From NCBI GenBank assembly GCA_029776255.1, contig JAKOTN010000064.1, positions 1 to 64,000 on the forward strand: a stretch of DNA of 64,000 nucleotides, in the 5' to 3' direction. This document shows positions 1-64,000 of the stretch, in pieces. The notes under the pieces are model-generated. The model saw nothing but the letters and a program-made list of their open reading frames with translations, made no database searches and was not told the DNA's origin. Within the stretch, counting starts at the first letter, position 1. Every line of letters begins with the position of its first letter. The stretch comes from Pseudomonadota bacterium (GTDB lineage: Bacteria > Pseudomonadota > Gammaproteobacteria > Burkholderiales > Rhodocyclaceae). A program made the position numbers and the translations under genes.

Positions 1-202
1 CGGTGCTTTCCATCACGGCCGCATCGGGACGCGGCGAGGCCACCCGGATTGCCAGATCACGGCGATCCCGCTTGAATGCGCCGAATTGACGTTGCTCGAT
101 GCGCATGCTGCCGTCGGGTTCCTCGATCCCTGCGCAGGCCGTGATCCGCGCCTGATGGATGCCGAGACCGATCACGCGTTTGTACAGCGCCACCCGTTCC
201 AT
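1..202 (-). mobile_element. IS110-family transposase, N-terminal part, cut by the window edge
   Basis: Reading the minus strand from the ATG at 202 gives an open frame to the window edge (67 codons). It carries the N-terminal pattern of IS110-family DEDD transposases: YKRVIGLGIHQARITAC, then FGAFKRDRR, then VMEST at the edge. A strong AGGAGGT lies about 5 nt upstream and fixes the start. In this family the first catalytic Asp normally sits in a GLDIHQ or GIDVHK context; here it reads GLGIHQ, so that Asp is replaced by Gly, which predicts loss of catalysis. The Glu of the MEST motif is present. IS110 elements recombine with help from a guide (bridge or seek) RNA encoded in a non-coding end. 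The rest of the gene lies outside the window, so the element's integrity cannot be judged. Confidence 0.85.
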
Positions 203-1036
203 GCCACCTCCTGTCGATTGACACTCAAGGGCGGAAGGTGGCGGGTGCCGGAACTGAATGTGCCTGAAGGCGACAAGTCGCCAACGGCCTGTTTCGCGTG
301 CGCTCTCTATCGACGCAATCCGGGGGGGCGCGTCAGTCCGGCGGGTCACGTTAGACGCGGGGGCGAGCCGCCAAAAACCATCACGACCTCTACCCAACAC
401 CTGCCACCCCGAAGTCTCTTTCATCTTCAGGGGGGATGCCAGCCACCATGTTCGTTAGATAAAGATTCGCACCTCTATCAAAACGGGTAACCCCACCCTT
501 TGGCAAGGCCCTACTGTCAGATCAAGTCCGACCTTCTACGGCTTATCCGCACCATATACCTGCAAATGGGTCTGCAGACACGTTGGATGTGTAAGTTAAG
601 AAATTCATCGTGTTGGACCTGGGCGCGATCCTTGCGCAACGCCTGCTCGCTGGCGACGCGGATGGCGGCAGGAATGCTTCGCCTTCGGTTCGTGGCGGCA
701 CGATCCGCCGCCATTGAGAAAGCAAGGGGCGCTTGAAATACCGATTTGGTCGCGCGGATTGAAAAATTCCAGTTCCGCGACTCTAGGCCAAAAGCCTAGG
801 CCAAAAGCCGCCAGCGAGATGGAACCGGAGCACGCACGAAAATCGCTTGATCACACTGATCGGCGGATAACAGTGACCGTTTATAGGCGGGCCGGCGAGA
901 CGGAAAAACCGACAAAACAGCCTGTCTGCGCATGAGTCACGAAAACCATTTCCGGAAGTGGCGGAAATGGGATGATTTCCGACTAATGACAAACAGCAAT
1001 CGATAACCACAAATTATCAGATAATTAACGTTTTAC
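203..1036. other. Gene-free stretch: presumed IS110 end plus degenerate DNA
   Basis: No convincing protein gene is visible on either strand; the short open frames have no recognisable motifs and mostly poor starts. The part next to the transposase start should contain the element's non-coding end. Two compact inverted repeats fit a folded RNA there: GGCGACAAGTCGCC at 269-282 and a CCCCGAAG/CTTCAGGGG stem at 407-433. A 13-bp tandem repeat, TAGGCCAAAAGCC twice, lies at 784-809. I could not identify the outer end of the element or a target duplication. Confidence 0.5.
942..970 (-). terminator. Rho-independent terminator downstream of tRNA-Ser
   Basis: On the minus strand a perfect 9-bp stem, CCATTTCCG and CGGAAATGG with a 7-nt loop, is followed directly by TTTT. 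It lies about 67 nt beyond the 3' end of tRNA-Ser and faces the right way to end that transcript. Confidence 0.65.
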
Positions 1037-1126
<90 letters not shown>

Positions 1127-1271
1127 GACGGGGCCGAATGGTAGCACAAGTTCCTCCAATGAGAGGACTCGGGCGGACAATTTTCCGTCATTGCTTGCCG
1201 CGGTGACAAAACGAAATTCGTGATCGCGTTCGCGTCACGACAAGGCGTTCGCCGCCTGTGAGGGCTTGTCG

Positions 1272-2264
1272 TCAGGCGGATGTTGTGGGGATAGGCGAAT
1301 GATCGATGGCCTTTTCATCGACACGCTGTGCGTCCAACCATACGCCAAGGCCTTGCGCATTGAGTTCCAGGTCGGTGGCGAAGACCTCGAGAATTTCCTT
1401 GGCTGGCAAGCGACAGCCGAAATGCGCCGTTTCCGATAGCAGCAAGTCGGTGATTGCGTCGAGAAGGCGTTGGTGGCGGTTGTCGCCCACACCCTTTTCG
1501 CGCAGAGCGATGTCGACGTGCGCATCGATCAGTCGATGCAGATGCGCTGCTTGCGTGTCGACATCGTGAAGCTGGCTGTAGTGCGTGAGATACACCACTG
1601 GCGGGCGGTAGCTTGTCAGGAGATCTATCGATGCATGCATCGCCGTCGGATCGAATTGGACCGGTGAAGTCGTCGGGAATAGATATTGTCGTCCGTCGGT
1701 GTCGAGTTCGCGGTACGACACGCCGAAAATATCGCCGGTAAAAATGCTGTTGCTACGTCGGTCGACAATTGCGATGTGATGCCGGGCGTGGCCGGGGGTG
1801 TCCAGGCAGAGAAGTTCACGACCGGCAAGATCAATCGTCAGGCCATGCGTGGCAGGTACGATGCGCTGTCCGTCGATTGGCAGGATTTCGCCGTACAGGC
1901 GCTCGAATTCCGATGCGCCATAAACCGCGATGACTCCGGCGACGAGTCGGGTCGGGTTGATCATATGTGCCGCGCCGCGAGGATGAACGACGAGGCGGGC
2001 GTTCGGGAAGTTGCGCATCAACAGGCTGGCGCCGCCGGCGTGATCGAGGTGGATATGCGTCAAAAAGATGTAGTCCACGCTGTCAGGCGTCAAGCCAAGT
2101 TCGGCGAGGGCGGCGAGGGTTGGCTGCAGCGAATCCTTGTTGCCGGTGTCGACAATGGCGACCCGACCTCTTTCGACGACCAAGTGCAAGGCCGCCAAAA
2201 GAGGTCGCACATAGCCGGCGTCGAAGGCGTGTATGTCATGTTCGAAATGCTGCAAGGTGCTCAT
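1272..2264 (-). CDS. Metallo-beta-lactamase-fold hydrolase
   Basis: A 330-residue protein with the signature metal motif THIHLDHAGG (His70, His72, Asp74, His75). Further conserved points are CLDTPGHARHHIAI and FTGDIFG, which supply the later His and Asp ligands of a binuclear zinc or iron centre. The first 220 residues make up the MBL domain and the remaining 110 are helical. The family hydrolyses thioesters, lactones and glyoxalase-type substrates; the substrate here cannot be named. No signal peptide is apparent, so it is likely cytoplasmic. The gene is divergent from the alpha/beta hydrolase at 2391, and the two share a short intergenic region. Confidence 0.85.
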   Translation of the reverse strand: MSTLQHFEHDIHAFDAGYVRPLLAALHLVVERGRVAIVDTGNKDSLQPTLAALAELGLTPDSVDYIFLTHIHLDHAGGASLLMRNFPNARLVVHPRGAAHMINPTRLVAGVIAVYGASEFERLYGEILPIDGQRIVPATHGLTIDLAGRELLCLDTPGHARHHIAIVDRRSNSIFTGDIFGVSYRELDTDGRQYLFPTTSPVQFDPTAMHASIDLLTSYRPPVVYLTHYSQLHDVDTQAAHLHRLIDAHVDIALREKGVGDNRHQRLLDAITDLLLSETAHFGCRLPAKEILEVFATDLELNAQGLGVWLDAQRVDEKAIDHSPIPTTSA

Positions 2265-2390
2265 TTGCTGGTTTCCTGTTCCGGGAGAAGGCGATTATAG
2301 TTGCCAATGTCACGCCCTTGTGACAATCTGTTTCCGTGCCCTCGGGGTTTCCCACCGCCGCTTTCGTCAAATTCTCTTCTTGTCAAACCC

Positions 2391-3224
2391 ATGAAATATT
2401 TTTACGCCGACGATGGAGAAAAAATCCATCTACAGGTTTCCGGCGAAGGCTCGCCGGTCGTCATGTTGCATGGCTGGACGGCCAGCCATCGCGAGTGGCT
2501 TCCGTTCATTGATCGCTTGATTCCACACCATCAGCTTTTCCGTTGGGACGCGCGCGGCCATGGCGGTCACCGATTGGCGACCGATACCGTTCCGTCGGTA
2601 CAACGCATGGCGCGGGATTTGTCGAACCTTTTTGAACACTATCACTTGCACGATGTGGTGGTGGTGGGGCACTCGCTTGGCGCGCTCACCTTGTGGGAGT
2701 ACGTTAAAACGCAGGGTTGCAAGCACTTGCGCAAAATCTGCATCGTCGACCAGTCGCCGAAGTTGCTGACCGATGACAGTTGGGGCTACGGCATTTATGG
2801 CGACTTCGATTGTGAACGGTCGGCGGCCTTGCTGCACGATCTGGAGAACGACTTTGCCGAGGCGATTCTGCGCTTGGCGGCGATGGGGCTGAATGCCCGA
2901 GCCAGACAAAAATACGAGGAAAATGCGCCGGGTTTGCAAAAGGCGCGCGATTGGCTTCGGGCTCAGGAGCCGAAACCGCTGATCGCCTGTTGGGAAAGCT
3001 TGCTGGTCACCGATTTCCGGCCGGCGCTGGCGTGCATCGATATTCCAGCCTTACTGATTTACGGTGGGGCCAGCAATTACTATCCGAGTGAAACCGGTCC
3101 GTACGTCGCGAGCAGGATCGCCAATGCCGAATTGCATCTCTACGACGGCGCCGATCACTCGCCTCACCAAGGGGACCGCGAGCGCTTCGTTCATGACCTG
3201 CTGCGTTTCATTGACGTGGCTTGA
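2391..3224 (+). CDS. Alpha/beta-fold hydrolase
   Basis: A 277-residue alpha/beta hydrolase. It shows the oxyanion strand VVMLHGWTASHREW, the nucleophile elbow VVVGHSLGAL (Ser in G-H-S-L-G), a late Asp region IPALLIYGG and the catalytic His in YDGADHSPHQ. I chose the ATG at 2391 because homology-like sequence starts there; the longer frame from 2301 begins with an unconvincing leader. It could act on esters, lactones or PHA-type oligomers, but the substrate is unknown. The 3' end overlaps the convergent msrA gene by 17 bp. Confidence 0.85.
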   Translation: MKYFYADDGEKIHLQVSGEGSPVVMLHGWTASHREWLPFIDRLIPHHQLFRWDARGHGGHRLATDTVPSVQRMARDLSNLFEHYHLHDVVVVGHSLGALTLWEYVKTQGCKHLRKICIVDQSPKLLTDDSWGYGIYGDFDCERSAALLHDLENDFAEAILRLAAMGLNARARQKYEENAPGLQKARDWLRAQEPKPLIACWESLLVTDFRPALACIDIPALLIYGGASNYYPSETGPYVASRIANAELHLYDGADHSPHQGDRERFVHDLLRFIDVA

Positions 3225-3750
3225 GGCGGTCGGCGAAGCGCCGGCGGAATTTCGCCAGTTTGGGAGTGATGACCAATTGGCAATAACCTTGTTCCGAGTA
3301 CTTGCCAAAATAGTGCTGGTGATACGCCTCGGCGGCGAAAAAACGCGGCGCTGGCAATAATTCGGTGACGATTGGCGAGGGCCAGGTTTTTTCGCGCTCG
3401 AAGTCGTCCAGCAATGCGGTGGCCACTTGCCGCTGCGCCGGGTTGTGGTAAAAAATGATCGAGCGGTATTGCGTGCCGATGTCGTTCCCTTGTTGGTTGC
3501 GCGTTGTTGGATCGTGTATTGCAAAAAAAACGTCAAGCAATTGGCGATAGCTGCATTGCTCGGGGTCAAAAACGATCTGGACGACTTCCGCGTGGCCGGT
3601 CTTGCCGGTGCATACCGCTTCGTAACTCGGACGGTCGGTGTGACCGCCGCAATAGCCCGGCACGACCGACTCGACGCCGATTATCTGCTCGAATACCGCT
3701 TCGAGGCACCAGAAACAACCACCACCCAACGTTGCCTTTTCCGTGTTCAT
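3208..3750 (-). CDS. msrA: Peptide-methionine (S)-S-oxide reductase
   Basis: A 180-residue MsrA with the catalytic motif GGGCFWCLEAVFE near the N-terminus. The conserved segments GYCGGHTDRPSYEAVCTGKTGHAE and the Glu/His-rich AEAYHQHYF near the C-terminus are also present. The enzyme repairs methionine S-sulfoxide in proteins or as free amino acid, using thioredoxin. Start choice: a GTG at 3759 sits too close to the AGGAGG, while the ATG at 3750 lies about 10 nt from it and is preferred. It is transcribed convergently with the upstream hydrolase, and the DUF4337-like gene on the same strand precedes it. Confidence 0.95.
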   Translation of the reverse strand: MNTEKATLGGGCFWCLEAVFEQIIGVESVVPGYCGGHTDRPSYEAVCTGKTGHAEVVQIVFDPEQCSYRQLLDVFFAIHDPTTRNQQGNDIGTQYRSIIFYHNPAQRQVATALLDDFEREKTWPSPIVTELLPAPRFFAAEAYHQHYFGKYSEQGYCQLVITPKLAKFRRRFADRLKPRQ

Positions 3751-3783
3751 ATTTGCCACCCCTCCTAAAACAGCGGCACGTTT

Positions 3784-4389
3784 CTAGCTGAGCATCTTGG
3801 CGACGAAATCGAGATGGAAGCCAGCATCGAGAAAGCCGGCGATTCCAGAGGCCAGGCCAACGCTGGCGAATGCCAACGCGAACCACACCAGCCATTTTCG
3901 ACGCGTCAGCGCGGCAATACCGAGTACCGCAATGGCGACGGTGATTCCCGCCTCGGCGATGTCGAACTGATCGTCGTGATAATTGAGGCGATCGTACTCG
4001 CGCTCAAAATCTTCCGCCTGCTTCTTTATTTCAAGTTTTTCATTTTCGTAACGATCCACTTTCTCTTTATAGAACACTATTTTGTTGTCGAGGAGCGCCA
4101 GGGTTTCAGCCGGCATGCCGGCGCTCCGTTCACGCTCGATGCGCAGTTGATCCAGCATGCTCTCGGCGAGATTTTGTTTGGTGCTCTTGGCCTGGAAATA
4201 CGACCAGGCGTTGACGCTGCGTGCTTGCGCCTGCGCCATCGCCTGGACGATATTGCCATCCTTGATGTTGAAGACCGCCATCGCTGTCGCCAGCACGGCG
4301 ACCAGCGCCGCCACTGTATTGCCCAGGCGATCGGAGGCTTCATGGGATTTACTCACTGCATCGTCAACGGTGTCCTTGATATCGGGCAT
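3784..4389 (-). CDS. DUF4337-type membrane protein
   Basis: A 201-residue protein. It has an N-terminal hydrophobic segment (NTVAALVAVLATAMAVF, about residues 23-40), a long charged helical stretch that looks like a coiled coil (about 60-140), and two closely spaced C-terminal transmembrane helices ending in GFHLDFVAKMLS. This arrangement matches the DUF4337 family, whose function is not known. The ATG at 4389 was chosen because AGGAG lies 9 nt upstream; the frame itself opens earlier. msrA follows 33 bp downstream on the same strand, so the two may be cotranscribed. Confidence 0.75.
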   Translation of the reverse strand: MPDIKDTVDDAVSKSHEASDRLGNTVAALVAVLATAMAVFNIKDGNIVQAMAQAQARSVNAWSYFQAKSTKQNLAESMLDQLRIERERSAGMPAETLALLDNKIVFYKEKVDRYENEKLEIKKQAEDFEREYDRLNYHDDQFDIAEAGITVAIAVLGIAALTRRKWLVWFALAFASVGLASGIAGFLDAGFHLDFVAKMLS

Positions 4390-4797
4390 GGCGAAATTCT
4401 CCTGTCGGCAATACGTTTGCGGAAACTGGCGTCGAGCGAGCGGCTGAGAAGGCCGTTGCACGCTTCGAGCATCCTAGGAATGTCACCCGTTGTATTCTGG
4501 AGGCGCTCGTGTGACCGTCGTGGCCATGTCATTGACACAGCGGCTGGTGATGAGCGGGGGATTTTTTCGCGAGCGGCCGTGAGATTTTTCGACGCAAGGG
4601 CAAAGCCGTCGCCGGCCTGAGCTTGTGGTCGCGCCTGAAAGCGCGTGTGGCACCTTCAGGCGGTCGTGATGCCGTGGGTCAGATTTTTGACGCAAGTGGG
4701 CGATGACGTGTGGTGAGAGGAGAGCACGATCTCATGATTGCACGGTCAATTCCCGTTGTCGCAACGGTCGGCTAGAAAAGCGGAGACCGAAAGAAGC
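4390..4797. other. Gene-free stretch between HU and the DUF4337-type gene
   Basis: About 400 bp without a credible gene. It holds a perfect 8-bp inverted repeat (CGCCTGAA at 4632-4639 and TTCAGGCG at 4655-4662) and two near-identical copies of AGATTTTT(C)GACGCAAG about 100 bp apart (near 4581 and 4681). No T-run follows the hairpin, so I do not call it a terminator. Confidence 0.5.
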
Positions 4798-5082
4798 CTA
4801 TTCGCCTTTCTCGGCGACTCTTGCCTTGAAGGTGGCGCCAGCGGCGAATTTGGGAACAACGGTTTCCGGGATCTGAATTTTCGCGCCGGTTTTGGGGTTT
4901 TTTCCTTCGCGCGAGGCGCGGGTGGTGGCCTTGAAGGAACCAAAGCCCACCAACGTCACGGCCTCTCCTTGGGCGACCGTTTCGACGATTGCTTCAATCG
5001 CGGCGTCGATCGCTTTCGCGGACGCCGCCTTGGATAGATCGGCGCGAGCAGCGACGGCGTCGATCAATTCTGATTTATTCAT
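4798..5082 (-). CDS. hup: HU-family nucleoid DNA-binding protein
   Basis: A 94-residue HU/IHF-fold protein starting MNKSELIDAVA. It has the core motif VTLVGFGSFKATTRASREGKNPKTG, where the beta arm meets the DNA minor groove, and a C-terminal FKARVAEK helix. HU bends and compacts DNA and takes part in replication, repair and recombination. The length and the NKSELID start are those of HU-beta rather than IHF. A strong AAAGGAG precedes the ATG at 5082. The gene stands alone: about 400 bp of gene-free DNA lies downstream and about 280 bp upstream, the latter presumably holding its promoter. Confidence 0.93.
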   Translation of the reverse strand: MNKSELIDAVAARADLSKAASAKAIDAAIEAIVETVAQGEAVTLVGFGSFKATTRASREGKNPKTGAKIQIPETVVPKFAAGATFKARVAEKGE

Positions 5083-5360
5083 GATGTCTCCTTTGTTGAT
5101 TAAAAGCTTGTGTGGTCGCTAGTGGTCGTGCGGGTTGATGCATGCACTCACGGTGTGCGACCGGAAAAATATAGACGATCAAGTGTATTAAAGACTGGAT
5201 TTTGGCATGGAATTCCGTCGCGCCAAACAAGTTTTTGGCCGTTTCGGCTCCCCAGTAACGTTCGTGAACGATTCCCGCTGACATTGCCCGATGGACGGTA
5301 AAAAACAATGGCCGTCAAAGGGGAATGGCGAATTTGCCGTCAAGAACAAGCTGTTGCCGT

Positions 5361-6881
5361 TCAGGGGGCGGTTGTTTCGTCAATGGCCCAGTTTCGGCAA
5401 CGTTCGACGGCGCGGCGCCAAGCGGCGAGTAAGGAGGCCCGTCGATCGTCGGGCATGCCGGGTTCGAAACGGCGCTCAGAGCGCCATAGGGCGGCGATTT
5501 CCTTTTCGTCTTGCCAGAAACCGACCGCCAGTCCGGCAAGATAAGCGGTTCCCAAAGCCGTTGTTTCGGTAATTTTCGGGCGTACCACCGGTACGCCGAG
5601 CAGGTCGGCTTGAAACTGTAGCAACAGGTCGTTATTGGCGGCGCCTCCGTCGACCCGCAGTTCACGCAATGGCCCGCCGGCATCCCGCGCCATGGCGGCG
5701 AGCACCTCGGCGCTCTGGAAGGCGATCGCTTCGAGCACGGCACGAGCGATGTGCGCGCGGTTGCTGCCACGCGTCAAACCGAGCAGGGCGCCGCGGGCGT
5801 AGGGATCCCAGTAGGGGGCGCCCAGGCCAGTGTGCGCCGGTACCAGATAGACGCCTCCGCTGTCCGGGACGCTGGCGGCGAGGGCTTCGATTTCGGCCGC
5901 ATGGGCGATCATGCCGAGTTGGTCGCGCAGCCACTGCACGGTGGCGCCGCCCATGAAGACGCTGCCTTCAAGCAGGTATGTTGTGTGCCCGTTCCGCCGC
6001 CAGCCGATGGTGGACAGCAGGCGGTGGGTGGAAGCCGTGCGTTGCGGGCCGGTATTCATCAGCATGAAACAGCCAGTGCCGTACGTATTTTTGGCCATTC
6101 CCGCTTGCAGGCAGGCTTGGCCGAAGGTCGCGGCCTGCTGATCGCCGGCGATGCCGGTCAGCGGTATGTTGGCGCCCAGGCAAGCCGGGTCTAGGGTCGC
6201 CAGCGGGCCGCTGCTGTCGACGATTTCCGGCAGCACCGCCGGCGGAATAGTAAACAGCGCCAGCAGATCGCTGTCCCAGGTGCCGCGCTCGATGTCGAAA
6301 AGCAGGGTGCGCGAGGCGTTGGATGGATCAATGATATGCGCGCGACCACCCGTCAGCCGCCAGGCCAGCCAAGTGTCGATGGTGCCGAAGGCGAGTTCGC
6401 CGCGTTCGGCGCGGGCGCGGGCGCCGGGGATGTTATCGAGCAGCCATTTCAGTTTGGTTGCCGAGAAATACGCGTCGAGTTCCAGGCCGGTGCGCTGTCG
6501 GATCGTGGCCGCGTGGCCGGCCTCCCGCAGGCCATCGCAGAGGGCGGCGGTGCGTCGGTCCTGCCAGACGATGGCACGATGCACGGGTGCGCCGCTGGCG
6601 CGATCCCAGAGCACCGTGGTTTCGCGCTGATTGGCGATTCCGACGGCGGCGATCTGACCGGCGGCGACCGCGTTGTCGCGCAGCACCGCGCGGGCGACGG
6701 CCAATTGTGTTTGCCAAATCTCTTCGGCATCGTGCTCGACCCATCCCGGCTGTGGGTAATATTGCGCGAATTCCCTTTGCGCCAGGCCGCGAATGGCGCC
6801 GTCACGGGTAAACAGAATGGCGCGGCAACTGGTGGTGCCCTGGTCGAGGGCGAGGACGAACGTTGGCGCGGCAGTAGTCAT
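5361..6881 (-). CDS. glpK: Glycerol kinase
   Basis: A 506-residue FGGY-family kinase. Visible motifs are the N-terminal ATPase motif [15 protein letters not shown], the substrate-loop segment [48 protein letters not shown], and the C-terminal [22 protein letters not shown]. It phosphorylates glycerol to sn-glycerol 3-phosphate. The ATG at 6881 has GGGAGA about 7 nt upstream and begins the family's natural N-terminus; the frame opens 8 codons earlier. It lies 34 bp downstream of the tetR gene on the same strand and may share its transcript. No glpF or glpD is in view. Confidence 0.96.
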
Positions 6882-6915
6882 CGACGTGTCTCCCGAGTGG
6901 CACAAATCCCGGCGC

Positions 6916-7491
6916 CTAGGGTTTGACGATCAACTCGGCGATCCAGCGTTTGAAGTCGCCAAGGCGCGGATCGTAGTTCTCGCAAGCCATCAGGCTCTGT
7001 CCGAAAACGTAAGCGTACAACAGCACACTGCGGCTTTTGGCTTCGTCTTCATCGAGTCCGCGCGCAAGGAACAGTTGGCGCGTGCATTCCAGGCGCCAGC
7101 GATCCACCTCCTCGACGACCGCCGTCGCCTGCGCGTCGCGTCGCGCCCATTCGCGCACCGCCAGCTCGATCGATATGCCTTTGCGGTTGCGCGTCGAGCC
7201 ATAGACGTCGATCAAATGCAAGAGTTGATCGTGCTCGCCACCGGGATCGGCGACCGTCTGTTTGTGAATGTCGCGGATGCGACCGTCGCGCCAGGTTTCC
7301 AGTACGGCATTGAACAGATCCTGCCGGTCCTTGAAATGCCAGTAGAAACTGCCCTTGGTCACGCCGAAGTTTTTTGCCAGTACCTCGATGCGCATGCCTT
7401 GCACGCCTTCTTCGGCAAGGACATCGATGGCCGCTTCGACCCACTCGCCACGATCGCGCACCGTGCGCGGTTTGCCGTCTTCTTTTTTCAT
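6916..7491 (-). CDS. TetR-family transcriptional regulator
   Basis: A 191-residue regulator with an N-terminal TetR helix-turn-helix. [40 protein letters not shown] covers about residues 21-60; the rest is a helical ligand-binding domain with no clear ligand motif. The ATG at 7491 has AAGGA 9 nt upstream; the open frame extends further but without family sequence. The gene is divergent from etfB at 7715. The intervening region holds two palindromic sites, at 7586-7597 and 7604-7621, over the expected etf promoter. I infer that it controls the electron-transfer flavoprotein/acyl-CoA dehydrogenase block and itself, probably in response to an acyl-CoA. glpK lies just downstream. Confidence 0.9.
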
Positions 7492-7567
7492 GCTTTCTGG
7501 TCCTTTCCTCGGGCACGCGGGTGAGGCACTATTGCTGACTTCCGTTCGGCGGTAGCCGACGGAATTG

Positions 7568-7621
7568 TTGACAGCGATTCTTCCATACGGTACCGTACGC
7601 CATCCATACCGAACGGTATGG
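7568..7621. promoter_or_regulatory. Twin palindromic operator over a candidate etfB promoter
   Basis: A consensus -35 TTGACA is at 7568-7573. With 17-nt spacing the -10 would be TACCGT at 7591-7596, inside the first palindrome TACGGTACCGTA (7586-7597). A second palindrome, CCATACCGAACGGTATGG, lies at 7604-7621. Both share the core TAC-S-G-W-AC-S-GTA, and their centres are 21 bp apart, two helical turns. The position between divergent tetR and etfB suggests autorepression and repression of etfBA by the TetR protein. Confidence 0.7.
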
Positions 7622-7714
7622 CGCATTGTCCGGTCAGGATTCGGCATTGTCAAACGCGGACGGCCTCGATCGCGAGTGAATTCGATTACTGTGCATTGAT
7701 AAAAGGAGAGCAAT

Positions 7715-8464
7715 TTGAAAATCCTCGTTCCAGTCAAACGGGTGGTGGATTACAACGTCAAGGTCCGCGTCAAGGCGGATGGCAGCGACGTCGATCTGGC
7801 CAACGTCAAGATGTCGATGAATCCTTTCGATGAAATCGCCGTCGAGGAAGCGGTGCGGCTCAAGGAAGCCGGCGTCGCGACCGAAGTGGTGGTCGTCTCG
7901 GCGGGTGTCGCCAATTGCCAGGAAACGCTGCGTACCGCGATGGCCATTGGCGCCGACCGTGGCATTCTGATACAGGCCGATGGCGAACTGCAGCCGCTGG
8001 CGGTGGCCAAGCTGTTGAAGGCGGTTTGCGACAAGGAACAGCCGCAAATCGTGCTCTGCGGCAAGCAGGCGATCGACGACGATGCCAATCAGACCGGACA
8101 GATGCTGGCCGGTCTGATGGCGTGGCCGCAAGCAACCTTTGCCTCGAAAATCGTTGTCGCCGCGCCGTTGGCGACGGTGACGCGTGAAATCGACGGCGGT
8201 CTGGAAACCCTTGAAGTCACACTGCCGGCAGTGTTGACCGCCGATCTGCGGCTTAACGAGCCGCGCTATGCGACGCTACCCAACATCATGAAAGCCAAGA
8301 AAAAACCCTTGGAGACAACAACGCCGGCGGCACTCGGCGTCGACGTCGCGCCGCGTCTGAGGACGCTGAAGGTCGCGGAGCCAGCCAAGCGCTCGGCGGG
8401 TGTGAAGGTGGCGGATGTCGCCGAACTGGTGATGAAACTCAAGACTGAAGCGAAGGTGATCTGA
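7715..8464 (+). CDS. etfB: Electron transfer flavoprotein, beta subunit
   Basis: A 249-residue ETF-beta. It starts [20 protein letters not shown] and contains the family segments [20 protein letters not shown] and [22 protein letters not shown]. Its conserved C-terminal motif reads [22 protein letters not shown], the recognition loop that docks onto acyl-CoA dehydrogenases. With EtfA it binds FAD and AMP and passes electrons from dehydrogenases to the quinone pool through ETF:quinone oxidoreductase. AAAGGAG precedes the ATG. etfA follows after 2 bp, so the two are translationally coupled. Confidence 0.97.
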
Positions 8465-8466
8465 CC

Positions 8467-9399
8467 ATGGCCATTCTCGTTATTGCTGAACACGACAACG
8501 CCGCCGTCAAGGCGGCGACCCGTAGCGCCGTCACCGCGGCCACGCGGATCGGTGGCGACATTCACCTGCTGGTCGCCGGTAGCGACTGTGCCGCGGCGGC
8601 CGCCGACGCGGGGAAGATTGGCGGGGTGAGCAAGGTGCTGCTCGCCGATGCGGCGCATTACGGCGCGCACTCGGCGGAAAACCTCGCCGCGCTGGTGCAG
8701 GCCAACGCTGGCGCCTATAGCCACATCGTCGCCGCGGCGACCACCGACGGCAAGAACTTCATGCCGCGCCTGGCCGCCTTGCTCGATGTCGCACAGGTGT
8801 CGGAAATCGTCGCCGTCGAGTCGGCAGATACCTTTGTCCGTCCGATTTACGCCGGCAATGTTCTCGCCACGGTGCAATCGGCCGATCCGGTCAAGGTGAT
8901 CACCGTCCGGGCAACCGCGTTCGAAGCCGCCGCCGACGGTGGCGCGGCGATGATCGAGAATCTGGCCGCCGGCGCCGATCTCGGGCAGAGCAAGCTGCTT
9001 GGCCGCGAGTTGACGAAATCCGAACGTCCGGATTTGACGGCGGCCAAGGTGGTGGTTGCCGGCGGTCGTGGGCTCGGTAGCGGCGATAGTTTTCACGGCC
9101 TGCTCGAACCGCTGGCCGACAAACTCGGAGCGGCGGTGGGCGCCTCGCGCGCGGCGGTCGACGCGGGTTTCGCGCCCAACGATTATCAGGTCGGCCAAAC
9201 CGGCAAGATTGTCGCGCCGCAGCTCTACATCGCGGTCGGCATCTCCGGCGCCATTCAGCATTTGGCCGGGATGAAGGACAGCAAGGTGATCGTGGCGATC
9301 AACAAGGACCCCGAGGCGCCGATCTTCCAGGTGGCCGATTACGGTTTGGTGGGCGATTTGTTCCAGGTCCTGCCGGCCTTGCAGGCGGAACTCGGCTGA
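8467..9399 (+). CDS. etfA: Electron transfer flavoprotein, alpha subunit
   Basis: A 310-residue ETF-alpha. The N-terminal half is a variable Rossmann-like domain. The C-terminal half holds the FAD-binding domain with [77 protein letters not shown], which includes the isoalloxazine-contacting residues. It forms the soluble cytoplasmic heterodimer with EtfB encoded just upstream. The CbiM-like gene begins 22 bp further on, and the acyl-CoA dehydrogenase at 10694 is a likely electron donor. Confidence 0.97.
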
Positions 9400-9421
9400 A
9401 CGGTCACCGGCTGCACAAGGC

Positions 9422-10087
9422 GTGAATCTGCCGGATGGCCTGTTGGACAGCGCGTGGGCGGCGCCGCTTTGGCTAGTGTTCGGCGTGCTGGCGTTTTTCG
9501 CCGTCCGGCGGGCGCCGTGGCGCGTGTTGCTGGACGGCGCGCGCCTGAACGCCTTCCTGGCGTTGAGCGTGGCCCTGTTGCTGCTGTGGCAGTTGAAGGC
9601 CGGCGTCAAACCCGGTCTTTCCCTGCATTTGCTGGGGGCGACGGTGTTTACCCTCTGTTTTGGCTGGGCCCTGGCCTTCGTCGGCTTATGCCTGGTGTTG
9701 CTCGGAGTCAGCCTCAACGGCGCCGCCGGTTGGGAGGCCTTCGCGGTGAACGCGCTGCTGATGGCGGGAGTCGGCGTGGGTGTGAGCCGCGTCGTCCATC
9801 GTCTGGTCGATTTGGCGTTGCCGCCTCATCTGTTTGTTTACATTTTTTGCAAGGGTTTCTTTGCCGCGGCGCTGACGGTGATCGCGTTGGGCGCGGCGTC
9901 GTGCCTGTTGCTGGCTGCGGCCGGCGCGTATCCCGGCGAATACCTGCGTGAAGAATACTTGCCGTATTTTGTGTTGTTGGGTTTTTCGGAAGCCTGGCTG
10001 TCGGGCATGATCGTCACGCTGCTGGCGGTCTATCGGCCTGATTTGCTGGCGGATTTCGACGATGTGCGGTTTTTGCGAAAGAAATGA
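9422..10087 (+). CDS. CbiM/ECF-type integral membrane protein lacking His2
   Basis: A 221-residue very hydrophobic protein with about six or seven membrane helices. The start is GTG at 9422 and the N-terminus reads MNLPDGLLDSAW, resembling MH(I/M)PDG of the metal-specific ECF permeases CbiM/NikM. In those permeases Met1 and His2 bind nickel or cobalt; here position 2 is Asn. A later segment, GLSLHLLGATVFTLCFGWAL, keeps the His that corresponds to the second metal-binding His. No ATPase (CbiO) or CbiQ gene is near. It sits between etfA and the acyl-CoA dehydrogenase, so it is probably cotranscribed. The function is unknown and metal transport doubtful. The ribosome-binding site is weak. Confidence 0.65.
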   Translation: MNLPDGLLDSAWAAPLWLVFGVLAFFAVRRAPWRVLLDGARLNAFLALSVALLLLWQLKAGVKPGLSLHLLGATVFTLCFGWALAFVGLCLVLLGVSLNGAAGWEAFAVNALLMAGVGVGVSRVVHRLVDLALPPHLFVYIFCKGFFAAALTVIALGAASCLLLAAAGAYPGEYLREEYLPYFVLLGFSEAWLSGMIVTLLAVYRPDLLADFDDVRFLRKK

Positions 10088-10142
10088 GTCATTCGTTCGA
10101 CCTGGTCGGTGATTGCCGCCAACGACGCGGCGGGCGTGCCTG

Positions 10143-10640
10143 ATGAGCGACGACGGCACCGCGGCGAAACCTCTGCCGGTGTTGCCGGTGGCGGCGCCCG
10201 CCGAGCGGATGGCGACCGCCGGTCCGGCGATACCGCCCGATCGGGAGGCACTGGCCCTCGGTCTGAAAGCCGGCGATTGGGGCACGGCGGTTCCGGGACT
10301 CGCCGCGGTGCTCATTCTGCTGGTGCTGGTGCTGCTGCGACGACGTGGCGCCTTACCAGAGCATTTGCGGCGGCGTTCGGGAATGGCATCGTTGCAGGAT
10401 ATCATCGAGCCCCTCGCACAGCCGGGCGACGAGGTTTCCCGCCTGACGGCGACAACACTGGAAGATCTGCCGGAGATTCGTGACCGGATCGTTGCGTTGT
10501 GGGGTACGCCGGAAAGCCTTGCTTACCTGGAAAATCTGTTGCAGGAAGGGCGGGTGGACCCGCAGAAGTGTTTGAGTTTGTCGGTCGTGCAGGAACTGTT
10601 GTTTTTGATCGATTTGCTGGCGGCCCGCGAGACCGCCTGA
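10143..10640 (+). CDS. Hypothetical single-pass membrane protein
   Basis: A 165-residue protein of unknown function. It has a proline/alanine-rich N-terminal part (about residues 1-45), one transmembrane helix (VPGLAAVLILLVLVLLRRR, about 48-67) and a mainly helical cytoplasmic domain. That domain contains MASLQDIIEPLAQ and a C-terminal segment rich in Leu and Glu (SLSVVQELLFLIDLLAARE). The start at 10143 is favoured over 10113 because the upstream codons look like leader, but neither has a good ribosome-binding site. It lies 55 bp after the CbiM-like gene and 53 bp before the acyl-CoA dehydrogenase, consistent with one operon. I do not recognise the family. Confidence 0.6.
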   Translation: MSDDGTAAKPLPVLPVAAPAERMATAGPAIPPDREALALGLKAGDWGTAVPGLAAVLILLVLVLLRRRGALPEHLRRRSGMASLQDIIEPLAQPGDEVSRLTATTLEDLPEIRDRIVALWGTPESLAYLENLLQEGRVDPQKCLSLSVVQELLFLIDLLAARETA

Positions 10641-10693
10641 GCGTTTTTCGGCCGTTTTGACTGTTTCAATTCCACCCGCTAAAGGAGAAATAA

Positions 10694-12487
10694 ATGAGTG
10701 AATACATCGCCCCGGTTCGCGACATGCAGTTCGTGCTTCAGGAACTCGCCGGGTTGGAGCAGGTGGCGCGGCTGCCGGGTTATGAAGAAGCCACTCCCGA
10801 TCTGGTCGACGCCGTCCTGGAAGAGGCCGCCAAATTTGCCGGTGGCGTGCTGTCGCCGCTGAACTGGAGCGGCGATCAGGAAGGGGCCAAGTGGCAGGAC
10901 AACGCGGTGACCATGCCGGCCGGCTTCAAGGAAGCCTACAAGCTGTTCGCCGAGAGCGGCTGGACGGCGCTGGCCTGCGAGCCGGAGTGGGGTGGGCAGG
11001 GCTTGCCGAAGGTGGTTGCCGCCGCCGTTGCCGAGATGTGGAAATCGGCCAACCACGCTTTCTCGCTGTGTCCGCTGCTAACCGCTGGCGCCATCGAGGC
11101 ACTGGAACTCTCGGGTACCGACAAGCTGAAGGAGACTTATCTCGAAAAAATGGTCAGCGGCGAGTGGACCGGAACGATGAACCTCACCGAGCCGAACGCC
11201 GGCTCCGATCTGGCCGCCGTGCGCACCCGCGCCGAACCCCAGGCCGACGGCAGCTACAAAATCTTCGGCCAGAAGATTTTCATCACCTATGGCGATCACG
11301 ACATGGCCGAGAACATCGTCCATCTGGTCCTGGCGCGCACGCCAACCGCGCCCGAGGGAGTGAAGGGGATTTCCTTGTTCGTGGTGCCCAAGTTCCTGAT
11401 CGGCGCCGACGGCAGCCTGGGCGAACACAACGACGCTTATTGCGTGTCGATCGAGCATAAGCTTGGTATCCACGCCAGCCCAACGTCGATCATGGCCTTC
11501 GGTGACAACGGCGGCGCCATCGGCGATCTGGTCGGCGAGGAAAACCGTGGTCTTGAGTACATGTTCATCATGATGAACGCCGCGCGTTTCGGTGTCGGTC
11601 TCGAGGGCGTCGCCGCCTGCGAACGTTCTTATCAGCGGGCCCGCGATTACGCGCGCGAGCGCATTCAATGCACCGACATCGGCGTGCGCGGCGGTCCGAA
11701 GGTGGCGATCATCCATCACCCCGATGTGCGTCGGATGCTGATGACCATGCGCGCGCACGCCGAAGCGACGCGCGCACTGGCCTATGTGGTCGCCGCGGCG
11801 CACGACGCGGCGGTTCGCCACACCGACGCCGCCGAGCGCAAGCGCAATCAGGCCTTCGTCGATCTGATGATTCCAGTGGTCAAGGGCTGGAGCACCGAAT
11901 GCGGCGTTGCCGTGGCCTCGATCGGCGTGCAGGTGCACGGCGGCATGGGTTACGTCGAGGAAACCGGGGCCGCGCAACACCTGCGCGACGCGCAAATTTC
12001 GACCATTTACGAAGGCACCACCGGCATTCAGGCCAACGACCTGATCGGTCGCAAGATGGCGCGCGAAGGTGGCGCCACCCTCAAGACGCTGATCGCCGAC
12101 ATGCGCGCGCTCGACGCCGAACTGGCCGGCCAGGGCGGCGCGCAATTCGCCGCCATCCGCGCTCGCCTCACCGCCGGGATCGACGCGGTGGCGCGGGCCG
12201 GCGAGTGGCTGGTCGCCACCTATGGTCCGGACGTGCGCGCTGCATCGGCGGGCGCGGTGCCTTTCCTCAAACTGCTCGGCACGGTCGCCGGCGGTTGGCT
12301 GATGGCGCGAGCCGCACTGGCCGCACAGGCGAAAATCGCCGGTGGCGATAGCGATCCGTTCTATCCCGCCAAGATCGTCACCGCGCGTTTTTACGCCGAC
12401 CACGTTCTGTCGCAGGCCGAAGGTCTGGCTAGCAGCGTGACCGACGGTGCCGAGGGCGTGATGGCCTTGCCCGAGGAAATGTTCTGA
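10694..12487 (+). CDS. Long acyl-CoA dehydrogenase (DmdC-like, with C-terminal extension)
   Basis: A 597-residue acyl-CoA dehydrogenase of the long subfamily that includes 3-methylmercaptopropionyl-CoA dehydrogenase DmdC. It shows ACEPEWGGQGLP, the FAD/substrate motif MNLTEPNAGSDLAAVRTRA, the middle-domain FITYGDHDM, and the catalytic-base region ISTIYEGTTGIQANDLIGRK (Glu of YEGT). About 130 residues follow as the C-terminal extension domain. It oxidises an acyl-CoA to the 2-enoyl-CoA and donates electrons to ETF, whose genes lie just upstream. AAAGGAG is placed well before the ATG. Chain-length preference cannot be read from sequence. Confidence 0.93.
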   Translation: MSEYIAPVRDMQFVLQELAGLEQVARLPGYEEATPDLVDAVLEEAAKFAGGVLSPLNWSGDQEGAKWQDNAVTMPAGFKEAYKLFAESGWTALACEPEWGGQGLPKVVAAAVAEMWKSANHAFSLCPLLTAGAIEALELSGTDKLKETYLEKMVSGEWTGTMNLTEPNAGSDLAAVRTRAEPQADGSYKIFGQKIFITYGDHDMAENIVHLVLARTPTAPEGVKGISLFVVPKFLIGADGSLGEHNDAYCVSIEHKLGIHASPTSIMAFGDNGGAIGDLVGEENRGLEYMFIMMNAARFGVGLEGVAACERSYQRARDYARERIQCTDIGVRGGPKVAIIHHPDVRRMLMTMRAHAEATRALAYVVAAAHDAAVRHTDAAERKRNQAFVDLMIPVVKGWSTECGVAVASIGVQVHGGMGYVEETGAAQHLRDAQISTIYEGTTGIQANDLIGRKMAREGGATLKTLIADMRALDAELAGQGGAQFAAIRARLTAGIDAVARAGEWLVATYGPDVRAASAGAVPFLKLLGTVAGGWLMARAALAAQAKIAGGDSDPFYPAKIVTARFYADHVLSQAEGLASSVTDGAEGVMALPEEMF

Positions 12488-12508
12488 TCGTTTCCCGCCA
12501 GTTCCTCG

Positions 12509-12530
12509 CGGTCGCCGGGTCAGGCGACCG
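12509..12530. other. Perfect inverted repeat after the acyl-CoA dehydrogenase gene
   Basis: CGGTCGCC and GGCGACCG form an 8-bp GC-rich stem with a 6-nt loop, 22 bp after the dehydrogenase stop. No T-run follows, so it may protect the mRNA 3' end or act as a weak terminator rather than a canonical one. Confidence 0.45.
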
Positions 12531-12584
12531 TGGGGCCGGCATCCCGCAATGGCGCCACTGCGTCGAGAACAGGATTATTCCCCC

Positions 12585-12992
12585 ATGCACAGCCCACGCA
12601 AACTCGTCCTGTCCACCCTGATACCGATTCGCTGGGGGGACATGGACGCTTACGGCCATGTGAACAACACCATTTATTTCCGCTACATGGAACAGATACG
12701 CGTCGAGTATCTGGAGAAACTCGGTTTCACGGTGTTGCCGCGCGGTGCGGCGCCGGTGATCATCAATGCCAGTTGCACCTTTCTGATTCCGATGAATTAT
12801 CCCGGCACCGTCGAGGTGCGGATGTTCTGCGGTCAGCCCGGCCGCAGCAGCGTGCCCACCCACTACGAACTCCGCCTCCAGGGCGACGACACGCTGTACG
12901 CCACCGGCGATTCGAAAATTGTCTGGATGGACGTGGCAACCGGCAAATCGGTACCGATTCCGGATAGTCTGCGGGCTGAACTGACTAGCTGA
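12585..12992 (+). CDS. Acyl-CoA thioesterase, 4HBT hotdog family
   Basis: A 135-residue hotdog-fold protein with the 4-hydroxybenzoyl-CoA thioesterase signature RWGDMDAYGHVNNTIYFRYMEQIRVEYL; the Asp in GDMDAYGHVNN is the expected catalytic residue. It should hydrolyse acyl-CoA thioesters in the cytoplasm. I chose the ATG at 12585, with AGGA about 10 nt upstream; an in-frame ATG at 12549 is possible but adds an uncharacteristic leader. It follows the acyl-CoA dehydrogenase on the same strand, which fits a role in CoA recycling during fatty-acid breakdown. Confidence 0.9.
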   Translation: MHSPRKLVLSTLIPIRWGDMDAYGHVNNTIYFRYMEQIRVEYLEKLGFTVLPRGAAPVIINASCTFLIPMNYPGTVEVRMFCGQPGRSSVPTHYELRLQGDDTLYATGDSKIVWMDVATGKSVPIPDSLRAELTS

Positions 12993-13171
12993 CCGGCGGT
13001 TCATCCGGTTTGTCATGGCGACGGCGCGGAGCCAACCAATACACCACAAAAACAGGGCGCCGACGAAGGGTTAACGCACCACCTGTCGCCGACATGTCGT
13101 CTGGAAAGGACGGTGCTCCTCGCACGCGGCCAAACTGACCATTTGTCCGCTGACAAACCCCGTGCCGGTTT

Positions 13172-14806
13172 TTACACCTGGTACTGTTCCACCGCTTTGC
13201 GCATGCGCGCCACGGTGTTGGTCAGGCTGTCGACCATGGCGTCGGTGTCCTTGACCACCGTGACGTTTTGCTCGGTCATCGCCGCCACGCGCTCGACATT
13301 TCTGGCCAGTTCGGTCATCGCCGCGCGCTGTTCGGCGGATGATTGGGTGATTTCGCCGACCATGCCCACCGTGGTTTTCATCTGTTCATTGATGCCGCGC
13401 AGCGCTTCGCGGGCTTCCTGCACCAGGCGGACACTTTCCTCGACCTCGTCGGCGCCGCTGCGCATGCCATCGACGGCTTGCCGTGTTTCATTTTGAATGC
13501 CACCGATCATGTTGCCGATTTCCTGCGTCGCCTGACCGGTGCGCTCGGCGAGTTTGCGGACTTCGTCGGCCACCACCGCGAAGCCGCGGCCGGCTTCGCC
13601 AGCACGGGCTGCCTCGATGGCGGCGTTAAGCGCCAGCAGGTTGGTCTGATCGGCCACCTCCTTGATCACCGCGACCACGTGGCTGATTTGTTCCGAGCGT
13701 TGCCCCAAGGACTCGATCTGTTGCGCCGATTCCTTGACGCTTTCAGCCAGCGACAGAATGGTCTTGCTGGCCCGCATCGACAGTTCCTCGCCGGACTGCG
13801 CCACGTCGCCGACCTTATGTGCGGCTTGTTCGGTACTGTCGGCGTGCGCGGCGACTTCGCCGATCGAAACGGATATCTCCTCGACCGCGGCGGCGGCGGC
13901 CGACGTCGCTTCGTTTTGAACCAGCGCCGCGCGGCCGACGTTTTGCACGCCGAGGCTCACTTCCTTGTTGGCGGCGGCGACCTGCTGCGCGGTGTCGGCC
14001 ATCCCCTGCACGGTCGCTCTGACCGAGGAGATGAAGCGGTCGGACAATCGGGCGATTCGTCCAATGACATCGCGGCGCTCGCTGGTCAGCCGCGATTTGA
14101 GGTTGCCGCTCGACAGGAGCGCCTGGAGATGGGTGGCGGTGGCGTCGAGTTCATTAAAAGCGCGCGGCGCTAGCCACAGCAGAAAAACCAGTGCATAAAC
14201 CGCCGTTGCCGCATTCACGCCGTGCCGCAGATAATCGAGGCCCGGGCTGGTGAATTGCCCGGCGACAACGTTGCTCACCACGGTCAACAGCGCCAGCAGC
14301 GCAACCGTTGCCGTTTGCGTTCGCAGATGGCCGAACCACTGGACCAAGCCGGGTAGAACGCGTACCGCGCGGCCATGCTCGATACGGAAACCTTTGTCGC
14401 CTTGCCGGAGACCTTGGTAAACCGCCGTCGCTGCTTCGATTTCTTCGCGCGTGGGCCGCACGCGCACCGACTGGTAGCCGACGATCCGGTTGTTTTCGCG
14501 CACGGGGGCGACATTGGCGACGACCCAATAATAGCCGCCGTCCTTGCGCCGATTCTTGACCACGCCGCGCCACGGCATGCCGACCTTGAGATCGGCCCAG
14601 AGATCGGCGAAGGCTTCCGCCGGCATGTCCGGGTGGCGGACGATGTTGTGCGGTTGTCCGATCATCTCGTCGCGGGTAAAGCCGCTGATGTTGGCGAACG
14701 CTTCGTTGGCCTCCTCGATCACGCCCTTGAGATTGGTGCGTGAATAAATGAATTCGCCTTCCGGAATCACCGTTTCGACTTGCGTTACCGGTTGATTATT
14801 ACGCAT
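13172..14806 (-). CDS. Aer-like PAS-domain methyl-accepting chemotaxis protein
   Basis: A 544-residue chemoreceptor. The N-terminal PAS domain (about residues 15-125) contains [26 protein letters not shown] and [24 protein letters not shown], typical of Aer-type redox or oxygen sensors that bind FAD or haem. A pair of hydrophobic helices follows (about 165-215), then a long coiled-coil signalling domain with the hairpin tip [41 protein letters not shown]. There is no periplasmic domain, so sensing is cytoplasmic. The ATG at 14806 has AAGGA 7 nt upstream. No che genes are nearby, so this is an orphan receptor. Confidence 0.95.
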
Positions 14807-14989
14807 TGGAGATCCTTCCAATCGATTCACTTAAAGATAGGTGGGTCAAATGGATACCGCAAGCCGCGATTGAGGGCTGGCGGCGTGGCGGGCGTCATTG
14901 ACCCGGAACGAGCGATCCGCCGAGAATGGCCGCGTCCGTCCGTCGTTCCCTCGCTGTCGGGCCGGATGCCATCGTCGATCGGAAAACAC

Positions 14990-16408
14990 ATGAATTCCCG
15001 CATGAATTACTCTTCGCAGCAAACGACCATGCTTGAACAGCTGAGCGACAAACGCCTGTTCGATCTGGCGCGCTCGCAGGCTTACGATTATCTGGATACC
15101 CTCCGCGCGCGTCGTGTCTATCCGAGCGACAACGCGCTCGCTGCTCTGACCCTGTTCCACGAAGCGATGCCGCAAACACCTTGTCCGGCGGACGAGGTGC
15201 TGCGCTTGCTGCACACCCGCGGTTCGCCGGCGACCGTGGCGCAAAATGCCGGGCGCTACTTTGGTTTCGTCAATGGCGGTGCCATTCCCGTCGCGCTGGC
15301 CGCCAGGTGGCTGGCCGACGTTTGGGATCAAAACGCGGCGCTGTACCTGATGTCGCCGATCGTCGCCGAACTCGAAAAGGTGTGCGAGAAATGGCTGGTG
15401 GAACTGTTCGGCTTGCCGACGGGTACCGCGGCGGGTTTCGTCGGCGGGTCGGCGACGGCCACCCTTTGCGGGCTGGCCGCCGGACGCGACAAAATCCTCC
15501 AGACATCCGGTTGGGATGTCGAGGCCGATGGGCTGTTCGGCGCACCGCGTCCGCGGGTGATCCTTGGCGAGCAGGCGCACGCCACGGTCTGGAAGGCGCT
15601 GCGCCTGCTCGGCATCGGACGCGCGCAGGTTGAGATCGTCCCGGCCGACGCGCAGGGGCGTCTGCGGGCTGACCGGCTACCGGCGCTGGATGCCCGTTGT
15701 CTGCTCGTCGCGCAGGCCGGTAACGTGAATAGCGGTTCCTTCGATCCACTGGATGCGCTTTGCCGGCGCGCGCGGTCGGCCGGCGCCTGGGTGCATGTCG
15801 ACGGCGCATTCGGCTTGTGGGCGGCGGCGTGTGAGAGCACACGATTCCTGACCGCTGGACTGGCGCATGCCGATTCATGGTCGGTCGATGCTCACAAAAC
15901 CTTGAACGCACCCTACGATGTGGGCGTGGTTCTCTGTCGGGACCGGGACGCTCTCCATGGCGCCATGCGAATTGGCGCCTCCTATATCCCGGACGGCGAG
16001 CAGCGCGACGGTATGCGGCTGACGCCGGAAATGTCGCGCCGCGCGCGCGCCGTCGAACTCTGGGCGACGCTCAAGTCGCTCGGCCGTGCCGGGGTGACGG
16101 AACTGCTGGAGCGGTTGTGCCGCCACGCCCGCCAATTTGGTCAGGACCTCGCGGCGCAAGGTTTTCGGGTGTTGAACGAGGTGGTGTTCAACCAGGTGCT
16201 CGTGGCTTGCGACACGCCGGCAAATACCACCGCGACGCTCGCGCGCTTGCAACGCGCCGGTGAGTGCTGGTGCGGCGAAACGTTGTGGCAGGGGGAGCCG
16301 GCGATTCGCCTCAGTGTTTGTTCGTGGGCGACCACCGATGACGATGTCCAGCGCGCGGTGGCGGCGTTTGTCGATGCACGCGCGATGGCGATGGCGGCGT
16401 CCACCTGA
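14990..16408 (+). CDS. PLP-dependent group II amino-acid decarboxylase-like protein
   Basis: A 472-residue fold-type I PLP enzyme of the pyridoxal-dependent decarboxylase family (glutamate, aromatic amino acids). GFVNGGAIPVALAARWLADVWDQN resembles the N-terminal substrate region and GFVGGSATATLCGLAAGRDKIL the phosphate-binding region. HVDGAFGLWAAAC holds the Asp that pairs with the pyridine nitrogen, and SWSVDAHKTLNAPYDVGVV holds the Schiff-base Lys. The substrate is not evident. The ATG at 14990 was chosen; another, 4 codons later, is possible, and the frame itself opens at 14780 without family sequence. It is divergent from the PAS chemoreceptor. Confidence 0.87.
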   Translation: MNSRMNYSSQQTTMLEQLSDKRLFDLARSQAYDYLDTLRARRVYPSDNALAALTLFHEAMPQTPCPADEVLRLLHTRGSPATVAQNAGRYFGFVNGGAIPVALAARWLADVWDQNAALYLMSPIVAELEKVCEKWLVELFGLPTGTAAGFVGGSATATLCGLAAGRDKILQTSGWDVEADGLFGAPRPRVILGEQAHATVWKALRLLGIGRAQVEIVPADAQGRLRADRLPALDARCLLVAQAGNVNSGSFDPLDALCRRARSAGAWVHVDGAFGLWAAACESTRFLTAGLAHADSWSVDAHKTLNAPYDVGVVLCRDRDALHGAMRIGASYIPDGEQRDGMRLTPEMSRRARAVELWATLKSLGRAGVTELLERLCRHARQFGQDLAAQGFRVLNEVVFNQVLVACDTPANTTATLARLQRAGECWCGETLWQGEPAIRLSVCSWATTDDDVQRAVAAFVDARAMAMAAST

Positions 16409-16504
16409 ATGGTCCGAATGTCGGAATGCGACTCCTCCGGCGCTGGCGGGATCGTGGGCCACACATCGCGCTGCCGGGAGGTGGGGTGCCCGGGGTCCGG
16501 CCGA

Positions 16505-18202
16505 TCAACGGCTTTTTAGCAGCAGACTCCGTCCTCCACCCGTGGCGACGCTTTCGAAAGCGTTGTCTACCGCTATTTGCCGGAGCGCCACCAGATCGAT
16601 GCGGTCGGTGAGCATCGCCCGGCCGCTGGCCCGGTTGATCGCTTCGACGCGGATCGGATAATTGATTCCGGGAACGATCCACCAGCGTCTTTCCATGCTT
16701 CGCATTTGGGTGCTGCCGCCCCAACCCTGGAAGCGCAGCCAACCGCTGCCGTCAATGCGGAAGGTGTCGAACTCGCCCAGATCGGTTCGTAGTCGCTCCC
16801 GCGTGGCGATACGGAGGTCGAGTTCGGCGACTTGCTTGCCCATGGTGGGATGCTGCTGGGTCCAGGCAGCGGTCCACTTCTTGCCGATTTGAAGTTCCAG
16901 CGGGGCGAATTGACTTGGTGAGTTGCTCGGCCCATTGATGGGGGAGCTCAGTTCGTTGCCAAGCGTGTCGAATACCCAGTCACCGCCATTGCCTTCGACG
17001 CGATCCGCATCGAGATCGATCTTGGTGATGGCGATGGTGTAGCGTTTCGCTTCCAGTCCGGTGAGAATATCCCGCAGGGCGAACACGGCCTCGTCGCCGA
17101 CGGTGAATTTCCGTGCCAACGGAAAACTCCCAGCGGAATACGGGTTCACCGCGGCCTGGGTCAGTTGTAAGCCGGTGGCGCCTTGTTTTAAGTCGATAGC
17201 CGGCGCGGCGGAGGATGCCGCCATGTTCACCGCGCTGCTGGCCACCGGCGCCGTTTGCCGTCTCGCCATCAGTTTGATCAGCCTGGACTGGGCGATTTCG
17301 GCAAAACGTCCGTTCGGGCGTTTGCGAATATAAGTCGCCCAATCGTCGATGTCGTGCGATGTCTTGATCCGCTCCCAATCCCGCAGATCGTCTTCGATTT
17401 CCTTTTCGAGTTCGGCGTCGGAGCGCTTCTTCGGGCCGGTTCCGACGATATAAATGTCGTTTTCGAGAGAGGTCGACTCCCAGGGAATCTGGCCGCCATT
17501 GGAGGCCAGTCGCACGTTCAGGCGTACCCGCTTCAAGGCATCCTCGATGCGAATGCCGCCGGCCGAGAGTTCTCGCACCAGGTGTTCCGTGTATAAGCCG
17601 TTCTTGCCGTCACCGTCGGAGGCGGTATTGCCGGGCGAGGTCGAGTAGGCCAGCAGACTGCCTACCGGCGCGTCGAACTGGCTCAGCCCTTTTTGCGCGG
17701 TGCGGAACGCGCTGCCGAACGGATCGTCGCGGCAGGCGTCGAGAACGATGACGAACGATTTGCCGCTGGCGGCTTTCAGTTTGTTGAGCAGCAAGCCCAA
17801 ATCGATGCCATTCTGTTTCAACTGCTCGGCGGACGCGATGCGCGCATCCACCGGCAAGAGATAGTTGCGCCAGTCCAGCTGGGCGCCGTGGCCAGCGTAG
17901 TAAAAGAGCGCGAGTTCGGTTGCCGATTGGCGCGCGGTGTCGCCAAAACGCTCGATGGCCGCGAGCAGGTCGAGGCGCGTGGCGTCGAGGCGCGTATCGA
18001 CCGAGAATCCCGCGCTCCCGAGGAGTTCCGACATCGCGCGGGCATCATTGGCCGGATTGAGCAGCCGCATGTTCGGATAAGCGCTGTTGCCGATGATCAG
18101 CGCCACTTTCGAGGAGTCGCGCGTGCTGGCCCAAGGCGTATCGATGGCTGGTGCGGACGTCAGCGCGGCCAGGGATGTGATGAAACGACGGCGAGTGATC
18201 AT
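16505..18202 (-). CDS. Secreted caspase-like (peptidase C14) protein
   Basis: A 565-residue protein. The N-terminus TRRRFITSLAALTSAPA resembles a twin-arginine signal peptide, implying export. Residues about 30-250 form a caspase-family domain with the catalytic dyad His105 (FYYAGHGAQLDW) and Cys157 (IVLDACRDDPFG). After a linker (about 260-320), a roughly 230-residue C-terminal region carries segments such as ARKFTVGDEAVFALRDILTG and WWIVPGINYPIRVEAINR, which I do not recognise as a named domain. Bacterial orthocaspases cleave after basic residues; targets here are unknown. The gene overlaps no neighbour and lies between the decarboxylase and glnB. Confidence 0.88.
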   Translation of the reverse strand: MITRRRFITSLAALTSAPAIDTPWASTRDSSKVALIIGNSAYPNMRLLNPANDARAMSELLGSAGFSVDTRLDATRLDLLAAIERFGDTARQSATELALFYYAGHGAQLDWRNYLLPVDARIASAEQLKQNGIDLGLLLNKLKAASGKSFVIVLDACRDDPFGSAFRTAQKGLSQFDAPVGSLLAYSTSPGNTASDGDGKNGLYTEHLVRELSAGGIRIEDALKRVRLNVRLASNGGQIPWESTSLENDIYIVGTGPKKRSDAELEKEIEDDLRDWERIKTSHDIDDWATYIRKRPNGRFAEIAQSRLIKLMARRQTAPVASSAVNMAASSAAPAIDLKQGATGLQLTQAAVNPYSAGSFPLARKFTVGDEAVFALRDILTGLEAKRYTIAITKIDLDADRVEGNGGDWVFDTLGNELSSPINGPSNSPSQFAPLELQIGKKWTAAWTQQHPTMGKQVAELDLRIATRERLRTDLGEFDTFRIDGSGWLRFQGWGGSTQMRSMERRWWIVPGINYPIRVEAINRASGRAMLTDRIDLVALRQIAVDNAFESVATGGGRSLLLKSR

Positions 18203-18507
18203 TCGCGGTGTACCGGGCGCGTGCCCTTTCGGTCAACAGCGACGGGAACTCTTGACGAGGAGGCGGTCAAAAACATGGCTACAGTCGAAGGAGGTGACGG
18301 CGCCGATCCAGACGAGGGGTGACCGGCGGCTACCCGTCAAGCCCGTGCGAACCGGGCGTCCGTCGCGCCGGAACTCTTTTCAGGGTATTGGAGCGCCGAA
18401 GCGTTTCTCGGCATTCCGGGCGTCTGGCATGGGTACGCTGTAACGCCGGGGCCGTCCCGATCGGTGCCAGCCACCGGACGGGATGGCGTGGATGGCGTGG
18501 ATGGCGG
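18203..18507. other. Gene-free stretch between glnB and the caspase-like gene
   Basis: About 300 bp with no credible gene. A short tandem array of the 9-mer ATGGCGTGG (three imperfect copies, about 18482-18507) abuts the 3' end of glnB. I saw no terminator or promoter I would defend; the promoter for the caspase-like gene should lie in the part next to 18203. Confidence 0.4.
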
Positions 18508-18882
<375 letters not shown>

Positions 18883-18907
18883 TCAGAAATCGTTCTTTCA
18901 TTACGGT

Positions 18908-20530
18908 CTAGTAGACATCGCGAAAGCGGTTGGTGATCGGATAACGCCAGTCCTTGCCAAAGCCCCGCTGCGTGACACGAATGCCGACCGGCGATTGCCG
19001 CCGCTTGTACTCGCTGATCTTGAGCAAGCGCACGACGCGCCGCACGTCGGTTTCCGAGTATCCCCTGGCGATGATTTCGCGCGGGCTGAGGTCGTTCTCC
19101 ATATACGCTTCGACGATGGCGTCCAGCACCTCATAGGGTGGCAAGCTATCTTGATCGGTCTGGCCGGGTTTCAGTTCGGCCGATGGCGGGCGGGTGATGA
19201 TTCTTTCGGGAATGACGTGAGACAGACTGTTTCGCCAACGGGAAAGCCGGTAAACCAAGGTTTTTGCAATGTCCTTGATGACCGCGAAACCGCCGGCCAT
19301 GTCGCCATATAGCGTGCAGTAGCCGACAGCCATCTCCGATTTGTTGCCGGTGGTCAACACCAGCGAGCCGGTCTTGTTGGACAGCGCCATCAGAATCATG
19401 CCGCGGATGCGCGCCTGCAGATTTTCCTCGGTGGTGTCGGCGGGCAGACCGGCGAACTGCGGCGCGAGCAGCGCGGCGAAGGTTTGCATCGCCGGTTCGA
19501 TGGCGATTTCGTCGTAGCGCACGCCGAGCAGGCCGACCATCGCTCGCGATTCGACGAGGCTGAGTTCAGCCGTGTAAGGAGAGGGCATCATCACCGCTCG
19601 CACTTTCTCCGCGCCGAGGGCGTCCACGGCGATACACAGGGTCAGTGCCGAATCGATGCCGCCGGAGAGGCCGATGATCGCGCCCGGGAAACCGTTCTTG
19701 CCCAGATAATCGCGTACGCCGAGCACCAGCGCCTGGTAAACCTCCGCTTCAAGACCAGGCGACGAGGCGATGTCGCCGGGCAGGGGCTCGCCATCGACGA
19801 ATTCGACAATCGCCAGTGCTTCCTCGAACTGCGGCAATTGGCAGCGGAGCGTGCCACGTGAATCAAGAACAAAGGAGCCGCCGTCGAAGACCAGTTCGTC
19901 CTGTCCACCGGCAAGATTGGCGTACACCACCGGCAAGCCGGTGCTGGCGATGCGCTGCCGGAGGACCTGGGTTCGCTGCATTTGCTTGCCCATGTGATAC
20001 GGCGAGGCGTTGAGAACCAGCAAGACTTCCGCGCCAGCCCTACGGGCGAGGTCGGCGGCGCCGGCTTCCCAGACATCGGCGCAGATGTTGATACCGCAGC
20101 GCACTCCCTTCAAGGTCAGCACGCACGGCGTGTCGTCCGAGTCGAAATAGCGTTCCTCGTCGAACACTTCGTAGCTCGGCAAGCGTTTTTTGTAATAAGT
20201 GGCCGTGCGCATGCCGTTGCTGAGCAAGGTCGCCGCGTTGAAGCAGCGGTCACCGCGTCGTTCGGGGTGTCCGATCAGCACGTCGATCGCCGGCAGCCGG
20301 GTCGCCAGTGCCGCGAGTTCGCGTTCGCACGCGGCATGGAAATCCTGGCGCAGCAGCAAGTCCTCGGGCGGATAGCCGCAAAGCGCCAGCTCCGGCGTCA
20401 GCAACAGATCGGCGCCTTGCCGGTGGGCCCGCTCGGCGAAATCGACAATCCGAGCGGCGTTGCCGGTGAGGTCGCCGACCGTGACGTTGATCTGGGCGAT
20501 CGCAATTTTCAGGGACATGGGTGCACTCAT
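18908..20530 (-). CDS. nadE: Glutamine-dependent NAD+ synthetase
   Basis: A 540-residue two-domain enzyme. The N-terminal nitrilase-type glutaminase (about 5-255) shows the triad regions TPELALCGYPPEDLL (Glu), KKRLPSYEVFDEERYF (Lys) and GINICADVWE (Cys). The C-terminal synthetase has the ATP P-loop IIGLSGGIDSALT plus LVLTTGNKSEMAVGYCTLYGDMAGG and ITRPPSAELKPGQTDQDSLPPY. It makes NAD+ from deamido-NAD+, glutamine and ATP. Two starts are possible, 20530 and the ATG at 20518 (MSLKIAIAQ); neither has a clear ribosome-binding site. A GC-rich hairpin lies just upstream. Confidence 0.96.
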   Translation of the reverse strand: MSAPMSLKIAIAQINVTVGDLTGNAARIVDFAERAHRQGADLLLTPELALCGYPPEDLLLRQDFHAACERELAALATRLPAIDVLIGHPERRGDRCFNAATLLSNGMRTATYYKKRLPSYEVFDEERYFDSDDTPCVLTLKGVRCGINICADVWEAGAADLARRAGAEVLLVLNASPYHMGKQMQRTQVLRQRIASTGLPVVYANLAGGQDELVFDGGSFVLDSRGTLRCQLPQFEEALAIVEFVDGEPLPGDIASSPGLEAEVYQALVLGVRDYLGKNGFPGAIIGLSGGIDSALTLCIAVDALGAEKVRAVMMPSPYTAELSLVESRAMVGLLGVRYDEIAIEPAMQTFAALLAPQFAGLPADTTEENLQARIRGMILMALSNKTGSLVLTTGNKSEMAVGYCTLYGDMAGGFAVIKDIAKTLVYRLSRWRNSLSHVIPERIITRPPSAELKPGQTDQDSLPPYEVLDAIVEAYMENDLSPREIIARGYSETDVRRVVRLLKISEYKRRQSPVGIRVTQRGFGKDWRYPITNRFRDVY

Positions 20531-20536
20531 CAGCGA

Positions 20537-20557
20537 AAGGGGCGCTTGCGCGCCCCC
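20537..20557 (-). terminator. Hairpin with short T-run between ppa and nadE
   Basis: On the minus strand GGGGCGC and GCGCCCC pair around a 4-nt loop and are followed by TTTC. It lies after ppa and directly before nadE, so it may end or attenuate the ppa transcript. The T-run is short, so the terminator call is tentative. Confidence 0.5.
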
Positions 20558-20596
20558 TGGTCAAAGTGGATAAACCGGAAAAAGCGGACGCTTCGC

Positions 20597-21145
20597 TCAG
20601 TAGGCCGGTTTTTCCTTGGCGTTGTTGTAGCGATCGACGCCTTCCATGATTTCTTTTTTGGCTTCATCGCTACCCAGCCAGCCGGCGACCTTGACGAACT
20701 TGCCGCGTTCGAGGTCTTTGTAGTGGGCGAAGAAGTGAGCGATCTGATCAAGGATCACCTGCGGGAAGTCGCGTGGCGACTCGATATCGCGATACATCGG
20801 TGTCAGGCTGTCCACCGGAACGGCGAGCAGTTTGCCATCCGGTCCGGCCTCGTCTTCCATCGTCAGCAGACCGATCGGCCGGCAGCGGACGACAACCCCT
20901 GGCGGCAGCGCGAACTGCGTGACCACCAGCACATCGACCGGGTCGCCGTCACCGGAAATGGTGTGCGGGATGTAGCCATAGTTGCATGGGTAGTGCATGG
21001 CGGTGGCCATGAAACGATCGACGAAAACGGCTCCGCTGGACTTGTCCACTTCGTACTTGACGGGGTCGGAGTGCATTGGAATTTCGATGATGACGTTGAA
21101 ATCGTTCGGGAGCGCCAAGCCTGGAGGTACGCGATCAAGACCCAT
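20597..21145 (-). CDS. ppa: Inorganic pyrophosphatase (family I)
   Basis: A 182-residue soluble family I pyrophosphatase. Conserved stretches are FNVIIEIPMHSDPVKYEVDKSSG, the PCNYGYIPHT loop, the metal-binding signature DGDPVDVLVV with its three Asp residues, and the C-terminal HYKDLERGKFVKVAGW. It hydrolyses pyrophosphate released by biosynthesis, which suits its place beside nadE, whose reaction releases PPi. AAAGGG lies 7 nt before the ATG. A hairpin separates it from nadE downstream. Confidence 0.97.
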   Translation of the reverse strand: MGLDRVPPGLALPNDFNVIIEIPMHSDPVKYEVDKSSGAVFVDRFMATAMHYPCNYGYIPHTISGDGDPVDVLVVTQFALPPGVVVRCRPIGLLTMEDEAGPDGKLLAVPVDSLTPMYRDIESPRDFPQVILDQIAHFFAHYKDLERGKFVKVAGWLGSDEAKKEIMEGVDRYNNAKEKPAY

Positions 21146-21260
21146 TTTGTAGCCCTTTACTGGTTGCGGATGCGGCCATTATACCCGTCCGGCCTGTCGC
21201 GGGTGGCGCGCCATGAGCGAGACGCTTCATTTGTCATGTGTGCCGCTTGCGCTGGCCGGA

Positions 21261-21881
21261 TCAGGCCGAGGCGCTGCCGCGCTCGGCGATGCGGTCCCGC
21301 CAGGCTTGCAGATGCGGCATGTTTTCGCTGTCGGGATGGAAGCGCATCAAGCCGCGCGCGAATTCGACCGCGCAAAATGCGGTGATGTCGGCGATGGTGA
21401 AGCGGTGACCGGCGACGAACGACTGTTTGGCCAGTTCGCCGTCGAGCCAGCGCGCGACCTCGCGCACCTTTTCGCCCTGCGAGCGGCCGAATTCTGGGAA
21501 TTGTGGCTGTTCGAGCGACGCGAGTCCCGGATGGGTGTGGCGAATGCAGTTGGCGAAGCCGCCGAAAAGGTAAAGCTCGACGCGCCGGTCGGCCATTTCG
21601 ATGAAAGCTCGCTCGTCGTGGCCGACACCCATCAGATTGGGTTCGGGTTGTATCCCCTCCAGATAGGTGCAGATCGCGCGCGTTTCGCAAAGAACGCGTC
21701 CATCGTCCAGCTCGAGGGCCGGGACCCTGGCCAAGGGATTCTTGGCCCGAAAATCCTCGCGCCGGTGCTGTCCGGCGCCGAGGTCCACGTTTTCGAACGC
21801 GATGTTCGTCAAGCCTTTTTCGGCAATGAACATCAACACTCGGCGCGGATTCGGCGCTTTTGGGGAAATGAATAGTTTCAT
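21261..21881 (-). CDS. Glutathione S-transferase family protein
   Basis: A 206-residue GST-fold protein. The thioredoxin-like N-terminal domain starts MKLFISPKAPNPRRVLMFIAEKG and contains the cis-Pro and glutathione-binding segments NPLARVPALELDDGRVLCETRAICTYLE. The all-helical C-terminal domain contains FVAGHRFTIADITAF, the N-capping box motif. No catalytic Cys is in the usual CPxC place, so Ser or Tyr type chemistry is likely; the substrate is unknown. A second GST gene follows the same strand upstream (21967-22674), suggesting a pair. Confidence 0.9.
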   Translation of the reverse strand: MKLFISPKAPNPRRVLMFIAEKGLTNIAFENVDLGAGQHRREDFRAKNPLARVPALELDDGRVLCETRAICTYLEGIQPEPNLMGVGHDERAFIEMADRRVELYLFGGFANCIRHTHPGLASLEQPQFPEFGRSQGEKVREVARWLDGELAKQSFVAGHRFTIADITAFCAVEFARGLMRFHPDSENMPHLQAWRDRIAERGSASA

Positions 21882-21966
21882 CGCTTACCTCCGGGTTATT
21901 TAAAGTACGGAAAGAATTGGCTACCGGCGGATCCGAGTCCCGTCCGAGGTGCCTTGTATCTCGTAT

Positions 21967-22674
21967 TCAGACGCCTTGTTGTCGCGATTGTCCCATCTCG
22001 ACCATCCGGCGCGCGTCCTCGACAAACCGCTGCGCCTTGCTGTCGTCGGCGTCGCGATCGATCGGCGAAGGCGGAATATCGATGCCGCGCTGCGCCGCCG
22101 GTCGATCGCCAATTTGCCGCAGCCAGCGCTGGAGGTGCGGCAAATCGTCAATAGCGATGCCGGACCAGCGGTAGGTGCGAACCCATGCCCAATTGGCGAT
22201 ATCGGCGATGGAATAGTCGTCGGCGAGATAGTCGTGCTGCTGAAGGTGTCCATCGAGAACCCGGAATAATCGACGGCATTCGCCTTGGTAACGATCGATG
22301 GCCGGCTGGATTTTTTCCGGAAAATAACGCAGGAAAACATTCGCCTGCCCCATCATCGGGCCGATACCGCCCATCTGGAACATCAGCCATTGCACCGCTT
22401 GCGAGCGACGCTTCGAATCCGCGGGCAGCAGCCGCCCGGTTTTTTCCGCCAGGTAGAGCAGGATCGCGCCCGATTCGAAAACGGCAAAATCACCCGCCGC
22501 GCGATCGACGATCGCCGGAATTCGGCCGTTGGGGTTGATGGCCAGGAATCCGGCTTGTTTTTGCTCGCCGGTGGACAGGTTCAGCGGATGAACCGTGTAG
22601 GGCAGGGCGAGTTCCTCCAAGGCGATAGAGATTTTGTGCCCATTCGGTGTCGCGGCGGTATAAAAATCGATCAT
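21967..22674 (-). CDS. Glutathione S-transferase, YghU/YfcG-like
   Basis: A 235-residue GST starting [22 protein letters not shown]. It has the glutathione-binding stretch [35 protein letters not shown] and a C-terminal domain with [16 protein letters not shown]. The TAATPNGHK start and overall pattern resemble the disulfide-bond oxidoreductases YghU and YfcG, which use bound glutathione rather than an active-site Cys. The ATG at 22674 has GGGAG 9 nt upstream, which rules out the earlier in-frame ATGs. About 330 bp of upstream DNA separates it from the divergent ppk2. Confidence 0.9.
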
Positions 22675-22908
22675 CGTGTCCATCTCCCGAAAGTTGCCGA
22701 CGTGGTCGTTTGACACCGGTCAATCGGCCATCGTTGCAAGCATGGTACCTCAAGCAGCCTTTCGCGATGACCGTCATCGATCGGCGCGGCGGGCAGCGAT
22801 TCGAATGTTTTAGGCCACTCGCGTTTCCCTCGACCAGGGTTTTCACGGTCAAATCGGGCCGCGCGTACAAAAATCGAGAAAAAGAAGTCTTTAATGCCTC
22901 GCACGTAA

Positions 22909-22938
22909 TTGAAGTACCTGACATTTCAGCGCTATCAT
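22909..22938 (+). promoter_or_regulatory. Candidate sigma-70 promoter of ppk2
   Basis: TTGAAG at 22909-22914 and TATCAT at 22933-22938 are separated by 18 nt, 70 bp before the ppk2 ATG. The match is 4 of 6 at -35 and 5 of 6 at -10. The rest of the 22675-23007 intergenic region shows no gene. Confidence 0.5.
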
Positions 22939-23007
22939 GGCAAGTGCCGTCACGCACGGAAAAGACCTCTTTTTTGCGACACCACATATTCCTTGGGAGA
23001 GAGATAG

Positions 23008-24276
23008 ATGGACAAAAGAACTCCGCCGCCCGCATCAGGCACTGATAACACCACGGCGGCAGGACCCAGTGAAGCCGATAAAGCGGAGTCTCCGGTAGCC
23101 AAGCCGGCGGCGCGGACTCCGCGGGCGCGTACCGCTTCCGCGGCGCGCGTGGCGGCTCCGCGCAAAGCCTCTGCTGGCGACGTGGCGCCGGCACATACCC
23201 CAAGCGCCATGGAAGCCTACGATATCGCGGATTCGATCAACGCCGCTGTCGAACAAAAGAAGGTCGCCTTGCGCGACATCATCGCGCAAGCTACCGTCGC
23301 TGATGCCGCGTCGCTGGCCAAGACGCTGGAAGCGATCATGACTGGCTCTTCTCCCGACGATGCGCAAGAGCTGCGCAAGGCCCTGCTTGGCAAGGAGCCT
23401 CCGGCGGCGGCGAAACCGCCGACCAGTCCTGATGAGGAACTGGCGACCGGCTGGCGGGACAACAATTCCTACCCTTATCGCAACCTGATGTCGCGCAGGG
23501 CCTATGAGAAGCAGAAGTACCGTCTGCAAGTCGAACTGATCAAGTTGCAGAACTGGGTCAAGGAAAGTGGTCAGCGTCTGGTGGTGATTTTCGAGGGACG
23601 TGACGCGGCGGGCAAGGGTGGTGCGATCAAGCGTTTCACCGAACACCTCAACCCGCGTGGCGGCCGCGTCGTCGCGCTTGAGAAACCAACGGTCGAGGAG
23701 CGCGGGCAATGGTATTTCCAGCGTTATGTCCGCCATTTGCCGACCTCCGGTGAGATCATTTTCTGTGACCGTTCGTGGTACAACCGGGCGGGTGTCGAGC
23801 GTGTGATGGGTTTCTGCACCGACGAGGAATACAACGAGTTCATGCGGCAAACGCCGGAGGTCGAGCGGACATTGGTGCGTAGCGGCATTCACCTGGTCAA
23901 ATTCTGGTTCTCGGTTAGCCGCAAGGAACAACGGCGGCGTTTCAAGGAACGCGAGGTCCATCCGCTCAAGCAATGGAAATTGTCGCCTATCGATCTGGCT
24001 TCGCTCGATAAGTGGGACGACTACACCAAGGCGAAGGAGGCGATGTTCTTCCACACCGACACGGCCGAGGCGCCATGGACGGTGATCAAGTCGGACTGCA
24101 AGAAACGGGCGCGCCTGAACGCCATCCGCTATGTCCTTCACAAACTGAACTACACAGGCAAGGACGTCGAGGCCATCGGCCCGATCGACCCGCTGTTGGT
24201 CGGTCGTCCGCACGTGGTTTACGAGCCAGGCGGTAGCAGCGCGCGAACGAAATCCGAACATACGGCGATTTTGTAA
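23008..24276 (+). CDS. ppk2: Polyphosphate kinase 2
   Basis: A 422-residue single-domain PPK2. A variable N-terminal region of about 140 residues, rich in Ala, Pro, Lys and Arg, precedes the kinase core. The core has Walker A EGRDAAGKGG (196-205), the lid-proximal RGGRVVALEKPTVEERGQWYFQRYVRHLP, Walker B FCDRSWYNRAGVERVMGFC, and SPIDLASLDKWDDYTKAKEAMF. Class I PPK2 uses polyphosphate to phosphorylate nucleoside diphosphates, or the reverse. The long basic leader is unusual and may act in polyphosphate or DNA binding (inference). It has its own promoter candidate and a strong terminator. Confidence 0.94.
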   Translation: MDKRTPPPASGTDNTTAAGPSEADKAESPVAKPAARTPRARTASAARVAAPRKASAGDVAPAHTPSAMEAYDIADSINAAVEQKKVALRDIIAQATVADAASLAKTLEAIMTGSSPDDAQELRKALLGKEPPAAAKPPTSPDEELATGWRDNNSYPYRNLMSRRAYEKQKYRLQVELIKLQNWVKESGQRLVVIFEGRDAAGKGGAIKRFTEHLNPRGGRVVALEKPTVEERGQWYFQRYVRHLPTSGEIIFCDRSWYNRAGVERVMGFCTDEEYNEFMRQTPEVERTLVRSGIHLVKFWFSVSRKEQRRRFKEREVHPLKQWKLSPIDLASLDKWDDYTKAKEAMFFHTDTAEAPWTVIKSDCKKRARLNAIRYVLHKLNYTGKDVEAIGPIDPLLVGRPHVVYEPGGSSARTKSEHTAIL

Positions 24277-24302
24277 ATCGGCAACGTTTGAGAGTCATAT
24301 GG

Positions 24303-24332
24303 AAAAAAGGGCGCCTTCGGCGCCCTTTTTTT
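24303..24332. terminator. Bidirectional Rho-independent terminator
   Basis: A stem of GGGCGCC and GGCGCCC around a short TTC loop is flanked by A-rich sequence on the left and TTTTTTT on the right. It lies 27 bp after ppk2 and before the convergent chemoreceptor gene, so it can serve both transcripts. Confidence 0.85.
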
Positions 24333-24465
24333 GCTTGTTTCCGGTGTCGTGTGCGATTAACGAGGGCGGGCGCCTGGCGACGGACGCCTGAATGGACATC
24401 CGCAATGGAAGCCGCCAACGAAGGTGAGCGTCGTTGGCGGTTTCGGCGGGTGTTGCTCTGGATGG

Positions 24466-26097
24466 TTAAATGCGGAAGCGGTTGACTTGTGTTTGCAGAT
24501 CGTGGGCGACCTGTTCCAGCTGGGTCGTCGTGGTGGCTGTGCTGCGAATCGTTGCCGCGGTCTGTTCGACCATCTGCGCCATTTCCTCGACGCGCTGTGT
24601 GATCGACGTGGCGGCAAGGCTTTGTTCCTGCGTGGCGGTGGTGATTTCAGAAACGCGCCGCAAGGTCTGGTCGGAACCGCTCTTGATCTCGTTGAGCGAC
24701 TCGGCGGCTTCGCCGGTGAGTTGAACGCCTTTTTCGACATCCGGCAAGGCGTTGTTCATCGCCTCGACGGCGCTGACCGTGTCGCTTTGAATGCTGTTGA
24801 CCATCTCTTCGATACCTGTCGTCGCTTGCGCGGTTCTCTCGGCGAGCTTCCGCACTTCGTCGGCGACCACCGCGAAACCCCTTCCCTGCTCGCCGGCGCG
24901 CGCCGCTTCGATCGCCGCGTTCAGCGCCAGCAGATTGGTCTGGCCGGCGATGTCCTTGATCGTGGCGGCAATCGACGACACCTCCTGAATCCGGTTTTCG
25001 AGTAGATGGATGCGTGACGAGACATCGCTGACGGTGCTGGAAATCTTGCTGACCGCCGCCGTGGCTTGCCCGACGCGATCACTGCCTTCGCCCGCCAGAC
25101 GCATCGAGTCACGGGCATTTTTCTCCGTGTCGCTCGCGGTGTCGGCAATGACTTGTGACGTGACCGTGAGTTCTTCAAGCGAGGCGGCCATCGACGAGGT
25201 GGCGTCGGCTTGCTGTCCCGCCGCTTCCGCGATGTCGCGCGACGCAGCGCCGATATGTTCGGAACTGCTCACCACTTGTTGGACGCTGCCGTTTATCTTC
25301 TGGACCAATTCGCGCAGCGAGGAAACCATCGTGTTCACGGTTTCCATCATGCTGGCGGGTATCGGTTTGTCGATCGATACCGTGAGGTCGCCGCCGGCGA
25401 TGCGGCGCATGATTTCGACCGTTTCAACCGGTTCGCCACCCAGTTGCCGCAATACGCCGCGCCCCAGAAGCCAACCCATGAAACCCAGCAGTATCAACAG
25501 AACCAGCGAAATGCCGCCGAGAAGCAACATTTCATGCTGAAACTGGGTGTCGACATCGTCGATATATATACCGGTGCCGACGATCCAGCCCCAGGGTTCG
25601 AAACCGCGAACGTAGGAAATTTTCGGAAAGCCCGGCTCGCCGGGTTTGCGCACCCATTGATAGTCGACGAAACCGGCGCCTTGGGTTTTGACGACATTGA
25701 CGAACTCGATGTACAGCAATTTGCCCGTCGCATCCTTGTTTCCCGAAACGTTCTTGCCTTCGATTTCCGGCTTCAGCGGATGCATCACCGATCGCGGCTG
25801 ATGGTCGTTGATCCAGAAATAATCGTTGTTGCCATAGCGGGCGGCGCGCAGCGAGTCTTTCGCCGATTTCTGCGCCTGTTCGAGCGTCATTCGGCCGGCC
25901 TTGGCTTCCTGTTCGTAATATGCAAGCTGAGTGACCGCGTACTCGACGAGATTCTTGACCTTGGCCTTGCGGTCCTCGAGCATGGTGTCGCGTAATTGGA
26001 ACGACGCCGTGACCGACAGCAGCAGCAACCCAACCATGGATAAGCCGACCAGTATTTGGATGCGTCTCGAGACACGCCACAAGCCCAGTGATTTCAT
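24466..26097 (-). CDS. Methyl-accepting chemotaxis protein with single Cache domain
   Basis: A 543-residue chemoreceptor. TM1 is at about residues 13-33. A periplasmic single Cache domain (about 40-185) includes [21 protein letters not shown] and [18 protein letters not shown], typical of sCache_2 sensors of small carboxylates. TM2 (about 190-212) is followed by a HAMP linker and a signalling domain with the tip [40 protein letters not shown]. It lacks a C-terminal pentapeptide tether. The ATG at 26097 has GAGAAGAG just upstream. It converges on ppk2 across a shared terminator. Confidence 0.95.
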
Positions 26098-26511
26098 TTG
26101 CTCTTCTCGTGAAAAATACAAGTGCGTTTGTTTGAATGAGGAGTCGACGCCATGTCCATCGACGGACGCAGAATTTTCGTTGTCAAGAAAACGCTAGTTT
26201 TGGGTGATCGCATGGCTGTTCGAGGCTTTTTTCGTTTAGCCTGACGACCGAATTGGTCAACTCATTAGCCACAGTCTGGTACACGGAGAAGCGGATCGCA
26301 AGTTCAGTTGGCAGATTTGTTTATTCACCGCGTGAGCGCGGAGTTTATTCACCGCGTGAGCGCGGACAGGCGCGGCGCCTTACCCGCGGAGGGGAACGGA
26401 AGAAGCGTGCCGGCCGGGCCGACAGCGGTCCGGCGCGCGTCTTGCACCGGCAACGCCTGGGTACGTCGTCGCCGCCGTATTTCGGAAAAAGGTTGAGTCG
26501 CCGGCGCGCCG
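26098..26511. other. Gene-free stretch between malQ and the chemoreceptor gene
   Basis: About 410 bp without a credible gene. The notable content is a 24-bp tandem duplication at 26320-26366, listed separately. The chemoreceptor promoter should be within the first 150 bp; I could not single it out. Confidence 0.45.
26320..26366. repeat. 24-bp direct tandem repeat, two copies
   Basis: The unit TTTATTCACCGCGTGAGCGC (first 20 bases, continuing GGA) occurs at 26320-26342 and again at 26344-26366. Each copy includes the short inverted repeat CGCG-TGAG-CGCG. The copies are essentially identical, suggesting recent duplication. Confidence 0.8.
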
Positions 26512-28035
26512 TCAGCCGTGACTACGTCCGTACAGTCGGGTGAGCGCCGCCAGTTTTTCGGCGTGCCGGCTATTTACCCACCGCCATTCGAAACGCCATT
26601 CCCAGGAGCCCTCGGCAAGGCTGGGCTGATTCATGCGATGCGCCGAATCGAGACCGAGCACGTCCTGAAAAGGGATGATACAAAGCGCGGCGACCGACGA
26701 GCAGGCGAGGCGGATCAAAGGCCAGGGCATGTCGTCGTCACTTTCGGCGGTGGCGCCGAGATAGGCGCGGACTTGCGCTTGGGCGTGCGGTGGCAACGAC
26801 TGCCACCAGCCGAGCGTGGTGTCGTTGTCGTGGGTGCCGGTATAAACGACGGTATCGGCCTCGTGGTTGTGCGGCAGATAAGGATTTTTCGCGTCGCCGT
26901 CGAAGGCGAACTGGAGGATGCGCATTCCGGGCAGTCCGATCGCCGCGCGCAAGGCGTTCACCTCGGCGGTGATAATGCCGAGATCTTCGGCGATGATCCG
27001 CAAACGGCCTTGCGCGTCGCCGAGTTCCCGGCGCATGGCGTTGAATACCGCTTCACCGGGTCCGGATCGCCACTGTCCGTCGATCGCGGTTTCGGCGCTG
27101 GCCGGGATTTCCCAGAAGGCTTCGAAGCCGCGGAAGTGGTCGATACGCACGATGTCGCAGAGCGTCATCGTCTGGCGCATGCGTTCCACCCACCAGCGAT
27201 AGGCGTTGTCGGCATGCGCCGACCAGCGGTAGAGCGGGTTGCCCCAGCGTTGTCCGCTGGCGCTGAAGTAGTCCGGCGGCACGCCGGCCACCGTCTTCTG
27301 CCGGCCGTCCTTGTCGAGGTCGAAGAGTTCGGGGTGCGACCAGACGTCGGCGCTATGTCCGGCGACGAAGATCGGCAGGTCGCCGACGATTTCGATCCGC
27401 CGCGAATTGGCGTAGCTTTTCAGCGCCCGCCATTGTTCGAAAAAGCACCATTGACAGAATTTCCAGAAGTTCACTTCGGCGGCATGGCGGTTGACTGCCG
27501 CGCGCAAGGCGCTGGCCTTGCGCCGGGCGAGCGGTGCCGGCCAGTCTTGCCAGAGGGCGCCGTCGGCGCCGTGCGCCACGTCCAGAGCCATGAACAGCGC
27601 GTAGTCGTCCAGCCAGGCGCTGGCGTCGGCGCAAAAAGCGGCAAAGGCGGAGTCGGTTTTGCCGGGGCCGGCGAAGAAGCGCGCGGCCGCGCGGCGCAGC
27701 AGCGGTTCCTTGAACGCGCGCACGGCGCCGTAGTCGACGCGTTCGCTGGGAAACGACGGCGGCGCAGCCAGATCGTCGTCGCTCAACCAGCCGGCATCGC
27801 GCAATTTGCACAAATCGATCAGCAGCTCGTTGCCGGCGAAAGCCGACGGGCTGACATACGGGGAGTTGCCGGGGCCAACCCGGCTCAGGGGCAGGACTTG
27901 CCATAACGACTGACCGGCCGCGACCAGCCAGTCGACGAAATGATAAGCCGCCGCGCCGAGGTCGCCGGTACCGTGGGGGCCGGGTAGGGAGGTGGGGTGC
28001 AGCAAAATGCCGCCCTGGCGGGGAAGAGATGACAT
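26512..28035 (-). CDS. malQ: 4-alpha-glucanotransferase (amylomaltase, GH77)
   Basis: A 507-residue GH77 enzyme. Conserved segments are GGILLHPTSLPGPHGTGDLG, WQVLPLSRVGPGNSPYVSPSAFAGNELLIDL, VGDLPIFVAGHSADVWSHPELFDLD, the nucleophile region IVRIDHFRGFEAFWEIP (Asp), the acid/base region IAEDLGIITAEV (Glu), and YTGTHDNDTTLGWW (Asp). It transfers maltooligosaccharide units between glucans and works in glycogen or maltodextrin metabolism. AAGGA lies 5 nt before the ATG at 28035. No glg genes are in the window. It is divergent from the Ser/Thr kinase gene. Confidence 0.96.
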   Translation of the reverse strand: MSSLPRQGGILLHPTSLPGPHGTGDLGAAAYHFVDWLVAAGQSLWQVLPLSRVGPGNSPYVSPSAFAGNELLIDLCKLRDAGWLSDDDLAAPPSFPSERVDYGAVRAFKEPLLRRAAARFFAGPGKTDSAFAAFCADASAWLDDYALFMALDVAHGADGALWQDWPAPLARRKASALRAAVNRHAAEVNFWKFCQWCFFEQWRALKSYANSRRIEIVGDLPIFVAGHSADVWSHPELFDLDKDGRQKTVAGVPPDYFSASGQRWGNPLYRWSAHADNAYRWWVERMRQTMTLCDIVRIDHFRGFEAFWEIPASAETAIDGQWRSGPGEAVFNAMRRELGDAQGRLRIIAEDLGIITAEVNALRAAIGLPGMRILQFAFDGDAKNPYLPHNHEADTVVYTGTHDNDTTLGWWQSLPPHAQAQVRAYLGATAESDDDMPWPLIRLACSSVAALCIIPFQDVLGLDSAHRMNQPSLAEGSWEWRFEWRWVNSRHAEKLAALTRLYGRSHG

Positions 28036-28240
28036 GACGATCCTTTAGTGGGTGAAGTGCGGGAGGGCGGCCGACTGCCGGGCCGCCAAGCAGGCGTAAT
28101 CCTAACCGGTCTCCGCCGAAGAAGGCACTGCCGGCGTGTGATTCGCGAAAAACGGCCGCGGTGGCCGAACGGCTTTGCCGGTGGCACAAACCGCGGCAGA
28201 ATGACAGGCTCGGTTTCGTTGCTTCGCTACGGGAAACTCG

Positions 28241-30190
28241 ATGGCTGAATCGGAAGAGGACTATGAAAAAACCTGGGTGCTGCCCCGGCGGGCGGCGCCG
28301 GCATCGCCCGTCGAGGCCGACGTGGGGAGCGAGAAAAACGCGGAAGGCGAGGGGAATGATGGGGGCGTGTGGGGCAGCAATGCGCTGCCGGTGGGCACCC
28401 GGATCGGCGAGTTCGAAATTGTCGGCTTGATCGGCATCGGTGGTTTCGGGATCGTTTATCTGGCGCACGACCATTCGCTGGGACGAAAGGTCGCACTCAA
28501 GGAATACATGCCGTCGTCGCTGGCGGCACGGGTCGAAGGTCTGACCGTGGCCGTCAAATCGGCGCGTCTGGCCGAGACCTTCGGCGTCGGCTTGCGCAGC
28601 TTCGTCAACGAAGCCCGGCTGTTGGCGCGCTTCGATCACACGGCCTTGGTCAAGGTGTACCGTTTCTGGGAAGCGAACGGCACCGCCTACATGGTGATGC
28701 CTTTTTACGAAGGCGTGACGCTCCGGCAGACCTTGCAGAAAATGTCCGTCGCTCCCGACGAGAAATGGCTGCGCGCCGTGATCGACCCGCTGCTCGACGC
28801 GCTCGCGGTTCTTCACCGCGAAAACTGTTTTCATCGCGACATCGCGCCGGACAATATTTTATTGCTCGCCGACGGTAGCCCGGTGCTGCTGGATTTCGGC
28901 GCGGCGCGACGGGTCATCTCGGATCGCACGCAAGCGCTGACGGTGATTCTCAAGCCGGGTTACGCGCCGCTGGAGCAATATGCCGACGTGCCGCACGTCC
29001 GGCAGGGGGCGTGGACCGACATCTACGCGCTGTCGGCGGTGGTTTACAACGCCATCACCGGGCGTCCGCCAACGCCGTCGGTGGGCCGCTCGATCAACGA
29101 TAGCCTGGTGCCGCTGACCGAAAAGGTCACTGGCCGCTACAGCCCCGCCTTTCTGCGGGCAATCGACCGCGGCCTGGCGGTGAGACCCGAGGATCGTCCG
29201 CGAACCGTCGCCGAGTTCCGCGCCTTGATGACCGAAAACGCGGCTATTCCCGCGCCCGATGCGCGGGCCGAAGGCCGGAGCGAACCGACCGTGGCGCCGA
29301 CGGTCGCCGCCGAAGCGCATGCCAATGCGGTCACCGAGGTGGCGCGGGAGGCGATGCAAGGGGCGCCGGCCAGGAAAAAGGGCGGCCGGATGGCGGTTTA
29401 CGTGAGTGTCGCCATCGTCTTGGTGGCGCTTGTCGGCGCGACGGCGTATGTTTTGCGCGAGCGGCGGACGGCAACGCCGCCGCTTGCCGCATCGCCGGCC
29501 TCCATCGCCAGTCCGCCGGCGGCTGCCGTACCGTCAGGAGAATTGGCGGCGACGGGCGCGGCGACTTCCCCGGCATCGTTGCAGACCAGCGACCGCAAGT
29601 CGGTCACCGAACAGCAACTGGTCGACATGCTGCTGGGCAAGCAGGGGGCGGGCGGCGCCAAGGACAAGGTCTTCGACCCCGCCGACGTGTTGCAGGAGAT
29701 CTATCGGCAGCGCGACCCCGGCGCGGTGGTGGCGGTGGTTCCCGAGAAGGCGAAGGTCAAGGTCGCACGGGACACCTTGCGCTTTCGCATCAATTCCGCC
29801 AAGCCAGGATATGTCTATATCCTGATGGTCGGCACCGACAAGGATCGTTTCAACCTGTTGTTTCCCAACGCCATCGACGCCGACAACGGTATCGCCGGCG
29901 ACGGCGAACTGAATCTGCCCCGCCCCGGCTGGGCGATGACCGCCGGCGGGCCGGCGGGTGTCGATCGCTTCGTGGTCATCGTCTCGGAAAACCGGCGCGA
30001 CTTCAGCGCCGCCGGCTTGCGCAAGGTCGATCCCTTCGCCGAATTTCCGCGCCAGGTGGCCGAACGGGTCGCCCGCGACGCGCCTCCCGCCGGTGGCAGC
30101 CCGTTCGCCGGCACGGTGGTCTGTCCCACCGGCCAGAAATGTTCGGCGGCGTATGGCGCGGCGCTGTTTTCCATCGAAGAGATCAATTGA
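28241..30190 (+). CDS. Membrane-anchored Ser/Thr protein kinase with DUF4384-like domain
   Basis: A 649-residue Hanks-type kinase. The catalytic domain covers about residues 57-320: P-loop GIGGFGIVYLA, Lys87 in VALKEY, HRD-type HRDIAPDN with Asp200, and DFG at 218-220. One transmembrane helix (about 385-407) follows an Ala-rich linker. The periplasmic C-terminal part holds a DUF4384-like beta domain (about 500-620) with LRFRINSAKPGYVYILMVGTDKDRFNLLFPN. DUF4384 domains are also often fused to caspase-like proteins. The convergent OmpA-like gene begins its 3' end 30 bp downstream, so both may act at the envelope. Confidence 0.9.
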   Translation: MAESEEDYEKTWVLPRRAAPASPVEADVGSEKNAEGEGNDGGVWGSNALPVGTRIGEFEIVGLIGIGGFGIVYLAHDHSLGRKVALKEYMPSSLAARVEGLTVAVKSARLAETFGVGLRSFVNEARLLARFDHTALVKVYRFWEANGTAYMVMPFYEGVTLRQTLQKMSVAPDEKWLRAVIDPLLDALAVLHRENCFHRDIAPDNILLLADGSPVLLDFGAARRVISDRTQALTVILKPGYAPLEQYADVPHVRQGAWTDIYALSAVVYNAITGRPPTPSVGRSINDSLVPLTEKVTGRYSPAFLRAIDRGLAVRPEDRPRTVAEFRALMTENAAIPAPDARAEGRSEPTVAPTVAAEAHANAVTEVAREAMQGAPARKKGGRMAVYVSVAIVLVALVGATAYVLRERRTATPPLAASPASIASPPAAAVPSGELAATGAATSPASLQTSDRKSVTEQQLVDMLLGKQGAGGAKDKVFDPADVLQEIYRQRDPGAVVAVVPEKAKVKVARDTLRFRINSAKPGYVYILMVGTDKDRFNLLFPNAIDADNGIAGDGELNLPRPGWAMTAGGPAGVDRFVVIVSENRRDFSAAGLRKVDPFAEFPRQVAERVARDAPPAGGSPFAGTVVCPTGQKCSAAYGAALFSIEEIN

Positions 30191-30220
30191 CGCGGCGCGC
30201 GTTGGCGTTTTCAGGCGGCG

Positions 30221-30760
30221 TTAATTGTCGAGTCGCTTGATCGTCACGCGGCGGTTTTCCGGGGATTCCGGGCGGGCCGGATTGAGCAGTTCCGACGGTC
30301 CCTTGCCGATCGGCGTCAGCCGCCGCCGTTCGATCTGGCGGCTGTCGGCCAGATAGCCGACAACGCTTTCAGCGCGCGATTGCGACAAGCGCTGGTTGTA
30401 TTCCTCGCCGCCGCGCGGGTCGGTATGGCCTTCGACCGCGAAGCGGAATCCCGAGAGCTTGTCCGAACCGAGGGCACGCGCGACGACATCCAGCGACTGC
30501 TTGCCTTTCGGCGTCAAACTGGCCGAATTGGTTTCGAAGGTGATCAGCAAGGAGGCCGCCGCCGGTTTCAGCGGCGCGCTTTCCTCGCGCATGACATTGA
30601 TCGAACGCGTTCTCGGTTTCGCCGACGGCTCCGGCGCGAGCAGGCCGATCAGCGTCCGCTCGTCGATTTCCTCGGGCTTGAGCACGCGACTGTCCTGCGC
30701 GGCGACCCACGCCGGTAGCAAGGCGCAGCATAACAGGCTGAAAGTTCTTGGATTCTTCAT
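30221..30760 (-). CDS. OmpA-family peptidoglycan-binding protein
   Basis: A 179-residue exported protein. A signal peptide (MKNPRTFSLLCCALLPAWVAA, cleaved near AQD) precedes a spacer of about 60 residues. The OmpA C-terminal domain then has ITFETNSASLTPKGKQSLD, FAVEGHTDPRGGEEYNQRLSQSRAESVVGYL and RRVTIKRL, which contain the Asp and Arg that bind meso-diaminopimelate. It should anchor in the periplasm to peptidoglycan. GGAG lies upstream of the ATG. It converges on the kinase gene and sits just downstream of the RND efflux operon on the same strand; the gap from the outer-membrane factor is 42 bp, so cotranscription is possible. Confidence 0.9.
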   Translation of the reverse strand: MKNPRTFSLLCCALLPAWVAAQDSRVLKPEEIDERTLIGLLAPEPSAKPRTRSINVMREESAPLKPAAASLLITFETNSASLTPKGKQSLDVVARALGSDKLSGFRFAVEGHTDPRGGEEYNQRLSQSRAESVVGYLADSRQIERRRLTPIGKGPSELLNPARPESPENRRVTIKRLDN

Positions 30761-30802
30761 GGGACCACTCTCCTTTAAAGGTGCTTGCCTCCTGGACGAG
30801 GC

Positions 30803-32212
30803 TCAAGGCGCGCGCATCGCGTCGGCCCCGGCCGCCGTCTCGACCGACCAGCCGCCGCCAATGGCCTTGTACAAATCGATTGTCGCCTGCAGTTGCCCGC
30901 GCAACGTCTGGGTATACTGCAATTCGGCGTTGAACAGACTGCGTTGGGCATCCAGCACGTCAATATAACTGCTGTAGCCATTGTCGTAACGCAAATGAGC
31001 GGCGGCGGTGTACTGCCGTAGTGCTTCGATCTGTCGTTGTTGCGCTTGTCGTTGTTCGCCGCTTCGCCGCCGGTCGACCAGCGCGTCATTCACTTCGCGA
31101 AAGCTCTGCTGGATCGTTTGTTGATAAGCGAACAACGCTTGCCGCCGGGTGGCTTCGGCGGATTTTATCTGGCTGTCGATCGCTCCGGCGGTAAAAATCG
31201 GCAGGCCGATCGGGGCCGCCGTTTGCCATATCTGACCAGAGTTGTCGAACAACCGGCCGAGAGCCGGACTGACGTAGCCAAACAGGCCGGTCAGCGAAAT
31301 CCTCGGGAAGTAGGCGGCCTTGGCGACGCCGATCTGGGCATGGGCGGCGATCAGGACTTGCTCCGCCTGGAGAATGTCGGGTCGGCGCTCAAGCAGTTCC
31401 GACGGCAGGGCTGGCGGGATGCTCGGCAGGGTCAGTTGGTCGACGCTCTTGCCGCGACGGATGGGGCCGGGATTGCGACCAAGCAGCAGGCTGAGTGCGT
31501 TTTCCTGTTGCGCGATGGCTTTTTCGATTCCCGGCATTGTTGCCAGTGCTTCCTCGTATTGCGAGCGGTTCTGGCTCAGTTCGAGGATCGAGATGACCCC
31601 GCCGGCATGGCGCTCCTTGAATACTTCATAAGACTGTCGTCGGGTTTCGGCGGTGGCTTGCGCGATAGCCAGTTGCCGATCGAGGTTGAGCAGTCCGATA
31701 TAGCCGCCGGCGACCTGACTCGCCAGCGACAGGATCACACCGCGTCGTCCCTCTTCGCTGCCGAGAAGTTGCGCGCGCGCGGCTTCGTTCTGGCGACGGA
31801 GACGTCCCCACAAATCGATTTCCCAACTGGCGCCGAATGTCGCCTGATAATTGTTGAAAGTGTATGAACCCGCTTCGCCGGCGACGCTGCTGCGTTGTCG
31901 ACTGGCTTCGAAGCCAGCGCTCGCCTGCGGGAATAGCGCGGATCGCGTTTGAGCGTGGCGGGCGGCGAACTCGTCGACACGTGCGCTGGCAATCCGCAAG
32001 TCCTTGTTTTCGCGCAGAGCGTCGACGATCAATTCGTCGAGAACGGGATCGCCGAACTGCTCCCACCAGGCGACGTTGGCCAGATTCCTGGCGGTGCTTT
32101 CGCTTAAGCGCCACGCGATGGGCGTGTCGACCGACGGCCGCACGTAGTCGGGGCCGACCTGACAGGCGGTGGCGAGCAGCGCCACGAGGCCGACGACGAT
32201 GGGTTTATGCAT
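30803..32212 (-). CDS. Outer-membrane efflux lipoprotein (NodT/OprM family)
   Basis: A 469-residue outer-membrane factor of tripartite efflux pumps. The N-terminus MHKPIVVGLVALLATACQVGPDYVRP has a lipobox with Cys17 and the family VGPDY(V/R)P start. Two outer-membrane efflux repeats follow, with SWEIDLWGRLRRQNEAARAQ in the first and ASYFPRISLTG-like and NGYSSYIDVLDAQRSLFNAE in the second. The ATG at 32212 overlaps the RND permease stop by 8 bp and has GGGAGA upstream, which favours it over earlier in-frame starts. It is the third gene of the adaptor-permease-channel operon. Confidence 0.95.
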   Translation of the reverse strand: MHKPIVVGLVALLATACQVGPDYVRPSVDTPIAWRLSESTARNLANVAWWEQFGDPVLDELIVDALRENKDLRIASARVDEFAARHAQTRSALFPQASAGFEASRQRSSVAGEAGSYTFNNYQATFGASWEIDLWGRLRRQNEAARAQLLGSEEGRRGVILSLASQVAGGYIGLLNLDRQLAIAQATAETRRQSYEVFKERHAGGVISILELSQNRSQYEEALATMPGIEKAIAQQENALSLLLGRNPGPIRRGKSVDQLTLPSIPPALPSELLERRPDILQAEQVLIAAHAQIGVAKAAYFPRISLTGLFGYVSPALGRLFDNSGQIWQTAAPIGLPIFTAGAIDSQIKSAEATRRQALFAYQQTIQQSFREVNDALVDRRRSGEQRQAQQRQIEALRQYTAAAHLRYDNGYSSYIDVLDAQRSLFNAELQYTQTLRGQLQATIDLYKAIGGGWSVETAAGADAMRAP

Positions 32213-35200
32213 GGCGGTCGTCTCCCGGCTTTTCGACAAGCGTTGCGCTTGCGCGCTCATCGATGGCGCGGCCGTCCTCGCTTTTTTCTCGCCGCTTCAG
32301 GCGCTCCACGACGTAAAAGGTCACCGGGACGATGAAAATGGCCAAGCCGGTGGCGGCCAGCATGCCGCCGATCACCGCGCCCCCCATCACTTGCCGCGAT
32401 AGCGCGCCAGCGCCACTGGCGATGGCCAAGGGCACGCAGCCGAGAATGAAGGCGAAGGAGGTCATGAAAATCGGCCGCAGACGCAGCCGTGCGCCTTTCA
32501 GCGTCGCCTCGAGTAACGATAGCTCGCCTTTTTCGTGCTCCATTTTGGCGAATTCGACGATCAGGATGGCATTCTTGGCCGCCAGACCAATCAGCATCAC
32601 CAGGCCGATCTGCGCATAGACGTTATTTTCCTGTCCGCGCAGCAAGAGCGCCGCGAAGGCGCCGGCGATGGCGATCGGCGTGCCGAGCAGCACCGAGAAG
32701 GGCAGCGACCAGCTTTCGTATTGCGCGGCCAGGATCAGGAAAACGCAGAGCAGCGAAAAGGCGAAAATCACGGTTGGCGATACACCCTGCCGCGCCCGCT
32801 TTTCCTGGTAGGACATGCCCAGATAGTCGTAGCCCATCTCGCTGGGCATGGTTTCGGCGAAAACCGTTTCCAGCGCCTCCATTACTTGCGCCGAACTGTA
32901 GCCTGGCGCCGCCGAGGCGTTGATTTGGGCGCTGCGATAAAGGTTGTAGCGCATCGTGAATTCCGGGCCGGTGAGGTGACGAATCGACGTCAACGCCGAT
33001 AGCGGTACCGCGTCGCCCTTGCCGTTGCGCACGTGGAACTGGCCGATATTGGCGATGTCGGTGCGATAGTCGCCCTCGGCCTGGATGTACACCTGCCATT
33101 GACGGCCGAAACGATTGAAGTAATTGACGAAACCGCTGCCGAGGAAACTTTGCAGCGTTTTGTAGACGTCGTTGATGTTCACGCCCTGTTTCAATACCTT
33201 GTCGCGATCGACATCGATGAACATCTGCGGCACGGTCGGCCGGAAGGTGGTCGACACCCCCGTCAGTTCCGGGCGTTTCCTGGCGGCCTGGACGAACTTC
33301 TCGGTGTTCTCGGCGAGGAAGGCGATATCCTTGCCGGCGCGGTCCTGGAGGATGAAGGTCGCGCCGCCGGAGGCGCCGACGCCGGGAATCGCCGGCGGCG
33401 GAAAGGAAAAGCCGATCGCGCCGCTGAGGCCGCCGAGGCGGTGCGACAGTTCGCGCTTGATCGCCGCGTATTGCTCCTCCGGTTTCCGGCGCGCGGCCCA
33501 ATCCTCGAGGGTGATGAAAAAGAAGGCGCTATAGGTGTTCTGCACCTGACTGAGCATGCTGTAGCCGATGACCGAGGTCGTGTATTTGACGCCGGGCACC
33601 GCACTGATCAATTTTTCGGCCTGATGGGCGATCGCGCGCGTTCGCTGTAGCGAGGCGCCATCCGGGAGTTGGATACCGGCGAAGAGATAGCCCTGATCCT
33701 CGTCGGGAAGGAAGCCGGCGGGCACCACCTTGCCGAGAAGGCCGGCCAAACCGGCGATACCCACCAGGAAAAACAGGCTGACGACGCTCCTGCGGATGGC
33801 GAGCCGGCAGAGGTCGACATAGCCGCCGGTCAGGCGGCTGAAGGCCGCGTTGAACGCGTCGTGGAATTTTTGCAGCGCTCCCGTGCCCTTGACCTTCGGT
33901 CGCAGCAGTAGCGCGCACAGCGCCGGGCTGAGCGTCAGCGCGTTGAACGCGGAAATGATCACCGAAATGGCGATGGTGACCGCGAACTGCTGGTAAAGCT
34001 GACCGGTGATGCCGGGAATGAAGGCGGTCGGCACGAACACCGCCGCCAGAATGACGGCAATGGCGATCACCGGTCCGGTGACTTCGTCCATCGCTTTCAG
34101 CGTCGCATCGATGGGCGACAAGCCCTGTTCGATGTGATGCTCGACCGCTTCGACGACGACGATGGCGTCATCGACGACCAGGCCGATGGCCAGCACCAGG
34201 CCGAAAAGCGACAAGGTGTTGATCGAAAAACCAAAAAGCGGGAAAAGCATGAACGTGCCCACCAGGGACACCGGCACCGCCAACAGCGGAATCAGCGTTG
34301 CCCGCCAGCCTTGCAAAAAGGCGAAGACGACGATCATCACCAGCACCAGCGCTTCCAGCAGCGTATGCTGGATTTCCTTGATGCCTTCGGTGACCGACAG
34401 CGTGGTGTCGAGGGCGACGACGTAATCGAGATCGGGTGGGAAGGCCGCCTTCAATCTGGCCATCAAGGCCTTCGCTCCCTCCGCGGCTTGCAGTGCGTTG
34501 GCGCCGGGCATTTGATAGAGAGCGATCAGCGCCGCCGGCTTGCCGTTGAGTTCGCCCTCCATGCTGTAGGTTTGCGCGCCGAGTTCGATCCGCGCGACAT
34601 CCTTGACGCGCACGAACGAACCGTCGTCGTTGGCGCGTAGAACGACGTTGGCGAATTCCTCCTCGCTTTGCAGGCGTCCTTGCGCGCGTACCGCGTAAGT
34701 GAATTCCTGCCCTGGCGGCGCCGGCTCGGAACCGACCGTTCCCGCCGGATTGACGGTATTCTGGGCGTTGACCGCCGCGACGATTTCCGGAATGGTGATG
34801 TTCAGCTTGGCAAGCCGGTCCGGTTTGACCCACAAGCGCATCGCATACTGTCCGGCACCGAAGACGGTGACGCTGGCGATTCCCGCCACCCGCGTGAGCT
34901 GGTCGTTGAGGCTGATGTACGCGTAGTTGGCCAGAAAAACATTGTCGTAGGTGCCGTTCGGCGAGTACAGCCCGAACATCACCAATGGCGACGCCGCCGA
35001 CTTCTGCACGGTGACCCCGAAATTGCGCACATCCGCCGGCAGTTGCGATTCCGCTTGTCCCTTGCGCATCTGCGCCAGCAACTGGTCGGTATTCGGATCG
35101 GTGGCGATGTCGAAGTTGACCGTCAGCGTCGATTGTCCGTTGTTGGCGTTGACCGAATACATGTAATTCATGTGGTCCACGCCCGACATCTGCTGCTCGA

Positions 35201-35393
35201 TCGGCGTGGCCACCGCTTGTTCGACGGTCAGCGCGTCGGCGCCGGAATAACTGCTGTTGACCTTGATTTCCGGTGGAACGATGTTCGGAAACTGCGCGAT
35301 CGGTAATCCGGCCATGGCGATCAGGCCGACGATGGTCATCAGGATCGAGATGACCATGGCCACGATTGGCCGGTGAATGAAGAATCTGGACAT
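32205..35393 (-). CDS. RND multidrug efflux permease (HAE1/AcrB family)
   Basis: A 1062-residue inner-membrane proton/drug antiporter starting MSRFFIHRPIVAMVISILM. It has twelve transmembrane helices in two halves with two large periplasmic loops. The proton-relay residues lie in GLVLAIGLVVDDAIVVVEAVEH (paired Asp of TM4), and the second half has LVMLIGLAAKNAILIVEFAKMEHEKG, with the TM10 Lys context. These are the hallmarks of hydrophobe/amphiphile exporters such as AcrB and MexB. Substrates cannot be predicted. The gene begins 6 bp after the adaptor stop and overlaps the outer-membrane gene. Confidence 0.97.
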   Translation of the reverse strand: MSRFFIHRPIVAMVISILMTIVGLIAMAGLPIAQFPNIVPPEIKVNSSYSGADALTVEQAVATPIEQQMSGVDHMNYMYSVNANNGQSTLTVNFDIATDPNTDQLLAQMRKGQAESQLPADVRNFGVTVQKSAASPLVMFGLYSPNGTYDNVFLANYAYISLNDQLTRVAGIASVTVFGAGQYAMRLWVKPDRLAKLNITIPEIVAAVNAQNTVNPAGTVGSEPAPPGQEFTYAVRAQGRLQSEEEFANVVLRANDDGSFVRVKDVARIELGAQTYSMEGELNGKPAALIALYQMPGANALQAAEGAKALMARLKAAFPPDLDYVVALDTTLSVTEGIKEIQHTLLEALVLVMIVVFAFLQGWRATLIPLLAVPVSLVGTFMLFPLFGFSINTLSLFGLVLAIGLVVDDAIVVVEAVEHHIEQGLSPIDATLKAMDEVTGPVIAIAVILAAVFVPTAFIPGITGQLYQQFAVTIAISVIISAFNALTLSPALCALLLRPKVKGTGALQKFHDAFNAAFSRLTGGYVDLCRLAIRRSVVSLFFLVGIAGLAGLLGKVVPAGFLPDEDQGYLFAGIQLPDGASLQRTRAIAHQAEKLISAVPGVKYTTSVIGYSMLSQVQNTYSAFFFITLEDWAARRKPEEQYAAIKRELSHRLGGLSGAIGFSFPPPAIPGVGASGGATFILQDRAGKDIAFLAENTEKFVQAARKRPELTGVSTTFRPTVPQMFIDVDRDKVLKQGVNINDVYKTLQSFLGSGFVNYFNRFGRQWQVYIQAEGDYRTDIANIGQFHVRNGKGDAVPLSALTSIRHLTGPEFTMRYNLYRSAQINASAAPGYSSAQVMEALETVFAETMPSEMGYDYLGMSYQEKRARQGVSPTVIFAFSLLCVFLILAAQYESWSLPFSVLLGTPIAIAGAFAALLLRGQENNVYAQIGLVMLIGLAAKNAILIVEFAKMEHEKGELSLLEATLKGARLRLRPIFMTSFAFILGCVPLAIASGAGALSRQVMGGAVIGGMLAATGLAIFIVPVTFYVVERLKRREKSEDGRAIDERASATLVEKPGDDRHA

Positions 35394-35399
35394 GTCCGC

Positions 35400-36602
35400 T
35401 CAGTCCCGGTGGGTTGGTGTCGATGCCGGGCCGCTGACGGCATTTGGCGCCGCCGTTGGCACGAAAGGCTGCGGATTGACGATACCGCCCGGCCGCACTT
35501 TTTGTATTCCCTCGACCACCACCGTTTCGCCCGCTTGCAGGCCCTGGCCGACGATCCACTCCGAACCGACGCGTTCGCCCATCGTCACCGGCCGCACGTC
35601 AACCTTGTTGCCGGCGCCGACCACGGCCAGCAGATATTTGCCCTGGATCTCGGTGACCGCGCGTTGCGGGACCAGCAAAGCGCCCTTGTCGACCGAGGTC
35701 GTCGCCCGGATTCGGCCGTATTGACCGGGACGCAACAGATTCCTGGGGTTCGGGAACAAGGCCGCCACCTTGAAAGTGCCGGTCGCCGGGTCGACTTGCC
35801 GGTTGAGCAGCGCGAATTTCCCTGGATGCGGGTAAACCGAACCGTCCACCAGAATCAATTCCAGCGGCACATGCTCGGGCGTGCCGCCGGAGGCCGCGCG
35901 GGCCACCCGGAAATATTCGCGTTCGCTGATGTTGAAATAGACCTTGATCGGGTCGACCACCGACACGGTGGTCAACTCGCTGCTCATGCTCGGGCTGAGC
36001 AGATCGCCGATCTGCGCCTTGGCGATACCGGCGATGCCTTTGACCGGTGACACGATGCGGGTAAAGCCCAGGTTCAGTCGCGCGGTCTTCAACGCCGCCT
36101 CGGCCGCCGCCAGTTGCGCCTTGGCGGTTTGCTCGGCGCCGGTGGCGTCATCGAGATCCTTCTGACTGACCGCGTTCCTCGCGGCCAACGGTTTGACGCG
36201 GGCCAGATTGGCCTTGGTCGTTTCGTAATGGGCGAAATGCCGCGCACGCACGCCTTTGGCTTCTTCCAGCGCGGCGTCGAACGTGCGTGAATCGATCTCG
36301 AACAGCAGTTGTCCCTTGTTGACCAGTTCGCCCTCGTGGTAGTGTCGCTGGATTAAATAGCCGGTGACTTGCGGACGAATCACCGCATTGATGTCGCCGT
36401 CCAGCGAACCGACCCACTCCATGCGAATCGGCACGTCGCGTTGCGCGACGGTCATCACCTGGACGACTGGCACGGGCGGTGTCGCCGCCGGTTCCTTGCC
36501 GCAACCGGCAACGACGGTCAACACGATTCCGTTCAGTCCGATGGCGAACCGGCGAATCGAGCGGCTGGCGGCGGATGTCATGGGCAGTGAAGTGGTTTGC
36601 AT
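35400..36602 (-). CDS. RND periplasmic adaptor lipoprotein (MFP/HlyD family)
   Basis: A 400-residue adaptor protein. The N-terminal leader ends in VLTVVAGCGKEPAA, giving a lipobox Cys, so it is anchored in the inner membrane. The lipoyl half-motifs are GDINAVIRPQVTGYLIQRHYHEGELVNKGQLLFEID and LGFTRIVSPVKGIAGIAKAQIGDLLSP. Between them lies an alpha-helical hairpin (about 105-165), followed by beta-barrel and membrane-proximal domains. I chose the ATG at 36602, which has AGGAG 5 nt upstream; the frame opens earlier with no family sequence. It is the first gene of the operon. No adjacent regulator is seen. Confidence 0.95.
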   Translation of the reverse strand: MQTTSLPMTSAASRSIRRFAIGLNGIVLTVVAGCGKEPAATPPVPVVQVMTVAQRDVPIRMEWVGSLDGDINAVIRPQVTGYLIQRHYHEGELVNKGQLLFEIDSRTFDAALEEAKGVRARHFAHYETTKANLARVKPLAARNAVSQKDLDDATGAEQTAKAQLAAAEAALKTARLNLGFTRIVSPVKGIAGIAKAQIGDLLSPSMSSELTTVSVVDPIKVYFNISEREYFRVARAASGGTPEHVPLELILVDGSVYPHPGKFALLNRQVDPATGTFKVAALFPNPRNLLRPGQYGRIRATTSVDKGALLVPQRAVTEIQGKYLLAVVGAGNKVDVRPVTMGERVGSEWIVGQGLQAGETVVVEGIQKVRPGGIVNPQPFVPTAAPNAVSGPASTPTHRD

Positions 36603-36802
36603 GGTTGCTCCTGCGTGCAGAGAGGGGCGGCATTGCCATCCGGCGACGTCCGGTCGCCGGGGAGCGCGGCTGACGAGTCTCAATGGCCACCGCGCTCGCT
36701 TGCCGCCGCCACGGATGCTGGGATCGCTCGAAAACAGCGAGGGAGTCAATTATCGGTGAGAAGTGGAACTGAATCCAGTGCTCGGAAACCTGCTGCTTTA
36801 AT

Positions 36803-37615
36803 GTGCTCGCATTTCACGGGCGCGGCGAAACCGCGACAGCGGGAAAAGCGATGGCGCGTTCCCGGCGATGTGCGTGCCGACTTCCAGGACGCCGAGCACT
36901 CCGGCGGCTGGACGCCTTGCCCGCCCTGCCGCGCGCCTGTCCGCACGCGGAAACGGACGCCGAAAAATCGACCTGGGCGGACGCGGTGCTCGGTTCGATC
37001 CGCCTGAGTCCGGCCGAGCTTTTCTTCGAAGAACACCAAGACGAGTGGTGCCTGAAAGCACAGGAATTCGCCGAACAGGCCTGGCCGGACGATGCCGAAC
37101 TCGCGTTCCGGCGCGGCTGGTGGAACAACCGCCTCAAGCGCTACGCCTACCGTCAGGCCATCGCCCGCGGCGCCCAGTAGGCTTGCCCGCGCGCCAATCT
37201 CGCCCGGCTGCTGGTGGTGCGCGCAGGACGCCCGGCGGAAGCGGCGACGCGTTACCGCGAGGTAGCGCGGCGCGCCCAACCCGACGAACAGGCGCTACTC
37301 CTGCAAGCGCGCCTCTTTCTCGGCAATCGCCAACTCGGCGTCGATGCCTTGCAGGCGCTGTCGCGGCGCGCGCGGGGCGGCGACCAATATTCCTTCTTCC
37401 GCCTCAAGGAGCAGGTCTGGGAATGCCACGAAATCGGCTTCGGCTTGGGCGAGCGGCTGGCGGACTGGATGCGCGACAGCGCGCAGGGCGTGTTTCTGCA
37501 ACCTTTCGTCCAGCCGCTTTACGTTCTGGCCCGGGCGGACGGCAAACCGGGCGATCCGCCGCTCGAAAGCCGGCAACTGGTCGACGAGATCGTGCGTCAG
37601 GCGCGCGAGCGATAG
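36803..37615 (+). pseudogene. Helical-repeat-like protein gene interrupted by an amber codon
   Basis: A single reading frame runs from about 36803 (GTG) to 37615 but is broken by TAG at 37178-37180. Both halves look like genuine protein. Upstream reads FFEEHQDEWCLKAQEFAEQAWPDDAELAFRRGWWNNRLKRY. Downstream reads RAGRPAEAATRYREVARRAQPDEQALLLQARLFLGNRQLG and then LKEQVWECHEIGFGLGERLADWM. The composition suggests stacked helices of TPR type. The first 45 or so residues look less protein-like, so the true 5' end may be frameshifted or start later. No good ribosome-binding site is seen. A sequencing error, a recent nonsense mutation, or two separate genes are all possible. I do not recognise the family. 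Confidence 0.6.
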
Positions 37616-37671
37616 TCGATCCGGCGACGGGGTGACACGGCGGGTGTGACGTCGGCGACAGGGCAACGGCG

Positions 37672-38451
37672 CTACGATCGGGCCGTCATGGCGCGTTGCA
37701 GAATGGCGGTGACCTGACGCAGTTCGTCGATCGGCACTTGTCCCGGCGCGGAGGCGCGTTCGCCGGCGGCGAAAGTCAGCGCCGAACCGAACGCGCCGCC
37801 GAACAGGCGGCTGGGCACGCCCTGGGCGCCCATCGCGATGCCGATCACAGGCAGCGGGAGCCGCCGGTCGGCGTCGAGGGTGGCGTCGAGCAGGGTCAGC
37901 ACGTCGTCCATCGTTCGCGGCATGACGGCGATCTTGGCGAGATCGGCGCCGGCCTCCGCCATGGCCGCGAAGGTGGCGACCAGTTCGGCTTTCGACGGCG
38001 TTTTCCGGAAGTCGTGGAAGGAGGCGAGCAGTTGGACCCCGACGCGGTGCGCGGCTTGCCGGACGGCCTGGAAATGCGCCGGATCGCTGCGCAGTTCGTA
38101 ATCGATGAAATCGACGCCGTGGCTGGCGCACACCGCGTCGTAGAGCGCGGGAATTCGCTCTTCGGCCAAACCGGTGGCCTCGCCGCCCTCGCGTTCGGAA
38201 CGGCGGGTAAACAGCAGCGGCAGGCCGCCGGCGTGCCGGCGGATGTCCCGGGCCATGGCGACGACGCGGGGGATGTCGCCGATGCCGGCGAAGAAGTCGA
38301 CGCGCCATTCGATCAGGTCGGGCTGCTTTTCGCGCACCGCCGCCAGTTCGCGCAGCAGCGACGGTTCGTCGCGGGCGGTCAGCGAGGTGCAGATCAGCGG
38401 TGTCTTGCCGCCGGCGAGCGCCTTGCCGCCGACGTCGATGGTCTTGCTCAT
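37672..38451 (-). CDS. aroD: 3-dehydroquinate dehydratase, type I
   Basis: A 259-residue class I DHQase. Catalytic points are all visible: the substrate-binding Glu in FIDYELRSDP, the general-base His in LLASFHDFRKTP, the Schiff-base Lys in ADLAKIAVMPRT, and the C-terminal Ser/Gln loop near RASAPGQVPIDEL. It interconverts 3-dehydroquinate and 3-dehydroshikimate. Many betaproteobacteria use the unrelated type II enzyme (AroQ) for biosynthesis, so a type I enzyme here may serve a catabolic or dedicated route (inference). The AbfD/HpaB-like gene lies 46 bp upstream on the same strand, suggesting one operon. Confidence 0.93.
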   Translation of the reverse strand: MSKTIDVGGKALAGGKTPLICTSLTARDEPSLLRELAAVREKQPDLIEWRVDFFAGIGDIPRVVAMARDIRRHAGGLPLLFTRRSEREGGEATGLAEERIPALYDAVCASHGVDFIDYELRSDPAHFQAVRQAAHRVGVQLLASFHDFRKTPSKAELVATFAAMAEAGADLAKIAVMPRTMDDVLTLLDATLDADRRLPLPVIGIAMGAQGVPSRLFGGAFGSALTFAAGERASAPGQVPIDELRQVTAILQRAMTARS

Positions 38452-38497
38452 GCCGTGGGTCCTTGAAAAATCGTGGCTGGCGTTCCCGGCACCGCGC

Positions 38498-40099
38498 TCA
38501 ATCGCCCTTGGCGTTCGGCAAGGGCACCATGATCGCTGTTCCGGGCGCGGCGCAGCCGGCGTCGCAGCAGCGTCCCGGTTGCCGGTTGCGGGCGATTGAA
38601 CGCTGTTCGTCGTGCAGCACGCCGCGGTCGAGCAGCCGTTCGACCAGTTCGACCTTGCTGCCGACGGGGTAGTGACGCCAGATTTCCTGTTTCATCGCCG
38701 CCGGCGAACCGCCGCCGTGCAGGCTGATCACCGAATACCAGCCGCCCTGGTACGAGGCGGTGAGATCTTCGATGAAGCGGGCGACTTCGATACGCTTGTC
38801 GTACGGCACGGCCGGATTGGCGCGCAGCACATCGGCGAGGGTGGCGGCGGTGGCCGGATTATGGTCTTCGTCGGGACCGGGCAGGGCGACGATCAACCCG
38901 CCGGAAACCTCGTGCGCCAGGCGGTGCATGTCGTAAATCTGGGTTGCCAGCAGCAGTTTGCCGATGTTGGCGAACACCGGTTCGGGCATGAAACCGCCGC
39001 TGTGCGGGTCGGCGGTGCCGTAAACGCTGGCGGCGACGCCGCAGGCGAAGAAGCCTTCGGTGATCTTGATCAGTTCGACCATCGGTTCGCGCAGACTGGC
39101 CTTGCGGCCGGGGTCGAAACCGTTGGCTTCGCACATCAGGGCGCCGGCGCCGATCAGCAGGTCGCCGAAACCGGCGCGGGCGGCGATGCAACTGTGTCGG
39201 TGATGGGTGGCGTAGGCGTGGGTCAGGGCGCCGGAATGTTCCCACTCGCCGGCGTAGAACACGCGCTCCCAGGGGACGAAAACCCGGTCGAAAACGACCA
39301 CGCCGGTCGATTGGCCGTAGCGCCGCGAAAAGAGCGGCGCGCCGTGTTCGGGTTTTTCGCCGGGACGCCCCGCCGGGCGGGCGACGATGGTCACGCCGGC
39401 GGCGTCGACCGGCACGGCGCAGCAGACGGCGAAATCGGCGTCCTCGGCGCTCATCCGCCGGCTGGGCATGACCAGGAACTGGTGTACGTACGGCGCGCCG
39501 GTGACGATGGCCTTGGTGCCCGAGATGACGATTCCCGCCGCCCGCCGCTCGACGATGCGCAGATAGGCGTCGGGATTCGGCTGCCGGTGCGGGCGCAGCG
39601 AGCGGTCGCCCTTGGCGTCGGTCATGGCGATGCCCAGCGCCAGGTCGCGGTCCTGCACGTCGGCGAGATAGGCGGCGAAACGGGCGCGGTGTTCGCCGCC
39701 GCCGCGTGCGTCGTCGATGCGCGCGCTGACCTGGTGGATGGCGTTCAGGGCGTCGTGCGCCAGATAGCGTTGCGCGCAGCCGGTCTCCTGGCAGAGCAGG
39801 CGCACCGCTTCGAGCTTGTTGAGCAGATCGCCCGCCGATTCGTTGATGTGCAGCATGCGATTGACCGTGACGCCGCGCATGGTCTGCGTCGCGGTCATCA
39901 GCGGCGCCTTTGCCGGGTCGAGGGCGAAATCGTAGGTCACCGCCAGGGCGTTGATTCCCGGTTGCAGGGATGGCGCGTCGGCGACCGAGTCAATCAAGTG
40001 GCCGTCGACGTACACCGTCGGGCGCTGCCGGCGCAACGACTCGCGGTACTCGGCGCCGCTGATCGGCCGGGATGTCGGGGAGGGAATGGATGCCGTCAT
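38498..40099 (-). CDS. 4-hydroxybutyryl-CoA dehydratase/HpaB-superfamily protein with altered Fe-S ligands
   Basis: A 533-residue flavoprotein of the acyl-CoA-dehydrogenase-like superfamily that joins AbfD (4-hydroxybutyryl-CoA dehydratase) and HpaB (4-hydroxyphenylacetate 3-monooxygenase). Collinear blocks are GAEYRESLRRQRPTVYVDG, AMTDAKGDRSLRP, VVVFDRVFVPWERVF, and GFGDLLIGAGALMCEANG. AbfD holds a [4Fe-4S] cluster through three Cys and one His. Here the equivalent positions read Cys108, Tyr112, His300 and Ala307, so two of the ligands are gone; Cys103 and Cys304 are nearby extras. A C-terminal tail carries CCDAGC. The ATG at 40099 has AGGA 5 nt upstream. It precedes aroD; no HpaC flavin reductase is near. 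The reaction is unknown. Confidence 0.8.
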   Translation of the reverse strand: MTASIPSPTSRPISGAEYRESLRRQRPTVYVDGHLIDSVADAPSLQPGINALAVTYDFALDPAKAPLMTATQTMRGVTVNRMLHINESAGDLLNKLEAVRLLCQETGCAQRYLAHDALNAIHQVSARIDDARGGGEHRARFAAYLADVQDRDLALGIAMTDAKGDRSLRPHRQPNPDAYLRIVERRAAGIVISGTKAIVTGAPYVHQFLVMPSRRMSAEDADFAVCCAVPVDAAGVTIVARPAGRPGEKPEHGAPLFSRRYGQSTGVVVFDRVFVPWERVFYAGEWEHSGALTHAYATHHRHSCIAARAGFGDLLIGAGALMCEANGFDPGRKASLREPMVELIKITEGFFACGVAASVYGTADPHSGGFMPEPVFANIGKLLLATQIYDMHRLAHEVSGGLIVALPGPDEDHNPATAATLADVLRANPAVPYDKRIEVARFIEDLTASYQGGWYSVISLHGGGSPAAMKQEIWRHYPVGSKVELVERLLDRGVLHDEQRSIARNRQPGRCCDAGCAAPGTAIMVPLPNAKGD

Positions 40100-40285
40100 G
40101 TTGTTCCTGATCGTCGCGCGCTCGCGGCTCGGGTACGAAACGGCGCGGCGCATGGCCGGCAAGCTTGAAAGCGGCGCCGGGAGAAGTCAAGCCGGCGGCG
40201 CGCCGCCGGGGTGGGCAGGGAAGGGTCGGGTGGGGCCGGAAGAAACCGACGCTTCCGAGAAGTCGAGGGGGCGCCGGTTTTTATC

Positions 40286-42127
40286 CTAGCCCTCGCGCGC
40301 AGCGCGGCGGCGCTCGTTGTCGGTCAGCAGGCGCTTGCGCAGGCGGATGGTTTTCGGAGTGATTTCGACCAGTTCGTCGTCGTCGATGAATTCGACCGCC
40401 GATTCGAGGGTCAGCGCGACGGCCGGCACCAGCCGCACCGCTTCGTCGGAGCCGGAGGCGCGGATGTTGGTCAATTGCTTGCCTTTGATCGGGTTGACCA
40501 CCAGGTCGTTTTCGCGGCTGTGGATGCCGATGATCATTCCTTCGTACAGCCGGTCGCCGGGGACGGAGAACATCCGCCCGCGGTCCTGCAATTTCCACAG
40601 CGAATAGGCGACCGCTTCGCCCTTTTCGCCGGAAATCAGCACGCCGTTCCGGCGGCCGGGGATGTCGCCCTTGACCGGCGCGTACTCGTCGAAAACGTGG
40701 CTCATCAGGCCGGTGCCGCGCGTCATGTTCAGGAATTCGCCCTGGAAGCCGATCAGGCCACGGGCCGGGATGCGGTATTCCAGACGCACGCGGCCGCGAC
40801 CGTCGGGAGACATGTCCTGCAAGTCGCCCTTGCGGTAGCCGAGGGCTTCCATGACCGCGCCTTGATGCGTTTCTTCGACATCGATGGTGAGCATCTCGTA
40901 CGGTTCGCAGGTTTCGCCGTCGATTTCCTTGTAGATGACTTTCGGCCGGCCGACGGCCAGCTCGTAGCCTTCGCGGCGCATGGTTTCGAGCAGGATGGTC
41001 AGGTGCAGTTCGCCGCGCCCGGAGACCAGGAAGCTGTCGGTGTCGCTCGTTTCCTCGACGCGCAGCGCCATGTTGGTCAACAGTTCCTTGCGCAGGCGCT
41101 CGCCGATCTGGCGGCTGGTGACGAATTTGCCTTCCGTGCCGGCGTAAGGCGAGTTGTTGACCATGAAGGTCATGTTCAGCGTCGGTTCGTCGATGTGCAG
41201 CATCGGCAGCGCTTCCGGCTTGTCCGGGTCGGTGATCGTGCAGCCGATCGACAGATCCTCGATGCCGGTGACCAGGACGATGTCGCCGGCCAGCGCTTCT
41301 TCGAGGGCGATCCGCTCCATGCCGCGAAAGCCGAACACCTGCCCGACCTTGGCGTTTTTCGGCGCGCCGTGCGCGTATTTGCCGTCGGCGTCGGCCTGAC
41401 CGTACATCACCACGACCTGTTGCGCGGGTTTCAGGCGGCCGCGCTGGACGCGGCCGATGCCGATGCGTCCAACGTAGCTGGAGTAGTCGAGAGCGGAAAT
41501 CTGCATTTGCAGCGGGCCGTCGATTTCGTCGGCGTGCGGCGGCGAAACGCTTTCGAGAATGGTTTCGAACATCGGCCGCATGTCGGTCGACGGTTTCGCC
41601 AGGTCGCGGGTGGCGTAGCCGTTGATCGCCGAGGCGTAAAGCACCGGGAAATCGAGCTGTTCGTCGGTGGCGCCGAGTTTGTCGAACAGGTCGAAGGTGT
41701 GATCGACCACCCAGTCCGGCCGGGCGCCGTCGCGGTCGATCTTGTTGACCACCACGATCGGCTTCAGGCCCAGCGCCAGCGCTTTTTTGGTGACGAAACG
41801 CGTCTGCGGCATCGGGCCTTCGACGGCATCGACCAGCAGCAGCACGCCATCGACCATCGACAGCACGCGTTCGACTTCGCCACCGAAGTCGGCGTGCCCG
41901 GGCGTGTCGACGATGTTGATGTGAATCCCCATGTAGTCGACGGCCAGATTCTTGGCCAGAATGGTGATGCCCCGTTCTTTTTCGAGGTCATTCGAATCCA
42001 TCATCCGCTCGCCGATGTGCTGGTGAGCGGAGAAGCTGCCGGCCTGGACCAGGAGCTTGTCGACCAGGGTGGTCTTGCCATGGTCGACGTGGGCGATGAT
42101 GGCGATGTTGCGGACGGCGCGGGACAT
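40286..42127 (-). CDS. typA: Ribosome-associated translational GTPase BipA/TypA
   Basis: A 613-residue TypA/BipA. The G domain has G1 [10 protein letters not shown], the G2 region ERGITI, G3 [13 protein letters not shown]4 [14 protein letters not shown] and G5 YASAINGYA. Domains II, III and V follow, with the characteristic C-terminal [32 protein letters not shown] and [20 protein letters not shown]. It is an EF-G-like GTPase that binds the 70S ribosome under stress and helps 50S assembly. The upstream gap to the truncated haemoglobin gene is 93 bp on the same strand. Confidence 0.97.
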
Positions 42128-42220
42128 ATTGGGTTAAGCCTTTGAAGAAGGGCGGCTATTCTAGCACGTGCGCACGGCCCGGCGACCGCCGCCTCGCGTC
42201 GTGGAAATTCGCCGGACGTT

Positions 42221-42607
42221 TCAGGTCGGCTGATTGCGCATGAAATCGGCGGTATTGAAGAACGAGGCGAGCAGTTTTTCGCGCATGGCGGGTTCCATGC
42301 CCACCGCTTCCATCGCCAGATACATGCAGGCCACCCACTGGTCGCGCTCCTCGGTGCCGATGGCGAAGGGCAGGTGCCGGCGGCGCAGCATCGGATGACC
42401 GATGTGCTGGACGTAGAGATCCGGTCCGCCCAGCCAGCCGGATAGAAACATGAACAGCTTGTCGCGCGAGATTTTCAGATCGGTCGGGTGCATCGCCCGT
42501 ATGGTCTGGAATTGCGGTGTGTCGTCCATCAGTTCATAGAAACGGTCGCAAAGCGCGGCGACGGTGCTTTCGCCGCCGATCAACTGGTAAGGGGTCTGTT
42601 CCTGCAT
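42221..42607 (-). CDS. Truncated haemoglobin, group II
   Basis: A 128-residue 2/2 haemoglobin. B10 Tyr lies in DRFYELM (about residue 25). GHPMLRRRHLPFAIG contains the proximal His78 in the same context as mycobacterial trHbO, and the group II Trp at G8 is Trp91 (RDQWVACM). It binds haem and oxygen or NO; protective or electron-transfer roles are usual. The ATG at 42607 begins family sequence, though its ribosome-binding site is weak, and the frame opens earlier. It is divergent from the phasin gene, and the 216-bp gap holds the phasin promoter and two palindromic operators that could affect both. Confidence 0.92.
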   Translation of the reverse strand: MQEQTPYQLIGGESTVAALCDRFYELMDDTPQFQTIRAMHPTDLKISRDKLFMFLSGWLGGPDLYVQHIGHPMLRRRHLPFAIGTEERDQWVACMYLAMEAVGMEPAMREKLLASFFNTADFMRNQPT

Positions 42608-42688
42608 GCGGAAGGGTGGCTCGAGTCGAAAGATATTGATTTTACGTCTGGAAGGCGTCGCTGTCCGCGATCCTCGGTGATCTGTTTC

Positions 42689-42761
42689 TGTTGCGTTGCA
42701 ACAAAACGGTTGACAAGCGCCGTTAGGCAGATAGAATGGCTTCGCATGCTGCGGTGCAGCA
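42689..42761. promoter_or_regulatory. Two PhaR-type palindromic operators flanking the phasin promoter
   Basis: TGTTGCGTTGCAACA (42689-42703) and TGCTGCGGTGCAGCA (42747-42761) are perfect 15-bp palindromes of the form TGYTGC-N3-GCARCA. The second contains CTGC-N3-GCAG, the site described for the PHA regulator PhaR. They bracket the -35/-10 pair of the phasin gene, with centres 58 bp apart, as expected for repression that is lifted when PHA granules titrate PhaR. No phaR gene is in this window. Confidence 0.75.
42710..42737 (+). promoter_or_regulatory. Sigma-70 promoter of the phasin gene
   Basis: TTGACA at 42710-42715 and TAGAAT at 42732-42737 are separated by 16 nt: a full -35 match and 5 of 6 at -10. 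It lies 87 bp upstream of the phasin ATG, between two palindromic operators. Confidence 0.75.
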
Positions 42762-42823
42762 ATCGTTCTGTTGCCGCATGGCGGGGCCCGCCTTTTGTGT
42801 TCGGTCGATCCTGGGAGAATGGA

Positions 42824-43282
42824 ATGCGCAACGTAACGGAAAAATTCGCCGGTGCCAGAGAGCTTGGCCTGGAAACCTTCACGACGATGATGAATGCCTC
42901 TCTCGACGGCATCAGTCAACTGGCGGCTCTCAATCTCCAGACGGCGCGCGCCTTTGTCAAAAGCGGTGCGGAAAATATCAAGGCGCTGTCGGCCGTTCGC
43001 GATGTTCACGATTTGACGGCCTTGCAGCAGCCGGCGATGGCGTTGGCCGTCGAGAATTCGTTGGTTTACTCACGGCGCGCCTACGAAATTTGCAGCGAAT
43101 CGTCGAATGCGCTGGTGCGAGTCTTTGAGGGGCAAGTAAGCGAAATCGGCGGTGGTGTGGCCTCGCTGTTCGAGCAGAGTCGTCAGAACACACCGCCGCT
43201 GTTCGCCCCGGTGTTCGATATCGTGGCCGATGTCGCTAAATCGGCGCTGGCGGCGGTCCAGGCGGGTCCGCGGCTCGTTTGA
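42824..43282 (+). CDS. phaP: Phasin, PHA-granule-associated protein
   Basis: A 152-residue amphipathic, helical protein of the phasin_2 type. It has REREL-like ARELGLETFTTMMNASLDGISQLAALNLQTARAFVKSGAENIKALSAVRDVHDL followed by AVENSLVYSRRAYEICSESSNALVRVFEGQVSE, the usual coat-forming helices. It binds the surface of polyhydroxyalkanoate granules and controls their number and size. GGGAGA lies 5 nt before the ATG at 42824. A strong promoter and two PhaR-type palindromes precede it, and a terminator follows at 43378, so it is a monocistronic regulated gene. Confidence 0.92.
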   Translation: MRNVTEKFAGARELGLETFTTMMNASLDGISQLAALNLQTARAFVKSGAENIKALSAVRDVHDLTALQQPAMALAVENSLVYSRRAYEICSESSNALVRVFEGQVSEIGGGVASLFEQSRQNTPPLFAPVFDIVADVAKSALAAVQAGPRLV

Positions 43283-43377
43283 TCCAGTTGGTTGAAGGTC
43301 GCCGCGTCAATCGACGGGGCGACCGGCAGGAAAGCGAATAACGGCGGCGCCCGCGAGCGCGGCCGACGGTTGGCAAG

Positions 43378-43403
43378 CCCGGTGCCATGGCTCCGGGTTT
43401 TTT
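43378..43403 (+). terminator. Rho-independent terminator downstream of phaP
   Basis: CCCGG and CCGGG pair around a loop that itself contains GCCATGGC, followed by TTTTTT. It is about 95 bp after the phasin stop and faces the right way. Confidence 0.75.
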
Positions 43404-43420
43404 ATGCCAAACTCTCGATT

Positions 43421-43439
43421 GGTATAAATAATCATTCTC
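43421..43439. promoter_or_regulatory. Fur-box-like site
   Basis: GGTATAAATAATCATTCTC matches 14 of 19 positions of the consensus GATAATGATAATCATTATC, with an unbroken run of nine matches in the middle. It also contains TATAAA, a possible -10. It lies 137 bp upstream of the small gene at 43576, after the phasin terminator, so it is well placed to give iron-responsive control of that gene. Confidence 0.5.
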
Positions 43440-43575
43440 GATGCGAGGTACGGCAAGTCCTGATCGCGTTCTTTTAAAACGGAACTTGTCGCGGAAGGGA
43501 ATTGCCAGATGCGGATCGGCGGCGCAAACTGTGTCGCTTTCTTAGATTGGCGAAGGCATTTTTGAGGGTAGTGAG

Positions 43576-43851
43576 ATGACCGATACGATTCTTGGCTTCC
43601 TGCGGAGCAACGGCGAGCAACTCGACATCGACATGGCAGAAGCGCTTGCCATTCCGATCGCCGACCTGCGTGAGCAAGTGGCGACGCTCGCGGCGTCCGG
43701 CGACGTCATCTGCTGCAAGGTGACGCGCTTCATCGAGGGGCGCAAGATCGAGGGCACCAGCTGCCGGCTGTCCTGCGATCCGCCGACGCCGGCACGCGGC
43801 CGCAAGCCAGGGGCGAAAAAAGAGGACGATTCCGATAGCGGCTTGTTTTGA
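43576..43851 (+). CDS. Small winged-helix-like protein of unknown function
   Basis: A 91-residue protein. The first 50 residues (DTILGFLRSNGEQLDIDMAEALAIPIADLREQVATLAASGDV) have the pattern of a winged helix-turn-helix, followed by a short beta wing with VICCKVTRFIEGRKIEGTSCRLSC. That segment contains four cysteines in two close pairs, which could hold a metal or cluster. The tail is charged. FeoC-type regulators have a comparable size and plan, but no feo genes are here. GAGGG lies 7 nt before the ATG. A Fur-box-like site is upstream. Function is not established. Confidence 0.7.
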   Translation: MTDTILGFLRSNGEQLDIDMAEALAIPIADLREQVATLAASGDVICCKVTRFIEGRKIEGTSCRLSCDPPTPARGRKPGAKKEDDSDSGLF

Positions 43852-43918
43852 CGAAAAAACGCCAAGGGCCTTGTTTTGAATGGCCGGTGGCCGGTCGCCA
43901 TGCCCGGACATCAATGTT

Positions 43919-45358
43919 TCAGCGCAGCAGATGCAGGTTGAAGTGGCCCTTGATGAACTCCTGGAATTTTTCGACGCCCTTGAGGGCGATCTGTAGCCGG
44001 CCGATTTCCATCATGTTCAGCCGTTCCAGCGGGATGTAGTTGTCGGGTTTGCGTCCCTCGCGCACTGCTTCGACTTGTCCGCGCAGACGCATCAGCACGA
44101 GAAAGTCGAAACTTTCGGCGATGGTTTCGGCCATTTTCTTGTTGACCACCTTGTCCTTGACCAGCGCTTCCAGGCGCTGGTGGGTGCTGCCTTTCAGCTT
44201 GCCGGCCTGAATCGCCAGCGCCTTGACGCCTTCCGAAATGGCGAAGATGCCGGCTTTCTTGATTTCCAGCATGCCGGAATGCTCGCCGTCCTTTTCGCCC
44301 TTGATGCGGCCGAACCAGCCGATCGGCGGGACGAAGCGCAGGGTGTTCTCGACCATGCGCATCAGGAAGAGCTTGTCGCGCTTGACGTGGTCGTACAGTT
44401 GCTTCTTGAGATCCTGCTCGAAAGACGGGTCGCCGTAGATGGTGCGGATATCGACGAACGTGCCGCAGCTCAGCACGTGCGCGGGACTCGGCGCTTGCAG
44501 CCAGCGGTCGAGCTGTTCGCTCCATTTGCCGACGCTGCGTCGCCATTCCTCGTTGTTGGCCATGATTCCGCCGGGGCAGGGAGGAATGCCGATGGCGATC
44601 AGCGAGTCGATCAGTTCCTTCGCGAATTTCTCTATCTTGCGGATCTTGTCGGCACCGAGTTCGTCGCCGTAGACAATCGCGTTGTCCTGGTCGGTCAGCA
44701 GCGTCTGTTCGCCGCGGCCTTCGCTGCCGAGGACGACAAAGGCAAAGCGTGCCGGCAGGTCGGCGAAGCGGTCCTGGCACAGCAGGGCGATTAGGCGCAG
44801 CAGAATCTGGTCGTTGAGGTGGGCGATCATCCGCACCATTTCACGCGTGCCGATTCCGGTGCCGCTCAGATGCAGCACCAGTCGCTGAATCCGCCCGTAA
44901 ACCGCCTTCAACTCGTCGCGATCCTTGGCGCGCTCGATGTCGAGGACCAGTTGATGCGGCGAATGCGATTGCAGGCGCAAGATGTCGCCGTCGGTAATGA
45001 TTCCCGCCAGCTTGCCCTTGCCGTCCACCACCGCCAGGCGGTGGATGCCTTCGCGCGACATCCGGTAAAGCGCTTCATAAAGCGGCGCGTTCTCGCCGAT
45101 GAGGGATAAGGGGCTGTGCATGACGTCGCGCACGCGCAGGGTAGACGGGTCGGTCCCGGCGGCGACCACCTTGTTGCGCAGGTCGCGGTCGGTGAAGATG
45201 CCGCTCGGCAGTTTGTTTTCGCAGACCAGAACGCTGGAAATATTCTTCTCGCGCATGGTTTTGGCCACGTCGACCAAGGCGTCGTCCGGAGCGCAGGCGA
45301 CCACCGCGCGTTGGCAATGCTCTTTCACCGGGCGAAAAAACAGGCTGTCTTCAGCCAT
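43919..45358 (-). CDS. CBS-domain protein with DUF294 nucleotidyltransferase domain
   Basis: A 479-residue protein. Two CBS repeats come first (about residues 15-140: VDVAKTMREKNISSVLVCENKLPSGIFTDRDLRNKV and YRMSREGIHRLAVVDGKGKLAGIITDGDILR). A helical linker follows, then a DUF294-type putative nucleotidyltransferase with FAFVVLGSEGRGEQTLLTDQDNAIVY, where G-S-(x)4-E and D-x-D fit the catalytic motif, and a helical C-terminal domain. These resemble the regulatory PII-uridylyltransferase-like and GlnD-related signal proteins; CBS pairs bind adenosine nucleotides. No partner is evident. AGGAG precedes the ATG at 45358. Confidence 0.9.
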   Translation of the reverse strand: MAEDSLFFRPVKEHCQRAVVACAPDDALVDVAKTMREKNISSVLVCENKLPSGIFTDRDLRNKVVAAGTDPSTLRVRDVMHSPLSLIGENAPLYEALYRMSREGIHRLAVVDGKGKLAGIITDGDILRLQSHSPHQLVLDIERAKDRDELKAVYGRIQRLVLHLSGTGIGTREMVRMIAHLNDQILLRLIALLCQDRFADLPARFAFVVLGSEGRGEQTLLTDQDNAIVYGDELGADKIRKIEKFAKELIDSLIAIGIPPCPGGIMANNEEWRRSVGKWSEQLDRWLQAPSPAHVLSCGTFVDIRTIYGDPSFEQDLKKQLYDHVKRDKLFLMRMVENTLRFVPPIGWFGRIKGEKDGEHSGMLEIKKAGIFAISEGVKALAIQAGKLKGSTHQRLEALVKDKVVNKKMAETIAESFDFLVLMRLRGQVEAVREGRKPDNYIPLERLNMMEIGRLQIALKGVEKFQEFIKGHFNLHLLR

Positions 45359-45524
45359 GGTTGCTGCTCCTGAGGATCGATTGGCGAGGCGGGCGGCGCC
45401 GGCGGCGGGAACGGCCGGTCGACCAGCGCGCAAGGGCGATTCTAGCAGCCCGGCGGACGCGGTGGGTCCGAAAGGCGCGACGGCGAGCCTTGTTTCCGAC
45501 GGGTGGCAAGCGACCGCAGCCGAT

Positions 45525-45896
45525 CTAGTCGCGCGGACCACCGGGGGCGGTTCCGCCGTCGTTCGGCGCCGTGGCGCCGGCGTGGTCGTCGGTGCCCGTC
45601 GGGGTCTGGCGGTGAAGGGCCGCCTTGGCCAGCAGGTGCGCGCCGACTGGCGCGGTGAGGAACAGGAAGGCGAGGATCGCCAAGCCATGAACGCTGCCGC
45701 CGTGACCCTCGCGCGCGGAGAAGAACAGGGTCGACGCCATCACCAGCGCGCCGACGCCAAGGGTGGAGGCCTTGGTCGGTGCGTGCAGGCGACTCAGAAA
45801 ATCCGGCAGGCGGGCGAGGCCGACGGCGCCGCAGAACACCGCCAGGGCACCGACGACGACCAGCAGCGAAACGGTGCATTCGACGACGGTGTTCAT
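45525..45896 (-). CDS. mnhG: Cation/proton antiporter subunit G
   Basis: A 123-residue membrane protein with three helices and the MnhG/PhaG motif GAVGLARLPDFLSRLHAPTKASTLGVG, followed by HLLAKAALHR. The last about 30 residues are a hydrophilic tail. It is the last gene of the antiporter operon and overlaps mnhF by 4 bp (ATGA), so it depends on translation of mnhF. It is part of the multi-subunit Mrp-type Na+ or K+/H+ antiporter. Confidence 0.93.
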   Translation of the reverse strand: MNTVVECTVSLLVVVGALAVFCGAVGLARLPDFLSRLHAPTKASTLGVGALVMASTLFFSAREGHGGSVHGLAILAFLFLTAPVGAHLLAKAALHRQTPTGTDDHAGATAPNDGGTAPGGPRD

Positions 45897-46162
45897 TCGA
45901 TCAGATCGCCGCGCAAGAGAAACTTGCTCAGCGCGACGGTGCCGACGAAGCCGAACAAGGCCAACAACAAGGCCGCTTCGAAATAGACGGTGCTGGCGCG
46001 GTGAATGCCCATCAGCACCAGCAGGGCGATGGCGTCGATGCCCAGGGTGTCGAGCGCCAGGATGCGGTCGGTGGCGTCCGGGCCGCGCAGCAGCCGGAGG
46101 ATGGCGAGCACGGCGGCGGCGCCGAGCAATGCGTAAGCGAGATCGAGGGCGACGGTCAGCAT
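45893..46162 (-). CDS. mnhF: Cation/proton antiporter subunit F
   Basis: An 89-residue protein with three membrane helices and the MnhF motif LRLLRGPDATDRILALDTLGIDAIALLVLMG. It overlaps mnhE upstream by 7 bp and mnhG downstream by 4 bp. GAGAGA lies ahead of the ATG at 46162, inside the end of mnhE. It belongs to the complex membrane antiporter encoded by the operon. Confidence 0.93.
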   Translation of the reverse strand: MLTVALDLAYALLGAAAVLAILRLLRGPDATDRILALDTLGIDAIALLVLMGIHRASTVYFEAALLLALFGFVGTVALSKFLLRGDLIE

Positions 46163-46656
46163 GCGAATATCTCTCTCAGGGGTTGTTCGTAGCGCGTCTT
46201 GATGTCGCGGATCAGCGCCCTGGGGTCGGGCGCGTCGAGCGCGTGCACCAGCAGTACCCAGCGTTGGCGGTCGATATCGACGGTCACCGTGCCCGGCGTC
46301 AGGCAGACGACGCTGCCAAGCAGCGCGGCGACGAAAGGATCGCGCAGTTCCAGCGGCACTTCCACCAGCGCGGGACGCAGGCGGTCCAGCGGGCCGAGCA
46401 CCCGCCTGGCGACCCGCCAGTTGGCGTTGAGCATGTCGAAGGCCACCGCGCCGAGAAAACGCAGGGCGCGGCCCGGTCGCCGCAAGCGCGGCGCGTCCGG
46501 CCAGAAGGCGCGTATCAGCCGCGGCAGGCTCAGCGCCAGGGTGACGCCCAGCAGCACCGTACCGGGCGAAACGGTTTCGGCCAGGGCGAGCCATAGCAGT
46601 CCGATGGTGAGCGACAGCAGCGGACGCGGCACGAGTCGATGCAGGATTCGATTCAT
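46156..46656 (-). CDS. mnhE: Cation/proton antiporter subunit E
   Basis: A 166-residue protein. Two hydrophobic helices (about 12-55) are followed by the MnhE domain FDMLNANWRVARRVLGPLDRLRPALVEVPLELRDPFVAALLGSVVCLTPGTVTVDIDRQRWVLLVHALD, the recognisable cytoplasmic half. It overlaps mnhD by 4 bp and mnhF by 7 bp. It is a non-channel subunit needed for assembly of the complex. Confidence 0.93.
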   Translation of the reverse strand: MNRILHRLVPRPLLSLTIGLLWLALAETVSPGTVLLGVTLALSLPRLIRAFWPDAPRLRRPGRALRFLGAVAFDMLNANWRVARRVLGPLDRLRPALVEVPLELRDPFVAALLGSVVCLTPGTVTVDIDRQRWVLLVHALDAPDPRALIRDIKTRYEQPLREIFAC

Positions 46657-48197
46657 TGCCGGTTCTCCGGGCGCGTGCCTGGTGTTGGCGCTCCGAGAAC
46701 GCCGGCCACATAAGCGCCCGGCGCGTGCAATTGCCGGGCGGCGCGTTCGGCATAGGCCGACAGCGGTGGCGCCAGGAGCGCGAGCAGCGGGCCGGCGGCA
46801 GCCAGCAGCACCGTGGCCGTCGTTTTTTGCCACGCGATCGGCGCCGGAGGCCGCTCGGCGGGCGCCCGGTTTTTCAAGAACAGTCGGCAACCTTCGCGCG
46901 TCAGGACGATCATCGTCAGGAAACCGGCGGCGAGAATCCCCAGCCAGATCGCCGCGCCGGCCGGCGTTTCGCGCAGCGCCGACAGCAGCATCAGTTTGGC
47001 GATGAAGCCGGAGAACGGCGGCAGGCCGGCGAGGGTGGCGGCCACGATCAGGAAAGCCGGCCCGATCCAGCGGGCGCGAACCAGCCCATCCACCGGGGCA
47101 TCGGCGCGGCGGCACGGTTCGCCGGCGTCTTCAGTGTCTTCGGCGTCCTCGGCGGTTCCGACGACGCCGGCGATCAGGAACAGGGCGGCGCCGGCCAAGG
47201 TCGAGTGCAGCGAGTAATAGATCGCCGCCGCGCTGGCCGCTTCGCTGGCCGGCGCCGGGGTCAGGAGCAGGGTGCCGGCGGAGAGCAGGATCAGCCATGC
47301 CGCCAAGGCGCGCAGGCGGGTCGCCGCCAGGACGCCAAGCGCGGCGAAGGCCACGGTCGCCAACGCCAGGGTCGTCAACCAGCCGGCGAGCAGATCGGGC
47401 ATCGCCGGCGCCAGGGCCACCGCCTGGAGTCGCAGAATGGCGACGATGCCGACCTTGGTCATCACCGCGAACAGCGCGGCGACCGGCGCGCCGGCGGCAC
47501 CGTAGGCGGCGGGTAGCCAGAAGGAGAGCGGCAGCAGACCGGCCTTGAGCGCGAAGACGGCGATCAGCAGCGCGCAGGCCAGGCGGGCGAGTGCGCGGTC
47601 GTGACCGTCCAATGCCAGCCGCTGCGCCAGGTCGGCGAGGTTGAGCGTGCCCAGCGCGCCGTAGAGCAGTCCCAGGGCGATCAGGAAAACCGACGAGCCG
47701 AGCAGATTGAGCACCACGTAGGCGATGCCGGCACGGGTGCGCGCGAGGCCGCCGGCGTGCGCCAGCAAGGCGTAGGAGGCGAGAAGCATGACCTCGAAGA
47801 AGACGAAGAGATTGAACAGGTCGCCCGTCAGGAAAGCGCCGAGCAGACCCATCAACTGCAACTGGAACAAGGGCTGGAAATGGCGCCCGCGCGCGTCGAA
47901 ACCGGCCGTGGCGTACAGTAGCGCGGGCAAGGCGAGGCTGGCGACGAGGACGCTCATCGCCGCCGCCAGACGGTCGACCACCAGCACGATGCCGAAGGGC
48001 GCCGGCCAGCCGCCAAGGGCGTAAACCCGCAATACGCCGTCGTCGGCCAGCCACAGCAGCCAGAGCGTCGCCGACAGCAGCAGAACGCTCGCCAGCAGGC
48101 CGACGCCGCGTTGCCAGCGCTGATTTTCCCGAGCTAGTTGCAGCAGCGCCGCGACGAACGGAATCAGGATCGGCAGAATGGGCGCGTGCGCGATCAC
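46653..48197 (-). CDS. mnhD: Cation/proton antiporter subunit D
   Basis: A 514-residue NuoM/NuoN-like antiporter subunit with about fourteen helices. VFFEVMLLASYALLAHAGG and FALKAGLLPLSFWLPAAYGAAGAPVAALFAVMTKVG contain the conserved Glu and Lys of the proton path in complex I-like antiporters. The start is the GTG at 48197, giving a GTGA overlap with mnhC; the frame continues upstream without family sequence. A stretch rich in Glu and Asp (VVGTAEDAEDTEDAGEPC) is an unusual loop, perhaps species specific. It is paired with mnhA in proton and cation transport. Confidence 0.93.
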   Translation of the reverse strand: MIAHAPILPILIPFVAALLQLARENQRWQRGVGLLASVLLLSATLWLLWLADDGVLRVYALGGWPAPFGIVLVVDRLAAAMSVLVASLALPALLYATAGFDARGRHFQPLFQLQLMGLLGAFLTGDLFNLFVFFEVMLLASYALLAHAGGLARTRAGIAYVVLNLLGSSVFLIALGLLYGALGTLNLADLAQRLALDGHDRALARLACALLIAVFALKAGLLPLSFWLPAAYGAAGAPVAALFAVMTKVGIVAILRLQAVALAPAMPDLLAGWLTTLALATVAFAALGVLAATRLRALAAWLILLSAGTLLLTPAPASEAASAAAIYYSLHSTLAGAALFLIAGVVGTAEDAEDTEDAGEPCRRADAPVDGLVRARWIGPAFLIVAATLAGLPPFSGFIAKLMLLSALRETPAGAAIWLGILAAGFLTMIVLTREGCRLFLKNRAPAERPPAPIAWQKTTATVLLAAAGPLLALLAPPLSAYAERAARQLHAPGAYVAGVLGAPTPGTRPENRQ

Positions 48198-48520
48198 GGT
48201 TCCGGCCGCACATCGACGCGGTCGCTGCCGGACGCGGCGAGCGCGCGCAAGGCCAGCATCGCCAGATAGGCACTCATTCCGAAACCGATGACGATCGCCG
48301 TCAGCACCAGCGCCTGCGGCAGCGGGTCGGCGAAAATGGCGCCGGCGCCGATCAGCGGCGGCGCGTCGATGCGCAGGCGACCGCTGGCGAAAAGAAAAAG
48401 GTTGACCGCGTAGGAGAGCAGCGTCAAGCCGAGCAGCACCGGGAAGGTGCGTGCGCGCAGAACCAGGAATACGCCGCACGTGGTCAATACCGCGACGGCG
48501 ACGGCCAGCAGGATTTCCAT
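48194..48520 (-). CDS. mnhC: Cation/proton antiporter subunit C
   Basis: A 108-residue NuoK-like protein with three helices. FPVLLGLTLLSYAVNLFLFASGRLRIDAPPLIG and FADPLPQALVLTAIVIGFGMSAYL match MnhC/PhaC, including the DPLPQALVLTAIVI signature. It overlaps mnhA by 1 bp and mnhD by 4 bp. It occupies the complex I-like K-subunit place in the antiporter. Confidence 0.95.
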   Translation of the reverse strand: MEILLAVAVAVLTTCGVFLVLRARTFPVLLGLTLLSYAVNLFLFASGRLRIDAPPLIGAGAIFADPLPQALVLTAIVIGFGMSAYLAMLALRALAASGSDRVDVRPEP

Positions 48521-51342
48521 CAGCGTTCCTCCTCGTGGCGCCGCGCCCGTGACGACAGGCCACCGAGACCGGTGAGAACGGTCAGGACGACGGTGACCAC
48601 CACGACGTAGACCCCAAGATCGAAAATCATCGCCGAGGCCAGTTCGATCTCGCCAAGCAGCGGCAGGCGCACGTGACCGTGCGCGCTGGTCAGGAACGGC
48701 GCGCCGAACAGCCCGCTGGCGACGCCCACGCCGCCGGCCAGCAGCAAGCCGATGGCCAGCGAACGGGTCGGGTGGCCGGGCAGGCGCGGCTGGGCGAACG
48801 CAATGCCATTGGCCAGATACTGCATCGTCAGCGCCATGCCGGTGATCAGTCCGGCGACGAAGCCGCCGCCGGGCGCCTGATGCCCGCGCAGAAACAGATA
48901 GGCCGCCACGGTCAGGGCCAACGGCAGCAGCGGCCGCATCAGCATGGCGAGGAACAGCGGGTGCGCTTCCGTCGCCCAGCGCCGGCCATCGGCGTCGTGC
49001 CGGGGCGCCTTCAGGAGCAAACGGTCGAGCAGCGCCTGCGCGGCGAGGGCGACCATGGCCAGCACGGTGATCTCGCCCAGGGTGTCGAAACCGCGAAAAT
49101 CGACCAGGATGACGTTGACCGCGTTGGCGCCGCCGCCGCCGGGCACGGCGTTTTGTAAATAAAACGCCGGCAAGGCATCGACCGGCGGCGGTACGGTGAG
49201 CATGCGCAGCGTGACCATTCCCAACCCGCCGCCGACCGCCAACGCCAGCAGCAGATCGCGGATCGCGCGCGGCGCGGCGCGGCGCGGCGGCTCGCGGTTC
49301 GGCAGATAATAGAGCATCAGCAGCATCAGGACGATGGTGCCGGTTTCGACGGCAAGCTGGGTGAGCGCCAGATCGGGCGCCGACAAGCGGATAAAGCTCA
49401 TCGCCACCGTCAGGCCGACGATGCTGACCAGGATCAGCGCCAGCAGACGATGGCGATGAAGCACCGCGGCGCCGATGCTGCCGATCGACAGCGCGAGCAA
49501 GGCGCCGAGCGCCGCCGTGTCAACCGCCTGAACGGGCACGCGCGAGCCGTCGGCCGGCGCCGAAAAGAACGCCCAGCCGCCAAGCAGCAACAGAAAAACG
49601 AAAAACAGCGCGTTGTGGCGTCGCGGCGAGCCGTTGTCGATCAGGGCCACGGCGCGCCGGGCCGCGTTCGCCAGCCGGCGGTGAAGCCGCTCGAAAATCC
49701 GGCCGGGGTGCAGTGACGGCAACGTGGCGTGCCAGGCGTACAAGGGCAACCGCCAGCCATAGATCGCCACACCGCCGGCCAGCGCCAACACGCTCATCAG
49801 CAGCGGGGGATTGAAGCCATGCCACACCGCCAGCTGAAAAGGCGGCAGCGGCGATTGCAAGGCGGCGCCGGCGGCGGCGTCAAGCAGCGGCGCGACCGTC
49901 CATTCGGGAAAAATCCCCACCAGCAGGCAAAGCACCACCAGCAGTTCTATCGGCGCCCGCATCCAGCGCGGCGGCTCGTGTGGCTGCCGTGGTAGATCCA
50001 CCGGCTCGCCGTTGAAAAACACATCGTGAACGAAGCGCGCCGAATAGGCGACGGCCAGCATGCCGGCCACCGTCGCCAGCAGCGGCAAGAGCCAGCCGAA
50101 GACTGTTAGTTGCCGGTGGGCGATCGTTTCGGCGAAAAACATTTCCTTGCTCAGGAAGCCGTTCAACAAGGGCACGCCGGCCATGGCGCCGGCGGCGACG
50201 ATCGCCAGGGTGGCGGTGATCGGCATGCGTTTGAACAGGCCGTTCACCCGGCGCATGTCACGAGTGCCGCACTCGTGGTCGACAATGCCGGCGGCCATGA
50301 ACAGCGAGGCCTTGAAAATGGCGTGGTTGATGATGTGAAAAACGCCGGCGACCACCGAAAGTGGCGTATCCAGACCGAAAAGCAGGATGATCAGGCCAAG
50401 GTGGCTGATCGTCGAATAGGCCAGCAATCCCTTGATGTCGTAGCGGAAAAGCGCCATCGCCGCCGCGTAGAGCAGCGTGATCGCGCCAGTGCCGCCCACC
50501 AGCCAGAACCACGGTTCGCTGCCGCCGAGCGCCGGGTAAAGCCGGGCAAGCAGGAAAACGCCGGCCTTGACCATCGTCGCCGAATGCAGATAGGCCGACA
50601 CTGGCGTCGGCGCCGCCATCGCGCCCGGCAGCCAAAAGTGGAAGGGAAACTGTGCCGACTTGGTGAACACGCCGACCAGGATCAGGATCAGCGTCGGGAG
50701 ATACAGCGGGTGCGCGCGAATGCGCGGCCCCGCCGCCAGAATCGCCGACAAATCGTGGCTGCCGACGATGCCGCCCAACAACAGCAGGCCGGCGAGCAGC
50801 GCCAGACCGCCGCCGCCGGTCACCGCCAGGGCCAGTCGCGCCCCGCCGCGCGATTCGCGATTCCCGCCGTGGTAGGCGACGAGCAGGAAGGAGGACAGAC
50901 TGGTGATTTCCCAGCACAGCAAAAGCAACAACAGATTCTCGGCGAGCACGACGCCAAGCATCGCGGCCATGAACAGCAGCAACACGGTGTAGAAGCGGCC
51001 CAGACGGTCGTGTCGCGGCAGGTAATAGGCGGCGTAGAGCACGATCAGCAGGCCGATGCCGCAGATCAGCAGCGCGAACAGCAAGCCAAGGCCATCGAGG
51101 CGCAGCCGCGGATCGAGACCGTAAGCCGGCAGCCAGCGCCATCCATGCACCTCGACGCCGCCCGCCAGTACCGCCGGCGCCAGCGTCAGCAACAGGCCCA
51201 GACAGGTCGCCATCACCGCCGCTGCCGCCAGGGCGGCGGCGATGCGTCCGTGGCGTTGCAGCGCCAACGGCAACCCGCACGCGCCGAAGGCGGTCGCCGG
51301 GATCGCCGCCAGCAGAACGCCGGTGTTCAGGAAAGAACCCAT
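48520..51342 (-). CDS. mnhAB: Cation/proton antiporter, fused subunits A and B
   Basis: A 940-residue fusion. The first about 700 residues are the NuoL-like MnhA: FTKSAQFPFHFWLPGAMAAPTPVSAYLHSATMVKAGVFLLARL holds the conserved Lys and His-rich helix, then HIINHAIFKASLFMAAGIVDHECGTRDMRRVNGL. The last about 150 carry the MnhB domain with RGHQAPGGGFVAGLITGMALTMQYLANG. Such A-B fusions are known as PhaAB in rhizobia. It exchanges Na+, K+ or other cations for protons and gives alkali and salt tolerance. It is the first gene of the six-gene operon mnhAB-C-D-E-F-G, with no regulator seen nearby. Confidence 0.95.
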   Translation of the reverse strand: MGSFLNTGVLLAAIPATAFGACGLPLALQRHGRIAAALAAAAVMATCLGLLLTLAPAVLAGGVEVHGWRWLPAYGLDPRLRLDGLGLLFALLICGIGLLIVLYAAYYLPRHDRLGRFYTVLLLFMAAMLGVVLAENLLLLLLCWEITSLSSFLLVAYHGGNRESRGGARLALAVTGGGGLALLAGLLLLGGIVGSHDLSAILAAGPRIRAHPLYLPTLILILVGVFTKSAQFPFHFWLPGAMAAPTPVSAYLHSATMVKAGVFLLARLYPALGGSEPWFWLVGGTGAITLLYAAAMALFRYDIKGLLAYSTISHLGLIILLFGLDTPLSVVAGVFHIINHAIFKASLFMAAGIVDHECGTRDMRRVNGLFKRMPITATLAIVAAGAMAGVPLLNGFLSKEMFFAETIAHRQLTVFGWLLPLLATVAGMLAVAYSARFVHDVFFNGEPVDLPRQPHEPPRWMRAPIELLVVLCLLVGIFPEWTVAPLLDAAAGAALQSPLPPFQLAVWHGFNPPLLMSVLALAGGVAIYGWRLPLYAWHATLPSLHPGRIFERLHRRLANAARRAVALIDNGSPRRHNALFFVFLLLLGGWAFFSAPADGSRVPVQAVDTAALGALLALSIGSIGAAVLHRHRLLALILVSIVGLTVAMSFIRLSAPDLALTQLAVETGTIVLMLLMLYYLPNREPPRRAAPRAIRDLLLALAVGGGLGMVTLRMLTVPPPVDALPAFYLQNAVPGGGGANAVNVILVDFRGFDTLGEITVLAMVALAAQALLDRLLLKAPRHDADGRRWATEAHPLFLAMLMRPLLPLALTVAAYLFLRGHQAPGGGFVAGLITGMALTMQYLANGIAFAQPRLPGHPTRSLAIGLLLAGGVGVASGLFGAPFLTSAHGHVRLPLLGEIELASAMIFDLGVYVVVVTVVLTVLTGLGGLSSRARRHEEER

Positions 51343-51527
51343 CGGGAAGGTGACAACACGGTCGGCCGGAGAAAAGGGAGGGATGGCCGATTATAGCGAT
51401 CCTCGCGCCGACGCACGTCAGCCGCTTCGCCGCCGCCGGGGCGGCAGGAGGGAGTAGAACGCGGCGGGATCGTTCGCCGACGAGGTCGCCGTCTCGCCGC
51501 CGCCGTCCGTCGGACCGGATCGCGCGG

Positions 51528-51800
51528 TTACTGGCTTTTGAAGGCGAAGAACATCTTGAAGCAGCGGGCGAAAGCCAAGGGGGTTTCGCAGTGTTGCTGC
51601 CACAGTTCGGTGGTCAACGAGAAGGAGACATCGCCTTCCGCCTCCTTGTCCTTGACCCAGACCAGGCGTTTGTTGCTGTATACGCCGGTCGGCAGGTGCT
51701 GACCGATGAATTCCCAAACGCCATCCAGGGTGTCGAAATTGGCGAGATCTCCGGCACCGTCGGAGCCTTCTTCTTCTTCCATGAACACTTGATAACGCAT
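51528..51800 (-). CDS. Small hypothetical protein
   Basis: A 90-residue acidic soluble protein starting MRYQVFMEEEEGSDGAGDLANFDTLDGVWEFIGQHLPTGVYSNKRLVWVKDKEAEGDVSFS and ending in a hydrophobic Phe-rich tail (ARCFKMFFAFKSQ). GAGG lies 6 nt before the ATG at 51800, which I prefer to the longer frame. No family is recognised. It lies between the antiporter operon and the ferritin-like gene on the same strand, with about 190 bp of gene-free DNA on each side. Confidence 0.65.
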   Translation of the reverse strand: MRYQVFMEEEEGSDGAGDLANFDTLDGVWEFIGQHLPTGVYSNKRLVWVKDKEAEGDVSFSLTTELWQQHCETPLAFARCFKMFFAFKSQ

Positions 51801-51997
51801 CGTGAACCTCGGCAATAAAACGCCCCGGTTCCGCGGAAACGGGGGGTCGTTCGTCAACAGCGCGCAATTATTGGCGAACGCGGGGGATTAGTCCATCCCC
51901 GCGGGCAAAAAAATTCCGCACTGCAACATTGGGCGGCAAGGCGCTTGCCGCCCGTGGAACGTGTCGCCACCGTTCCCGGCGGCACGGTTTTCGCGGC

Positions 51998-52789
51998 TCA
52001 ATCGGCCTGCAGCAAGGCCAGTTCCCGCTCGTCGAAGCCGGCGGCGCGGCGCGCCGCGAGATTGAACGGACCACGCGGGCGCGGGGCGCGGTAGCGACGC
52101 GCCAGTTCGGCCTGACAGGCGACGGGGTCCAGCCCGCGCCGCGCGCACAGCCAGCGGTACCAGCGATTGCCGATCGCGACGTGGCCGATTTCGTCGCGCA
52201 AAATGATCTCGAGAATGGTGGCGGCGCCGTGGTCGCCGACGCCCCGCAACTTGTCGCGAATCAGCGGCGCGGCGTCCAGCCCGCGCGCTTCCAGCGTCCG
52301 CGGCACCAGGGCCAGTCGTGCCAGCACATCGCCACGGGTCTTCTCCGCCATTTCCCACAAGCCGTCGTGCGCCGGCAGATCGCCGTAAGCGGTGCCCATG
52401 GTGGACAGATGGTCGCGCAGCAGTTCGAAGTGATAAACCTCTTCGCGGGCGACGGATAGCCAGTCGCGGTAGAAATCGGCGGGCAGATCGTCGAAACGCC
52501 AGACGATATCGAGCGCCAGGTTGACCGCGTTCAGCTCGATATGCGCCAGCGAATGCAGCAACGCGGCACGACCGGCAGGCGAGGTGACCGGCCTTTGGGC
52601 GACCCGGGCCGGCGGTACCAGCGGTGGTCGCGCGGTGCGGCCGGGCAGCGCTTCGGTCGCCAGCCGGTGGCGATCGGGAGGGGCGACAGTCTGTTCGTCG
52701 ATGGCCGGCGCGATGGCCTTGACCGCCGCGCATTTCTCGTCCGCCTCTGGCGACAGCAAGGCGTCGAGCGCGAGTTGACGTGGGTTCAA
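51998..52789 (-). CDS. DUF455-type ferritin-like protein
   Basis: A 263-residue helical protein of the DUF455 (MiaE-related ferritin-like) family. Glu- and His-bearing helices read LLHSLAHIELNAVNLALD, SVAREEVYHFELLRDHL and ILEIILRDEIGHVAIGNRWYRW, giving the spaced Glu-x-x-His motifs of a di-iron centre. The start is TTG at 52789, set by GGAG 7 nt upstream and by a TTGA overlap with the stop of the upstream gene; no ATG fits. The substrate is unknown. It is coupled to the 52786 gene. Confidence 0.85.
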   Translation of the reverse strand: MNPRQLALDALLSPEADEKCAAVKAIAPAIDEQTVAPPDRHRLATEALPGRTARPPLVPPARVAQRPVTSPAGRAALLHSLAHIELNAVNLALDIVWRFDDLPADFYRDWLSVAREEVYHFELLRDHLSTMGTAYGDLPAHDGLWEMAEKTRGDVLARLALVPRTLEARGLDAAPLIRDKLRGVGDHGAATILEIILRDEIGHVAIGNRWYRWLCARRGLDPVACQAELARRYRAPRPRGPFNLAARRAAGFDERELALLQAD

Positions 52790-53385
52790 CGGCGTTCTCC
52801 GGGTGACGGCGCCCGTGGCGCGGGAATATAGCCGTAGCGGGCGGCAAGCTCGGCGCGGCGGAGCCTGCGCAGCGGCAGTCGCCCGCCGTGCCGGCGGAAC
52901 CACAAGGCGCCGCTATCGGCGGTGGCGTTCGGCGTGCCGTCGATGAAGGCCAGCAGCGCCGCCTCGCTGGCGACCCGGTCGTCGGCGTGCCGCAGGCAGC
53001 CGAGCAAGGCCGGCAGGTCGCGGTCGCAGACCAGCGCGATGCCGTCGGCGATTTCGAGCAGCAGGTTGCCTTCTTCGTCCACCGCCGCGCCACGAGGGGC
53101 GCCGATCGGGTGGCCGGTGTGCGTTTCGAGGGTGCCGGCCGATGTCAGGTGCAGCACCCAGGGCGTGTATTCGAGGTCGACGAACACGCGCTGCGGGCCG
53201 TTCTGGACGAAAAAATGGCCTTCCGCGTCGCGGCCGTAGCCACGGTTCAGAAAATCCCGCAAACCGCGATGGGTGACTGTTCCGCCGCGCAGCCGCCATT
53301 GGCCGCGCCGGTCCAGCGACAACCAGCCGTAACAGGCCGGTACGTCCGGCCAGCCAGAGATGCGGCCGAGGTCGAAGCGATTCAC
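52786..53385 (-). CDS. Conserved protein of unknown function
   Basis: A 199-residue protein beginning MNRFDLGRISGWPDVPACYGWLSLDRRGQWRLRGGTVTHRGLRDFLNRGY. The middle part has an alternating beta pattern (VFVDLEYTPWVLHLT, LETHTGHPIG, VDEEGNLLLEIADGIALVCDRDL), followed by a region rich in Arg and Leu. It has no signal peptide. It may belong to one of the betaproteobacterial DUF families that accompany DUF455 genes, but I could not settle which. It overlaps the downstream gene by 4 bp. Confidence 0.65.
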   Translation of the reverse strand: MNRFDLGRISGWPDVPACYGWLSLDRRGQWRLRGGTVTHRGLRDFLNRGYGRDAEGHFFVQNGPQRVFVDLEYTPWVLHLTSAGTLETHTGHPIGAPRGAAVDEEGNLLLEIADGIALVCDRDLPALLGCLRHADDRVASEAALLAFIDGTPNATADSGALWFRRHGGRLPLRRLRRAELAARYGYIPAPRAPSPGERR

Positions 53386-53424
53386 GGTCGGATGGCGGTC
53401 TGCTGTCGTCGGCGGCGATTGCCG

Positions 53425-53907
53425 TCAGAGCAGCTTCTCGATCTCGTCCGCCAAGGACTCGGGAGCGGTCGCCGAGGCATAGCGCGCGAGCACTTGCCCC
53501 TGGCGGTCGACCAGGAACTTGGTGAAGTTCCATTTGATGCCTTCGCTGCCGAGCAGTCCGGGCGCGGCTTTTTTCAGATAGCGGTAGAGCGGGTGGGTGT
53601 GCTCGCCGTTGACGTCGATCTTGGCGAACATCGGAAAACTCACGCCGTAATCGCGCTGACAAAAAGCGGCGATCTCGGTCGCCTCGCCGGGTTCCTGGGC
53701 GCCGAACTGGTTGCACGGGAAACCGAGCACCAGCAGGCCGCGTCCGCGGTAACGCTGATAAAGCGCTTCGAGGCCGGCGTATTGCGGCGTGAAGCCACAC
53801 TGGCTGGCGGTGTTGACGATCAGTAGCACCTTGCCGTCGTAGGCGGCGAAGTCCTGCGTGCCGCCGTCGAGACGCGCGGCCGAGAATTGATGGATCGCTG
53901 CGGGCAT
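53425..53907 (-). CDS. Glutathione peroxidase-family thiol peroxidase
   Basis: A 160-residue glutathione peroxidase homologue with Cys37 in NTASQCGFTPQYAGLEALY (Cys, not selenocysteine), LGFPCNQFGAQEPGEATEIAAFCQ with the Gln of the catalytic tetrad, and IKWNFTKFLVDRQG with the Trp and Asn. Such enzymes usually take electrons from thioredoxin. It reduces hydrogen peroxide or organic peroxides in the cytoplasm. It follows gcvP by 37 bp on the same strand, so it may be read through from the glycine cleavage operon. AAGGAGA precedes the ATG. Confidence 0.95.
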   Translation of the reverse strand: MPAAIHQFSAARLDGGTQDFAAYDGKVLLIVNTASQCGFTPQYAGLEALYQRYRGRGLLVLGFPCNQFGAQEPGEATEIAAFCQRDYGVSFPMFAKIDVNGEHTHPLYRYLKKAAPGLLGSEGIKWNFTKFLVDRQGQVLARYASATAPESLADEIEKLL

Positions 53908-53944
53908 GTCGGTTTCTCCTTGCCGGGTGGGCCTGCCGGTCGAC

Positions 53945-56848
<2,904 letters not shown>

Positions 56849-56885
56849 GGTGCGATTTTCCCTTGCTGGTGCGGTGGGTCGGCGC

Positions 56886-57269
56886 TCAGGCCGCGTCGAC
56901 GATCTGCCCGTAGGCGGCGGCGTCCAGCAGGGCGGCCAGGTCGGCGGCGTCGGTGTCCTTCATTTGGAACAGCCATGCCGCGTAGGCGTCCTGATTCACC
57001 AGTTCCGGGGCGTCGACCACGCTTTGGTTCACCGCGGCGACGGTGCCGGTCAGCGGCGCGTAAACATCGGCCGCTGCCTTGACCGATTCGACGACCGCCG
57101 CTTCCTGGCCGGCGACCAGGGCGCCGTCGACGGCCGGCAGCTCGATGAACACCAGATCGCCGAGCAGTTCCTGGGCGTGGTCGGTAATGCCGATGCTGAC
57201 CGTGCCGTCGGCTTCGACACGCACCCATTCGTGGCTGGTGGTGTATTTGAGGTCGCTGGGAATGCTCAT
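56886..57269 (-). CDS. gcvH: Glycine cleavage system H protein
   Basis: A 127-residue lipoyl carrier. [40 protein letters not shown] and [33 protein letters not shown] are the full H-protein pattern, with the lipoylated Lys in ESVKA. It shuttles the aminomethyl intermediate between GcvP and GcvT and the electrons to lipoamide dehydrogenase. It lies between gcvT (90 bp upstream) and gcvP (37 bp downstream). Confidence 0.98.
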
Positions 57270-57359
57270 TTCAACTCCTGATCGATGGGAAAAAAGGGCT
57301 GGCGAGAGTGGTAAAAAACTTGCGGAGAATTGTTCGATTTTGTCAAAAATGGCATGAAA

Positions 57360-58448
57360 CTAAACGAGAACGGTGCCGTTCCGGACGAAGCAGGGCTGGA
57401 CCACCCGGGCCGGCAAGCGCTTGTCGCGGATCGTGACATGCACGCTGTCGCCGACGGCGGCGTCCAGCGGCAGGCGCGCCAGGGCGATCGACCGCTGCAT
57501 GGTCGGCGAGAAGGTGCCGCTGGTGATTTCGCCGTCGCCGCCGCCGGTGCTTACCGCCTGATGGGCGCGCAGCACGCCGCGGTCGAGCAGCAGCAGGCCA
57601 AGAAACTGGTGCCGTTGCGGGCGTTCGAGCAGTGCCGCCTTGCCGACGAAGTCGCGCGGTGCCGTCAGATCGACGGTCCACGCCAGGCCGGCGTCGAGCG
57701 GCGAAACCGTCTCGTCCATGTCCTGTCCGTAAAGATTCATTCCCGCCTCCAGGCGCAGGGTATCGCGGGCGCCCAGTCCGCAAGGCCGCACGCCGGCCCG
57801 ATTCAGCGCTTGCCAGAGGACGGCGGCGCGTTCCGCCGGCAGGGCGATCTCGTAGCCGTCCTCGCCGGTGTAACCGGTGCTGGCGATGAAGTAGTCGCCG
57901 ACCGCGACCGACCGAAATGGTGTCAGGGTTTCGCAGGCCGCGCGGCATTCCGGAAGAGTCTGCCACACCTTGCGGCGGGCCTGTGGCCCCTGAACGGCGA
58001 TGATCGCCAGCGCATCGGCGCCCTCGCGCCGTGGCGTGAGCGATACCGCCAGTCGCCAGTCGTCGCGACAGGCCGTCATCCAGCGCAAATCCTTTTCAGC
58101 GGTGCCGGCGTTGACCACCAGGCGGAAGCGGTTGTCGTCGAAGTAGTAGACGATCAGATCGTCGATCACTCCGCCGGCGTCGTTGAGCATTGCGCTGTAG
58201 AGCGCCTTGCCGCTTTGCCGCAGCTTGTCGACATTATTGGCCAGTAGACGCCGGAGGAAGGGTTTGGCGTCGGCGCCAGCGAGATCGACGGCGCACATGT
58301 GCGACACATCGAACATGCCCGCGTCGCGTCGCACCGCATGATGTTCGTCGATCTGCGAACCGTAGTTGACCGGCATGTCCCAGCCGCCAAAATCGACCAT
58401 GCGGGCGCCGCTCTGGCGATGGATTTCGTTGAGGACGGTTTTATTCAT
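57360..58448 (-). CDS. gcvT: Glycine cleavage system aminomethyltransferase, T protein
   Basis: A 362-residue T protein. It starts [51 protein letters not shown] and contains [15 protein letters not shown] and [31 protein letters not shown], which form the folate pocket. It transfers the methylene group from GcvH to tetrahydrofolate and releases ammonia. The ATG at 58448 is the family start; the longer open frame runs into the riboswitch and is not coding. It is the first gene of the gcvT-H-P operon. Confidence 0.97.
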
Positions 58449-58539
58449 TGTTTTCAAACCCTGGAAGCGCGAATCGGAAAGGATCGGCGGAGTGGTGAGG
58501 TTGCCGGAAGCCAAAAGGGGGCGAACACGCACCGAGCGC

Positions 58540-58735
58540 CGCCCCCCTGTCCGTTTACCTGAGAGATTGTCGGTTGGGGCGAGGTGCCGCCGCCGACCGT
58601 TTTGCCCCATCGGTGGGCGCCACGCCGACGGGCGCGCGCCACTCTCCAGAGTTCAATACACGAACGGTCCTTGGTGCCTGAGCGTTTCCGGGTGGTTTGC
58701 GCCTTCGGCGGTGGCAATGCCGCACTCTCCCATTC
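58540..58735 (-). ncRNA. Tandem glycine riboswitch
   Basis: On the minus strand between its promoter and gcvT are two consecutive glycine aptamers. The first begins GGGAGAGTGCGGC, and its later conserved part is GCCGAAGGCGCAA then AAACGCTCAGGCACCAAGGACCG (about 58735-58660). The second begins CTCTGGAGAGTGGCGC and continues through CACCGATGGGGCAAAA to CAATCTCTCAGGTAAACGGACAG (about 58655-58545). These are the hallmark segments of the gcvT RNA class. In proteobacteria such tandem riboswitches commonly turn on glycine cleavage genes when glycine is plentiful, by modulating access to the start region. Confidence 0.93.
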
Positions 58736-58743
58736 GCCGCGCA

Positions 58744-58773
58744 ACTATAGCGCGCCGCGAGCCGATCTCGCAA
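58744..58773 (-). promoter_or_regulatory. Candidate sigma-70 promoter of the gcv operon
   Basis: On the minus strand TTGCGA (58773-58768) and TATAGT (58749-58744) are separated by 18 nt. The predicted start is right at the beginning of the riboswitch, which supports the call. Confidence 0.65.
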
Positions 58774-58856
58774 GTACGTACCCGCGACGCACCCGCGGAC
58801 GCGGTAGCGACGTTTCATCGACCGGATTGACCGTTTGGCGCCGTCATCGATCACCA

Positions 58857-58878
58857 ATGGTTATAACAATCTAACCAT
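58857..58878. promoter_or_regulatory. Inverted repeat upstream of the TauE-like gene
   Basis: ATGGTTA at 58857-58863 and TAACCAT at 58872-58878 are perfect inverted repeats with 8 bp between them, in AT-rich DNA that stands out from its GC-rich surroundings. It lies 62 bp before the TauE-like start and looks like a LysR-type binding site; it is a plausible target for a CysB-type regulator of the sulfur genes. Confidence 0.4.
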
Positions 58879-58939
58879 CTATTCTTTTTCGATCAAATGA
58901 CCGGTGGTACCATGCGCGCACTTTTTTCTGCGGTGCGTC

Positions 58940-59722
58940 ATGGACTGGAATTGGCTGTATACCCTGTCGGGCTTCGTCGTTGGCGCCATCGTCGGTTTGA
59001 CAGGCGTCGGCGGCGGCTCGCTGATGACCCCTTTGCTGGTCCTGCTGTTCGGCATCCATCCGGCGACGGCGGTGGGCACCGATCTGCTGTACGCGGCGAT
59101 CACCAAGGCCGGCGGCACGTTTGTCCACGCCCGCAAGGGACACGTCGACTGGCGGGTCACCCGTTTGCTGGCCGCTGGCAGTCTTCCAGCGGCGGCGTTG
59201 ACCATCTGGGCCTTGTCTTTTCTGCCCAAGCAAAGTCCTACGGTTTCGCATGTGATTTCGGTTTCGCTCGGCGTGGCGTTGCTACTTACCGCCGCTGCCA
59301 TCGTTTTCCGGCAGCAGTTGCAGAAACAGGCGCTGGCGCATGCCGACGACGCCGCGCATACGCAATTGCGCGCCCCATTGACCGTGGCCGTCGGCGCCTT
59401 GCTCGGCGTATTGGTCAGCATTTCCTCGGTCGGCGCCGGCGCTCTTGGCGTGGCGGTGCTGTTTTACCTCTATCCGCGCCTGCCGGCGATCCGCATCGTC
59501 GGCAGCGATGTCGCGCATGCCGTGCCGCTGACCTTGATCGCCGGACTGGGCCATTGGCTGATCGGCAGCGTCGATTGGTCGCTGCTCGGCAGCTTGTTGC
59601 TGGGGTCGCTGCCCGGTATCTGGCTGGGCAGCCATGCGTCGGCGAAAGTGCCGGATCGTTTCTTGCGTCCGGCGCTGGCCACCATGCTGGTGCTGATCGG
59701 TGGCAAACTGATTGCCCAATAG
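58940..59722 (+). CDS. TauE/SafE (TSUP) family anion exporter
   Basis: A 260-residue membrane protein with about eight helices. The TSUP signature SGFVVGAIVGLTGVGGGSLMTPLLVLLFGIHPATAVGTDLLYAAITK appears at the N-terminus and a second, weaker repeat, LLGVLVSISSVGAGALGV, in the middle. Family members move sulfite, sulfonates or other sulfur oxyanions across the inner membrane. It lies 55 bp upstream of cysI on the same strand, which suggests export of excess sulfite or import of a sulfur source. The ATG at 58940 begins the first helix; the ribosome-binding site is weak. Confidence 0.88.
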   Translation: MDWNWLYTLSGFVVGAIVGLTGVGGGSLMTPLLVLLFGIHPATAVGTDLLYAAITKAGGTFVHARKGHVDWRVTRLLAAGSLPAAALTIWALSFLPKQSPTVSHVISVSLGVALLLTAAAIVFRQQLQKQALAHADDAAHTQLRAPLTVAVGALLGVLVSISSVGAGALGVAVLFYLYPRLPAIRIVGSDVAHAVPLTLIAGLGHWLIGSVDWSLLGSLLLGSLPGIWLGSHASAKVPDRFLRPALATMLVLIGGKLIAQ

Positions 59723-59777
59723 CGGCGGCCGGCGCATGTGGCGCGGGCGACTGTCCTAATTCTTAAAGGAGCGAACG

Positions 59778-61514
59778 ATGTATCGCTACGATCCCATCGA
59801 CCAGCGGCTCGTCGATGAGCGCGTGTCGCAGTATCGCGACCAGATCGCCCGCAATTTGGCCGGCGAACTCTCGGACGACGAGTTGCGTCCGCTGCGCCTG
59901 CAAAACGGGCTGTATATTCAGCGGCATGGGCCAATGCTGCGCATCGCCATTCCCTACGGCATGCTGGCGGCGGAGCAGTTGCGCAAGCTTGCCGAGATTT
60001 CGCGGCGTTACGACCGTGGCGTCGGGCATTTCACCACGCGTCAGAACATGCAGCTCAACTGGCCGCGTTTCGAGGACACGCCGGCGATTCTCGGCGAACT
60101 GGCCGGGGTGCGGATGCACGCCATCCAGACCTCGGGCAACTGCATCCGCAACGTCACCACCGACCCGTTCGCCGGCTGCGCGGCCGACGAACGGGCCGAT
60201 CCGCGTCCGTATTGCGAACTGCTGCGACAGTGGTCGACCTTTCATCCGGAATTCGCCTTTCTACCGCGCAAATTCAAGATCGCGGTCAACGCCGCGGCGG
60301 CGGACCGGGCGGTCATCCGCGCACACGACATCGGGCTCGATCTGCTTCGCCAGGACGGCGAGATCGGTTTCCGGGTGTTTGTCGGCGGCGGTCTCGGGCG
60401 TACGCCGATTCTCGGCAAGGTCCTGAGGGAATTCCTGCCGCGCCGGCACCTGCTTTCCTATCTGGACGCGGTGCTGCGTCTCTACAATCGCCACGGTCGT
60501 CGCGACAACCTGTACAAGGCGCGGATCAAGATTCTCGTGCAGGCACTGGGCATCGAGGAATTCACTCGTCAGGTCGAAGAGGAATGGGCGGCGCTGCGCG
60601 ACGGACCGACGACCGTGCCGGAAGCGGAATTCGCGCGTCTGGCGCAACATTTCGCACCGCCGGCCTGGGAAACACTGCCCGTCGAAGACCCGTCGCACCT
60701 CGCCAGGATTCGCGCCGACAAGGCCTTCGCCAGTTGGTGCCGGCGCAGCGTTCACGCCCACAAGACGCCGGGTTACGCGGCGGTCACCCTGTCCCTGAAA
60801 GCGCCCGGCGTGGCGCCGGGCGACATCACCGATACCCAGATGCTCGCCGTCGCCGATCTCGCCGACCGTTTCAGCTTTGGCGAACTGCGCGTCACTCACG
60901 AGCAGAACGTGGTGCTCGCCGATGTCAAGCAAGGCGATCTTCACGACGTGTGGCGGATCGCCCGCGAGCACCGTCTGGCCACGGCCAACATCGGCCTACT
61001 GACCGACATGATCTGCTGCCCGGGCGGCGATCTCTGCGCGCTGGCCAATGCCCGTTCGGTACCCGTGGCGCTGGCGGTGCAGGAGAAATTCGACGATCTC
61101 GACTATCTCCACGACCTCGGCGACCTCTCGCTGAACATCTCGGGCTGCATGAACTCCTGCGGCCATCATCACGTGGCCAACATCGGCATCCTGGGCGTCG
61201 ACAAGAACGACGAGGAGTGGTACCAGATCACTCTCGGTGGCCAACAGGGCAATGCGACGGCGATCGGCAAGGTGATCGGTCCTGCCTTCTACGCCCAGGA
61301 AGTTCCAGAGGTGATCGCCGCGCTGATTGAGGTGTACGTGGCGCGCCGGACGGACAGCGAGCGTTTCATCGACACCTTCCAGCGACTGGGCATCGACCCG
61401 TTCAAGGCGCGCGCCTACGAAGGCCGTGACCGGCGCCGCGCCGCCAAGCCCATCGCTCGGGAAAGCGATCCGGAAAAATCCAAGGAAAAAGAAAAGGAAG
61501 TCGTCAATGCCTAG
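59778..61514 (+). CDS. cysI: Sulfite reductase, siroheme [4Fe-4S] subunit
   Basis: A 578-residue nitrite/sulfite reductase. The ferredoxin-like half-domain region reads RHGPMLRIAIPYGMLAAEQLRKLAEI. The siroheme-[4Fe-4S] ligands are TDMICCPGGDLCALANAR and NISGCMNSCGHHHVANIG (Cys-x5-Cys and Cys-x3-Cys). It reduces sulfite to sulfide. The position with cysH and cysDN points to sulfite rather than nitrite. The C-terminus is a Lys/Glu-rich tail. No cysJ is seen, so a ferredoxin or other donor is likely. AAAGGAG lies ahead of the ATG, and the stop overlaps the next gene by 8 bp. Confidence 0.92.
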   Translation: MYRYDPIDQRLVDERVSQYRDQIARNLAGELSDDELRPLRLQNGLYIQRHGPMLRIAIPYGMLAAEQLRKLAEISRRYDRGVGHFTTRQNMQLNWPRFEDTPAILGELAGVRMHAIQTSGNCIRNVTTDPFAGCAADERADPRPYCELLRQWSTFHPEFAFLPRKFKIAVNAAAADRAVIRAHDIGLDLLRQDGEIGFRVFVGGGLGRTPILGKVLREFLPRRHLLSYLDAVLRLYNRHGRRDNLYKARIKILVQALGIEEFTRQVEEEWAALRDGPTTVPEAEFARLAQHFAPPAWETLPVEDPSHLARIRADKAFASWCRRSVHAHKTPGYAAVTLSLKAPGVAPGDITDTQMLAVADLADRFSFGELRVTHEQNVVLADVKQGDLHDVWRIAREHRLATANIGLLTDMICCPGGDLCALANARSVPVALAVQEKFDDLDYLHDLGDLSLNISGCMNSCGHHHVANIGILGVDKNDEEWYQITLGGQQGNATAIGKVIGPAFYAQEVPEVIAALIEVYVARRTDSERFIDTFQRLGIDPFKARAYEGRDRRRAAKPIARESDPEKSKEKEKEVVNA

Positions 61515-62028
61515 AATCATCAAGCACGACAAGATCGTCGACGACCATTGGCGGATTCTCGTGCTGGCCGATGGCGAAACGCCGGAAACGGTGGCCTTGC
61601 CGGCCGAACCGACGCTGCTGCCGCTGGCGGTCTGGCTGGCGCGGCGCGACGCCATTCTGGCGAGCGAAACGCCGATCGGCGTCTGGCTCGACAGTCATCA
61701 AGGTCCGGAAGCACTGGCCGGCGACGTGGAGCGCCTGGCGGTGATCGGAATCAACTTTCCGAAGTTCACCGACGGTCGCGGCTATTCGAGCGCCCGCCTG
61801 CTGCGCGAGCGCTTCGCGTATCGAGGCGAGATTCGCGCCATCGGCGACGTGCTGCAGGATCAACTGTTTTACATGCGCCGCTGCGGTTTCGATGCCTACG
61901 CGTTGCGCGCCGACAAGGACATCGAGCGGGCGCTGACGGCTCTGACGACCTTCAGCGACAGCTACCAGGCGGCGGCGGACCAGCCGCACCCCTTATTTCA
62001 GAGACGCGTGGCGCGGGAGGCGGCATGA
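61507..62028 (+). CDS. DUF934 family protein of the sulfate-assimilation operon
   Basis: A 173-residue protein with the DUF934 pattern: an N-terminal WRILVLADGETPE, then GVWLDSHQGPEALAGDVERLAVIGINFPKFTDGRGYSSARLLRERFAYRGEIRAIGDVLQDQLFYMRRCGFDAYALRAD. It is conserved between cysI and cysH in many beta- and gammaproteobacteria. It has been proposed to assist sulfite reductase, but no activity is established. It overlaps cysI by 8 bp and cysH by 4 bp. Confidence 0.93.
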   Translation: MPRIIKHDKIVDDHWRILVLADGETPETVALPAEPTLLPLAVWLARRDAILASETPIGVWLDSHQGPEALAGDVERLAVIGINFPKFTDGRGYSSARLLRERFAYRGEIRAIGDVLQDQLFYMRRCGFDAYALRADKDIERALTALTTFSDSYQAAADQPHPLFQRRVAREAA

Positions 62029-62756
62029 GCATCGACATCAATCTCGACGACCCGGTTTTGCGCGAGGCGCTTGCCACCCGTGTCGCCGCCGCGCGCGCGC
62101 TGCTGCGCGAAATCGCCGACGATTTCTCGCCGGCCGCTTTTGCCAGCAGCCTCGGTGCCGAGGACATGGTGCTGACCGACCTGATCGTCGGCGACGGTTT
62201 GCCCATCGACATCTTCTCGCTCGATACCGGGCGCCTGCCGCTCGAAACCTACGACCTGATCGCCGCCGTGAAAGAGCGTTACGGTCTGGCCCTGCAACTG
62301 TATTACCCGCGCCACGATCTCGCCGAAACCTACACCCGCACGCATGGCATCAACGCCTTCTATGAGTCGGTCGAACGGCGCAAGGGCTGCTGTTTCGTGC
62401 GCAAGGTCGAGCCTCTGCAACGCGCGCTCGCCGGTCGCAAGGCCTGGATCACCGGCATGCGGGCGCAGCAGTCGGCCACCCGTGACGGTTTGCCGATCCG
62501 CGCGTTCGACGCCGCCAACGGCGACGGCGGGCTGGAAAAGTTCAATCCGCTCGCCGACTGGAGCGAACGCGAGGTGTGGGCGTATCTGAAACTCAACGGC
62601 GTGCCCTACAACGCCCTGCACGACAAGTTCTACCCAAGCATCGGCTGCGCGCCCTGCACCCGGGCGATCACGCCCGGCGAGGATGTGCGCGCCGGCCGCT
62701 GGTGGTGGGAAAATCCACAATCCAAGGAATGCGGCTTGCACGTCAAGCGCGCCTGA
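62025..62756 (+). CDS. cysH: Adenylyl-sulfate (APS) reductase, assimilatory
   Basis: A 243-residue thioredoxin-dependent APS reductase. Two Cys pairs that bind a [4Fe-4S] cluster are visible: Cys122-Cys123 in RKGCCFVRK and Cys208-x2-Cys211 in IGCAPCTR. The C-terminal catalytic Cys236 is in KECGLH. The cluster motif is known to mark APS rather than PAPS reductases, so sulfate need not pass through PAPS. Other conserved parts are FASSLGAEDMVL and FSLDTGRLPLETYDL. It overlaps the DUF934 gene by 4 bp (ATGA) and precedes cysD. Confidence 0.95.
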   Translation: MSIDINLDDPVLREALATRVAAARALLREIADDFSPAAFASSLGAEDMVLTDLIVGDGLPIDIFSLDTGRLPLETYDLIAAVKERYGLALQLYYPRHDLAETYTRTHGINAFYESVERRKGCCFVRKVEPLQRALAGRKAWITGMRAQQSATRDGLPIRAFDAANGDGGLEKFNPLADWSEREVWAYLKLNGVPYNALHDKFYPSIGCAPCTRAITPGEDVRAGRWWWENPQSKECGLHVKRA

Positions 62757-62778
62757 ACCCCGGGATCACCAAGCGATC

Positions 62779-63699
62779 ATGAGTACAGCAACACTTTCGA
62801 AAGCCACGCTTTCCCACCTCGACTGGCTGGAATCCGAGGCCATCCACATCATGCGCGAAGTCGCTGGCCAATGCAGCAACCCGGTATTGCTGTTCTCCGG
62901 CGGCAAGGACTCGATCTGCATGCTGCGTGTCGCCGAGAAGGCGTTCCGTCCCGGCCGCTTTCCCTTTCCGCTGATGCATGTCGACACCGGTCACAATTAC
63001 CGGGAAGTGATCGACTTCCGCGATCGGCGCGCGGCCGAGCTCGGCGAGCGGCTGATCGTCCGCTCGGTCGAGGACTCGATGGCGCGCGGTACGGTGGTGC
63101 TCAAATCCGACGACGAGCCGCGCAACAAACACCAGTCGGTGACCTTGCTCGAGGCGATCGAGGAATTCGGTTTCGACGCTTGTATCGGCGGGGCGCGCCG
63201 CGACGAGGAAAAAGCGCGCGCCAAGGAGCGCATTTTCTCCTTCCGCGACGAATTCGGTCAGTGGGACCCGAAAAACCAGCGCCCCGAGCTGTGGGATCTG
63301 TACAACGCGCGCAGTTTCAAGGGCGAGAACATCCGCGTCTTTCCGATTTCCAACTGGACTGAAATCGACGTCTGGCAATACATCGAACGCGAGAAGCTGG
63401 CCTTGCCGTCGATCTACTTCGCTCACCAACGCGCCATCGTCCGCCGGCATGGCGGGATATTGCCGGTGACCGAGGTGACGCCGCCGCGCGCCGGCGAAGC
63501 GGTCGAAACGCTGACCGTGCGCTTTCGCACCGTCGGCGACATCACCTGCACCGCACCGGTGGAGTCCGACGCCGACAGCGTCGCGGCGATCATCGCCGAA
63601 ACGGCGACCACCACGATCACCGAGCGCGGCGCCACCCGTCTCGACGACCAGACGTCCGAGGCGTCGATGGAACAACGCAAGAAGGAAGGCTATTTCTGA
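62779..63699 (+). CDS. cysD: Sulfate adenylyltransferase, small subunit
   Basis: A 306-residue Cys[23 protein letters not shown] is the SGGKDS PP-loop, then [16 protein letters not shown] and [39 protein letters not shown]. It activates sulfate as APS with ATP; the linked GTPase subunit is CysN, which starts 1 bp before the cysD stop ends. The product APS is used directly by CysH encoded just upstream. Confidence 0.97.
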
Positions 63700-64000
63700 T
63701 GTCCGCGATCGAATCATTCCCCGGCGAAGCCGTTCCCGACAACGGCCTGTTGCGTTTTCTCACCTGCGGCAGCGTCGACGACGGCAAGAGCACGCTGATC
63801 GGTCGCCTGCTGTTCGACAGCAAGACCATTCTCGCCGACACTCTGCACGCCATCGCCCGCACCTCGGAAAAACGCGGGCTTGAGGTCGTTGATCTGTCGC
63901 TGCTCACCGACGGTCTGCAGGCCGAGCGCGAGCAGGGCATCACCATCGACGTCGCCTATCGCTACTTCACCACCGGCACCCGCAAGTACATCATCGCCGA
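63699..64000 (+). CDS. cysN: Sulfate adenylyltransferase, large GTPase subunit, partial
   Basis: The first 100 codons of CysN, running off the right edge. G1 is [19 protein letters not shown] and the G2 region is [25 protein letters not shown]. The ATG at 63699 overlaps the cysD stop by 1 bp (TGATG). It couples GTP hydrolysis to APS synthesis by CysD. A fused C-terminal APS kinase (CysC) cannot be ruled in or out, because the gene is cut off. Confidence 0.95.

Follow-up and report, generated by a model that had tools for sequence, protein, structure and literature searches.

Which reaction is catalysed by a protein that resembles 4-hydroxybutyryl-CoA dehydratase (AbfD) and lacks part of its cluster site, and does the gene beside it belong to that reaction? 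The question was raised by a locus in a 64,000-nucleotide stretch of DNA from a member of the Rhodocyclaceae, hereafter called the window. The gene at 38498..40099 on the minus strand has an intact reading frame and encodes a protein of 533 amino acids with HpaB_N and HpaB domains. After a gap of 46 bp it is followed on the same strand by aroD (37672..38451, minus strand, 259 amino acids), coding for a type I 3-dehydroquinate dehydratase. A preliminary description of the locus had proposed a putative operon of these two genes acting on a shikimate- or quinate-derived compound, and had offered two readings of the cluster site, one in which the cluster was lost and one in which it was re-coordinated.

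AbfD stands out among enzymes: it is a dehydratase that works through a ketyl radical and uses FAD together with a catalytic [4Fe-4S] cluster. In the enzyme from Clostridium aminobutyricum the cluster ligands are Cys99, Cys103, His292 and Cys299, and the catalytic residues are Glu257, Tyr296, Lys300 and Glu455. AbfD is cited as a comparison in passages of PMC8364193 and PMC13101534. In the MAFFT alignment the four ligands correspond to Cys108 (codon 39776..39778), Tyr112 (39764..39766), His300 (39200..39202) and Ala307 (39179..39181) of the window protein, all codons being read on the minus strand, and this mapping agreed across HMMER, MAFFT and profile-profile alignments. Cys99 and His292 are thus kept, while Cys103 and Cys299 are lost. 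Four further positions were switched, Glu257 to Thr265, Tyr296 to Cys304, Lys300 to Arg308 and Glu455 to Ile458, so that, of eight AbfD residues compared, only two remain. Two cysteines are new in the vicinity of the kept ligands: Cys103 (39791..39793, minus strand), where AbfD has Gly93, lies five residues N-terminal of Cys108, and Cys304 (39188..39190, minus strand), in place of AbfD Tyr296, lies four residues C-terminal of His300. Three more cysteines, Cys511, Cys512 and Cys516, form a C-terminal CCDAGC motif (38552..38569, minus strand), which is located past the end of the solved structure 1u8v and in a low-confidence part of the predicted model. The motifs MTDxKGDR and HGxGSP are common to the window protein and AbfD. 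The preliminary description had given the same residue assignments and the same new cysteines, and its view that the protein is not an ordinary AbfD was borne out, with the four switched catalytic positions in addition. Because Glu257, Tyr296, Lys300 and Glu455, and with them the tyrosine and the acid-base residues, are all replaced, 4-hydroxybutyryl-CoA dehydration by the family protein seems unlikely.

The same residues were followed through 98 aligned family members, which cover at least two classes and among which one species may be counted twice. Invariant in all 98 were C108, Y112, T265, H299, H300, C304, A307, R308, I458, C227, C511, C512 and C516. Cys103 was found in 97 of the 98, as was C353, and C226 and C323 were present in 92 and 89, respectively; altogether eight cysteines are kept in at least 97 of the family members. 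The one sequence with an Arg for Cys103 (L061:5851-7491) stems from a metagenome-assembled genome. The dN/dS of the window gene was 0.12–0.16 against six typA-linked relatives and 0.17–0.24 against three others, and a fourth comparison of the latter kind was saturated. The window gene is under purifying selection.

The family is patchily distributed. The scan covered 84,980 species genomes and produced at least 583 candidates; the best 80 of these, used as the locus set below, were 77–87% identical to the window protein. These 80 were labelled mostly as betaproteobacterial, with a few Gammaproteobacteria, Ectothiorhodospiraceae, Rhodospirillales or Anaerolineae, some of which may be mis-binned. 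In a sample of the phylum 8 of 398 genomes had a match of at least 66% identity, the next best being 33%, and in a sample of the class 6 of 369 had one of at least 65%, followed by matches of 34–39%. Six of the latter were checked and all carried the AbfD ligands. Within the taxonomic family of the window the gene was present in 7 of 61 genomes.

Phylogenetic trees placed the family beside AbfD. In a tree of 48 sequences, calculated without any named HpaB, the family (14 sequences) and AbfD (11 sequences) were sister clades with support of 100/100 each, and the same was obtained with 52 sequences, after three annotated hpaB proteins (L149, L151 and L152) and one Thermus protein had been added; both trees came with long-branch warnings. 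Two sequences, L102 and L138, branched below the family and AbfD and were assigned to neither group. L138, from a Rhodococcus opacus plasmid, is annotated as a 4-hydroxybutyryl-CoA dehydratase, has no AbfD cluster ligands and falls outside the AbfD clade; it is a further divergent line. All four ligands and the other AbfD residues are present in both solved AbfDs and in the nine AbfD relatives taken from the loci (33–37% identity), and Glu257, Tyr296, Lys300 and Glu455 occur in all 11 AbfD sequences. Between the 14 family members and the 11 AbfDs, 71 alignment columns were invariant and identical. Another 30 were invariant in each group but different between them, among them C103, the catalytic positions of AbfD and the columns surrounding its RQSCD motif. 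The two groups share the fold, with 33–36% identity in the structural matches, together with the MTDxKGDR and HGxGSP motifs and the equivalents of Cys99 and His292, whereas the CCxxGC tail, Cys103 and Cys304 belong to the family alone. They also differ in their surroundings: the recurrent neighbour of the family gene is a TetR regulator, whereas the two AbfD genes inspected (L136 and L137) adjoin CoA-transferase genes. Acyl-CoA dehydrogenases also appeared in the Foldseek and VIA-align lists, at lower scores, as the fold predicts. We concluded that the family is a discrete sister clade of AbfD within the HpaB/acyl-CoA-dehydrogenase fold. What is new is a clade beside AbfD with a rewritten active site, and among the literature matches listed, covering titles and the beginnings of abstracts, no description of such a family was present.

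The rewriting itself suggests how the site may work. With two ligands lost and two new cysteines nearby, the protein again has three Cys and one His to offer as ligands. As this ligand inventory is unchanged and the spacing between His300 and Cys304 corresponds to one helical turn, we infer a relocated cluster: a putative cluster or metal site beside the FAD would be formed by Cys108, His300 and Cys304 together with Cys103 or a cysteine of the tail, and the FAD would be held with the help of MTDxKGDR and HGxGSP, as fold and kept motifs suggest. Conservation of a cysteine is on its own no proof of metal binding, since C227 (98 of 98) and C353 (97 of 98) are kept as well as the proposed ligands. 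Re-coordination, one of the two readings in the preliminary description, fits better than decay, since purifying selection acts on the gene and the replacement residues do not vary. The enzyme would then convert a small molecule other than 4-hydroxybutyryl-CoA in a different, one-step flavin reaction, probably a new reaction, given a sister clade with a shuffled site. Should this be true, nature would have tested in this clade how a cluster can be moved, with as many Cys and His candidates as in AbfD but at shuffled positions.

The regulation of the gene in its relatives adds to this picture. A divergent TetR gene was adjacent in 55 of the best 80 relatives (tblastn), and it was also found at members from another class (L124–L127) and another order (L139). 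A palindrome search in the upstream regions of 78 of the 80 loci (L035 and L049 left out) and of the window, which counted among the 25 regions without TetR, returned TGAAC-N3-GTTCA in 45 of the 54 regions with TetR and in none of the 25 without. When all 80 loci were considered, the 15-bp palindrome TTGAACANTGTTCAA was located upstream in 50 of the 55 loci with TetR (L077, L054 and L048 are examples) and in 0 of the 25 without; the five loci with TetR and no palindrome were L006, L036, L037, L039 and L046. Allowing one mismatch, TTGAACANTGTTCAA had 58 sites in 1.48 Mb of loci, all of them at most 350 bp upstream of a family gene; these correspond to 55 distinct sites, as three genomes were included twice (L091/L130, L095/L132 and L097/L134). 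Nine genomes were searched as a whole. In five (G005, G033, G004, G438 and G079) there was exactly one site, directly upstream of the family gene. G018 had one site and G447 two, all elsewhere, and G374 and the window genome (G000) had none. G374 and G447, from another class, have the family gene linked to a TetR gene and no site at it; their TetR proteins are only 44–45% identical to the query TetR, and the predicted operator in these two must differ. In the literature searched neither form of the complete 15-bp palindrome occurs.

The window itself departs from this arrangement. The palindrome is absent from the window at up to two mismatches and from the window genome at up to one, and the intergenic region at 40100..40285 thus lacks the site that precedes the gene in 50 of the 80 relatives. 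The upstream neighbour is here typA/bipA (40286..42127, minus strand). Thirteen of the 80 relatives, of which 12 bear the name Accumulibacter, likewise have typA at most 3 kb upstream. Neither TetR nor palindrome was found at these 13 typA-linked loci or in the window, so the regulation of the gene has changed in this branch and the lineage of the window has lost the TetR control. Elsewhere, a private TetR with a single operator appears to control the enzyme in a large part of the family, since the palindrome is linked to TetR and was the sole genomic site in five of nine genomes. The five TetR loci without a site, G374 and G447, and the window show that this regulation is not universal. The TetR protein would bind the palindrome and repress the gene, and a private TetR with a dedicated palindrome makes it probable that a substrate-like compound induces the enzyme. 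The private TetR, with a single palindrome in each of five genomes, is a practical handle, as its inducer should point to the substrate. TetR control, the patchy spread (7 of 61 and 8 of 398 genomes) and the lack of an enzyme that always accompanies the gene speak for a catabolic or detoxifying step that stands alone and is induced by its own substrate or product.

Taken together, the family protein is most likely an FAD enzyme that is inducible, works alone and has either a metal cluster at a new place or a site with a reactive cysteine, as far as its residues and genomic context can tell. We see about even chances for a sister of AbfD that has a cluster or metal site beside the FAD, catalyses a reaction other than that of AbfD, is controlled by TetR in its relatives and has nothing to do with aroD. 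A more detailed version is offered tentatively, as its chances fall somewhat below even: the ancestral AbfD-like Fe-S cluster may have been re-coordinated by Cys103, Cys108, His300, Cys304 and possibly the CCxxGC motif, and may now serve a new radical-type reaction whose substrate is the inducer of the one-operator TetR switch.

A different explanation is a cluster-free flavin monooxygenase of the HpaB type, which would obtain reduced flavin from a general reductase and use the Cys and His residues for substrate binding or as structural elements. Fold and Pfam domains are the same as in the FADH2-dependent phenol monooxygenases 2yyg, 6qyh and 3hwc, but the identity in these structural hits was only 18–24%. 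The window genome does contain one protein with a flavin-reductase domain, on another contig, and a gene with PF13557, the domain of a putative MetA pathway of phenol degradation, is found downstream in 8 of the 80 relatives. However, the scores stayed far under the NCBIfam cut-offs for HpaB-1 (121 against 480.2 bits) and HpaB-2 (93.3 against 885.2 bits), the three annotated hpaB proteins were found in the other half of the 52-sequence tree, across a branch with 100/99 support, and the family is sister to AbfD, of which it keeps Cys99 and His292. Grouping with HpaB proteins, which, together with a reductase partner, the preliminary description had named as counter-evidence, was not observed for these three proteins. 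Recurrent neighbours were collected by all-against-all comparison across the loci, and none of the ten recurrent neighbour families that were annotated, which are a part of all neighbours, was a flavin reductase. On this evidence we consider an HpaB-like monooxygenase unlikely, though still a serious candidate. Since in Pfam the window protein has matches to the general HpaB domains only and its scores are so far below the HpaB cut-offs of NCBIfam, family members are easily misnamed hydroxylases.

Cysteine chemistry in a cluster-free FAD enzyme would be another way to use the invariant residues. Cys304 would act as nucleophile or redox residue and the CCxxGC motif as a redox or zinc element, in an enzyme of the lyase, dehalogenase or thiol-dependent reductase type. 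It agrees with this proposal that the invariant Cys304 stands exactly at the position of the AbfD catalytic tyrosine, that eight cysteines are so strongly conserved, and that in some loci the family gene has an isochorismatase-type hydrolase (31 of 80, tblastn) or a gene of the old-yellow-enzyme type (9 of 80) nearby. The retention of the AbfD Cys99 and His292 is left unexplained, however, and we regard the proposal as improbable. The relocated site beside the FAD remains our preferred reading.

The partnership with aroD was followed through the loci and genomes. The aroD product passed the profiles PF01487 (221.2 against a cut-off of 22.2) and TIGR01093 (195.4 against 139.3 bits), and in an alignment with the solved enzyme 2yr1 the Schiff-base Lys and the catalytic His of type I dehydroquinase were found to be kept, in its AKIAVMP and HDF stretches. 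Compared with type I 3-dehydroquinate dehydratases, the only peculiarity of the protein is that it takes the place of type II here. The preliminary description had noted that betaproteobacteria usually have type II and had suggested a search for aroQ. Within the taxonomic family of the window type II was indeed found in 56 of 61 genomes and type I in six, one of these matches being partial (G044). In the window genome type I was found once and type II nowhere, and therefore aroD is probably its only dehydroquinase. No type II was found in five genomes, G000, G006, G024, G047 and G052. The first four have type I, G052 was found to have neither, and G036 has both. As type I is present in four of the five genomes without type II, aroD most likely replaces the housekeeping enzyme of the shikimate pathway. 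The type I-only pattern of the window genome was also seen in three other genera (G006, G024 and G047).

No such pairing was seen elsewhere. An aroD homologue was found at none of the 80 relatives' loci (best 80 of at least 583), seven of which had less than 1.5 kb of sequence downstream, and the family gene and type I aroD occurred together in one of the 61 genomes, that of the window. In G018, from the same genus, the family gene shares the strand of typA and follows it at about 2.2 kb; the next gene downstream is a PF13557 gene, and the genome has a type II dehydroquinase at another place. From these surveys we concluded that aroD is most likely a bystander, functionally unrelated to the family gene, and that it most likely replaced aroQ here and reached its position by chance. 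Shared strand and a distance of 46 bp speak for a functional tie, but with no aroD at 80 of 80 relatives' loci and one co-occurrence in 61 genomes the partnership was rejected; the shikimate- or quinate-derived substrate of the preliminary description, which had itself named a missing link with aroD as counter-evidence, was not upheld, and such a substrate is very improbable. A functionless, decayed AbfD, to which the loss of six of eight AbfD residues could point, was ruled out by the intact frame, the replacement residues in 97 to 98 of 98 sequences and the dN/dS of 0.12–0.16 against the nearest relatives tested, and has next to no probability.

Among the remaining neighbours the isochorismatase-type hydrolase was considered as evidence for an amide pathway and was discarded. 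Unlinked homologues (47–56% identity) were found in six genomes, those of the window, G018, G009, G004, G033 and G005, and linkage is therefore weak evidence; G005 has a linked copy besides the unlinked one. In the linked hydrolase (L034, L069, L077 and others) an apparent Asp-Lys-Cys triad was visible by eye, and its nearest solved proteins were 2b34 and 8rl0. A few loci also contained msrP. Annotation of ten ORFs each at members of other classes and orders revealed no shared theme. L140, L141 and L142, which belong to a different family of the class, have genes for an EamA transporter and a luciferase-like monooxygenase downstream, and a homologue of the TetR gene was absent from the examined stretches of these three. 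A role in anti-phage defence was rejected, as PADLOC gave no match. Promoter and terminator predictions around the family gene and aroD yielded no sites of note, the counts being near those of shuffled sequences. Near typA the ORF at 42488-43282 on the plus strand appears by eye to encode a phasin-like protein, as known from polyhydroxyalkanoate granules.
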